Source: a virus. Taken from it: a stretch of 33,714 nucleotides of DNA. The notes below the pieces were generated by a model. It saw nothing but the letters and a program-made list of their open reading frames with translations. It was not told where the DNA came from and made no database searches. The stretch is taken from the IMG/VR virus record IMGVR_UViG_3300023116_000166, positions 1 to 33,714 of that record; one strand, given 5' to 3'. The translations under genes and the position numbers were made by a program. Shown in pieces: positions 1 through 33,714 of this stretch. Within the stretch, counting starts at the first letter, position 1, and each line of letters starts with the position of its first letter.

Positions 1-190
1 TCAACCACGTCAACACCACCGACTACGACAACCTCCGTCCCCGCGAGCACGACCACGCTCGCAACTACTACGACATTGAGTCCGACTACCTCTACCCTCC
101 CCCCGACGACTACTACGACCACGTTGCTCGCCACTACTACGACGGTGCCGACAACCACCTCTTCAGCACCCGCCACAACTACGACTAATC
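1..190 (+). repeat. Low-complexity ACN (Thr codon) tract
   Basis: The sequence is an imperfect run of ACN codons, often 'actactacgac'-like units, interrupted by CCN and TCN codons. It encodes the Thr/Pro stalk of the partial gene. The units are irregular and have no spacer structure, so it is coding low complexity rather than a CRISPR or regulatory repeat. Such tracts can change length by slippage. Confidence 0.7.
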
Positions 191-579
191 CGGCCCCCCT
201 CTCGGCACAAGAAGAGAAGACATCGGCTATGATTGCTAGGGTAAGCAATCAAGAACTTGCCGAATCCGTGGCTGAAATACTCAGTACAGATGGCGAAATA
301 ACCGTAGATGCGGTTCAGGATCTGGTCAACAACGAAGAGTTTGAGAGCCTTGACGAGGAGACCCTAGAGGTCATCAGCGGGGCCCTATCTGCCGCTCCAG
401 ACGAGGTCAAAGAAGAGTTTGAGGCAGAAGTCAACGTATTCTCTGGGACTTTCGATAACTACATACCTTCCGGTTCTAAGATCAGTGTCGAGGATCGAAG
501 GGTAGTAATTGCCGTAACGGCCACCATTTCGGCGTCCATAGCCGCCCCCGCCTCTGGCGGTGGCAGGAGGAGACGCTGA
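1..579 (+). CDS. Thr/Pro-rich protein with conserved-looking C-terminal domain, 5' partial
   Basis: The frame is open from the first base of the window, so the start lies upstream; the TTG at 76 is only an internal codon. The first ~60 residues are an almost pure Thr/Pro/Ser/Ala tract, like a mucin-type linker or cell-surface stalk. After it comes an acidic, helical-looking domain of about 100 residues (from SAQEEK) and a C-terminus GGGRRRR. From memory, a similar C-terminal domain (FEAEVNVFSG, then YIPSGSKIS and RRVVIAV) follows Thr-rich tracts in proteins from uncultured actinobacterial phages, but this was not searched. Its position just before the lysis and baseplate genes suggests a virion or surface-exposed protein. 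The specific function is unknown. Confidence 0.7.
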   Translation, partial: STTSTPPTTTTSVPASTTTLATTTTLSPTTSTLPPTTTTTTLLATTTTVPTTTSSAPATTTTNPAPLSAQEEKTSAMIARVSNQELAESVAEILSTDGEITVDAVQDLVNNEEFESLDEETLEVISGALSAAPDEVKEEFEAEVNVFSGTFDNYIPSGSKISVEDRRVVIAVTATISASIAAPASGGGRRRR

Positions 580-755
580 TGTTCAAGCGTTTATTTAGAG
601 AGGGCCACGCCCTGATCTGGACCGTCTCGGGAACCGGTTTAGTGCTAATCACCCTGTCCGGGGACGTTCTGAAATATGCCCTGTGGATTAGCGTTATCTC
701 CCTCGTCGCCCACCTCGCAGGGTTTATACTCATGAAGGATGATGGAGATGACTAA
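579..755 (+). CDS. 58-residue membrane protein, lysis-cassette neighbour
   Basis: The ATG overlaps the upstream stop (TGATG), implying translational coupling; an AGGAGG-like sequence at 565-571 is the ribosome binding site. The protein begins MFKRLFREGH and has two hydrophobic stretches, about residues 13-27 and 32-51, then ends with MKDDGDD. The short basic N-terminus, two membrane segments and acidic tail give a hairpin-like topology. The next genes are two holin-like proteins and an endolysin, so it may be an accessory holin or antiholin, but no family motif is recognised. The gene is certain enough from spacing and composition; the role is inferred from position only. Confidence 0.6.
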   Translation: MFKRLFREGHALIWTVSGTGLVLITLSGDVLKYALWISVISLVAHLAGFILMKDDGDD

Positions 756-1008
756 AAAGACCGCAAGCATGATCAAGGACGTGGCTGTCCGTATGTTCGC
801 CACGTTTACCGCGTCTGCCCTGAGCATTATTTCTGGTGCCGCCATTATTGGCGATATCGAAATGCACAAGGCCGCTCTTCTGGCTGGGTTCGTGGCCGTT
901 GCTCAGGTTGCTGAGAGACTGGCCCGTGCCAGTATGGACGGAACCCTTACGAAAGAAGAGATTGACGAGGCTTTTCTTGGTGCTCGCATCAAGAAGGAAA
1001 CCCAGTAA
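748..1008 (+). CDS. Holin-like small membrane protein
   Basis: The start is taken at the ATG giving MTKKTASMIKDVAV, because AAGGA at 735-739 then sits eight bases upstream; earlier in-frame ATGs at 739 and 742 are too close to it. The protein has about 86 residues. A basic amphipathic N-terminus is followed by two hydrophobic segments (about residues 16-32 and 40-55) and a charged C-terminus (DGTLTKEEIDEAF). This layout and the MIKDVAVRMFATF opening resemble the r1t-type holin family. It partly overlaps the preceding membrane gene and is followed by a second holin-like gene, so the two may act as a holin pair or as holin and antiholin. Confidence 0.6.
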   Translation: MTKKTASMIKDVAVRMFATFTASALSIISGAAIIGDIEMHKAALLAGFVAVAQVAERLARASMDGTLTKEEIDEAFLGARIKKETQ

Positions 1009-1022
1009 CCCCCACCCATCTG

Positions 1023-1048
1023 TGCTAGGGTTATACCCGTAATAACCC
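1023..1048 (+). promoter_or_regulatory. Candidate extended -10 element and inverted repeat before holin gene
   Basis: TGC-TAGGGT at 1023-1031 fits the actinobacterial extended -10 pattern TGN-TANNNT; no convincing -35 is seen. It overlaps a perfect inverted repeat, GGGTTAT (1028-1034) and ATAACCC (1042-1048) with a seven-base loop, which could be an operator or an RNA hairpin in the leader of the holin gene. The 58-base gap also holds a strong ribosome binding site, GGAGG at 1054-1058. Confidence 0.35.
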
Positions 1049-1065
1049 CTATCGGAGGTATTCAT

Positions 1066-1287
1066 ATGTTTGATCCCAAGTTCCTCAAGGATGCTGGAGA
1101 GCGTGCGGTTGCGACCGTTGCTCAGACGTTCGTTGCCCTCGTTGGCACCGACGCTCTGGACATCCTGTCGGTGAACATTGCTGACGCTGTCAAGGCCGCT
1201 GTCGCTGCCGGTGTCCTCTCGTTCGTGAAGTCGTTCGCCGCCAGCAAGGTTGGCGACAAGTCGGCTTCGGCTGTCCGTCTGGGCTGA
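1066..1287 (+). CDS. Holin, r1t-like
   Basis: The 73-residue protein starts MFDPKFLKDAGERAVATVAQ and is preceded by GGAGG with ideal spacing. The pattern 'FLKDAxERAxxTxAQ', a hydrophobic segment at about 18-35, a second at about 44-62 rich in Ala/Val, and a short polar tail (ASKVGDKSASAVRLG) matches phage holins of the r1t type. Holins form pores in the inner membrane that time lysis and release the endolysin. The endolysin gene follows two bases after the stop, which supports the call. This is the best holin candidate of the two neighbouring small membrane proteins. Confidence 0.75.
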   Translation: MFDPKFLKDAGERAVATVAQTFVALVGTDALDILSVNIADAVKAAVAAGVLSFVKSFAASKVGDKSASAVRLG

Positions 1288-1289
1288 TC

Positions 1290-2273
1290 ATGGGCCGTCC
1301 GTACACCGGATTTGACGTTATTGCCGGAGGCAAGAGGGCAGGCTTTGAGACCTTTATCGATCTCTTAGAAGCCCACTTTGGCCTGTGGAATAACGGGACT
1401 TTCGGCGTACGTAAGAAGAGAGGGAAGTCGTCTTACTCCGTTCATGCGACGGGCAGGGCGGGGGACCTTAGTTGGCGAGGCGCACCGTATCGTGGCCCCG
1501 GCAACTATGAAGCCGCCTGTAGGATGATGGACTTCCTTGCCGCTAATGCGGACGCTCTCTTCGTTGAGGCGATCTTCGATTACTACCCTGCGCCCCACGG
1601 TCGTGGTTGGAAGTGCGACCGTGGTGGCTGGCAGGTGTATGACAAGCCCGCTTTCTCTGGTGCGCCCGGAGGAGATTGGGTCCATGTCGAGGTCAGCAAT
1701 GACAAGGCGGACGACCCCCAGTACTACATCGACACCATGAAGCGCCTGCTGGGCGACTCCCCCGTGCCGCCTGCACCGGCTCCTGCCAAGAAGACTCCCA
1801 CCGCTCCCCCCGGAAAGAAGCCATGGCTTCAGGTCGGGTCTAAGGGTGCGGCGGTCAAGAAGGTTCAGGAACTCGTCGGTGCTGATCCTGTGGACGGTGA
1901 CTACGGTCGCAAAACCGAGGCCGCTGTCAAGGCTTGGCAGGCTGAGCATGACCTTCATGTCGATGGTATCTGGGGTCCCGGCTCCGAGAAGCACGCTAAG
2001 AACTGCGCCTGTAAGCCCGCTGAGCCTGCTCCTGAGCCGGTTGCCTCGGTGAAGATTGGCCCTGAGAAGAAGCCTGCGCCCGAGTTCCCCGGCAATATGC
2101 AGAGGGGTACCCGTGGTGAGCACGTCAAGGCGGTGCAGGAAAAGGTGGGAGCCACACCGGACGGCTGGTACGGCCCCGCTACCGAGCGCCGTGTCAAGGA
2201 GTGGCAAAAGGCCAATGGTCTTACGGTTGACGGCGTAGTCGGCCCCAAGACCTTCGCCGCTATGTTTGGCTGA
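1290..2273 (+). CDS. Endolysin: M15-type peptidase with two peptidoglycan-binding domains
   Basis: The 327-residue protein has an N-terminal catalytic domain (about 1-155) with the zinc-peptidase M15 pattern SVHATGRAGD (His52, Asp59) and WVHVEV (His132, Glu134). A Pro/Ala/Lys linker follows, then two PG_binding_1 repeats at about 179-236 and 270-326, with the typical 'DGxxGxxTxxAVKxWQ' and 'VDGxxGPxT' signatures. M15 enzymes cut peptide stems in peptidoglycan (D-Ala-D-Ala carboxypeptidase or L-Ala-D-Glu endopeptidase type). There is no signal peptide, so release should depend on the adjacent holin. Two C-terminal binding repeats and one N-terminal catalytic domain is a usual actinophage lysin layout. 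Confidence 0.85.
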   Translation: MGRPYTGFDVIAGGKRAGFETFIDLLEAHFGLWNNGTFGVRKKRGKSSYSVHATGRAGDLSWRGAPYRGPGNYEAACRMMDFLAANADALFVEAIFDYYPAPHGRGWKCDRGGWQVYDKPAFSGAPGGDWVHVEVSNDKADDPQYYIDTMKRLLGDSPVPPAPAPAKKTPTAPPGKKPWLQVGSKGAAVKKVQELVGADPVDGDYGRKTEAAVKAWQAEHDLHVDGIWGPGSEKHAKNCACKPAEPAPEPVASVKIGPEKKPAPEFPGNMQRGTRGEHVKAVQEKVGATPDGWYGPATERRVKEWQKANGLTVDGVVGPKTFAAMFG

Positions 2274-2281
2274 GGTAACAG

Positions 2282-2668
2282 ATGAAGAACATAGCCGTAC
2301 CATTTAGGTTTACGGGTGGGCGTGTTGCCGCAACTACGAACACTGACATCATCGCTCGTCAGAAGATCGTCGATGCCTTGACAACTGCGCCCCCAGAACG
2401 GTTCGGCCTCCCTAACTACGGAGCCAATCTCTACTCCCTGCTATTTGAGCCAATCGATGAACTCGTCGAATCCGATTTCAAGATTGATGCTATTATGGAA
2501 GTACATGACCGGGTGTCTGGAGTTACCATCCACGATATCCGTATCAGGCAGAACGAAATCGATAACAGCACTGCGGACATCTACGTTTACTACTCGTTGC
2601 CACTAAGCCCAGCACAGTCGTTTACCTTTACCGTATCTAATACCTTGACCGAGGAAAGTCCGCTCTGA
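2282..2668 (+). CDS. Baseplate wedge protein, gp25/W-like
   Basis: The 128-residue protein has the features of the T4 gp25/P2 gpW baseplate family: an N-terminal strand with FRFTGGRV, then 'IIARQKIVDALTTAPPERFGLPNYG' -like sequence in which the PxxR..PxYG core is conserved, then LLFEPID, and a C-terminal beta region. Members link the baseplate wedge to the sheath and tube at the proximal tail end. The next two genes are J-like and I-like, the standard W-J-I order of contractile tails. The final codon overlaps the next ATG (TGATG). The length fits the family. Confidence 0.85.
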   Translation: MKNIAVPFRFTGGRVAATTNTDIIARQKIVDALTTAPPERFGLPNYGANLYSLLFEPIDELVESDFKIDAIMEVHDRVSGVTIHDIRIRQNEIDNSTADIYVYYSLPLSPAQSFTFTVSNTLTEESPL

Positions 2669-4146
2669 TGGCATTTGATTATTCCAGCCGAGATTACGCA
2701 ACGATCAAGTCCGACCTCTTATCACGTGCTCGGCGTATTGCCCCCGAGTGGACTGACCGTGACCCCTCTGACTTCGGCATGGTGCTCGTTGACCTCTGGG
2801 CACAGATGGGCGACGTTCTTCATTACTACGTTGACCGCGCTGCTGGCGAAGCCTTACTTCCCACTGCAACTCAGCGTGAGTCTGTCTTGGCGTTTGCCAA
2901 CCTGTTCGACTACACCCCTAGCGGACGTACGAGCGCCGCAGGGACGGTGACTCTCCGTAATAGCAGCACTGCCGATACCACCGTCAATGACTACACAAAA
3001 CTCATTGCACGCTATGACGAGTCGACGTATCAGGCGTACATTCCCGAGGGGGCGACGATAACCGCTGGCTCTACGGCTACGTTTACTGTGTACGAAGGTT
3101 TTATAGTCAACTCTCCCGCTGAGACCTTGACTAACTCCGCGTCTGGCCGTGGTTCGCAGCGGTATACGTTATCTAACGACGCTGTTGTACGTAGTTCCCT
3201 CGTAGTCACCGTCTACGAAGACGGCGTAACTGCTACTGAGTACCGCCGCATTGATCGCCTGTCTAATGCGACTGCTGGCGACCGGGTGTACAGCGTGCGT
3301 ACTACCGCCACTGGCTCAACAGAGATTGTGTTCGGAACTGAGGTGCGTGGCTTTATCCCGCCCACCGGCTCTACTATTACTGCTGTTTACGCCTATTCCA
3401 GCGGGGCCTCTGGCAATTTACCGGCTAACAGCATTACCGCCTTCAGGGATGCCGCACCAGAAGGTGTGACCATTGTTTCATCGTCTGCTCTATCCGGCGG
3501 AGTCAACGAGGAGGCAATCTCCTCTATGAAGAACTCCATCCCGGCTTTTGCTTCAGCGCAGAATCGTGCAGTTACCCAGTTTGATTACGTGAACCTTGCG
3601 TTGGGCATTGACGGCGTCTCAAAAGCGGCAGTGGAGTACACCCCTAACCCCGCTGGAGGTGCCTCAGCCGGTAACGCCAGCGTGACCGTGTACCCGCAGG
3701 TCAATCGGTCAGCGGATTACCTGACTACCGGTGATACTTCGCAGACCGTCAGTGATTCGGTACAGGCGCAGGTAGTGACCGCTCTGCAACCTCGCGCAAT
3801 GCTCGGCATTGACGTGGTGTGCGCCCCCACGGTTACTTGGGACACGATTGACCTGACTATCACGGCATATTTATCAGATAATGTTGTCGCTCTATACGCA
3901 AAGCGTGACATCGAGACTGCTGTAGATAATTTGTTCAGGTTTGATAACGTGTACTTTGGTCAGACCATGTCGTTGGGTCAGTTTTACCGAGCCATCATGA
4001 GTGTTTACGGTGTCAATTACGCGACCATCAGCGTCTTCGATAACGACGGATCTAGCGTGGAAGAATCCATAACTGTTGATCCGTTGAATCTCCCCAAGAA
4101 GGGAACGGTGGTCGTTACCGTATCTGGCGGCATCACCGGTACGTAA
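2668..4146 (+). CDS. Baseplate J-like protein
   Basis: The 492-residue protein has the N-terminal signature of the J/gp6 family: DYATIKSDLL, DPSDFGMVLVDLWAQMGD and a following helical region with 'TATQRESVLAFANLFDY'. The middle is beta-rich with Thr/Ser-rich strands, and the C-terminal part includes VVCAPTVTWDTIDLTI, typical of the J-like second domain. J-like proteins form the outer wedge ring of contractile-tail baseplates. It follows the W-like gene with a one-base overlap and ends four bases into the next start. This gene is the strongest evidence that the phage has a contractile tail. Confidence 0.88.
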   Translation: MAFDYSSRDYATIKSDLLSRARRIAPEWTDRDPSDFGMVLVDLWAQMGDVLHYYVDRAAGEALLPTATQRESVLAFANLFDYTPSGRTSAAGTVTLRNSSTADTTVNDYTKLIARYDESTYQAYIPEGATITAGSTATFTVYEGFIVNSPAETLTNSASGRGSQRYTLSNDAVVRSSLVVTVYEDGVTATEYRRIDRLSNATAGDRVYSVRTTATGSTEIVFGTEVRGFIPPTGSTITAVYAYSSGASGNLPANSITAFRDAAPEGVTIVSSSALSGGVNEEAISSMKNSIPAFASAQNRAVTQFDYVNLALGIDGVSKAAVEYTPNPAGGASAGNASVTVYPQVNRSADYLTTGDTSQTVSDSVQAQVVTALQPRAMLGIDVVCAPTVTWDTIDLTITAYLSDNVVALYAKRDIETAVDNLFRFDNVYFGQTMSLGQFYRAIMSVYGVNYATISVFDNDGSSVEESITVDPLNLPKKGTVVVTVSGGITGT

Positions 4147-6089
4147 TGGCACGAGTATCATTCACCCTCCGTAAGACCGGTATTGACCGGGGTTCTTACG
4201 CACGTTATGACATCGATGTCTATAACACAGCGGCGTCTGCTGGCAATGCCGCCTCCGCTGGCACATGGGTTGTCGATGACACCGAGGGATCAAGAGACTT
4301 TGACGTCGCCCTCAGGTCAGATGGCTACTCTATCCCACCCAACGAGTTCGTTGAGAGTTTCCTTGAGGCTAATGCGGTCGCCTACGGTGTTGTAGAGATC
4401 GAGTGGGGAGCAGATTTCCCGGGCACTGATCTAGTCGAAGCCCCCACCGCTACCGGGGCTATCTTGATTTATTCCCCAGACGGACAACCCGCCACCGTTA
4501 CGTCGGGTACGGTGCTCTCGGAATCGAGCACCGAGTTCTTCTACGAGCACACCGGGCTAAGTCAGGGCAGATGGGCTTATTACACGCTCTTTGTGAAGTA
4601 CGAGTCAACCGTCGCAGAGACCTACTATGAGCCTGCCGCCTCTGTCGAGGTGTTAGTCCCGTACAACTACGGGTCTACTTCTCTGTTGTGGCGACGCCTG
4701 CCGCAGTATTACCGAGAGTCCGACATTAGTATCGGTGATTACATCGACTCAGCGTCTGACTACGCCAATATCGAGTTGGGAGTCCTCCCACCGGGTAACG
4801 TCGTCGGCCCCCTTTACAAGTTCCTGTCCATATTTGGTTTTGAGATGGATTACGTACGTACCATGCTCGATTACGTCATGGTCTCTCGTGACCCTGCTGA
4901 GTCCAATAGCGAAACCCTTGACGCCATTGCTTACACGATTGGTGTGGGCCTCCGCACCGGCATCAGTAACACGGAGCGCATGAGGGCACTGCTTGATGAC
5001 ATTGGGTATTTGCGTCGCTCTAAGGGCACCTTGGAGGGCATTACCGGTATTGCTAGGGCCATTGCCGGTTCGGAACTTGAGATTGACCAAGACAATCGCA
5101 CCATGAAAGTGTTCGCTCAACGAGTGAACTACATCACCGACCCAGAGGACGCCACCGGGCTGGTTACGCACCGACCCGCTCATAAGGTCGAGGCCGTACG
5201 CCCAACATATGCTATGGGAGCATATGACCCGACAACTTATGTTGCCGGTAACAGCGCCACATATCCTTCCTTAGGCTCTATTAGCGCTTACACACCGGGC
5301 ATGTATTGGACTTCTGCCTCGGCTACCACTTTTGAGGGGCTTCCTGTTGGGGTCGGGGATTACATCGTTGCGTATGACGACGGAGGGTCTACCGCCTTCG
5401 CCGTGCATGGCAACGACTTTGCCGCCACCAACTACAGCGCTTATACGACCTACACGGTTGCTGGAACGGACTACACCCCCAATAGTTCCGGGGCTTCGGT
5501 GGGCATCACGCACGTCATGTTCCACATCGACTGTCCGATACCCGTTCAGCAGGCGGACCAAGTTGCCTTCTCTGTTCACAGCGCTATCGGCACGTCTGGG
5601 TTGAAGTGGGTGCGGCTGGTCAATGAGGCGGGAGACGTGGTGGGTTGGTCTGAAGGTACCACCCGTGCTGGGGATTCCCCCGCCGCACAGGCTGTCGCCG
5701 CTACGAACTTGTCTGGAGATGAGTGGACTATCGTATTCATTGAGTTCTTAGTGGATCTCAGCACCGTGTCGACTTATCAGTTGAAGTACCTGCTGGCTGA
5801 GCGCAACCTTCTGGGAGAGTACTTCGACGGGTCGTTTACTCGTGGTGGGTGGATTCTCGATCCTGCTGGCAACAGCACCAAGGACTATCTGTGGTCCAGC
5901 GAAGGCAGTAATAACGGCAACGCCTACGAGTCGATATCGGTGTACTCCGAGGACTATCAGCGCACTCGCTCTATCGTCAACAACCTTCTCGTCGGCGCGT
6001 TGCCGGTCACGGTTGCTGACTACTACACGTTTACTGCGTTCAACGCCATCCCCGGCATGGATGCCATCGACACGTACTTGACGCCTTAG
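4146..6089 (+). CDS. Tail protein I-like, fused to a fibre-like C-terminal region
   Basis: The 647-residue protein has about 175 N-terminal beta-rich residues, then the tail protein I core (about 178-330: LWRRLPQYYRESD, YKFLSIFGFEMD, then SKGTLEGITGIA). Phage gpI proteins sit in the baseplate and connect fibres. The C-terminal ~300 residues look like a virion beta-sandwich; EYFDGSF near residue 558, a DYLWSS segment and 'SISVYS' form a set seen in many actinophage minor tail proteins. P2 gpI is only about 180 residues, so this is a much enlarged, probably fused version that may contact the receptor. A promoter-like sequence overlaps its 3' end. Confidence 0.75.
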   Translation: MARVSFTLRKTGIDRGSYARYDIDVYNTAASAGNAASAGTWVVDDTEGSRDFDVALRSDGYSIPPNEFVESFLEANAVAYGVVEIEWGADFPGTDLVEAPTATGAILIYSPDGQPATVTSGTVLSESSTEFFYEHTGLSQGRWAYYTLFVKYESTVAETYYEPAASVEVLVPYNYGSTSLLWRRLPQYYRESDISIGDYIDSASDYANIELGVLPPGNVVGPLYKFLSIFGFEMDYVRTMLDYVMVSRDPAESNSETLDAIAYTIGVGLRTGISNTERMRALLDDIGYLRRSKGTLEGITGIARAIAGSELEIDQDNRTMKVFAQRVNYITDPEDATGLVTHRPAHKVEAVRPTYAMGAYDPTTYVAGNSATYPSLGSISAYTPGMYWTSASATTFEGLPVGVGDYIVAYDDGGSTAFAVHGNDFAATNYSAYTTYTVAGTDYTPNSSGASVGITHVMFHIDCPIPVQQADQVAFSVHSAIGTSGLKWVRLVNEAGDVVGWSEGTTRAGDSPAAQAVAATNLSGDEWTIVFIEFLVDLSTVSTYQLKYLLAERNLLGEYFDGSFTRGGWILDPAGNSTKDYLWSSEGSNNGNAYESISVYSEDYQRTRSIVNNLLVGALPVTVADYYTFTAFNAIPGMDAIDTYLTP

Positions 6090-6107
6090 TAACTAGGCTG
6101 GTACAGT
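6078..6107 (+). promoter_or_regulatory. Promoter candidate, TTGACG-N18-TACAGT
   Basis: TTGACG (6078-6083) is separated by 18 bases from TACAGT (6102-6107), which is preceded by TGG, giving an extended -10. The -35 lies inside the end of the baseplate gene. It would transcribe the gene at 6138 with a short leader containing AGGAGAG. Confidence 0.55.
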
Positions 6108-6137
6108 TCCTCCTCCCAACGAGCCAGAGGAGAGAAG

Positions 6138-6929
6138 ATGGCTACCCACATCATCATGGGCACCGGCCCGTGCCCGAAAGACGCAGTGACGGAGGCGCTC
6201 CGAGATGCCCTGACCGACGGCGACACCCTCGCCTTCGCGTGGTCCGGCTCCCCCGTGCCCGAGTCCATCGGAGCCGTGTACGACTACGTTCTCGACCACG
6301 AGATCGACTTCGTGCTGTTCTACACCGATGAGCAGAAGGTCCACAGCGCCTTCCGTGAGGCCGACCACGGTACCGTTCAGAAGGTCCGCAACACCTACGC
6401 CAGCCTGATGAAGGCCCTCGACGGTAACGTCCTGTTCCTCTGGGACGACGAGGAGGAGGATCTCATCAACTCCGTCTTCGACGTGGTTCCCGATGCCACG
6501 GTGCTGGAGTTGAGCAACGGTCTTGCCCCCATCATCATCGCTGAAGACATTCCTGAGGTCGAGACACCTGCCCCCGTGGTTGAGGAGGAGGAGGAGGAAG
6601 ACGACTACTCCTACACCCGTGAGGAGTTGGAGACCGCCACGGCTTACGTCGTGAAGAGGTACGGGGAGCGCATGGGGTGCGAGGCCAAGACGAAGGCTGG
6701 CATCATTGCGGAACTGTTCCCCGAGGACGACACGCTCGTCACGGAGGAGATTCCCGTGGTGCGCCCTGCCGCAGAGGCACCGGCACCCCCCAAGGGGCTT
6801 TTGGCTGAGTTGGATTCGGTCATTGAGTCCTTCTTCGACCACGCTCCCGAGACCCCCGATACTGCCATGGCTCGTCTCAAGTTGCACGAGGCTCGTATCT
6901 GGGTGACCCGAGTTATCGAGGGTCGTTGA
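6138..6929 (+). CDS. Unknown protein with acidic hinge, single-gene unit
   Basis: The 263-residue protein is not firmly recognised. Residues 1-135 look like an alternating beta/alpha Rossmann-type fold (MATHIIMGTGPC, FVLFYTDEQ, VLFLWDDEEEDL) in which a nucleotide- or nucleic-acid-binding role is possible. An acidic stretch VEEEEEEDD near residue 150 acts as a hinge. The C-terminal ~110 residues are helical and end MARLKLHEARIWVTRVIEG, a helix resembling the last helix of many small actinophage proteins. It has a good RBS (AGGAGAG at 6129) and is bracketed by two promoter-like sequences, so it may be expressed on its own. Codon use is strongly biased toward C-ending codons, unlike the baseplate genes before it. 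Confidence 0.6.
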   Translation: MATHIIMGTGPCPKDAVTEALRDALTDGDTLAFAWSGSPVPESIGAVYDYVLDHEIDFVLFYTDEQKVHSAFREADHGTVQKVRNTYASLMKALDGNVLFLWDDEEEDLINSVFDVVPDATVLELSNGLAPIIIAEDIPEVETPAPVVEEEEEEDDYSYTREELETATAYVVKRYGERMGCEAKTKAGIIAELFPEDDTLVTEEIPVVRPAAEAPAPPKGLLAELDSVIESFFDHAPETPDTAMARLKLHEARIWVTRVIEGR

Positions 6930-6955
6930 CAGACCGCTAGTACCGGTGATACCCT
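6926..6955 (+). promoter_or_regulatory. Promoter candidate, TTGACA-N18-TACCCT, for the replication module
   Basis: A perfect TTGACA (6926-6931), beginning two bases before the upstream stop ends, an 18-base spacer, and TACCCT (6950-6955) preceded by TGA. This is the best consensus promoter in the window and points into the replication genes. The predicted start near 6962 leaves a structured leader of about 76 bases. Confidence 0.65.
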
Positions 6956-6960
6956 GCGGG

Positions 6961-7020
6961 GGCACCTCTTGGGGTGTCTCCTCAGGTATGGGACGAGCGG
7001 CCTCTTCGGGGGCCGCTCGT
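6961..7020 (+). promoter_or_regulatory. Structured 5' leader with two hairpins
   Basis: Hairpin 1 pairs GGCACC (6961-6966) with GGTGTC (6973-6978), with one G-U pair. Hairpin 2 pairs ACGAGCGGCC (6993-7002) with GGCCGCTCGT (7011-7020), a perfect 10-bp stem with an eight-base loop. Neither is followed by a T tract, so neither is a standard intrinsic terminator. The RBS AAGGAG at 7028-7033 lies just after hairpin 2 and stays unpaired. Possible roles are mRNA stabilisation, anti-termination or a regulatory leader. Confidence 0.5.
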
Positions 7021-7037
7021 CTCGTCTAAGGAGAGAG

Positions 7038-7751
7038 ATGCCTACATTCGGAGCCGACCCAGATGTCCCCGAGAAAGATTGGGAAATGAGCGTTTCGACA
7101 CCCCGTTACGTCAGCCGTCCCGTACGAGAACTGACGAACTACTTCGCCTACCACAAAAACATGAGAATGAGCCAGCGGTGTGACGAGGACGACAAAGTCA
7201 GACTCAACGTCCTGTTCTCCCGCAGGCTGAAGCAGGGCTTCTCCGCAGAGAGCATCAAGGCGACTATCGACAAGTTCTTTCAGACCCCCGAGGGGCAGAC
7301 CGCCTATCCCGCCCCGCTCTTTTGCACCAACGACGTACAAGCCACGCTGGTAGAGGGCGTGGAGATGCGTGCCAACGACAGCGTATTGCAGTGGCTGGTG
7401 GATGGTATGCCCAACAACGACGACCTCTTTGACGACTCCAGAGAGGTCCGTAAGGCCGTTCTGTTGACCTGTGACGAGGCATTGTTCAGGTACCCCACCG
7501 TGGTCGCAGAGATACTTCGGGGGGATTCCAGAGAGTTCCATAGCCGCCTTACCGCCTTGGAGGGGCTGATCAAATGGAACCTCGGTGAGGAGAACGACGT
7601 GGATGCCCTCCACGAATCCTTGGGGCCGGTCATGCTCCCCAAGGTCTTGACGACGAGGAAGCGCTCGCCTAAGATGCTCGCCTCCCGTAAGCCCACCGTG
7701 CAGTTAGCCGTCGCATCAGAGACCGTCAAGAAAAGGCAGGAAGACTGGTGA
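7038..7751 (+). CDS. Unknown first gene of the replication module
   Basis: The ATG at 7038 is chosen because AAGGAG at 7028-7033 is correctly spaced; an in-frame extension upstream would run through the leader hairpins. The 237-residue protein is polar and mainly helical. It contains a central segment FSAESIKATIDKFF and a basic C-terminus (TTRKRSPKMLASRKPTVQ). No enzyme motif is visible. It lies directly before the helicase loader, overlapping it by GTGA, at the place where phages often keep an origin-binding or helicase-recruiting protein. A replication-initiation role is therefore plausible, but it rests on context alone. Confidence 0.6.
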   Translation: MPTFGADPDVPEKDWEMSVSTPRYVSRPVRELTNYFAYHKNMRMSQRCDEDDKVRLNVLFSRRLKQGFSAESIKATIDKFFQTPEGQTAYPAPLFCTNDVQATLVEGVEMRANDSVLQWLVDGMPNNDDLFDDSREVRKAVLLTCDEALFRYPTVVAEILRGDSREFHSRLTALEGLIKWNLGEENDVDALHESLGPVMLPKVLTTRKRSPKMLASRKPTVQLAVASETVKKRQEDW

Positions 7752-8314
7752 ATTACTCAACGCCTCTGGAATGGAAGAGTGAGGCGTGGTGGCGCAACCG
7801 CTCGACTGAGGAGCGCCTGTTCCACCTCCACATCCCCAAACGCATCCGTGAGAACATGTCTGATTGGGATGCTTTCAACATCGGCCCCGACACCAACCTG
7901 TTCCTACAGGGGTCGTCCGGTTCCGGTAAGTCACTCATCGCCGCCCACACCCTGACGAGGATCATCAAGAACCACAAGGTGTCTGGGCGGTGGGTAGAGG
8001 CTGACGACTACATCGAGATGATCAAGGACTCGTTCGACAACGACGGCCTGCTCCCTGAGATGTACTCGTCCCCACACGTGGTCAAGTACGTCAAGGGCGT
8101 GTTCGACGTGGTGGTCATCGACGGGCTGGGCGAAGAGCGCCTGACTGAGTTCGCCAGCCACGAACTGGGAAGCCTCATCCGCAAGCGCTACGACAAGCAG
8201 AAGGCGACGATCATCACGTCACGTTTGTCGCTACAGGACATCAAGAACCGCTACGGGAGCCGTCTGGCTAACCCTCTGGCTGACTTCGATCTTGAGGTAG
8301 CCCGTGGAAGGTAA
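7748..8314 (+). CDS. DnaC/IstB-like AAA+ helicase loader
   Basis: The 188-residue protein starts at GTG within a GTGA overlap. It has Walker A GSSGSGKS (55-62), Walker B VVVIDGLGEE (121-130), a sensor I-like region IITSRLS (about 155-161) and a following YGSRLAN segment that corresponds to the RSRL part of DnaC/IstB proteins. Such AAA+ proteins load the replicative helicase onto single-stranded DNA at origins. It is shorter than E. coli DnaC (245), lacking most of the N-terminal helicase-binding part; the upstream unknown protein may supply that function. The DnaB-like helicase is two genes downstream, which fits. Confidence 0.8.
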   Translation: MNYSTPLEWKSEAWWRNRSTEERLFHLHIPKRIRENMSDWDAFNIGPDTNLFLQGSSGSGKSLIAAHTLTRIIKNHKVSGRWVEADDYIEMIKDSFDNDGLLPEMYSSPHVVKYVKGVFDVVVIDGLGEERLTEFASHELGSLIRKRYDKQKATIITSRLSLQDIKNRYGSRLANPLADFDLEVARGR

Positions 8315-8756
8315 CGACATCGCCCCCACCACCCACAAGCACATCGCCTGCTGGTTTGAGGACCTGATCATCACTCGCATGGAGGAGCCGGTCAAGCGCC
8401 GGTTCTTTCAGCGTGAGAAAGAGGTAACAGAAGAGGAGTGGATCAGGGCAGAGGTGCGAAAGTGGAAGATCAACGAGATGCCTCTCAAGTCCCTCCACCA
8501 CATGGTGAACCACCTCAATCTCGGGGTGGAGGTGTACACCTACATGGAGGACGAACTCGCAGATGCCGCCACTCACTGGCTGGCACGTAAGGGCATCTCC
8601 GTCACGGTCTACGCCTACAACGACCTCAACGATCTGCGGGACGACTTCAAGTACAACCGAGACGTACACACACTGTTCACCCCATACGAGGATGACGCCG
8701 CCATGCTGGGTATGCGTGCTACTGTCACCAGACCCGACGGGACATTTGGTATCTGA
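8304..8756 (+). CDS. Unknown protein between helicase loader and helicase
   Basis: The 150-residue protein starts with GTG, overlapping the loader gene by 11 bases, and ends in a TGATG overlap with the helicase. The N-terminal half is basic and helical (EEPVKRRFFQREKEV). The C-terminal half has alternating strands and helices (LGVEVYTYM, ADAATHWLARKGISVTVY), a pattern reminiscent of the cap-less core of HAD-like proteins, but the catalytic DxD is not visible. I do not recognise the family. Tight overlap on both sides implies co-translation with replication proteins. Confidence 0.55.
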   Translation: MEGNDIAPTTHKHIACWFEDLIITRMEEPVKRRFFQREKEVTEEEWIRAEVRKWKINEMPLKSLHHMVNHLNLGVEVYTYMEDELADAATHWLARKGISVTVYAYNDLNDLRDDFKYNRDVHTLFTPYEDDAAMLGMRATVTRPDGTFGI

Positions 8757-10006
8757 TGGCATCTATTGAGCACCTCGTAATCAGCAAGATCATTGAGGAG
8801 CAGTCGCTACACGAGGCTGTTCGCTCCGGCATCAAGCCGATCTACTTCGCCAACGAGTGGGAGAAGGTGTACCAGTGGGTGCTGGATTACAACAACCAGC
8901 ACGGGGCCGTTCCCTCCGAGCGAGCCTTCCACGTCGCCTACGGTGACATCGACATCGAGGACACGGGTGCTGAGACGTTCAGCGGCCTCTTCGACGAACT
9001 GCTCAATGCGTACCGCTCTCGCACCGTCATTGCGGCGGTGTCGGATGCTATGGGGCCACTCGACAAGGACGACGTGTCCGAGGCCATGGCGATCCTGTCC
9101 AAGGGTCTTCAGTCAGCCAGCGCTGACACAGCCCGCCTGCGGGACTTCAACATCATCGAGAACTGGGAAGTCCGCTTTGAGCGCTACAAGGAGATGCGTG
9201 ATACTCCTAACGCACTGCGTGGTATCCCCACCGGCTTCTCTGGGTTGGATCGCATCACTCACGGCCTGCGCCCCCAGCAATTCGTCGTCATGGTGGGCGA
9301 GCCTAAGCGAGGCAAGTCGCTGTTTGAGTTGATCATGGCTAACGCCTGCCACCGCCACGGTCTGCGCCCCATGTTCATCTCCTTTGAGATGTCCGTAGCC
9401 GAGCAGGAGTCACGCTACGACGCACTCAACGCCAAGGTCCCATATGACCGCATCCTCAGCGGTCAGTTGTCTGAGGCTGAGATGGAGCGCATCCGCAAGT
9501 CCATGGTGCTCAGCAAGAACATGCAACCGTTCATCATGTCTGAGGACAGCAGTAGCCTGACCACGGTCAGCGCCATTGCCGCCAAGATTCAGGAGTACCA
9601 GCCTGACGCTGTGTACATCGACGGTATGTACCTCATGGACGACGAGCACGGGGAGCCGAAGGGCAGTCCGCAGGCTCTGACCAACATCACCCGGGGCACG
9701 AAGCGACTCGCTCAGCGGTTTGATATTCCTATCGTTGGAACGTCGCAGGTGCTATCTTGGAAACTCAACAACAAGCGCACCCGAGCGATCACGGCGGATT
9801 CCATTGGCTACACATCATCTTTTGTGCAGGACGCTGACTTGGTACTGGGCGTTGAGCGCAACCCAGACCTCGACGATCAGGCCATTATCCGGGTGGTAGA
9901 AGCCCGTACAGCGGGCCGAGCAGAAGTCCACGTCAAGTGGGACTGGCAGACCATGGAGTTTGAGGAGGTGTACGAAGTTGACGAAATCGACCCATCATTC
10001 GACTGA
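8756..10006 (+). CDS. DnaB-like replicative DNA helicase
   Basis: The 416-residue protein has a short N-terminal helical domain (about 1-120), a linker, and a RecA-like motor. Residues 157-172 (GIPTGFSGLDRITHGL) open the motor as in DnaB. Walker A is GEPKRGKS (181-188), the H1a-like glutamate is in ISFEMS (208-213), Walker B is AVYIDGMYL (285-293), and motif H3 is VGTSQ (327-331). The C-terminus has EARTAGRAEVHVKWDW, matching the DnaB H4 region. DnaB-type hexamers unwind DNA 5'-3' at the fork. The N-terminal domain is shorter than in bacterial DnaB, as is common in phages. The adjacent loader and primase support the assignment. Confidence 0.9.
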   Translation: MASIEHLVISKIIEEQSLHEAVRSGIKPIYFANEWEKVYQWVLDYNNQHGAVPSERAFHVAYGDIDIEDTGAETFSGLFDELLNAYRSRTVIAAVSDAMGPLDKDDVSEAMAILSKGLQSASADTARLRDFNIIENWEVRFERYKEMRDTPNALRGIPTGFSGLDRITHGLRPQQFVVMVGEPKRGKSLFELIMANACHRHGLRPMFISFEMSVAEQESRYDALNAKVPYDRILSGQLSEAEMERIRKSMVLSKNMQPFIMSEDSSSLTTVSAIAAKIQEYQPDAVYIDGMYLMDDEHGEPKGSPQALTNITRGTKRLAQRFDIPIVGTSQVLSWKLNNKRTRAITADSIGYTSSFVQDADLVLGVERNPDLDDQAIIRVVEARTAGRAEVHVKWDWQTMEFEEVYEVDEIDPSFD

Positions 10007-10007
10007 G

Positions 10008-10268
10008 ATGGACATCGTGGATCGGCTGGAGTGGTGCGCCATCAGCACCCCCGAGATTCACCTGCTCAGGGAGGCCGCTCAGTACATCCGCAAGTTGAGA
10101 GAGGAACTGGCAGAGGCAACGGATGATCGCATCTTTGTGGTAGACGAGGACGATAACGAGATCGCAGTCATTGAGGGCAGTAACGCTGAACTCGTAAGGC
10201 GAGCGGCTCTGACTGAGTTCATCACTAATAGTGTGTTGGAGAAAGCACGTGAGCAACAGGAGCAGTGA
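10008..10268 (+). CDS. Small coiled-coil protein, unknown
   Basis: The 86-residue protein (MDIVDRLEW...) starts at the first ATG after the helicase stop, one base away. Residues 18-37 (LLREAAQYIRKLREELAEAT) form an amphipathic, probably coiled-coil helix; a central acidic strand VVDEDDNEIAVIEG follows, and a C-terminal helix ends KAREQQEQ. Proteins of this MDIVDRLR-with-leucine-helix type are common small phage proteins of unknown function. It overlaps the primase start by 20 bases. Confidence 0.6.
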   Translation: MDIVDRLEWCAISTPEIHLLREAAQYIRKLREELAEATDDRIFVVDEDDNEIAVIEGSNAELVRRAALTEFITNSVLEKAREQQEQ

Positions 10269-11157
10269 CCTCGTTGAGGTTCTTTCGGGCCTCGGTGTTG
10301 AGATCAACAAGATTCAGAGCGACGAGATCAACGGGCGGTGTCCCGTGCATCACCGGATCAAGGGGCGAGAGAGCACTCGCTACTCGTGGTATCTCAACTG
10401 CGATACTGGTCTGTGGTTCTGCTTCTCCTGTGGTGGCCGGGGCAACCTGTCCATGCTCATCAGCGAACTGACTAACGACCCGTCCGCTCTGTGGAGCATC
10501 CAGTCGCACCTCATCACCTCCGGTCTTCAGCGACTGACGGAGAGCGAGCAGGAGGTCAGGCAGACCTACACCCCTATCGACTGGGGCCAGTACAGCAAGT
10601 TCCGCCCCCTGCCGATCCGTATGCGTGAACTCCGCAGGCTCGATGAGGAAGTGACTGCCCGTTACGGTATCCGATGGGATACCACTAACAAGAGCGTGGT
10701 TATCCCCATCGTGTCCCCCGTCGGGGAGTTGTGGGGATGGCAGTTGAAGAAGACCGGTTGGGTCCGTAACCACCCGGAGGGCGTGCATAAGGGCGACACT
10801 CTGTTCGGTATCGAGCGTGCCCACGCGGAGACCGCGTTGCTTCTGGAGTCGCCTCTGGACGTGGTGCGTTTCCATAGCGTGTATGGGAAGCCTGATATCT
10901 CCGCTGTCGCCTCTTTCGGGGCCAATGTTTCGGAGCAGCAGATCCGGCTGCTGACTGACCGCTTTGACGGTTTGATCATTGCGCTCGACAACGACCCCAC
11001 TGGCCGCATGGAGACTAAGCGTCTCCGTGACCGTCTCCCCTCTCTCCGTAACGGGACTAAGTACTGGAAGTACGAGACCGACGACAAGGACCTTGGGGCC
11101 ATGTCGGACCACACGATCCTCCACGGTATACGACAGGTAACCGCCGTATATGTTTAG
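10249..11157 (+). CDS. DNA primase with CHC2-type zinc finger and TOPRIM domain
   Basis: The start is GTG at 10249 (MSNRSSDLVEVL), with GGAG at 10238-10241 as RBS; an in-frame GTG at 10231 has no good RBS. The 302-residue protein has a zinc finger with Cys31, His34, Cys58 and Cys61, preceding GGRGN, as in DnaG. The TOPRIM domain follows: Glu200 in LLESPLD, the DxD pair Asp247/Asp249 in IALDNDPTGR, and DDKDLG near 278-283. DnaG-type primases make RNA primers on the lagging strand. It is much shorter than bacterial DnaG and lacks a C-terminal helicase-interaction domain. Confidence 0.85.
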   Translation: MSNRSSDLVEVLSGLGVEINKIQSDEINGRCPVHHRIKGRESTRYSWYLNCDTGLWFCFSCGGRGNLSMLISELTNDPSALWSIQSHLITSGLQRLTESEQEVRQTYTPIDWGQYSKFRPLPIRMRELRRLDEEVTARYGIRWDTTNKSVVIPIVSPVGELWGWQLKKTGWVRNHPEGVHKGDTLFGIERAHAETALLLESPLDVVRFHSVYGKPDISAVASFGANVSEQQIRLLTDRFDGLIIALDNDPTGRMETKRLRDRLPSLRNGTKYWKYETDDKDLGAMSDHTILHGIRQVTAVYV

Positions 11158-12688
11158 GGGCACCCTGTGGCCGTACCAGCAGGAAGCCGTAGAGCGCATG
11201 GTCGACAGGGGCCAGATGTTGCTGGGTATGGTCATGGGTGCTGGCAAGACTCCCACCACGCTGGGGGCTATTGAGCAACTCCACAGCGAGGGCGAGGTGG
11301 ACCGCTGTCTTGTTGTTGTCCCTGCCTCCCTCAAGTTCCAGTGGCTGAGAGAGATCAGCAAGTTCACTGACGCTAAAGCCACCGTAATCGACGGCCCCAA
11401 GAACAAGCGTGACGTTCAGTGGCGTATGTCCATCAACAGCAGGTACGTCATTGTCAATGCTGAGACGTTGGCTAACGACGTGGACCGCATAGGCACCATC
11501 CAAGCCGTGGTTATCGATGAGAGCACGATGATCAAGAACCGGTCAGCCAAGCGCTCCCGCCTGCTCAAGAAGGTCGGGAAGACGGTGCCATATCGCTATG
11601 CCCTGACAGGTCAGCCCATCGAGAACCGCCCCGAGGAACTCTTCAGCATCATGGAGTTCGTGGACAAAGACGTGCTCGGGGACTTCAAGATGTTTGACCG
11701 GACATTTATCGTGCGTGATAACTGGGGCAAACCCACCCGATATCGCAATCTCGACAAGATGCACAAGACGATGCAGGAGTGCATGGTCCGCAAGACCCGG
11801 GACGATATCAAGGATCAGTTGCCGGATATCATCCACCAGACTGTCCCGGTCACCTTCGACGCCGGTGGCGCGGCGGCTTACAGACGCATCGCCAATGACC
11901 TATTAGCGAAGATATCGGAGGCTATGGGTAAGGGTAAGGGGGGCTTCAACCTATGGGCGCACTACAACGGAGGAGACGGGGATGAGACACAGGGGCAGAT
12001 TATGTCTCGCCTTACCGTGCTTCGGATGCTTTGCGACAACCATCTTCTGGTACGCAAGTCCGCCACCGATTTCAAGGACCCCAATACGCCGAAGGGCAGT
12101 GAGTACGCATATGACATCGTTCATCGAGGATGGCTGGAAGGCGTAACGAAGACCCCCAAGTTGGATGCGGTCGTGGAGTACATCACCGAGGTACTCGATC
12201 AGGACAACAACAACAAGGTCGTGCTGTTTTCGTTCTTCAAAGAGAACCTGCGTCTGATTCAGCACGCTATGACCTCCATAACGGACAGCGTTCTGTTCAT
12301 GGGCGGCATGTCTGCCGAGGAGCGGGACGCATCGAAGCAGCGGTTTGCTGACGATCCCAAGTGTCGACTGTTCCTGTCGTCGGATGCTGGTGGCTACGGC
12401 GTGGACCTACCTATGGCGAACTACCTCATCTCCTACGACCTGCCGTGGTCTAGCGGTAAGTTGGAACAGCGGGAGGCTCGCATCATCCGTCTGTCCTCTG
12501 AGTTCCCCCACGTAACCATCGCCACGTTCGTCATGCAGGGGAGCATCGAAGAGCGTCAGTACGACATGCTCCAGATGAAGCGCTCGGTCAACGAGGCGTT
12601 CATCGACGGCAAGCACCTCAACAAAGAAGGAAGTATGGAATTGACTCTTGACACGCTCAGTGGTTTTCTGCGAGACTCCTCCCTATGA
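11150..12688 (+). CDS. SNF2/DEAD-like superfamily 2 helicase
   Basis: The 512-residue protein starts at ATG inside the primase stop region. N-terminal motor: LWPYQQEAVERM (Q-like motif), Walker A MGAGKT (29-34), VVVPASLKFQW (motif Ia), box II VVIDEST (120-126), and LTGQPIENRPEEL (motif III). C-terminal motor: SSDAGGYGVDL (motif V) and EQREARIIRL (motif VI). This is the SNF2-like set used by phage and bacterial DNA translocases. In phages, such proteins act in replication, recombination or fork processing. Position after primase and before SSB supports a DNA metabolism role; the exact substrate is not known. Confidence 0.88.
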   Translation: MFRGTLWPYQQEAVERMVDRGQMLLGMVMGAGKTPTTLGAIEQLHSEGEVDRCLVVVPASLKFQWLREISKFTDAKATVIDGPKNKRDVQWRMSINSRYVIVNAETLANDVDRIGTIQAVVIDESTMIKNRSAKRSRLLKKVGKTVPYRYALTGQPIENRPEELFSIMEFVDKDVLGDFKMFDRTFIVRDNWGKPTRYRNLDKMHKTMQECMVRKTRDDIKDQLPDIIHQTVPVTFDAGGAAAYRRIANDLLAKISEAMGKGKGGFNLWAHYNGGDGDETQGQIMSRLTVLRMLCDNHLLVRKSATDFKDPNTPKGSEYAYDIVHRGWLEGVTKTPKLDAVVEYITEVLDQDNNNKVVLFSFFKENLRLIQHAMTSITDSVLFMGGMSAEERDASKQRFADDPKCRLFLSSDAGGYGVDLPMANYLISYDLPWSSGKLEQREARIIRLSSEFPHVTIATFVMQGSIEERQYDMLQMKRSVNEAFIDGKHLNKEGSMELTLDTLSGFLRDSSL

Positions 12689-13104
12689 GCGAACTAGAGC
12701 GCATTACCGAGGAGTACATGAGCCACTTGCGCCACGTGGAGGCCCTCAACAAGATCGTGGCTGAGTACAAGAAGCAACTATCTGAGGCCGTGGATGCCGA
12801 GGGCGAGGAGGACGACAAGGGCCACAAGTGGCTCCAGATCGGCCCCTTCATGCTCCAGAAGCAGAGGCGACAGGGCAACAAGTCCCTCAACATCGAGGCC
12901 GCTGAGGAGTGGGCTAAGGAGCGAGGAATCTGGGAGAAGGTCAGCGACGAGATCAGGGTCCTGAACGAGGATGCCCTCATGGCCTACGTCTACGACCACC
13001 GGGACGAGGCTGGCATCGAGGACGAGGTCCAGAACCTTTACAAAGAGGCACCAGTTTCTTACGCCTTCATGAAACCGGTCGAGGAAGCAACTTACGACTA
13101 CTGA
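12685..13104 (+). CDS. Conserved-looking phage protein, unknown function
   Basis: The 139-residue protein begins in an ATGA overlap with the helicase. An N-terminal helix (about 1-40) is followed by an acidic turn EGEEDDKG, then GHKWLQIGPFMLQKQRRQG, a helical centre (AAEEWAKERGIWEKV, LNEDALMAYVY) and a C-terminal PVEEATYDY. I recall similar proteins next to replication genes in actinophages, but no function is assigned. High Glu/Lys and no membrane segments suggest a cytoplasmic protein. The gene ends before a small intergenic hairpin. Confidence 0.6.
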   Translation: MSELERITEEYMSHLRHVEALNKIVAEYKKQLSEAVDAEGEEDDKGHKWLQIGPFMLQKQRRQGNKSLNIEAAEEWAKERGIWEKVSDEIRVLNEDALMAYVYDHRDEAGIEDEVQNLYKEAPVSYAFMKPVEEATYDY

Positions 13105-13133
13105 GGGTGTGCTAAGTTCGTCTCTCCACACCC
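13105..13133 (+). promoter_or_regulatory. Intergenic hairpin overlapping an extended -10-like element
   Basis: GGGTGTG (13105-13111) and CACACCC (13127-13133) form a perfect 7-bp inverted repeat with a 15-base loop, immediately after a stop codon. TGC-TAAGTT at 13110-13118 lies within it and fits TGN-TANNNT; no clear -35 is seen. It could be an operator or a weak attenuator. No T tract follows. Confidence 0.35.
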
Positions 13134-13156
13134 CCTAAGACGGAAGGACACAAGTC

Positions 13157-13303
13157 ATGGCAATTGCTATCTCCAAAGACGCCAGCCCCCAGCAGGTCTA
13201 CGCGGTTATCGGAAATCTCGTTGACGCACACGAGCAGGCCGGTATTGAAACCATCTCCGTCAAGGAACTGAAAGCATGGCTCAACCAAAAGAAGACCAAG
13301 TAG
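13157..13303 (+). CDS. 48-residue small protein, unknown
   Basis: The ORF MAIAISKDASPQQVYAVIGN... has a good RBS (GGAAGGA at 13142-13148) and ends KKTK. Predicted as a small helical protein with an acidic first half and a basic C-terminal helix (VKELKAWLNQKK). It is the first gene after an intergenic hairpin and is overlapped by the next small gene by 28 bases. No family recognised. Confidence 0.55.
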   Translation: MAIAISKDASPQQVYAVIGNLVDAHEQAGIETISVKELKAWLNQKKTK

Positions 13304-13428
13304 TCCGAAAGATTCGCCCATTCAAGTGGGAGATCATGGTAGTAAAAGGTAAAGTGATCTACTACTTCTACGGTCTTACCTACAAAAGCGCGTGCAAACA
13401 GCGGGATAATTACTTCAATAGTCTCTGA
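13276..13428 (+). CDS. 50-residue basic protein, unknown
   Basis: The ATG at 13276 lies inside the preceding small gene in another frame, with AAGGA at 13262-13266 as RBS. The protein (MAQPKEDQVVRKIRPFKWEI...) is basic and aromatic-rich, with a strand pair WEIMVVKGKVIYYFYGLTY and a terminal helix. The composition resembles a small beta-hairpin nucleic-acid-binding protein, but that is conjecture. The stop is followed by the AAGGAG RBS of the next gene. Confidence 0.5.
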   Translation: MAQPKEDQVVRKIRPFKWEIMVVKGKVIYYFYGLTYKSACKQRDNYFNSL

Positions 13429-13449
13429 ACAACACAAGGAGTAGCACAA

Positions 13450-13638
13450 ATGGCTGTCTATGAGGATGACCTCAACATCATTATCTCTTGGCTCAAGTCC
13501 AAGAACTGTGGCATCTGGGCACAGTGGGACATCAGCGACCCCGATGAGGTCGTGCTCGCCGCTGAATGGATTCGTGGTGTCATGGCCGGTCTGAGTGAGT
13601 ACTCGGATTGGTATCAGAGCACGAAGGTTGCTGGATGA
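13450..13638 (+). CDS. 62-residue acidic protein, unknown
   Basis: Preceded by AAGGAG at 13436-13441. The protein MAVYEDDLNIIISWLKSKNC has one helical segment, a Trp-rich centre (IWAQWDIS) and a C-terminal helix. It overlaps the next gene by an ATGA junction, so it is likely co-expressed with the HTH protein downstream. No family recognised. Confidence 0.5.
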   Translation: MAVYEDDLNIIISWLKSKNCGIWAQWDISDPDEVVLAAEWIRGVMAGLSEYSDWYQSTKVAG

Positions 13639-14099
13639 GCACAGACCCTTTGGATTACTTCAACGCACTCACCAGCAGGCGTGAGCAGGACGACGACGGC
13701 CCCGATTACCCCGGTAACGTCGCACCAAGAAATCGTGGAGGGGGCGTTGACAGCGCCACACATGAGTGGCTAAACTCCCTCCGTTCCTATGAGTATCTGG
13801 TGAACGGTATGGCTCGCCGGTTCTACACGGTGGGTGCCTTGGCATCCGCACTGAACCGCAAGCCTGTCACCATTCGCTCGTGGGAAGCGAAAGGCTGGAT
13901 TCCTCCAGCATCATTCCGCACCCCAGCGCCGAAGTCGGAACAGATTCCGGGTAAGGCGGTGAAGGGACGGCGTCTCTACAGCGAGGCACAGATCGTGTTT
14001 CTCGTAGAGGCGGCAATGGCATATGCTATCGACGACCCCGACAGTCCTGACTGGAAGGGTTTCCGAAAGCACATTGCCGACAATTACCCAACGACATGA
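13635..14099 (+). CDS. MerR-like helix-turn-helix protein
   Basis: The start is the ATG in an ATGA overlap with the upstream stop. In the 154-residue protein, residues 63-90 (FYTVGALASALNRKPVTIRSWEAKGWIP) are a MerR/excisionase-type winged helix: 'YTvgelA..l.rs..TIR.WE..GlIP'. The N-terminal 50 residues are polar and disordered, and the C-terminus (LYSEAQIVFLVEAAM) is helical. MerR-type domains bind palindromic promoters or att sites. It has no integrase nearby, so transcriptional control or a replication-related DNA-binding role is more likely than excision. Confidence 0.7.
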   Translation: MSTDPLDYFNALTSRREQDDDGPDYPGNVAPRNRGGGVDSATHEWLNSLRSYEYLVNGMARRFYTVGALASALNRKPVTIRSWEAKGWIPPASFRTPAPKSEQIPGKAVKGRRLYSEAQIVFLVEAAMAYAIDDPDSPDWKGFRKHIADNYPTT

Positions 14100-14114
14100 G
14101 AAAGAGTTAGAGCC

Positions 14115-14777
14115 ATGGGACGTTTTGACGACGATACCGAAGACACGGGTGGGAGCATTGCTACCGCCCCCGACATCGACCGCACCGAGGCCCGTAGGGT
14201 CATCAAGCGGGGATGGGGCAACGTGGAGCAGACCAAGCAGGCTGACTCCCCCTACGCCCAGCGCCTGAAGATTGACGACAAGCCTGTCATCATCAAGTTC
14301 TTGGAGGACGAGCCGTACACCTCGTACCGCCAGCACTGGATCGAGCGGCAGGGCCAGAAGTCCTTCACGTGCATCGCTGACATGCACCCCAAGGGTTGCC
14401 CGCTGTGTGACGCAGGTCACAGGCCGTCTGCCCGCTTCGCCTTCAACGTCGCTCTGCTGAGCGAGGACGGCGACACCACGATCAAGTCCTATGAGGTTGG
14501 CCCTCGGGTCATCGACAGCCTCAAGAACTTCCATCAGGACCCCCGTCAGGGACCACTCCCGAAGCACTACTGGGCGATCAGCCGCTCCGGTAAGGGACCG
14601 ACCTCGCAGACCAACCACCAGATGGTGCGTGACCGGGATCTGGAGGAGGAGTGGAACATCACCCCCCTGACCGAGGATGGTCTGGAGCAGATCAAGAAGC
14701 AGGCGTACGATGCCAGCATCGTGCCCATCCCCAACCGGGAGACTCTCGTCGGCATTGCCGCCGAAGAGATGGAGTGA
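14115..14777 (+). CDS. Single-stranded DNA-binding protein, zinc-containing (gp32-like)
   Basis: The 220-residue protein has an acidic start, a central OB-fold-like region and a zinc-binding cluster: Cys86, His91, Cys95, Cys98 and possibly His102 (FTCIADMHPKGCPLCDAGH). An acidic C-terminus (AAEEME) is typical of SSBs that recruit partners. Related zinc-bearing SSBs, like T4 gp32, coat ssDNA at the fork. It lies immediately before the DNA polymerase gene, with nine bases between stop and start that form part of a hairpin. RBS for this gene is weak (AGAGTTAGAGCC). Confidence 0.7.
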   Translation: MGRFDDDTEDTGGSIATAPDIDRTEARRVIKRGWGNVEQTKQADSPYAQRLKIDDKPVIIKFLEDEPYTSYRQHWIERQGQKSFTCIADMHPKGCPLCDAGHRPSARFAFNVALLSEDGDTTIKSYEVGPRVIDSLKNFHQDPRQGPLPKHYWAISRSGKGPTSQTNHQMVRDRDLEEEWNITPLTEDGLEQIKKQAYDASIVPIPNRETLVGIAAEEME

Positions 14778-14786
14778 CCCCACTCC
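14771..14786 (+). promoter_or_regulatory. Hairpin sequestering the polymerase ribosome binding site
   Basis: GGAGTG (14771-14776) and CACTCC (14781-14786) are a perfect 6-bp stem with the loop ACCC, ending immediately before the polymerase ATG at 14787. GGAG (14771-14774) is the only plausible Shine-Dalgarno sequence, so folding would hide it. The stop codon of the SSB gene lies inside, so ribosomes finishing SSB would open the stem. Confidence 0.5.
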
Positions 14787-16880
14787 ATGTCATCCCCTGT
14801 GACGGGACGGCGGGGGCCAAGTGCCCCCGCCGTTCTCTCTCCTGAACAACTTCCCGAGATTGTCAGGGCCGTACAGGCAGAGGGCATCTTCTCTTTCGAC
14901 GTAGAGACCCGTGGCAACATCGAACGCCACGCAGAGGTCATGGACCTCGTCGAAGCAGAGTGGAAGTCCAAGTCAGACAGCCTGAAGTCCACGCACCCCA
15001 CTGTCGTCCATCGGTCCCGACAGGCCATTGAGGACAAGTGGCGTGGCAACGTAGCCCTCGACACTCTCCGCAACGAGGTCTTCTGGATCGGCATCGCCAC
15101 CAAGGGTCAGTCGTGGGCTATCCCCATGGGCCACCCCAACGGCGAGGTGCTGGTCCCAGAGCAACGTGGTGACGGCTCGACCATTCCGCCCCCCGGTTAT
15201 CGGGCGGTCCTCTCCAGCGGTAAGGAGAGCATGGCGAGAGCGAAGTACTACATCCCCGCTACGTTCACCGATCCCCCCGAGCAGATGACGCAGGAGACTG
15301 TCTTCTCTGCTCTGGAGCCGCTGTTCATGAGCGAGGACATCGTCAAGGTCAACCAGAACATCAAGTTCGACTGTAAGTCCGTGGCGAAGTACTACGGGGG
15401 AGAATTGCCTAAGGGTAGGTACATCGACACGCAGGTGCTCATGCACATCGTCGATGAGAACCTGCCGAGTTACCGGTTGGTCTCTATCCTCGACAAGGTC
15501 TTCAACTTCGACCCGTACCACAGGGACGGCAAGATCGGTAAGACCATCACCACCGAGCCGTTCAGCAGGGCGTGCCGGTATGTCCACTACGACGCCCGCT
15601 GGGCGTGGCTGGTTTACACCCGCCTGTATCGGAAGATCGCCGCAGTACCGACGCTTATGGACGTGCTTCACCTTGATATCGACGTGCTATCAGTGCTCGC
15701 ACAGATGGAGATGAACGGTATTCAGGTCAACAAGCGGGAGTTGACTCGGCTGGGCAAGTCGCTCGACCTTGACCTGAACAACAAGGTGGCCGACATCTCT
15801 CAGTACGCCCCCGTGGGGTTCAACCCAGACTCCAACGTCCACAAGTCCCACTTACTCTTCGACAAGAAGCGTGAGGGAGGACTGGGGCTGAAGCCAAAGA
15901 AGACGACCAGCAGTGGCAAGCCCAGCGTGGACGAGGACTCTCTGAAGTCGCTACAGGGACAGCACCCCGTGGTGGACATGCTCATGGAGTACGCCGAACT
16001 CAAGAAGATGAAGTCAACATACGTTGACGGCTTGCTCCCCCTGCTCCACAAGGGCCGACTGCACCCACAGTTCCACCTCCACCGCACGGTTACCTCCCGT
16101 CTGTCTGCGAGCGACCCCAACCTCCAGAACATCCCCCGGGATGGCAGGGTGCGGAGCCTGTTCGTGGCAGAGGAGAACAACAGCCTGATCGTGGCTGACT
16201 ACAGCCAGATCGAGATGCGGATCATGGCGATGTACTCGCAGGACCCCAAACTGCTCCACATCTTCGCAGAGAACATCGACGTACACGCCGGTACGGCCAG
16301 CGTCATCCTTGGCAAGCCCCCGGAAGAGATCGACAGCGAAGAGCGCAACATCTATGGCAAGGTTCCCAACTTCCTTATGGGATATGGGGGCGGTCCTAAG
16401 CGGCTGGTTGAGGCTACTGGTGGCAAACTTTCCATGGAGGATGCGAAGCAGGTCGTCGAGAACTACAACTCGGGCTACGCCCAACTGACGGAATGGAAGA
16501 CCCGCACTATCGCTAAGGCTCGGCGTATCGGATACGTGGAGACTATGAAGGGTCGCCGTCGTCGTGTGCCCGACCTGAACTCCGATGACTTTGCTTCTAA
16601 GGCTCGCTCTGAGAGGCAGGCGATCAACGCCATCATTCAGGGTACGGCCTCCGAAATCTGTAAGGAAGCCATGGTCCGTGTTCACCGGACTCTTGACTAC
16701 CCAAAGTGCAGGATGCTCGTACAGGTACACGACGAATTAGTGGTATCCGTCCCCATCGAAGAGATCCCTAAGTGGGAACCTGCACTAGAGCAGGCCATGG
16801 GGAATGGTAAGGTAATCATGGGCGTTTCTTTGGAAGTGGAAGCGCATCACGCACAGTCATGGTCAGAGGCGAAAGGCTGA
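14787..16880 (+). CDS. Family A DNA polymerase with 3'-5' exonuclease
   Basis: The 697-residue protein has exonuclease motifs Exo I FDVET (37-41, Asp38/Glu40), Exo II NIKFD (191-195) and Exo III YVHYD (265-269). Polymerase motifs: LHRTVTSRLSASDPNLQNIP (431-450), motif A DYSQIE (471-476), motif B/O-helix with Lys525, Phe529, Tyr533, and motif C VHDE (648-651). All catalytic acids are present. About 120 residues separate Exo I and Exo II, longer than in E. coli Pol I, as in some actinophage polymerases. No 5'-3' nuclease domain is fused. The polymerase would be the phage replicase. No in-frame start after 14799 retains Exo I, so ATG 14787 (or GTG 14799) is required. Confidence 0.92.
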   Translation: MSSPVTGRRGPSAPAVLSPEQLPEIVRAVQAEGIFSFDVETRGNIERHAEVMDLVEAEWKSKSDSLKSTHPTVVHRSRQAIEDKWRGNVALDTLRNEVFWIGIATKGQSWAIPMGHPNGEVLVPEQRGDGSTIPPPGYRAVLSSGKESMARAKYYIPATFTDPPEQMTQETVFSALEPLFMSEDIVKVNQNIKFDCKSVAKYYGGELPKGRYIDTQVLMHIVDENLPSYRLVSILDKVFNFDPYHRDGKIGKTITTEPFSRACRYVHYDARWAWLVYTRLYRKIAAVPTLMDVLHLDIDVLSVLAQMEMNGIQVNKRELTRLGKSLDLDLNNKVADISQYAPVGFNPDSNVHKSHLLFDKKREGGLGLKPKKTTSSGKPSVDEDSLKSLQGQHPVVDMLMEYAELKKMKSTYVDGLLPLLHKGRLHPQFHLHRTVTSRLSASDPNLQNIPRDGRVRSLFVAEENNSLIVADYSQIEMRIMAMYSQDPKLLHIFAENIDVHAGTASVILGKPPEEIDSEERNIYGKVPNFLMGYGGGPKRLVEATGGKLSMEDAKQVVENYNSGYAQLTEWKTRTIAKARRIGYVETMKGRRRRVPDLNSDDFASKARSERQAINAIIQGTASEICKEAMVRVHRTLDYPKCRMLVQVHDELVVSVPIEEIPKWEPALEQAMGNGKVIMGVSLEVEAHHAQSWSEAKG
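14808..14840 (+). promoter_or_regulatory. Terminator-like hairpin within the start of the polymerase gene
   Basis: CGGCGGGGGC (14808-14817), loop CAAGT, GCCCCCGCCG (14823-14832), then TTCTCTCT. It is a perfect 10-bp GC stem followed by a pyrimidine-rich tail, resembling an intrinsic terminator. It lies in codons 8-16 of the polymerase, so it may act as an attenuator between SSB and polymerase, or as an RNA-stability element. Confidence 0.5.
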
Positions 16881-16881
16881 T

Positions 16882-17331
16882 ATGGACGAGCAAGAAAGAC
16901 GCCAATTCCAACGCAATTTCTATTTGAAGTTGTCGCCCATTGACGGGCACGAGATTGCGGAGGAGCAGGGCGGATTCGTTGCCCCATCTGACGAGTCAGC
17001 CGAGGCCGAGATTCGTGACACCCTCAAGTTGTGGCTGACCTTACAGCAGGGTAATGCCGGGGAGATCATCGCCAACAGCGCTTGGTGGATGACCCAGTAC
17101 ATGGACCCTGAGAAGCGGTTGGCGGCTACTGATGGGGTGGTCTACCTCGACCGCCTTACGTCGTTTGCGGTCGCTGTCATGGGCCAGTTGCTGGATGCTG
17201 GAGTCATCGAACTCAAGGAGATCCCCGAGATTCCCGACATCCTGCTCTCTACCGAGAACCTGCTCAGCCCTGAGAATCTTGACATGCTGAAGAACCTAGA
17301 GTCATTATGGGAGGATGACGGTGAGCAATAA
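16882..17331 (+). CDS. Unknown acidic helical protein
   Basis: The 149-residue protein starts right after the polymerase stop (GATATGG). It is acidic and mainly helical: polar N-terminus MDEQERRQFQRNFYL, a centre with an amphipathic helix (LTSFAVAVMGQLLDAGVIEL) and a C-terminus NLESLWEDDGEQ. No motif or family is recognised. Close packing with the polymerase and the zinc protein suggests a DNA-metabolism-linked role. It overlaps the next gene by 11 bases. Confidence 0.55.
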   Translation: MDEQERRQFQRNFYLKLSPIDGHEIAEEQGGFVAPSDESAEAEIRDTLKLWLTLQQGNAGEIIANSAWWMTQYMDPEKRLAATDGVVYLDRLTSFAVAVMGQLLDAGVIELKEIPEIPDILLSTENLLSPENLDMLKNLESLWEDDGEQ

Positions 17332-17767
17332 TGCTTCTTGGTGGGCCAACAAATTGGGAACCCAACAGCCTCAGTATGGGCTAACGGTCCCAGCACAGCG
17401 GGCACCTCAGCCCGTACAACAGACGGTCCAACCACAGCAGGTACAGCAGGTACAGCAGGCTGTCCAGCCCGATATGTCTGGCGTGCCGCTGAATCAGGGA
17501 GAGCGTCAGCAGACGCTTGATCCCAACCGAGACCCCAACGCCGAGGTCAGCATGGGTGAGGCCATGCGCCTGTGGCGTGGTGGAGAGGCGCACCGCATGG
17601 AGGGCAACATGGCGTGCCCTGACTGCGGTAGCACCACCGGCTACACTGCCTACTCTGGTCGGGCCGCTGGCTCGGCTCGGGTAAACGGGCAACAGCCTCG
17701 CCCACACTGCTTTGAGTGTGGGTACAACGGCACCTTCTCGCAAGGGATGGAGTCAAACTGGGCATAG
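17321..17767 (+). CDS. Gln/Pro-rich protein with C-terminal zinc ribbon
   Basis: GTG at 17321 is chosen because GGGAGG at 17309-17314 is then well spaced; an ATG at 17315 would be one base from the RBS. The 148-residue protein has a Gln/Val/Pro-rich low-complexity stretch (about 22-50), then a C-terminal zinc ribbon with Cys99/Cys102 (CPDCG) and Cys130/Cys133 (CFECG). The ribbon could bind nucleic acid or a protein partner. It sits between the polymerase and RecA genes. No named family is recognised. Confidence 0.6.
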   Translation: MSNNASWWANKLGTQQPQYGLTVPAQRAPQPVQQTVQPQQVQQVQQAVQPDMSGVPLNQGERQQTLDPNRDPNAEVSMGEAMRLWRGGEAHRMEGNMACPDCGSTTGYTAYSGRAAGSARVNGQQPRPHCFECGYNGTFSQGMESNWA

Positions 17768-17777
17768 AAGGAATAGC

Positions 17778-18830
17778 GTGAAAGACAGATACAAGTCATT
17801 AGATGAGATAGCAGATGAGATCAACAAGAAACTTGGCGAAGAAATCCTTATCAAAGGGAGTGCCGCGAAAGCGGAGGTTCCCCATGTCTCCACTGGTGTC
17901 CTCGCCTACGACCTCGCTCTCGGCGGAGGATGGGCCGCAAATCAGTGGAACGAAATCGTCGGAGAAGAGTCTTCGGGAAAGACTGCTATTGCGTATCGCA
18001 CTATTGCGGCGAACCAGCAGCGAGACCCCGAATGGCTAGCCCTCTGGGTAGCCGCTGAGGAGTACGTCCCCGACTACGCCGCATCGTTTGGCGTAGACCT
18101 CGACCGTCTGTGGGTCGTCGAGACCAATGAGATGGAGTCAGCACTGGAACTGGTGCTGAAGGCCGTCGAGAACCGTGCGGTTGATTGCGTGGTCATCGAC
18201 TCCCTGCCTGCTCTCGTTACTGAGACCGAGGTCAACAAGTCCATGGACGAGGCTTCCGTGGCTACTGGGGCGCAGATCCTCAGCCGCTTCTTCAAGAAGT
18301 GCGCTAAGGCCCAGCGCCGTTCCATGACTGACGAGGACCGTTCCTGCACCCTGATCGCCATCAACCAGTGGCGAGACAAGATCGGTGTTATGTACGGCGA
18401 CCCCCGCACCACCCCCGGTGGTAAGGCCAAGAACTATTACTACTTCACCCGTGTCGAGGTGCGGCGTGATGAGTGGATATCAGAGGGGTCGAAGTTGGAC
18501 ACTCGGGTGGGTCAGACCATCAAGATGCGGGTCATGAAGAACAAGACCTACCGCCCCCAGCAGATCGCTCAGGCTGACTTCTACTTTGCCGATACCTACG
18601 GATTCCGTAAGGGCGAGTTTGATACGGTGAAGGACATCGTCAACGTGGCGCTGGCTCTGGAGTTGTTTGAGGGCCGCTACAAGTTTGAGGGTGAGCGCAT
18701 CGCTAGCAAGAAGGAGGAACTGTATGACATGGTTCGTCAGGACCTTGGCTTGCAGGCTCGCCTCCGTGATGCGGCGACCACGGCTGTGCTGGGAGATCCG
18801 ACAGGGGAGGAAGTACTTGAGCAGGTATGA
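17778..18830 (+). CDS. recA: RecA-type recombinase
   Basis: Starts at GTG 17778, preceded by GAAGGA at 17767-17772, giving MKDRYKSLDEI. The 350-residue protein contains VSTGVLAYDLALGGG, Walker A GEESSGKT (62-69), and Walker B VVIDSLPAL; the following ETEVNKSMDE and AINQWRDKIGVMYGDP regions match the L1/L2 DNA-binding loops, and PGGKAKNYYYFTRVEVRR is typical of RecA. RecA pairs homologous DNA and stimulates repair. A standalone phage RecA (UvsX-like role) supports recombination-dependent replication. Its partners, a nuclease and two resolvases, follow directly. Confidence 0.9.
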   Translation: MKDRYKSLDEIADEINKKLGEEILIKGSAAKAEVPHVSTGVLAYDLALGGGWAANQWNEIVGEESSGKTAIAYRTIAANQQRDPEWLALWVAAEEYVPDYAASFGVDLDRLWVVETNEMESALELVLKAVENRAVDCVVIDSLPALVTETEVNKSMDEASVATGAQILSRFFKKCAKAQRRSMTDEDRSCTLIAINQWRDKIGVMYGDPRTTPGGKAKNYYYFTRVEVRRDEWISEGSKLDTRVGQTIKMRVMKNKTYRPQQIAQADFYFADTYGFRKGEFDTVKDIVNVALALELFEGRYKFEGERIASKKEELYDMVRQDLGLQARLRDAATTAVLGDPTGEEVLEQV

Positions 18831-19089
18831 GCACCCCTCGCAATGGGATAACTACCGCAAGCCCAAGAAGGACCCGTGGTCAAAGGCCCTGAAGAGGCCA
18901 TATGACCGTGAGGCTGAGGGGCTGTTGGAGGTATCCAAAACCACCATCCAGCACGTCCACGAACTGGAGATGATCAAGTCACTCCTGACTGCCATCATGA
19001 ACACGCTTGATGAGCAGAAAGAGTTGATGGAGGATCATTCTGAGATGCTCGACGACCTCATGTATGCCCTGTACAAAGATGAGGAGTGA
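18817..19089 (+). CDS. Small coiled-coil protein, TTG start
   Basis: TTG at 18817 is the start because GGGGAGG at 18804-18810 lies six bases upstream; this RBS is among the strongest in the window. The gene overlaps the end of recA by 14 bases. The 90-residue protein (MSRYEHPSQW...) has a basic N-terminus (KPKKDPWSKALKR) and a long C-terminal helix (LEMIKSLLTAIMNTLDEQKEL) with coiled-coil character and an acidic tail. Position between RecA and a resolvase suggests a recombination accessory role, but no family is recognised. Confidence 0.6.
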   Translation: MSRYEHPSQWDNYRKPKKDPWSKALKRPYDREAEGLLEVSKTTIQHVHELEMIKSLLTAIMNTLDEQKELMEDHSEMLDDLMYALYKDEE

Positions 19090-19402
19090 GTCGCAGAAGC
19101 GGTCTAAGAAGCAGGAAGAGCGCACGGCAAAGGCATACAGCGGCTCTCGTAACGTCATGTCGGGAGCAGGGTGGGTCCGCAAAGCGGATGTCCGCACCGA
19201 GGAGTTCATGATTGAGAACAAACTCAAGATGGACCCCGACGCTAAGTCGTACAGCGTCAAGGCCGTTGATATGCGTGATCTTGTCAAGCGTGCTCGCCTA
19301 GAGGGGCGCATCCCACTGCTACAGATTGACTTGGCAGGCCACCGTTACGTAGTGTTGCCCGAGGACGATTTCTTGGAGATCATTGGTGAGGAAGATAATT
19401 AG
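19079..19402 (+). CDS. PD-(D/E)XK nuclease, Holliday-junction-resolvase-like
   Basis: The start at 19079 gives 107 residues in an overlap with the upstream gene; an ATG at 19064 is also possible. The sequence has a catalytic-looking set: Glu14, Asp37 in KADVRTEEF, and Glu46-x-Lys48 (IENK), followed by a strand-turn region (RYVVL). The 'S...W..KgDVrTe.f.iE.K' arrangement is familiar from phage Hjc-like resolvases. Such enzymes cut branched DNA before packaging. A second, different resolvase-like gene lies 1.5 kb downstream. Confidence 0.7.
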   Translation: MRSESQKRSKKQEERTAKAYSGSRNVMSGAGWVRKADVRTEEFMIENKLKMDPDAKSYSVKAVDMRDLVKRARLEGRIPLLQIDLAGHRYVVLPEDDFLEIIGEEDN

Positions 19403-19712
19403 GACGGGGTTGGCTAGGTCTGGTGACCCCATTACTAGCCATGAGGCGGCTGACAGCGTCACCGGTACGTTGAACGCAAGTCATATTGCAGTTATTGACT
19501 GGCTCCGTTCCAATGCTCCCGCTACCGATGATCAGATTGCCGAGGCGATGGTAAATGCTGGCGTTACTGCGAAGCATGAACAGGCTCGCAGGCTTGTTCG
19601 TACCTGTCGTGAGCGTTACGGCATAGTTGTACCCGCCATGCTTGACGGGTGTCAGATAGAACTAGTAAATACTTCTGGGCGCTTAGCCCTCGCATGGAAA
19701 GTGGCGAAATGA
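19386..19712 (+). CDS. Winged-helix DNA-binding protein
   Basis: The GTG at 19386 has GGAG at 19375-19378 seven bases upstream and is preferred to the TTG at 19383. The 108-residue protein has the 'GDPITSHEAADSV' opening seen in phage HTH proteins, followed by a helical 'HIAVIDWLRSNAPATDDQIAEAM' and RRLVRTCRERYGIV, consistent with a winged helix. It overlaps both the resolvase upstream and the exonuclease downstream (ATGA). A regulatory or DNA-end-binding role is likely; the target is unknown. Confidence 0.6.
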   Translation: MRKIIRTGLARSGDPITSHEAADSVTGTLNASHIAVIDWLRSNAPATDDQIAEAMVNAGVTAKHEQARRLVRTCRERYGIVVPAMLDGCQIELVNTSGRLALAWKVAK

Positions 19713-20599
19713 CTGACCAGCCGTGGTACATGAAGAACTACAAGGAGCAGTTCAGCGCTAAGAGCAACCAGCGCCTGCTCCCGAGGATCGAAGCCGCACT
19801 GGCTATTGAGCAGGCCGAGCGCAATGCCAAGCGTGACACGGTCCACCTGCACCCCAGCGAGATGTCGAAGGACAACTGGTGCGTACGCTCCTCGTACTAC
19901 AAGATCACTGGTGTAGACGAGAGTGACAGCAGGTCCTTCAACCTCAAGAGCATGAACATCTTTGCCGAGGGCCACAACATTCACGACAAGTGGCAGAGGT
20001 GGATGTGGAAGGCAGGGGGCCTCGTCGGCAACTGGAAGTGCTCGATCTGCTCGCACAGGTGGGAGGACACATCCCCCGAGCGATGCCCCACGTGTCTGAC
20101 TGAGGATATCCGCTACGCCGAGGTGCCTATCGAAGACCCTCGCCACCGGATCATCGGACACGCTGACGGCATCTGGGAGGACGCCGACGGCAGGGCGGTC
20201 ATCGAGATCAAGTCCGTCGGCCTCGGCACTATCCGCTGGGATGCTCCGAAGTTGTACGAGGGCTATGACAGCGGTGACTTGTCGCTGGATGAGTTGTGGA
20301 AGCGAATCAAGCGCCCCCTCACCACCCACCGTCGTCAGGTCAACCTCTATATGCACTGCCTTGGTATCGATAAGGCCGTCGTGATCTACGAGTGGAAGCC
20401 ATCTCAGGATGTCAAAGAGTTCCAACTGAACTTTGAGCCTGAGTTGGTCGAGCCGATGCTGGAGGGGGCTAAGCAGGTCATCGACGCTCTCGACGACAAC
20501 TTGGTGCCCATCCGTCCTGACTTCGCCACGCACAAGTCGTGTGCGGCATGTCGTTTCTGTAGTTACAAGACCCACTGTTGGAGTAGTGATAATGGCTGA
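19709..20599 (+). CDS. Cas4/RecB-like PD-(D/E)XK exonuclease with iron-sulfur cluster
   Basis: The 296-residue protein starts in an ATGA overlap. Catalytic residues: His92 (IHDKW), Asp153 (GHADG), Glu166-x-Lys168 (EIKS), and Gln210/Tyr214 (RRQVNLYM), the RecB nuclease signature. Cys58 near the N-terminus plus Cys281, Cys284 and Cys290 near the C-terminus match the [4Fe-4S] cysteines of Cas4/AddB-type nucleases; Cys278 is extra. An inserted CxxC...CxxC zinc knuckle (111-129) is an addition. It likely resects DNA ends to generate ssDNA for RecA. There is no CRISPR locus here. Confidence 0.85.
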   Translation: MTDQPWYMKNYKEQFSAKSNQRLLPRIEAALAIEQAERNAKRDTVHLHPSEMSKDNWCVRSSYYKITGVDESDSRSFNLKSMNIFAEGHNIHDKWQRWMWKAGGLVGNWKCSICSHRWEDTSPERCPTCLTEDIRYAEVPIEDPRHRIIGHADGIWEDADGRAVIEIKSVGLGTIRWDAPKLYEGYDSGDLSLDELWKRIKRPLTTHRRQVNLYMHCLGIDKAVVIYEWKPSQDVKEFQLNFEPELVEPMLEGAKQVIDALDDNLVPIRPDFATHKSCAACRFCSYKTHCWSSDNG

Positions 20600-20891
20600 G
20601 ATAGTACAAACTGACGCATATGGCATTGCCCCTCTGGGCGCTAGCCGCCCTCGTAAGGTCATCAACTCCGATGCCCGTGAACGCAGGTACCGCAAGGCTA
20701 TGGCTCTCAAGGAGGACCTCGGCCTGACTAAGGAGGAGCGGTACAGCCTCGCACAGATGATCCCCGGTGTTGACAAGGACTACGGTGGGTCATGGAAGGA
20801 ACTGGACACCGACCAGTTGCATGACCTGATCACCATGATGGAGGGGTTCATCTGGATCACTCACCTGATGATGGAGCGGGACGATGGGTAA
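20592..20891 (+). CDS. Unknown 99-residue protein
   Basis: ATG at 20592 has GGAG at 20580-20583 as RBS and overlaps the exonuclease end. The sequence begins MAEIVQTDAYGIAPLGASRP and has a helical centre (ERRYRKAMALKEDLGLTKEERYSLAQMI) and a C-terminal helix ending MMERDDG. No motif is recognised. Location between the exonuclease and the resolvase suggests an accessory to DNA processing. It ends in an overlap with the next start. Confidence 0.55.
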   Translation: MAEIVQTDAYGIAPLGASRPRKVINSDARERRYRKAMALKEDLGLTKEERYSLAQMIPGVDKDYGGSWKELDTDQLHDLITMMEGFIWITHLMMERDDG

Positions 20892-21252
20892 TAAGCACAA
20901 AGCGAAAGGAACGTCGTTTGAGACACTCGTTGTCAAGTATCTTCGTCCCCGTGGGTTCAAGAAGGCTTACCGTCCTGCTACTTCGGGTTCTTATGACAGT
21001 GGTGATATCAACGGTATCCGCAGTGCTAATCGTCAGGCGATTATTCAGTGTAAGAACCAGCGGAAGTTTGAACTCTCTGGATGGCTCGATGACACAGTAT
21101 CGCAGGCACAGCAGGAAGCAGTCGGGGGGAACGCTCTCCCAGTTCTGGTAGTAAAGCGCCCCGGAGTGGGTGAAAAGAACCTCGGAGATACCTATGCGAT
21201 TCTTCGCTTAGAGGACCTTTCTGCCCTCCTCAAGGAGGCTGGGTACAACTAA
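20884..21252 (+). CDS. Holliday-junction resolvase-like PD-(D/E)XK nuclease
   Basis: The 122-residue protein has the Hjc-type layout: Glu13 in GTSFETLVVKYLR, Asp41 in SGDINGI, and a strand QCKN (55-58), where Lys57 is catalytic and Gln55 takes the place of the usual Glu. The helix SGWLDDTVSQAQQEA follows. Such enzymes resolve four-way junctions as dimers. The Q-x-K instead of E-x-K occurs in some active PD-(D/E)XK families, so activity cannot be excluded. It ends the recombination module; the SpoVS gene follows after a 43-base gap. Confidence 0.75.
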   Translation: MGNKHKAKGTSFETLVVKYLRPRGFKKAYRPATSGSYDSGDINGIRSANRQAIIQCKNQRKFELSGWLDDTVSQAQQEAVGGNALPVLVVKRPGVGEKNLGDTYAILRLEDLSALLKEAGYN

Positions 21253-21295
21253 TATACTGCCATAGGGTACACAACGGTTTAGAAAGAGGTAACCC

Positions 21296-21571
21296 ATGGC
21301 AGAGCAAGAAGACGTTATCAAGGTGTCCGGGTCTAGTAATCCGTCATCTGTTGGGTCAATTCTGGCCCGCGCTATCGTCGCAGGTCAGGCCCCTAAAATG
21401 CGGGCCATCGGTGCGTCAGCAGTGAATCAAGCCTCCAAGGCGTGCGCTATCGCTAGAGGCTTCGTCGCCCCTCGTGGTATCGACCTGACCTTCATCATCG
21501 GATTCGATGACATTCAAGGCGATTCAGGCGAAACTATCTCGTCTATGACGTGGAAACCGGTCGCACGCTGA
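21296..21571 (+). CDS. SpoVS-like (Alba-type) protein
   Basis: The 91-residue protein has the hallmark core of the SpoVS family: residues 37-57 (AIGASAVNQASKACAIARGF) and VAPRGIDLTFI after it, with an N-terminal VSGSSNPSSVGSILAR. Length matches Bacillus SpoVS (86). SpoVS has an Alba-like fold, and thus may bind nucleic acid; in Bacillus it affects sporulation and division, and homologues exist in many non-sporulating bacteria. Its gap upstream has a GAGG RBS (21286-21289) and a TAGGGT -10-like hexamer (21263). Its presence next to a resolvase suggests a role in phage DNA organisation. The call is strong; the phage function is unknown. Confidence 0.85.
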   Translation: MAEQEDVIKVSGSSNPSSVGSILARAIVAGQAPKMRAIGASAVNQASKACAIARGFVAPRGIDLTFIIGFDDIQGDSGETISSMTWKPVAR

Positions 21572-21577
21572 CCTTTG

Positions 21578-21586
21578 TGTTACCAT
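21578..21586 (+). promoter_or_regulatory. Extended -10 for a probable leaderless transcript
   Basis: TGT-TACCAT (21578-21586) fits TGN-TANNNT. Six bases follow before the ATG at 21593, which puts the transcription start at or next to the A of the ATG. No Shine-Dalgarno sequence is present (CCATAGCGAT precedes the ATG), consistent with leaderless translation. The site closely resembles that at 26378. Confidence 0.5.
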
Positions 21587-21592
21587 AGCGAT

Positions 21593-21754
21593 ATGGAAAA
21601 CAAGAGGTACAAGAACGTGTTTCGGCTTCCGAGTGGGCGAGAGATTCCCTCGGCTATCGACCCCGTTACTGGAGAAGGACCCGTGAAAGTCAGACACTTT
21701 AGTGAGGTCCCCGATGGCATCGAGCAAAAAGATCCCGAACCCCGCCCACAGTAG
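21593..21754 (+). CDS. 53-residue protein, possibly leaderless
   Basis: The protein MENKRYKNVFRLPSGREIPS... ends DPEPRPQ and is polar and Pro-rich, probably disordered except for a short N-terminal strand. There is no RBS, and the extended -10 above lies six bases upstream, so it may be translated from a leaderless message. Its 3' end overlaps the next ORF (start 21714). It opens the block of small disordered proteins. Function unknown. Confidence 0.5.
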   Translation: MENKRYKNVFRLPSGREIPSAIDPVTGEGPVKVRHFSEVPDGIEQKDPEPRPQ

Positions 21755-22547
21755 AACTGTCGAACCCACTCCTACTCGTGGGTCTCTCAGTGCAAACGAG
21801 GTCGCCAGAATCCACTCAGGTGAAGTGGCTCGGCAGAAGTACCTCTTTGGTCGCCCCCTTAGCCCCACCCCGGCCTCTGTCACCGAGCGCAGTGATGCTC
21901 AGGGCACCATGCGTACCTTTTCCCTTGGAGATACGCTGAAGGCTGGCGAGGGCGAGTACTCACAGGGCAACATGATGCGTAGGCAGGTCAACATGATCGC
22001 TACGCCCGCTGGCGTTACCGGGTCTACCGAGCGTGGTGATCGGGGCCTTTTATACGGCGAAAGCAAGCAAGTAACAGGTCTTGTAGCCCGTGCTGATGCC
22101 CGACAGTCGGCGTTAGAGCACATGATACGTGACACTGGTGCTCCTGAAAAGTCCTCTGTTGGGTCGAACGTCCGTCTCGTTGACCGTGGTATGCGTGACT
22201 GGACTGGAAGAACCTCCAGCGCTCGGGAGGCTCTCACATCCCAACGCCCCCGTACCATGGAGTTGCCGAGCGGTAATGCCATTCCGTCTGCGCTCAACCT
22301 CGTCAGCGGTCAGGGGCCGGTCAAGGCAGATTTGCAGTTGGTTGCTGAGGGTAAGGAAGAGATGAAACAGAAGGCTCTGGAGGAGCGCCAGAACACCAAG
22401 AGCCGTCGGACGAAGACCCGTTCTCTCAAGACCGAGACAAAGGCTGACCCCGCTCTAGCGAAGAGGCAGAAGAAGCAAATCAAGGCCCATGCGGCCAATA
22501 CGCCGGTAAACCAGCGCCCCGGTGCTGAATCGCCACGCCCCCTCTGA
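21714..22547 (+). CDS. Basic, low-complexity protein, unknown
   Basis: ATG at 21714 has AGTGAGG at 21700-21706 as RBS. The 277-residue protein is polar and likely disordered: Ser/Pro/Arg-rich N-terminus, central polar helices (MIRDTGAPEKSS near 141), and a strongly basic C-terminal ~70 residues (KEEMKQKALEERQNTKSRR, then KRQKKQIKAHAAN). Such tails often bind nucleic acids. No fold or enzyme motif is seen. It is the largest member of the first half of the disordered block and may be packaged or DNA-associated, which is an inference from composition only. Confidence 0.55.
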   Translation: MASSKKIPNPAHSRTVEPTPTRGSLSANEVARIHSGEVARQKYLFGRPLSPTPASVTERSDAQGTMRTFSLGDTLKAGEGEYSQGNMMRRQVNMIATPAGVTGSTERGDRGLLYGESKQVTGLVARADARQSALEHMIRDTGAPEKSSVGSNVRLVDRGMRDWTGRTSSAREALTSQRPRTMELPSGNAIPSALNLVSGQGPVKADLQLVAEGKEEMKQKALEERQNTKSRRTKTRSLKTETKADPALAKRQKKQIKAHAANTPVNQRPGAESPRPL

Positions 22548-22568
22548 GCGGATGAGTAAGGTATAGAT

Positions 22569-22814
22569 ATGGCTAGCCCCGGTAAGTCCTACCCAGACCG
22601 TTCTCATGATGAACGCCGGGTGCCAGCAAGGCCCCCGGGTTCTGCTCCCAACGAACTGCGTCCCATCAGGCAACAGGGTCCAACCCTCAGTCCTGAGCAG
22701 ATTGCTCGGCTAGAGGAACTCGACGCCATGGATGCGCTGATGCGTGATACTGGCGGTAGTAGCCCCATATCACAGGTGAGTGACTATCTGATACGGCGTG
22801 ATAAGCGCTACTAA
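22569..22814 (+). CDS. 81-residue Pro/Arg-rich protein
   Basis: The ATG follows TAAGGTATAGAT: TAAGGT at 22557-22562 is a possible -10 with the same six-base offset as at 21593 and 26393, while AAGG could equally be an RBS. The protein begins MASPGKSYPDRSHDERRVPA and has a Pro/Arg-rich disordered N-terminus and a short helix SPEQIARLEELDAMDALMRD. The MRDTG peptide near residue 58 is close to IRDTG in the preceding protein. No family recognised. Confidence 0.5.
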   Translation: MASPGKSYPDRSHDERRVPARPPGSAPNELRPIRQQGPTLSPEQIARLEELDAMDALMRDTGGSSPISQVSDYLIRRDKRY

Positions 22815-22819
22815 GGTCT

Positions 22820-22957
22820 ATGAATAACACCCCAGACATCGAGCAGGAGCCTCTTGAGGAGGACGAACTGCTCAACAAAGTACCTAACAAATACCGGGAT
22901 CTATACGACTCGGATGACTTTGAGAAGTTCTCAAAGGGGAAGGATTGGGACTGGTGA
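22820..22957 (+). CDS. 45-residue acidic protein
   Basis: MNNTPDIEQEPLEEDELLNK is followed by VPNKYRDLYDSDDFEKFSKG and ends DWDW. It is very acidic and short, unlike the basic neighbours; it may balance charge or bind a basic partner. Five bases separate it from the preceding stop, so translation is probably coupled. It overlaps the next GTG (GTGA). Confidence 0.5.
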   Translation: MNNTPDIEQEPLEEDELLNKVPNKYRDLYDSDDFEKFSKGKDWDW

Positions 22958-23118
22958 TCATCCAACGCCCACCCAACCGATATATAGCCGACCGAGATAG
23001 GCAAGAGCGTGCTGCCAAAGATGCTGAGGGTCCTCGCCCTATTTCTACGATTGGTGGGGGCCGTGGTGGCTCTCTCATGGCTTTCACACAGGCCACTAGC
23101 ACCGCTAACGGGCGATGA
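22954..23118 (+). CDS. 54-residue basic protein, GTG start
   Basis: GTG at 22954 overlaps the upstream TGA. The purine-rich GGGGAAGGA at 22936-22944 is its RBS. The protein MIIQRPPNRYIADRDRQERA has a helix of alternating charges and a Gly-rich turn (STIGGGRGGS). It ends in an ATGA overlap. Too short for the usual gene-length cut-offs, but the RBS and overlaps support it. Function unknown. Confidence 0.5.
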   Translation: MIIQRPPNRYIADRDRQERAAKDAEGPRPISTIGGGRGGSLMAFTQATSTANGR

Positions 23119-23606
23119 ACCAGCAGACCTTCAGCAACTGGGCCGGGGGATATGACCCAGCCGGGGGAGAGACGATGCCCGTCCTCGGTCCCGCTCCGGT
23201 CTTCCGTGATGCTAAAGATCAGCGCCTCGCCGCCTTCGGCGCTACGCCTGATACCCAATATCCCGATGGGTATCTGGGGACTATGGATAGCAATAGACGG
23301 CAGGATAAGTTGCTTAGCGCCGTCAAGCGTCAGAACCACCGCTCATACAGCCGAGGTGTCCATAAGGGCGAGCGAGTCAACCCCGGTGACTACCTGTGGC
23401 CTGAGGAGTTCAACCCCATGACTGGCTTAGAACTTCAGGCTGTAGGGCAGAAGTTCGCACCTCCCGGTGCTGAGCCGATCAGGCTCACCAATGATGGAAA
23501 GGCTGGCCCCCGAGGTATTCCCCGAGGACTAGACCGCCCCCAGCAAGAACAAATAGATGTGCAGAGGCAGTCAATGCTGAAGCGCTTGGTACCAAACTGG
23601 AGATAA
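23115..23606 (+). CDS. 163-residue protein, unknown
   Basis: Starts in an ATGA overlap. Sequence MNQQTFSNWAGGYDPAGGET is followed by a polar, Gly/Pro-rich chain with few hydrophobic clusters (RRQDKLLSAVKRQNHRSYSR, LELQAVGQKF) and a terminal MLKRLVPNWR. No motif is recognised. It resembles neither an enzyme nor a membrane protein, so a scaffold, internal virion or DNA-associated role is possible. Confidence 0.5.
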   Translation: MNQQTFSNWAGGYDPAGGETMPVLGPAPVFRDAKDQRLAAFGATPDTQYPDGYLGTMDSNRRQDKLLSAVKRQNHRSYSRGVHKGERVNPGDYLWPEEFNPMTGLELQAVGQKFAPPGAEPIRLTNDGKAGPRGIPRGLDRPQQEQIDVQRQSMLKRLVPNWR

Positions 23607-23609
23607 GAC

Positions 23610-23804
23610 ATGCCGTGGACCGCATCCGACGCTAGTAAGCACACCAAGAAGGCCGATACTGCCACTGAAAAGCGCCAGTGGGCTAAGGTGGCAAATGCTA
23701 CTCTGAAGAAAACCGGTAATGAGGGGCGGGCTGTCCGCACCGCTAATGCCGCAGTGGGAGGCGCTAAGAAGAGCGTCGCCAAGAAACGTGGAGGAAAGAA
23801 GTAA
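23610..23804 (+). CDS. 64-residue basic protein of a widespread small family
   Basis: MPWTASDASKHTKKADTATE is followed by KRQWAKVANATLKKTGNEGR, AVRTANAAVGG and a Lys-rich tail. The arrangement 'MPW...A..HTKKA....rqWakvAN..L..tGdEg.AiR.ANa' is one I know from many bacterial and phage genomes, without a known function. It is basic enough to bind nucleic acid. It overlaps the next gene by one base. Confidence 0.65.
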   Translation: MPWTASDASKHTKKADTATEKRQWAKVANATLKKTGNEGRAVRTANAAVGGAKKSVAKKRGGKK

Positions 23805-24175
23805 TGCCACACTCACCCGAGCATATGAGGACTGGTGCCAACGAGGCCCGCATCGACTCCAAGTACGCCGCAAAGTGGGGAGCCGAAATGGGCGTTCCCG
23901 CTCAGCACGTGTCTGGCCCCGACAACACCTCGTGGTCTGGCAAGGTGCTTGGCCGTCAGGGCAACCAGTTGTTCTTCTCCGCAGAGTCCACTGGCGGTGG
24001 GGCTTCGGATTCCCACGCCATCGAGTTCGACACCTCTGCCCATAACGACGCATCGTTTGCCAAGAACTTCGTTGGTAAGCAGTTCAACGTCGAGGGTAAG
24101 CGCAGTATGACCCCCAACAAAGAGGGTGGTTGGTCTAGTCGAATGGATCACAGCATCTACCCCAAGAAGGACTGA
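23804..24175 (+). CDS. 123-residue protein, unknown
   Basis: The ATG shares its A with the upstream stop (TAATG). The protein has a helical start (PEHMRTGANEARIDSKYAAK) and a beta-rich middle (GNQLFFSAESTGGG, HAIEFDTSAH, KNFVGKQFNVEG). It looks like a small beta-rich domain and is the best-folded member of this block. No family recognised. The RBS (GTGGAGGAAAG) is strong and lies in the preceding gene's Lys-rich tail. Confidence 0.5.
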   Translation: MPHSPEHMRTGANEARIDSKYAAKWGAEMGVPAQHVSGPDNTSWSGKVLGRQGNQLFFSAESTGGGASDSHAIEFDTSAHNDASFAKNFVGKQFNVEGKRSMTPNKEGGWSSRMDHSIYPKKD

Positions 24176-24180
24176 ACTTC

Positions 24181-24387
24181 GTGAGACGGCCTATTAGATC
24201 CATCCACGGACGCATCGCACAGAACATGCGTGATGCTCGGGCCAATATCGGGGAGAGCATTGCCGCTCAGAAAGCCGATAGTGCCGCATACCGGGAGAAG
24301 GAAGCCGCACAGGCCGCAGAGGATCAGGCTAAGGTCATACCGTGGAGCGAAGTGCTCGCCAACCCTGAACAGTTCAAGGACAGATAG
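24181..24387 (+). CDS. 68-residue helical protein, GTG start
   Basis: GTG at 24181 with AAGG at 24167-24170 as a distant RBS. The protein is basic at the N-terminus (MRRPIRSIHGRIAQNMRDAR) and then a long charged helix (AAQKADSAAYREKEAAQAAE). It likely forms a coiled coil. It ends VLANPEQFKDR. Function unknown. Confidence 0.5.
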   Translation: MRRPIRSIHGRIAQNMRDARANIGESIAAQKADSAAYREKEAAQAAEDQAKVIPWSEVLANPEQFKDR

Positions 24388-24395
24388 GAAAAACG

Positions 24396-24680
24396 ATGGC
24401 TAAGGACATGAGCCAGTATGGTTCGCAGTTATTCAACATGATGGCTGACGCTCACCGTGCTCAGTACGGGGACGTACGTAACCACCGTGATCAGCCGGTT
24501 GCCCAGAAGCCGCACCTTCGCCATATGGATGAGCGCAGTGTTGCTCAGGCCCGTATGGACTACGAGGTGGGCGAGATGGAGGCCCGTGAGGCTGAGCAGG
24601 CAGGCAATGACAGCGCCTACAACGCCTACGAGGACAACAGCACTGACCATTACGACGACTACTCGGAAGGGGACTTCTGA
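24396..24680 (+). CDS. 94-residue acidic-tailed protein
   Basis: RBS AGGAAA precedes the ATG. The N-terminal part is polar and basic with a His-rich stretch (HLRHMDERSV); the C-terminal third is acidic and Asn/Tyr/Asp-rich (NAYEDNSTDHYDDYSEGDF). The protein is probably disordered. Function unknown; the charge reversal between its ends is typical of this gene block. Confidence 0.5.
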   Translation: MAKDMSQYGSQLFNMMADAHRAQYGDVRNHRDQPVAQKPHLRHMDERSVAQARMDYEVGEMEAREAEQAGNDSAYNAYEDNSTDHYDDYSEGDF

Positions 24681-24892
24681 TGGATGAGGCTAATCCGCAG
24701 GGGATGCCCCGCCCCCGTATCAAGACCACTCATAAGGGTTACTCTAACGAGCCGACTCCCAGTAGGTCACGCCCCATGACTTCTGTCCACAAGCGTAACT
24801 ACGCTGTGGGTGAGGGCAACGCCCCTAAGGGTATGAAGCGCCCTGTTGACCCCTCCACCGAGATCGTTATACGGGCGCTCAGGGAGGGCTGA
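24680..24892 (+). CDS. 70-residue disordered basic protein
   Basis: Starts in the TGATG overlap of the previous stop. MDEANPQGMPRPRIKTTHKG and the rest are Pro/Arg/Lys-rich with one short helix at the end (STEIVIRALREG). The sequence has no detectable domain. The next gene starts at the shared A of the stop (TGATG). Confidence 0.45.
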   Translation: MDEANPQGMPRPRIKTTHKGYSNEPTPSRSRPMTSVHKRNYAVGEGNAPKGMKRPVDPSTEIVIRALREG

Positions 24893-25191
24893 TGGCTCGT
24901 CCGTGGCAAACCCGTAGCGAGTATCTCGTTGACCTCGCTCTTGAAGGCGCACTTGCCGCTACTCCTGAGGAGTTGCGTGAGATGCGCCCGGTTGCCGCGC
25001 CCCAAAACCCCTTCCCAGAGCGTCGAGGCTTCGCTAAGCAGGTATGGGATATCTATGAGGTCATGAATATCGACCGCTATACCCCTTCGTACCGCTCTTG
25101 GGTGTCTGGTATGCCCGTTATGCCCAGTGTCATGAGTGACCAGTCGTGGTCTGGTACTGCTCGTAATGCGATGAGTGAAGGGACTTGGTGA
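24892..25191 (+). CDS. 99-residue protein, unknown
   Basis: Starts in a TGATG overlap. The sequence has a helical N-terminus (RSEYLVDLALEGALAATPEE), an aromatic centre (GFAKQVWDIYEVMNIDRYTP) and a polar end with repeated Ser/Met/Trp residues. It has more order than its neighbours. No family recognised. Confidence 0.5.
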   Translation: MARPWQTRSEYLVDLALEGALAATPEELREMRPVAAPQNPFPERRGFAKQVWDIYEVMNIDRYTPSYRSWVSGMPVMPSVMSDQSWSGTARNAMSEGTW

Positions 25192-25487
25192 TGGAACCGA
25201 ACAAGCCCTACGGAATCAACCCCCTTGAAGAGGGGCCGATTGACCCTGATCGAGCGTTCGCTCGTCAAACCCGTAACAGCGGTTACGAGGCTGGCATTGC
25301 CGGTTCGGAGGGGCGCAAGTTCACTCAAGACCCATATGCGGCTGGTGATGATCGCCTCAAGGCACGCCGCCGAGCGGAAGAGGCCCTCGACTGGAGTGGG
25401 AAGATTGGCTCTCGTGGGACTACCAGAAACACTCGCACTGATATGAACTGGGCTATCGCCCCGTCTGGTGGTGGTATCGGTGGCTGA
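25191..25487 (+). CDS. 98-residue disordered protein
   Basis: ATG at 25191 (TGATG overlap) has GAAGGGA at 25177-25183 as RBS; the upstream TTG and GTG codons are less likely starts. The sequence is Gly/Arg/Asp-rich (MEPNKPYGINPLEEGPIDPD, then RKFTQDPYAAGDDRLKARRR). It ends SGGGIGG, and the next gene begins inside its 3' end. Function unknown. Confidence 0.45.
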   Translation: MEPNKPYGINPLEEGPIDPDRAFARQTRNSGYEAGIAGSEGRKFTQDPYAAGDDRLKARRRAEEALDWSGKIGSRGTTRNTRTDMNWAIAPSGGGIGG

Positions 25488-26367
25488 TAATAAAAGAACC
25501 CGAACTAATCGCCGAGTTATGGATGACTCTTACGAAGCCGGTGGTCCGGCACGGGGCAGTGTCGAGGATCAAAAACTGGGTGTTAGGCCCATGGCTCTTA
25601 GAGGCTCGTTCCTGACTGCGCCTTCCGGTATGCAGTCGTGGGACGGCCCTTCTGGAGGAACGTCGGCACGGTACCCGGCGATGCCTACTACTGGGCCCTC
25701 GCCCGTCATTAGAGGTGTCGAATACGCCCCCAGCCAGCCTGCCTCTGGCCCTAAGGCTATGGCACAGTTTGTTGCTCCGAACTTCAACCGTGCCGGTCCT
25801 CAGGAAGTAAGGCCCACGGGGAACTTCTCAAAGTTCCTTACTCGCTTGGGCGCACTGGCCCCACTTCGTCAGGAAGAGGAGGAGGAACCAGAGGCAGTAC
25901 GAGAGGAAACACCACCTAAGACTCCCGATACGCCCATCAAAAAGGTTGATCCCGAGGGGCCTAAGGGCCGTCCCGAGGAGCCTAAGGGCGGTGAGCCTTA
26001 CCAGCCGACGCTGTGGGAGGACTACCGTGACGACCCCACCAACGATGCGCCCCAAGGGCAGATGAGCCTATTTGATGTCGCCGTGCCCAACGTCGTTCAG
26101 AAAACCCGCACAGATTTAGAGGCAAAGTACGGGGCACCGGGAAGCCAGCGTAAAGGACCCATGCCTCAGGGTATGGAGTTCCTAACTAGGGGTATGGAGG
26201 CGGCTGAGGCCAGTAAGAATCCGTTTGAAAGCCTTGACCCTGCCGTGATCGAAGCCGCAAAAAACATGGAATACCCCAACCGTGGCACCCAGTCGGTTAC
26301 TCGGCCTGTTCCTCCCCCCGCTAATCGTCCTCCCAACTCACGGAACGTCAAACGGGGCACCAAGTAA
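25480..26367 (+). CDS. Disordered Pro/Glu-rich protein with a clamp-box-like motif
   Basis: GTG at 25480 overlaps the upstream stop; GTG at 25468 is an alternative start. The 295-residue protein is Pro/Gly/Arg-rich with a Glu-rich stretch (QEEEEEPEAVREETPP) and an acidic, proline-rich centre. Residues 194-198 read QMSLF followed by D, close to the bacterial sliding-clamp-binding consensus QL(S/D)LF; a similar QPTLW lies about 19 residues earlier. A basic C-terminus ends NVKRGTK. It may recruit the host beta clamp or a phage homologue, or the match may be chance. It is the last gene before a promoter-like site. Confidence 0.5.
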   Translation: MADNKRTRTNRRVMDDSYEAGGPARGSVEDQKLGVRPMALRGSFLTAPSGMQSWDGPSGGTSARYPAMPTTGPSPVIRGVEYAPSQPASGPKAMAQFVAPNFNRAGPQEVRPTGNFSKFLTRLGALAPLRQEEEEEPEAVREETPPKTPDTPIKKVDPEGPKGRPEEPKGGEPYQPTLWEDYRDDPTNDAPQGQMSLFDVAVPNVVQKTRTDLEAKYGAPGSQRKGPMPQGMEFLTRGMEAAEASKNPFESLDPAVIEAAKNMEYPNRGTQSVTRPVPPPANRPPNSRNVKRGTK

Positions 26368-26377
26368 AGCCCCCCTA

Positions 26378-26386
26378 TGTTAGGAT
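26378..26386 (+). promoter_or_regulatory. Extended -10 for a probable leaderless transcript
   Basis: TGT-TAGGAT (26378-26386), then six bases, then the ATG at 26393. The surrounding sequence TGTTAGGATGCTGATATGG closely matches TGTTACCATAGCGATATGG at 21578. AGGA inside the hexamer could also serve as an RBS for 26393, so leaderless translation is likely but not proven. Confidence 0.45.
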
Positions 26387-26392
26387 GCTGAT

Positions 26393-26614
26393 ATGGCAGT
26401 AAATGAATCTCGCAGTATGAACGCTGATCTCCGTGAGGGAATCACCGATGGCATGGTCAAGAAGCCGAACCCTGACCGGGGCGGCTTCCCCAATGACAAC
26501 GCCGACGCTGGCTCGGTTCGGGCCACCCTGAGCGAGGACCTGTACGACACGGTTCCGGGCGCTAACCCCACTCAGGGTTACCACGCCGCCCGTGTTGCTG
26601 GACCTCCCCACTGA
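26393..26614 (+). CDS. 73-residue polar protein, unknown
   Basis: The protein MAVNESRSMNADLREGITDG is followed by a polar Pro/Asp/Asn-rich chain (KKPNPDRGGFPNDNAD) and a C-terminus QGYHAARVAGPPH. There are no hydrophobic clusters, so it is probably disordered. It is transcribed from an extended -10 six bases upstream, or its AGGA serves as RBS. The gene is followed by a palindromic operator-like site. Function unknown. Confidence 0.5.
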   Translation: MAVNESRSMNADLREGITDGMVKKPNPDRGGFPNDNADAGSVRATLSEDLYDTVPGANPTQGYHAARVAGPPH

Positions 26615-26653
26615 CAGCACCACTACGTAGTAGTATGTAGCCGTTACGGCTAC
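26611..26653 (+). promoter_or_regulatory. Promoter candidate with two palindromes
   Basis: CTGACA (26611-26616), 17 bases, TATGTA (26634-26639). CTACGTAG (26623-26630) is an 8-bp palindrome within the spacer. GTAGCCG (26637-26643), TTA, CGGCTAC (26647-26653) is a perfect 7-bp inverted repeat spanning the -10 end and the predicted start site. This layout suits a repressor operator. RBS AAGGAG follows at 26654-26660, six bases before the ATG. Confidence 0.45.
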
Positions 26654-26666
26654 CAAGGAGTATCAA

Positions 26667-27146
26667 ATGGCACGTCTCTTGATCTGCAATACCTGTAAGA
26701 CGGTCGATAAGTTGCCTAACTACGCAACTGAGAACGACCCCGAGGCGAAGCACGACCATCACCTGCGTGATGCCATCGACCTGCACATGCGGAAGTTCGG
26801 TGGCCCCCCTGATCGGCATAAGGCCAACCTCTTCAGCATCGACGACGCTGAGTTGGAACTCATCGACGAGTCACGTCTTCAGCAGGCTGTCCATGACGGT
26901 CGTCTTGAGGCTTTCCTGAAGGAAGAGCGTGAGCAGTACAAGACCGACGCTCTGGGGTGCTACAACCTCCACAACAGGCCCACGGTGGGCGCTGGATATG
27001 GCTCTGGGTGCCCTGACTACCGTGACAAGAGCCGTGCTATCGGGCGTACCGCTGGTCTGCCCCCCGAGGAGTGGAACTACCTCTGCGACTTCTGCCCGTA
27101 CCACTCGTACGTGGAGCACCAACTCAACAAGAAGCGCAAGTTCTGA
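26667..27146 (+). CDS. Cys-rich protein, possible iron-sulfur or zinc domain
   Basis: The 159-residue protein has N-terminal Cys7 and Cys10 (ICNTC) with His29, His31 and His32 soon after, then Cys98, Cys115, Cys140 and Cys143 in the C-terminal half. The four C-terminal cysteines could bind an iron-sulfur cluster or zinc. The C-terminus is basic (HQLNKKRKF). No named family is recognised. It follows an operator-like site, so expression is likely regulated. It begins a new run of genes, overlapping the next by one base (TGATG). Confidence 0.6.
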   Translation: MARLLICNTCKTVDKLPNYATENDPEAKHDHHLRDAIDLHMRKFGGPPDRHKANLFSIDDAELELIDESRLQQAVHDGRLEAFLKEEREQYKTDALGCYNLHNRPTVGAGYGSGCPDYRDKSRAIGRTAGLPPEEWNYLCDFCPYHSYVEHQLNKKRKF

Positions 27147-27346
27147 TGAACGCCACCACGCAGAAGGCGCTGAACACCGCCCTGCTGGTGGGGTGTATCT
27201 ACGAGATCATTGCCCTCGTGTCCCACGCTGTGCCCACGATCACTCGTCTTCTACGCCTTCTAGGCTCTAAGCCTTTCGGTAAGGCGCTGGTATGGATGTG
27301 GTGTGGCTACATCTCGTGGCACTTCTTGGAGCCGCTGGACTCGTGA
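27146..27346 (+). CDS. 66-residue membrane protein
   Basis: ATG in a TGATG overlap. Hydrophobic segments at about 10-30 (NTALLVGCIYEIIALVSHAV) and 46-62 (KALVWMWCGYISWHFL) are separated by a basic loop (RLLRLLGSKPFGK). It is probably an inner-membrane hairpin. It has no link to the lysis cassette by position, and the neighbours do not suggest a role. The next gene starts within its end. Confidence 0.55.
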   Translation: MNATTQKALNTALLVGCIYEIIALVSHAVPTITRLLRLLGSKPFGKALVWMWCGYISWHFLEPLDS

Positions 27347-27819
27347 TCCTGTTCAACTTCGACGTACTGGCTCGCCCCAACACTGAACTGGGGGCGAGGG
27401 TCCCCGATCCAGAGGGCGTGTACCTTTGGCGTGCCCTGCACGAAGCCTCGGTGGGTCGCTTGGGCGTGCTCTACAGCGGTGATCCAGACACCGTGATGTT
27501 TGAGAACTGGATGAAGATCAACCAGATCAAGGCCATCATGTACGACACCACTGGAACAACGGAACCCAAGGTGTGCGCCGAAAAAGCAGCAGCGATCTTG
27601 GCTGCTTCTGGCGGCAGAAGTATGTACCTTGATACCAACCCTGAGGTGATATCGCATACATACAGTATGGGTACGCCGTCCCTACTGGTATGTCAGCCGT
27701 ATGTGGTGCGCCCTGAGTGGTCTACTGAAAAGCCCATGAAAGGCTGGGACGTTCTTACCGAGGAGATCGACCGGCAGGCCATCGCCCGTGCCGAGAAGAA
27801 GTGGGGTGACTTCACGTGA
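27343..27819 (+). CDS. Unknown protein, possibly HAD-like
   Basis: GTG at 27343 overlaps the upstream TGA (GTGA) and is preferred; an ATG at 27292 would add a hydrophobic N-terminus that overlaps the membrane gene by 55 bases. The ~158-residue protein has an alternating strand/helix pattern: MILFNFDVLARP, then LGVLYSGDPDTVMFENW, MYLDTNPEV and a C-terminal PEWSTEKPMKGWDVLTEEI. This sequence of strands with Asp-containing loops resembles small HAD-like phage proteins, but the catalytic DxD is not clear. It overlaps the 477-residue protein by four bases. Confidence 0.55.
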   Translation: MILFNFDVLARPNTELGARVPDPEGVYLWRALHEASVGRLGVLYSGDPDTVMFENWMKINQIKAIMYDTTGTTEPKVCAEKAAAILAASGGRSMYLDTNPEVISHTYSMGTPSLLVCQPYVVRPEWSTEKPMKGWDVLTEEIDRQAIARAEKKWGDFT

Positions 27820-29249
27820 GAATCATTCTGTCCGGGGGCGAGAAGGGTACCTACCGCAACATCCTGACCTCTATTGGGGTGCCTTCGATAGCCCTCAATA
27901 TCACTCAGTTCAACGTCCCCAAGACCAAAGAGATCGACCTCAAGGAACTTCTGGGCGGGGCGTCCATCACCGTCTACACCTCGGACGGGGACGAGGACGT
28001 GGACAAGTTCGACGAGTTCATCCGCACTCACGCTGACAGTATCGACATTGTTATCGGGCGACCCGACTACAACGGGGAGTGGCTGGGGGCCAAGTACGTG
28101 CCCCTGTGGAACGACGACAAGGACCCCGAGCGCCTCGCCTTCTTATGCCAAAAGCATGGTCGGGTAGCAATAAGTGATAGAGCCATAACGGGCAAAACAC
28201 TGCCCCGTATCAAGCAACTTCAACAGCGCTGGGGGGCCTCGCTTATCGGCATTACAAGCAAGGTCGATACCATCGAATCAGTGGACTGGGAGGCGGTCGT
28301 CGTTTCCTCTTGGACCAGTGTTGTCCGGTACGGAGAGACCCAGATATGGGACGGTCACGGACTGCGTCGATACCCTGCTCAGAAGAAGGATTCAGCCAGA
28401 AGGAAGCACCGAAGTGACATCGTTCGTCTCAATGTGGACTATGAGGCGGTACTGGAAGACGACGTTACAGAACTGGCGAAGTTAGCAGTCAAGTCGTGGC
28501 TCTCTTGGGAGATGCACACCTTCAATGCTGGGGCCTACCACCCTCCAGCGGACGACGACGAGGCCGAGTTCGATAGCAATACAGAGGGGTCAGATAGCAA
28601 CTATGACCCCCAAAAAGTAAGTGGCCCAAATCCGGTTTCTACCCTCCCTGCTATTACTACCGACCCCCCTCTGACCCGGCACGAAAGTGACCGAAAGTTG
28701 CTACCGGTTATCGGCATCGAGAGAGCAATAGCGAAGAGCACCTTCACCACCCCTGATGGCGAGGAAATCGAGGAAGATCAAGGGGTTGCGGTCAACGTGG
28801 TGCGCCACGACGGGTCTGGAATCCGCAACTGCAATAGTTGCTATCTCGCACCCCGATGCCCCGGTTTTCAGGAACATGCAGAATGTGCGTACAAGATTCC
28901 CGTAGAACTGAGGACGAAGGATCAGTTACAGGCCGTGCTCACTGCCATGTTGGAGATGCAGTCAGCGCGGGTTCTCTTCGCCCGCTTTGCTGAAGAACTA
29001 GAGGGTCAGGGGCTTGATCCTGCGGTATCAGCAGAGATGGATAGGCTATTCAAACTCACGAAAGAGTTCAAAGATATTGAGGACTCACGTGATCTAGTTC
29101 GCTTTGAGATGGAAGCACGGGGAAGTGCTGGAGTTCTCTCAAGAATCTTTGGTGAGAAGGCGGCGAGCAAAGCAAATGAGTTATCCCGTCCCATATCAGC
29201 AGAAGAGTTAGATATGACCATCCTCGACGCACAAATCGTCGATGAGTAA
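27816..29249 (+). CDS. Large unknown protein, two-domain, with mosaic codon use
   Basis: The 477-residue protein starts in a four-base overlap. The N-terminal ~230 residues (MRIILSGGEKGTYRNILTSI) are alpha/beta with a glycine-rich opening loop that recalls the SGGE start of phage proteins near TGT/DpdA-like families, though this is only a resemblance. A polar linker (PADDDEAEFDSNTEGSDSNY) separates it from a C-terminal domain with Cys-x2-Cys-x5-Cys and a further Cys (NCNSCYLAPRC, then ECAY) and a long charged helical region ending VLSRIFGEKAASK. Codons from about 28145 onward include more A/T-rich and rare choices (ATA, TTA, AGA) than the first third. Function unknown. Confidence 0.6.
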   Translation: MRIILSGGEKGTYRNILTSIGVPSIALNITQFNVPKTKEIDLKELLGGASITVYTSDGDEDVDKFDEFIRTHADSIDIVIGRPDYNGEWLGAKYVPLWNDDKDPERLAFLCQKHGRVAISDRAITGKTLPRIKQLQQRWGASLIGITSKVDTIESVDWEAVVVSSWTSVVRYGETQIWDGHGLRRYPAQKKDSARRKHRSDIVRLNVDYEAVLEDDVTELAKLAVKSWLSWEMHTFNAGAYHPPADDDEAEFDSNTEGSDSNYDPQKVSGPNPVSTLPAITTDPPLTRHESDRKLLPVIGIERAIAKSTFTTPDGEEIEEDQGVAVNVVRHDGSGIRNCNSCYLAPRCPGFQEHAECAYKIPVELRTKDQLQAVLTAMLEMQSARVLFARFAEELEGQGLDPAVSAEMDRLFKLTKEFKDIEDSRDLVRFEMEARGSAGVLSRIFGEKAASKANELSRPISAEELDMTILDAQIVDE

Positions 29250-29262
29250 CATATGAAATGAT

Positions 29263-29586
29263 ATGGCAAACAAGATCGTAAAGAACAACAACCGCTCGCA
29301 GGTTCTGGCTGAGGCCGACGAACTCATCAACGGGGACCGGAACAACCAGTACGGCGAACCCACTGATGACTTCCGTAAGACTGCCGACCTGTGGTCCGTC
29401 TACCTCACCTCGGTGGCGAAGGCCCCCGTCACACTGCTTCCGCATGACGTGGCAGTGCTGATGATGATGCTCAAGGTCAGTCGTATCGCTTGGTCTCCGA
29501 ACAAGCGTGACAACTGGACTGACCTCGCTGGGTATGCCGCATGTGGGTGGGACTGCGTCGTGGCCGAGTCCCTCAATGACGACTAA
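29263..29586 (+). CDS. DUF6378-type phage protein
   Basis: The 107-residue protein has the characteristic pattern of this family: AEADELINGDRNNQYGEP, DDFRKTADLWSVYL, HDVAVLMMMLKVSRIA and DLAGYAACGW, the last two being the strongest signatures. The family is widespread in phages of many hosts; its role is not established, though it has been annotated as a nucleotide-related protein by some. Its 3' end overlaps the first WhiB gene by 11 bases. The ATG is preceded by the GATATGG-type sequence without a clear RBS. Confidence 0.75.
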   Translation: MANKIVKNNNRSQVLAEADELINGDRNNQYGEPTDDFRKTADLWSVYLTSVAKAPVTLLPHDVAVLMMMLKVSRIAWSPNKRDNWTDLAGYAACGWDCVVAESLNDD

Positions 29587-29944
29587 GCGCTGGGCTGACG
29601 ACGCTCTCTGCGCTGGCTACCACAGCGAGATGTGGTATCCGCCCCTGTTCAAGGAGGAGCGGACTGCCCCCGAGGCTCAGTACTACGATCTAGGCAAGTT
29701 GATCTGCGAGCACTGTCCCATTCAACAGGAGTGCGCCGAGCGTGGAGCCGACGAGGAGTACGGCATGTGGGGCGGTCTTACGCCTAAAGAGCGGAGGCTC
29801 AATAGACCCCGGCCCACGAAGACCTACCTGCCGTTGGATAAAATCAAGGTGCTTCCAAAGGCCGATCCAGACGTGCCTCTATTCGTCCCCGAACTGAGGC
29901 TGGAGGTCCGTAAGCATTTGAAGCGACGGCCACGGAAGAAGTAG
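29576..29944 (+). CDS. WhiB-family transcription factor 1
   Basis: ATG at 29576 (CAATGACGAC) gives 122 residues. Cysteines at positions 12, 44, 47 and 53 form the C-x31-C-x2-C-x5-C iron-sulfur site (DDALC, CEHCPIQQEC), and GMWGG (63-67) is the WhiB turn motif. The C-terminus is basic (RKHLKRRPRKK), consistent with DNA binding. WhiB proteins bind sigma factor and [4Fe-4S] clusters and control transcription. Phage members such as TM4 WhiB affect host cell division. This supports an actinobacterial host. Confidence 0.9.
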   Translation: MTTKRWADDALCAGYHSEMWYPPLFKEERTAPEAQYYDLGKLICEHCPIQQECAERGADEEYGMWGGLTPKERRLNRPRPTKTYLPLDKIKVLPKADPDVPLFVPELRLEVRKHLKRRPRKK

Positions 29945-29947
29945 TAT
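29918..29947 (+). promoter_or_regulatory. Promoter candidate, TTGAAG-N18-TAGTAT
   Basis: TTGAAG (29918-29923), 18 bases, TAGTAT (29942-29947), inside and just after the end of the first WhiB gene. It would place a start near 29954 and a 24-base leader with RBS AGAGGAG before the second WhiB gene at 29978. The 18-base spacer is shared with the elements at 6078 and 6926. Confidence 0.5.
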
Positions 29948-29977
29948 CAGAAGGTCCACCCATACAAGAGGAGCACA

Positions 29978-30271
29978 ATGAGCGAAGAACTGTTCGACCA
30001 CTACGACAAGGTCTCTGACCAGTACGCACTGCCGATGCTGTTGCATCCCGAGAAGGATGTGCGCTGGAGGTCGGAAGCCGAATGTCGTAAGCATCCTGAG
30101 GTCGACTTCTTCTACGGTCCCACTGCCCCTGCTATCGCCATCTGCCAGAACTGCTCGGTCAGTGAGGCGTGTCTGAACTTCGCCGTCGACAACGAGATCT
30201 ACTACGGGGTCTACGGTGGGCTGTCCGGTAAGGACCGCAGGTGGTGGCCCATCCAGCAGGAGCCATCATGA
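29978..30271 (+). CDS. WhiB-family transcription factor 2
   Basis: The 97-residue protein has Cys36, Cys56, Cys59 and Cys65 (ECRKH, ICQNCSVSEAC) and GVYGG (77-81), so it is a second, divergent WhiB. The spacing between the first and second Cys is shorter (19 residues) than in the first copy (31). RBS AGGAG precedes the ATG. It has its own promoter candidate and overlaps the glycosyltransferase start (ATGA). The two WhiB proteins share only the motif residues, so they probably do different jobs rather than being recent duplicates. Confidence 0.88.
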   Translation: MSEELFDHYDKVSDQYALPMLLHPEKDVRWRSEAECRKHPEVDFFYGPTAPAIAICQNCSVSEACLNFAVDNEIYYGVYGGLSGKDRRWWPIQQEPS

Positions 30272-31341
30272 TCATCGGTGTCGCCAGTGCGGACTACCTT
30301 CGTGCTGACCGCTCCTCTGACGGAGTAGAGAAGTGGGGCGGTGCTGGCTGGGCACGACTGGGCCAGTACATCCCCTACTTCCGTGAGGCTGGTCACGAGG
30401 TCTACGTGGGCACGCTGTGGCAGAGGGAAGGCAAGTTGGCCGTGGAGCAGGCAGACGGCTCGGTGGAGTTCCCTGATGTGATCCTGCTACAGCGCATCAT
30501 GCACGACAAGGTCGATCAGTCGATCAAGTTCGGGCAGGAGCACGGTCAGATCGTTATCAACGATCTCGACGACTGGTACTGGGGGCTGGACCCGAGCAAC
30601 GAGGCGTTCAAGGCATCGCACCCCAAGTACAACCCCGTCGAGAACACGCTCTTCTATGCCAAGAATATGCAGGCATCGGACGTGCTGACGACCAGCACCC
30701 CGTATCTGGCGCAGAGGATGAAGGAGAAGTTCAAGAGGGACCCCATCGTCCTGCCGAACTGCATCGACGTGGGGCGGTTCTCTCCCGTCGATCAGGACGT
30801 AGACGTACCCACGGTGGGCTGGGTCGGCTCCACGTCGCACCGCTCAGGAGACATTGAGACGTTGCGTGGAGTCTTTGAGCGGTTCCTGCGTGAAGGCCAG
30901 ATCAAGATGTACCACGGTGGCGATGCCGTCACCTCGCCGTCGTTCGCCAGCGCCATCGGACTAGATGATGAGTTGGTGGAGCGGTCCCCCAGAAGGACAA
31001 CCGAGGAGTACCCGCAGTTGCTGACTATGCAGATCGGTATGGTGCCCCTGCGTGATACCCCCTTCAATATGGCTAAGAGCGCTATCAAAGGCTTAGAGTA
31101 TGCGGCTTCTGGGATTCCGTTCATCGCTGCCGCGCTGCCGAGTTACCGGGAGATCCACGATTTGTGGGGCGGCGGTTTCATGCTGGCTAAGCGACCTATG
31201 GACTGGGTAAAGGCCACTAAGAAACTGCTCGATAAGTCACTTCGTATCGAACTTCAGCAGTCTCTGTTGGAGAGTGTCAAACAGCACGACATCCGCCACG
31301 GAGCGAAGGCATGGCTGGAACTACTGGAAGGGTTGGCGTAA
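30268..31341 (+). CDS. GT-B fold glycosyltransferase
   Basis: The 357-residue protein starts in an ATGA overlap with the second WhiB gene. The N-terminal domain has WGGAGWARLGQYIPYF with the loop typical of sugar transferases, and NDLDDWYWGL; the C-terminal domain opens GWVGSTSHRSGD and contains EYAASGIPFIA, as in group 1 GT-B enzymes. Such enzymes transfer a sugar from NDP- or phosphate-linked donors. No sugar-nucleotide genes are nearby, so it would use host donors. Possible targets are phage DNA bases, virion proteins or host surface molecules. It may be translationally coupled to a 20-residue membrane peptide after it. Confidence 0.75.
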   Translation: MIIGVASADYLRADRSSDGVEKWGGAGWARLGQYIPYFREAGHEVYVGTLWQREGKLAVEQADGSVEFPDVILLQRIMHDKVDQSIKFGQEHGQIVINDLDDWYWGLDPSNEAFKASHPKYNPVENTLFYAKNMQASDVLTTSTPYLAQRMKEKFKRDPIVLPNCIDVGRFSPVDQDVDVPTVGWVGSTSHRSGDIETLRGVFERFLREGQIKMYHGGDAVTSPSFASAIGLDDELVERSPRRTTEEYPQLLTMQIGMVPLRDTPFNMAKSAIKGLEYAASGIPFIAAALPSYREIHDLWGGGFMLAKRPMDWVKATKKLLDKSLRIELQQSLLESVKQHDIRHGAKAWLELLEGLA

Positions 31342-31403
31342 TGGAACTTCTGCTGTGGCTGGCGCTCACCATCGTCATTATGATCCTGCTCAAGACACGA
31401 TGA
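31341..31403 (+). CDS. 20-residue membrane peptide
   Basis: ATG overlaps the glycosyltransferase stop (TAATG) and GGAAGG at 31326-31331 is its RBS. The peptide MELLLWLALTIVIMILLKTR is one hydrophobic helix with a basic C-terminus. Its stop overlaps the start of the phosphoesterase (ATGA). The RBS and the exact overlaps on both sides make a real gene likely despite the size. It could be a small membrane-protein modulator; the function is unknown. Confidence 0.5.
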   Translation: MELLLWLALTIVIMILLKTR

Positions 31404-32137
31404 GAGTGCTACTCGTAGGCGATACCCACGGTGATCGCCAGTTCGTATCCAACGTGAACCGTCTCGCCAAGACTCAGCGAGCGCAGTACGTCATCCAGTT
31501 GGGGGACTTCGGCTACTCCTTCCCTGAGGCCGTGCTGACCTCGATCAGGACGTGGCTCGATGCTGACGAGCGCCGTAAGTGGCTGTGGCTCGACGGGAAC
31601 CACGACCAGCACGACTACATCCGCTCTGAGATATGTAAGGGCAAGCACCCCAAGAAGCCGGTGGCCCACTTCCACGACCATATGTACTACTGCCCCCGTG
31701 GGAGCACGCTACGTATCGGTAAGAAGAAGGTGCTGTTCCTCGGGGGCGCTGTCAGCGTGGACAAGGCTCGTCGCACGCAGGGCGAGAACTGGTGGCCTCA
31801 GGAGTCGATCAACACTGCCGACGTGTACCGAGCAATAGACAACGGCAAGGGAGCCGATGTGCTCCTGAGCCACGACTGCCCCGAGTCTCTCGATATCAGA
31901 CGCTGGCTCCGCTCCAACGGATACAAGAGCGATAGGGACTCACGGCAGAATCGTATGGCTATCAGCGCAGTCGTTGACGAACTCGATATCCCCGAGGTGT
32001 ACCACGGGCACTACCACCACCGGTACACCGCTCACTACGGCAACACACTGATCGAGGGTCTGGGTGCTAACTACGCACGGGGCGAGCACTCGCCCAAGGC
32101 GACGCTCGATCACAACTGCCTGCTACTCGACTGGTAA
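31400..32137 (+). CDS. Metallophosphoesterase
   Basis: The 245-residue protein starts in an ATGA overlap. Motifs of the calcineurin-like superfamily: GDTHGD (7-12, Asp8/His10), GDFG (35-38, Asp36), GNHD (66-69), a His in SHDC (158) and GHYHH (203-207), so both metal sites look intact. Substrates in this family range from cyclic nucleotides and nucleotides to phosphoproteins and RNA. It ends before a bidirectional hairpin, closing the rightward block. The role in the phage could be host signalling or nucleotide salvage, but the substrate is unknown. Confidence 0.85.
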   Translation: MRVLLVGDTHGDRQFVSNVNRLAKTQRAQYVIQLGDFGYSFPEAVLTSIRTWLDADERRKWLWLDGNHDQHDYIRSEICKGKHPKKPVAHFHDHMYYCPRGSTLRIGKKKVLFLGGAVSVDKARRTQGENWWPQESINTADVYRAIDNGKGADVLLSHDCPESLDIRRWLRSNGYKSDRDSRQNRMAISAVVDELDIPEVYHGHYHHRYTAHYGNTLIEGLGANYARGEHSPKATLDHNCLLLDW

Positions 32138-32144
32138 CGCAGAA

Positions 32145-32168
32145 GAGCAGGGGCCGAAGCCCCTGCTC
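32145..32168. terminator. Bidirectional terminator-like hairpin, UUCG loop on the minus strand
   Basis: GAGCAGGGGC (32145-32154), loop CGAA, GCCCCTGCTC (32159-32168) is a perfect 10-bp stem. Read on the minus strand, the loop is TTCG closed by C-G, the very stable UUCG tetraloop. It lies between the last rightward gene and the last leftward gene, where convergent transcripts meet. No long T tract is seen on either side. Confidence 0.7.
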
Positions 32169-32227
32169 ACTGACGACACTTCCGTTGGGTCTGTCCAGAC
32201 ACCACTCCAGACAGTGGGAGTAACCCC

Positions 32228-32686
32228 TCAGGAGGTGGCGACCACGGGCCAGATGTACTCCAGCCCGAGTGGGGTGTTGGGCCAGATCGGCCCGTAGAAC
32301 TCGGGGTCCTTGCGGATGAGGTTGGACCGGTGCGAGATCATGATGTCGTTGAGGAACGACGGGGGAGTGGGGTCATCGCCGTAGTAGACGTGCATATCGA
32401 GCACGCCACGGAAGCGCTCCTGTAGCGAGTCCTGATACCCACGGCGCTTCCACTCAGCGCAACAGCGGAACCCGTAGTGGGCGAGGGATGCGATGCTCCC
32501 CTCCCACATGCGAGTGGCTGGGTGGTTGACCCACCCCTTGTGCTCCTTGGGGTTGCCGTCGTTGTCTACGCCACGGAGGACGTTGAGAATCTGCCACGCC
32601 TCGACACGTTGCTTGCCGAGACGGCGGTAGTCGAGGTGGTGGAATCCAAGGTCGAGGTCTGTGCCCTCGGGGACGAATGTCTGCAT
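32228..32686 (-). CDS. MSMEG_6728-family protein (pyrimidine dimer glycosylase-like)
   Basis: The start is the ATG with AGGAG upstream (minus strand), giving 152 residues. MQTFVPEG, LDYRRLGKQRVEAWQIL (18-34) and GWVNHPATRMWEG (51-63) are signatures of a family of actinobacterial and phage proteins related to the pyrimidine-dimer DNA glycosylase/endonuclease V group. Such enzymes remove UV-damaged bases. Direct activity has not been shown for this branch, as far as I know. It is the last gene of the leftward block, ending 60 bases from the hairpin. Confidence 0.75.
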   Translation of the reverse strand: MQTFVPEGTDLDLGFHHLDYRRLGKQRVEAWQILNVLRGVDNDGNPKEHKGWVNHPATRMWEGSIASLAHYGFRCCAEWKRRGYQDSLQERFRGVLDMHVYYGDDPTPPSFLNDIMISHRSNLIRKDPEFYGPIWPNTPLGLEYIWPVVATS

Positions 32687-32735
32687 GGTGTGCTCCTGTT
32701 GGTATGGGGTACTGCTGATCGTAATGCGACGGTGG

Positions 32736-32864
32736 TCAGTCCTGCAAGACCATCTTGACTCCACCGCCTGTGTGCTTGGAGCACGTGGGTGGATGGGTGG
32801 GCGTGACGTAGACGGTGACCGTCTGTCCACATCTGTTGCATTTGTACGTTGAGCCTTTTGACAT
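32736..32864 (-). CDS. 42-residue zinc ribbon protein
   Basis: MSKGSTYKCNRCGQTVTVYV, then TPTHPPTCSKHTGGG and a C-terminus VKMVLQD. Cys9, Cys12, Cys28 and His31 form a zinc site. RBS GGGAGGAA lies just upstream on the minus strand. It is the size of other phage mini zinc ribbons that may contact nucleic acid or RNA polymerase. Function unknown. Confidence 0.6.
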   Translation of the reverse strand: MSKGSTYKCNRCGQTVTVYVTPTHPPTCSKHTGGGVKMVLQD

Positions 32865-32898
32865 GGTTCCTCCCTTCTCGACGTACGAAGGTAGCAGA

Positions 32899-33192
32899 TC
32901 AGTCGAGATCAAAGATGATCTCCTCGGTAGCGAGGTCGTCCCCGTCCTCAAAGACGAGGCTGAACCCGATGCGGTTGAGGTCTCTGGCGACGTTGTAGAT
33001 GCCGTTGACCCAGAGCAGGACCGTCTCATCGAACTCCATGAGTTGGTCAGAGGGATCGTCCCAGTTCGGGTTGAAGTCAGACCCGACAACGATGTTGGTC
33101 GGAGTCACGTCGTCGTTGATCTGGTTACGCACCACGACGGTGATGAACTGGATGAAGCCCTCGGGGACACGTATGACACCGATATCAAACAT
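32899..33192 (-). CDS. 97-residue acidic protein, unknown
   Basis: The start MFDIGVIRVPEGF at 33192 has GAGGGG eight bases upstream; a longer version from 33231 would run deep into the neighbouring gene. The protein is acidic and beta-rich (FIQFITVVVRN, then NIVVGSDFNPNWDD). No family recognised. It overlaps the HicA-like gene by eight bases. It could be an antidote-like partner by position, but has no HicB features. Confidence 0.5.
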   Translation of the reverse strand: MFDIGVIRVPEGFIQFITVVVRNQINDDVTPTNIVVGSDFNPNWDDPSDQLMEFDETVLLWVNGIYNVARDLNRIGFSLVFEDGDDLATEEIIFDLD

Positions 33193-33418
33193 GCCTCTTA
33201 CCCCTCTTGTCTGTACTGAAGTCGAATCCATTCCGCTTCAGCATCGACCTGAAGTTCTTCCATGACCGGTACGAGCCGGTCAATGGCGAGAACACGCAGT
33301 GCCCATCTGGAGCCTGCCACTTGACGTGGTTGCCCCTCGTCACCGTGATGGTCCAGCCCCTCTTACGTGCCTCCTTGGCGATCTTCTCCATGTCCTTGTT
33401 GTTCATGCCGATAGCCAC
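33185..33418 (-). CDS. HicA-like dsRBD-fold protein
   Basis: GTG at 33418 is preferred because GAGGAGGA sits close upstream; ATG at 33406 is an alternative. The 77-residue protein has the HicA layout: KIAKEARKRGW, TVTRGNHVKW with His31 as the likely catalytic residue, a short central strand (HCVFSPLTG) and a C-terminal helix (RSWKNFRSMLKRNGF). HicA toxins cleave mRNA. No HicB-type antitoxin is adjacent; the phage versions may therefore be solitary regulators or host-acting nucleases. The call as HicA-like is moderate. Confidence 0.65.
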   Translation of the reverse strand: MAIGMNNKDMEKIAKEARKRGWTITVTRGNHVKWQAPDGHCVFSPLTGSYRSWKNFRSMLKRNGFDFSTDKRGKRHV

Positions 33419-33428
33419 TTGATCCTCC

Positions 33429-33665
33429 TCACTTCTTCTTGGCGTAGTACTCGGGATCACGGAGCCAACGCTCTACTTCCCGAGCGATGACGGGGAGTTC
33501 GCTCTTGAGTTGCTTCCTGATCTTTGGCCCGATGACCCACACGGTGATCCATACGGCTATGTACAGAGCACCGAGGGCACCGAAGAATAGCCACACCCAT
33601 GTCGGTGGGCCTTCGGGGGCGTACGGGCCACGACCAGCGTCCGTGATCAACGCCGACCACCACAT
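33429..33665 (-). CDS. 78-residue membrane protein
   Basis: The ATG at 33665 overlaps the upstream stop (TGATG); a GTG one codon earlier is also possible. An N-terminal stretch of about 22 residues (MWWSALITDAGRGPYAPEGP) precedes one hydrophobic segment at about 24-45 (WLFFGALGALYIAVWITVWV), then a cytoplasmic basic/acidic tail (KIRKQLKSELPVIAREVERW). This is a single-pass protein of unknown function. Confidence 0.55.
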   Translation of the reverse strand: MWWSALITDAGRGPYAPEGPPTWVWLFFGALGALYIAVWITVWVIGPKIRKQLKSELPVIAREVERWLRDPEYYAKKK

Positions 33666-33714
33666 CACTGATCGTCACCCGACCGCCACTGCTCGATGAT
33701 GGCCTCCACTGCGT
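33665..33714 (-). CDS. C-terminal fragment of a leftward gene, 5' partial
   Basis: The frame gives AVEAIIEQWRSGDDQ followed by TGA at 33667-33665, overlapping the next ATG. Only 15 residues are visible, so no function can be given. The helical acidic tail resembles ends of many small phage proteins. It shows that the leftward block continues beyond the window. Confidence 0.4.
   Translation of the reverse strand, partial: AVEAIIEQWRSGDDQ

Follow-up and report, generated by a model that had tools for sequence, protein, structure and literature searches.

Small disordered proteins in a conserved phage locus, three nearly constant and the rest exchangeable, suggest virion cargo

Between positions 21593 and 26614, the 33,714-nt viral DNA analysed here (IMGVR_UViG_3300023116_000166; the whole stretch is called the window) carries an uninterrupted run of small reading frames coding for proteins of unusual composition. 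The question is whether these are genes, whether other phages have them, and what use a phage might make of them.

Gene content and composition of the block

The initial annotation counted about fourteen small disordered proteins. The disorder was borne out and the number was not, since 15 ORFs occupy 21593-26614, all on the + strand. Gene starts in the window were checked by hand; the gene caller had set those of g6, g8 and g14 too far downstream and had missed g1 and g5. The genes, with the constant gene to their left, are as follows.

21296..21571, + strand: SpoVS-family gene, left constant gene; PF04232 match, and 2eh1 match with the family profile
21593..21754, + strand: g1, 53 aa, 41-nt overlap with g2
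21714..22547, + strand: g2, 277 aa, basic (+18), hypervariable cassette 1
22569..22814, + strand: g3, 81 aa, variable cargo, basic N-terminus
22820..22957, + strand: g4, 45 aa, acidic (-8)
22954..23118, + strand: g5, 54 aa, basic, PRPIS..GGGxGGxL motif at the C-terminus
23115..23606, + strand: g6, 163 aa, first constant core protein
23610..23804, + strand: g7, 64 aa cargo, strongly basic (+13)
23804..24175, + strand: g8, 123 aa cargo, N-terminal tag MPHSPEHM, body motif SAESTGGG..DSH
24181..24387, + strand: g9, 68 aa cargo
24396..24680, + strand: g10, 94 aa cargo, acidic (-11)
24680..24892, + strand: g11, 70 aa cargo, PxG[MI]xRP motif twice
24892..25191, + strand: g12, 99 aa, second constant core protein
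25191..25487, + strand: g13, 98 aa, hypervariable cassette 2
25480..26367, + strand: g14, 295 aa, Pro-rich, hypervariable cassette 2
26393..26614, + strand: g15, 73 aa, third constant core protein, start MAVNxSRSMNxDL conserved

Compared with the 46 other called genes of the window, the block proteins had few hydrophobic residues, as had been noted before (median ILVFWMC fraction 0.185 versus 0.300, p = 6e-8), and a low order-promoting fraction (0.214 versus 0.338, p = 5e-7). Their description as Pro/Gly/Arg/Asp-rich also agreed with the measured P+G+R+D fraction (0.357 versus 0.244, p = 7e-5). Disorder prediction placed 14 of 15 on the disordered side of the Uversky line, compared to 12 of the 46 others (p = 5e-6), and the block proteins are probably disordered. 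The reported tight coupling by overlaps was found as GTGA/ATGA at g4/g5 and g5/g6, and as TGATG/TAATG at g7/g8, g10/g11, g11/g12 and g12/g13.

The 15 ORFs are real genes under purifying selection. Reading frames were conserved in homologues, which lacked stops, and dN/dS was mostly 0.02-0.4 where measurable. The value for g9, 0.28 versus L003, came from few changes only, and g10 was 100% identical in the near-identical phage G001, with 3 synonymous changes.

Two patterns described earlier did not exceed chance. Basic and acidic neighbours were said to alternate; 7 of 12 steps changed sign (p = 0.26), and charge-density steps summed along the block gave p = 0.04. Recurrence of RDTG peptides had been pointed out, and the block shared 21 4-mers where shuffling gave 20.3 (p = 0.46), with RDTG itself in 5 nr cargo proteins versus 2.6 in shuffled ones. 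A true internal repeat, LPSGxxIPSAxxxVxGxGPVK, is common to g1 and g2 (E about 1e-7). A GTTAnnAT element 5' of g1 and g15 was considered as a late-promoter signal and dropped, the pattern being inconsistent in relatives G004 and G007.

The block proteins tested had no significant match in Pfam, PHROGs or NCBIfam, in line with the earlier statement that no known phage module matches, and a PDB sequence search with the g6 and g12 profiles gave no match. The one outside match of g7 was weak (Methanosarcina virus MetMV, E = 1e-3). Weak Pfam matches of g2 to PBP_like_2, g6 to HTH_66 and g7 to TrbI were rejected as falling under the curated cut-offs. A weak tblastn match of g6 to a minor tail protein of Gordonia phage Clawz (E 0.02) was rejected too, that protein having no matching motif.

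Conservation of the locus in related phages

Relatives came from freshwater contigs and from a second metagenome clade, and the cultured Streptomyces myophages (BRock, LuckySocke) are relatives as well. A search with the capsid protein returned at least 599 contigs of the lineage; by such sequence counts the phage family is abundant. The homologous locus is the gp174-gp180 region of LuckySocke, BRock (Borockvirus), Alone3, GiJojo and pSt2308, five Streptomyces phages that have been isolated and sequenced. Four genes of the window are homologous to genes there, in the same order and on the same strand, which places the window in this locus: SpoVS corresponds to gp174, g6 to gp177, g12 (weakly) to gp178 and g15 to gp180, and a gene of the same Zn-finger-like family comes next. 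Pairwise identity of g12 and gp178 was 27%; the profile E-value of 2e-17 was obtained with gp178 in the training set. In the Streptomyces phages, unlike the window, just two small genes separate SpoVS from g6 and one separates g12 from g15, and lysis genes come directly after the block; all genes of their locus are annotated as hypothetical. A literature search gave nothing specific on virion proteomics of this family or on SpoVS function in such phages.

The SpoVS domain covers most of the length of its gene (PF04232, E = 1.2e-19, 74 of 83 model positions), and the family profile matched PDB 2eh1 (E = 2e-17). Where present, this gene was always upstream of g6, and in nearly all loci it sits directly upstream. 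Homologues of g6 were found at 72 loci by tblastn and 113 by profile, of g12 at 101 and of g15 at 92 (both by profile). SpoVS, g6, g12 and g15 kept identical order and strand in every locus examined (n = 80 with all four), and of the 75 loci that had enough flanking sequence, 71 contained the trio g6/g12/g15. An independent test started from the capsid protein found the trio in 6/6 contigs of at least 90 kb among the matches listed. The block is thus a conserved locus rather than a one-off. Its core of g6, g12 and g15 stays constant while the other members vary, and SpoVS upstream is part of the same locus, an organisation that goes beyond the initial annotation. The trio looks like core gene content of the family, and has no annotated function.

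Between freshwater and Streptomyces phages, g6 and g15 were conserved at 38-57%. This puts them a little under the MCP, portal and terminase; sheath (30-32%), baseplate J (28-30%) and DNA polymerase rank lower. SpoVS, RecA and Cas4 were conserved to a similar degree, so conservation by itself is no proof of a head role. The dN/dS was 0.02-0.04 for g6 and 0.04-0.12 for g12. The AlphaFold model of g6 showed no fold (pLDDT 52.9) and had no Foldseek match, as expected for a model of pLDDT 53; the g12 model (pLDDT 62.4) had helices at the N-terminus only. A low dN/dS together with no predicted fold is expected of a protein that becomes ordered on a partner.

The capsid genes are a long way from the block. 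In the second clade, tail-fibre, holin-like and endolysin genes occur inside the locus, the tail-fibre genes between SpoVS and g6. Together with the lysis genes after the block in the Streptomyces phages, this suggests late genes.

Variable cargo, cassettes and recurring motifs

Between the constant genes of the relatives, 294 clusters of disordered, mostly basic cargo were counted from gene-caller predictions, and half were singletons. Relative to flanking genes, the cargo is disordered and basic. Near-identical phages differ by replacement of cassettes g2 and g13-g14: in G001, g2 had no nucleotide match and only 35 residues at 50%, and identity was 47% for g13 and 30% for g14. For g3, identity was 96% in G001 and 46% in G004. 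Smaller members recur to varying extents; g1 had 4 relatives (at least 82%), g5 was matched in 16 by tblastn, small basic genes cognate to g5 sit immediately 5' of g6 in many loci, and several relatives have an acidic small ORF at the place of g4. Giant disordered proteins, up to about 1950 aa, occupy the g2 position in relatives, and in three of these a GreA domain is embedded in giant cargo. An ADP-ribosyltransferase-like resemblance of L085:14133-14558, seen by eye, had no Pfam support and was rejected.

Many cargo proteins have common N-terminal tags on unrelated bodies. The g8 tag MPHSPEHM recurs in L005 on unrelated bodies, and the g8 body motif is present in L044 and L024. Among nr cargo proteins, 15 contain the g11 motif PxG[MI]xRP, where shuffling gave 0.2; controls had it in 0/1282. 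Shared N-termini could stem from recombination at conserved gene starts.

Possible roles of the block

Of the roles offered in the initial annotation, internal head proteins fit best, because the block lies amid lysis and tail-fibre genes in relatives, its core is conserved just below head proteins, its cargo is exchanged as cassettes and shows recurring N-terminal tags; little evidence was specific to condensate formation or host takeover. Small floppy proteins of which three hardly change and the others are exchanged between phages suggest something that may be carried inside the virus particle. Our preferred reading, with a probability of roughly 0.45, is that the block encodes virion-packaged, probably injected proteins like the T4 internal proteins, with g6, g12 and g15 as a constant docking set. 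On this view, a family of contractile-tailed phages akin to BRock and LuckySocke would have its virion cargo encoded at this locus. The disordered, probably late core proteins would bind a conserved head component and become ordered on binding, and the interchangeable, mostly basic disordered proteins would be packaged together with the DNA, many via short N-terminal tags. At infection the cargo would enter the cell and may act on host RNA polymerase, the nucleoid or defences. Late expression, packaging, injection, targets, location and function are what we infer from comparing genomes. Rather doubtful is a more specific form, modular loading, in which the trio would be a docking layer in the head, any disordered protein with one of several short N-terminal tags would be packaged and injected, cassettes would be exchanged between phages and the giants would bring a GreA-like RNA polymerase factor into the cell on entry.

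The proteins might instead stay in the particle, g6, g12 and g15 running as extended staples through capsid, neck, tail or fibre while the variable proteins decorate the particle or aid fibre assembly. Extreme conservation without an independent fold would suit staples, as would fibre genes between SpoVS and g6 and a variability resembling that of decoration or fibre proteins; however, the tail proteins sheath and baseplate J are far less conserved, and GreA in giant cargo makes little sense on a particle surface, which leaves this reading unlikely. Less likely again is that the products are never packaged and act as late or host-takeover proteins within the cell, an accessory island of small regulators or inhibitors plus three conserved assembly or host-shutoff factors. 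Such genes are usually poorly conserved, but g6 is among the best conserved of the family and the order is invariant, and a common N-terminal tag is unexpected for independent inhibitors, even if cassette turnover, GreA-bearing members and the many singletons fit an arms-race island.

Condensation of DNA was also weighed, in which acidic and basic disordered proteins would phase-separate with DNA, aided by the Alba-fold SpoVS, and organise phage DNA before packaging. The mostly basic, disordered cargo and the position of SpoVS would fit, but charge alternation was no higher than chance, specific conserved motifs and N-terminal tags point to defined partners rather than bulk condensation, and nothing tested supported DNA binding by the block proteins. 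We regard this as improbable. If the preferred reading of packaged cargo holds, the locus would offer a wealth of candidate counter-defence proteins, and it would be unusual in combining strong conservation with unfolded proteins.

Comparison with known systems

The host-takeover module of Bacillus phage SPO1 packs together numerous very small genes whose function is unknown; it is early-expressed and poorly conserved. The present block is also dense with very small genes, but it has a strongly conserved core and lies near presumably late genes in relatives. To our knowledge, T4 has no counterpart of this conserved three-protein disordered core.

Polyvalent proteins and the P1 Dar/Ddr proteins are giant multi-part proteins presumed to be packaged with DNA, and the giants with embedded GreA resemble them. 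The giants differ in being mostly disordered chain, and none of those scanned had more than one recognised domain; metallopeptidase, helicase and methylase domains were absent from the giants scanned in relatives. No window protein combined at least two disparate domains in one chain, as polyvalent proteins do, and the giants in relatives carried GreA only. Polyvalent proteins, like Alt, are taken into the particle and later injected (PMC5512222).

In T4, a sequence motif directs the packaging of internal proteins, which are then injected (PMC9391042). The block would resemble T4 IPI, IPII, IPIII and Alt in its way of working only, in that its proteins are small or disordered, mostly basic and variable, have common N-terminal sequences and are presumed to act against the host (PMC9391042, PMC5512222). 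The block proteins scanned differ in lacking significant database matches, and no homology of the block to any known internal protein was found. No prohead protease family was recognised among the ten LuckySocke head/tail genes scanned, where a divergent one could escape, and a T4-type cleaved tag is therefore unsupported. Within the family, N-termini are common to otherwise unrelated cargo and may have a role in capsid targeting; if the block is packaged cargo, this would be a second N-terminal-tag loading route besides that of T4.

Gene content of the block and its surroundings

Features of the 33.7-kb IMG/VR phage record (the window) and of three relatives' loci (L009, L018, L069)
Left part: baseplate genes; the homologue of ORF 2668-4146 in relatives is LuckySocke gp98, baseplate J
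Right of the baseplate genes: DNA polymerase I, among replication genes, homologous to LuckySocke gp138
Between baseplate genes and SpoVS: RecA-like gene and Cas4-like gene
21296-21571: SpoVS gene, directly before the block
21593-26614, + strand: 15 ORFs of the block (g1-g15)
29576-29944, 29978-30271: tandem pair of WhiB-family genes (Pfam E = 2e-12, 2e-14)
33185-33418, - strand: small HicA-toxin-like gene (Pfam E = 1e-5, just below the curated cut-off)
L018:3817-9675: giant protein, GreA N and C domains
L069:3854-9697: giant protein, GreA N and C domains
L009:4288-9663: giant protein, GreA N-terminal domain (E = 2e-15)

The tandem WhiB-family genes point to an actinobacterial host. The HicA-toxin-like gene belongs to a group of minus-strand genes at the window's right end. 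By eye, g1 and g15 are each preceded by TANNNT, with 6 nt between it and the ATG (window 21579-21595 and 26379-26395; TTACCATAGCGATATG, GTTAGGATGCTGATATG), which looks like a leaderless promoter; the pattern was not reproduced in the relatives G004 or G007.

The 15 block proteins were sharply unlike the other 46 called window genes in composition, and their reading frames are those of real genes, being open in homologues with low dN/dS against neighbours (g6 0.02-0.04, g12 0.04-0.12, g15 0.15-0.30; other block genes, where measurable, mostly 0.1-0.4). The alternation of charge between neighbouring proteins and the recurrence of RDTG peptides, both proposed in the initial annotation, were at chance level; a genuine 20-residue motif is common to g1 and g2.

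Conservation of the locus

Among viral contigs, g6 matched 69 relatives; a distant query added 33 more, and two further ones were close to LuckySocke, a cultured Streptomyces myophage. It was also found in six records of five Streptomyces phages and in four bacterial genome records, three of them Streptomyces. Three loci (L080, L081, L082) consist of genes like those of the myophage BRock, carried on contigs of 170-410 kb in assembled Streptomyces genomes.

In profile searches, the order and strand of SpoVS, g6, g12 and g15 were invariant, and all four were present in 80 loci. Of the 75 loci whose right flank extends 7 kb or more, 71 had the trio g6, g12 and g15 (the core); the other four retain g6 and g15, and in three exceptions, from Streptomyces genomes, a g12-like gene was judged by eye to be in place. 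Because circularity was to be avoided, an extra search was made by capsid protein. Among the matches listed, the trio was present in 6/6 contigs of at least 90 kb, and g6 was absent from 3/13 contigs, all 44-50 kb fragments. By homology, the locus is a member of the undescribed locus that LuckySocke carries as gp174-gp180.

The trio was absent from two distant relatives, Bacteroides phage BS162P1 and faecal phage MT835482 (major capsid protein, MCP, ~39-40% identical), in which SpoVS was present. Since SpoVS also occurs across the lineage, it looks ancestral to the supergroup. SpoVS sites include window 21296-21571, L143:9601-9885 and L145 near 10406.

When four long relatives (68-110 kb) were compared with LuckySocke, head genes ranked highest in identity (MCP 51-61%, portal 51-56%, terminase 45-47%), followed by g15 (42-57%), g6 (38-45%), SpoVS (38-44%) and RecA (37-46%), then tube (38-42%), Cas4 (36-40%), DNA polymerase (29-34%), sheath (30-32%) and baseplate J (28-30%). 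The g6 model had no predicted fold (pLDDT 52.9, pTM 0.19), its strongly conserved stretch 47-84 being mostly below pLDDT 50, and neither a PDB sequence relative nor a structural match to the model was found. The g12 model showed N-terminal helices with low confidence elsewhere (pLDDT 62.4).

Variable cargo and N-terminal tags

Cargo genes between the core genes numbered 827 and fell into 294 clusters, of which 154 were singletons. These counts come from our own gene calls, in which some starts are trimmed, and for the second clade, another metagenome clade, they take in tail-fibre and lysis genes. Order-promoting fraction was 0.23 in cargo versus 0.34 in flanking genes, and net charge +3 versus -2.

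The relative G001 is nearly the same phage, with most shared genes 91-100% identical. Exceptions were the block genes g1 (84%), g13 (47%), g14 (30%) and g2, of which no more than 35 residues matched, at 50%, as well as the genes at 2668-6929 (78-83%) and one 48-aa ORF (85%). Nucleotide similarity breaks off and resumes around g2 and around g13-g14; these are two replaced cassettes. The baseplate-region genes at 2668-6929 are the only others to diverge (77-84%) when the window is set against its nearest relatives, G001 and G002.

At the g2 position, the gene exceeds 1000 aa in some relatives. Three such giants, in L009, L018 and L069 (1792-1953 aa), embed GreA, which is taken here as host-directed content; they are largely disordered and lie immediately downstream of SpoVS, and g2 is their equivalent in position. 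Two second-clade cargo genes (L085:14133-14558, L089:15760-16095) resemble ADP-ribosyltransferases by eye, with no Pfam match.

Among cargo proteins with unrelated bodies, sharing was much more frequent at the N-terminus than in internal pieces (12 pairs scoring at least 45 versus 0 in either control). Tag classes include HPxRxxxR (e.g. MAKGEDTSRHPARQV), RGGxGAGRGDNPH, MAHDHRMN and MPHSPEHM, the last being that of g8. In segment B, which runs from g6 to g12, identity was 52% over the first 25 residues and 37% mid-protein; the N-terminus stood at least 25 points above the middle in 44% of pairs, compared with 2% for pairs of flanking genes. G007 also has genes with two of these tags far from the block. 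The motif PxG[MI]xRP occurred in 15 non-redundant segment-B proteins (0.2 expected; 0/1282 control proteins), twice in g11; these proteins are partly related, and so do not represent 15 independent origins. The tags may act as sorting signals, a role that we infer, since their conservation could reflect recombination at conserved gene starts.

Possible role and comparison with known systems

In the Streptomyces phages the block is followed by lysis genes, and in the second clade the locus itself contains tail-fibre, holin-like and endolysin genes, which suggests late expression. Beyond a conserved locus near late genes, we infer every step. Taken together, conservation just below that of the head genes, disorder, basic charge, swapped cassettes, tags and the host-directed content are consistent with packaging in the head followed by injection, and we give this reading a probability of roughly 45%.

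Virion staples that are not injected would be a less probable account, at around half that weight, and an island for intracellular takeover of the host is slightly less probable again. DNA condensation, the remaining alternative, appears improbable.

Packaging followed by injection would resemble the T4 internal proteins and Alt, which are packaged in the head and injected (PMC9391042, PMC5512222). Homology to the T4 internal proteins was not found for the block proteins scanned, no prohead protease was recognised among ten LuckySocke head and tail genes, and any likeness would be one of packaging. Nor do the block proteins appear to be polyvalent proteins, in which several recognised domains share a chain; no such combination was found. 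The likeness to known systems probably lies in how the block works.
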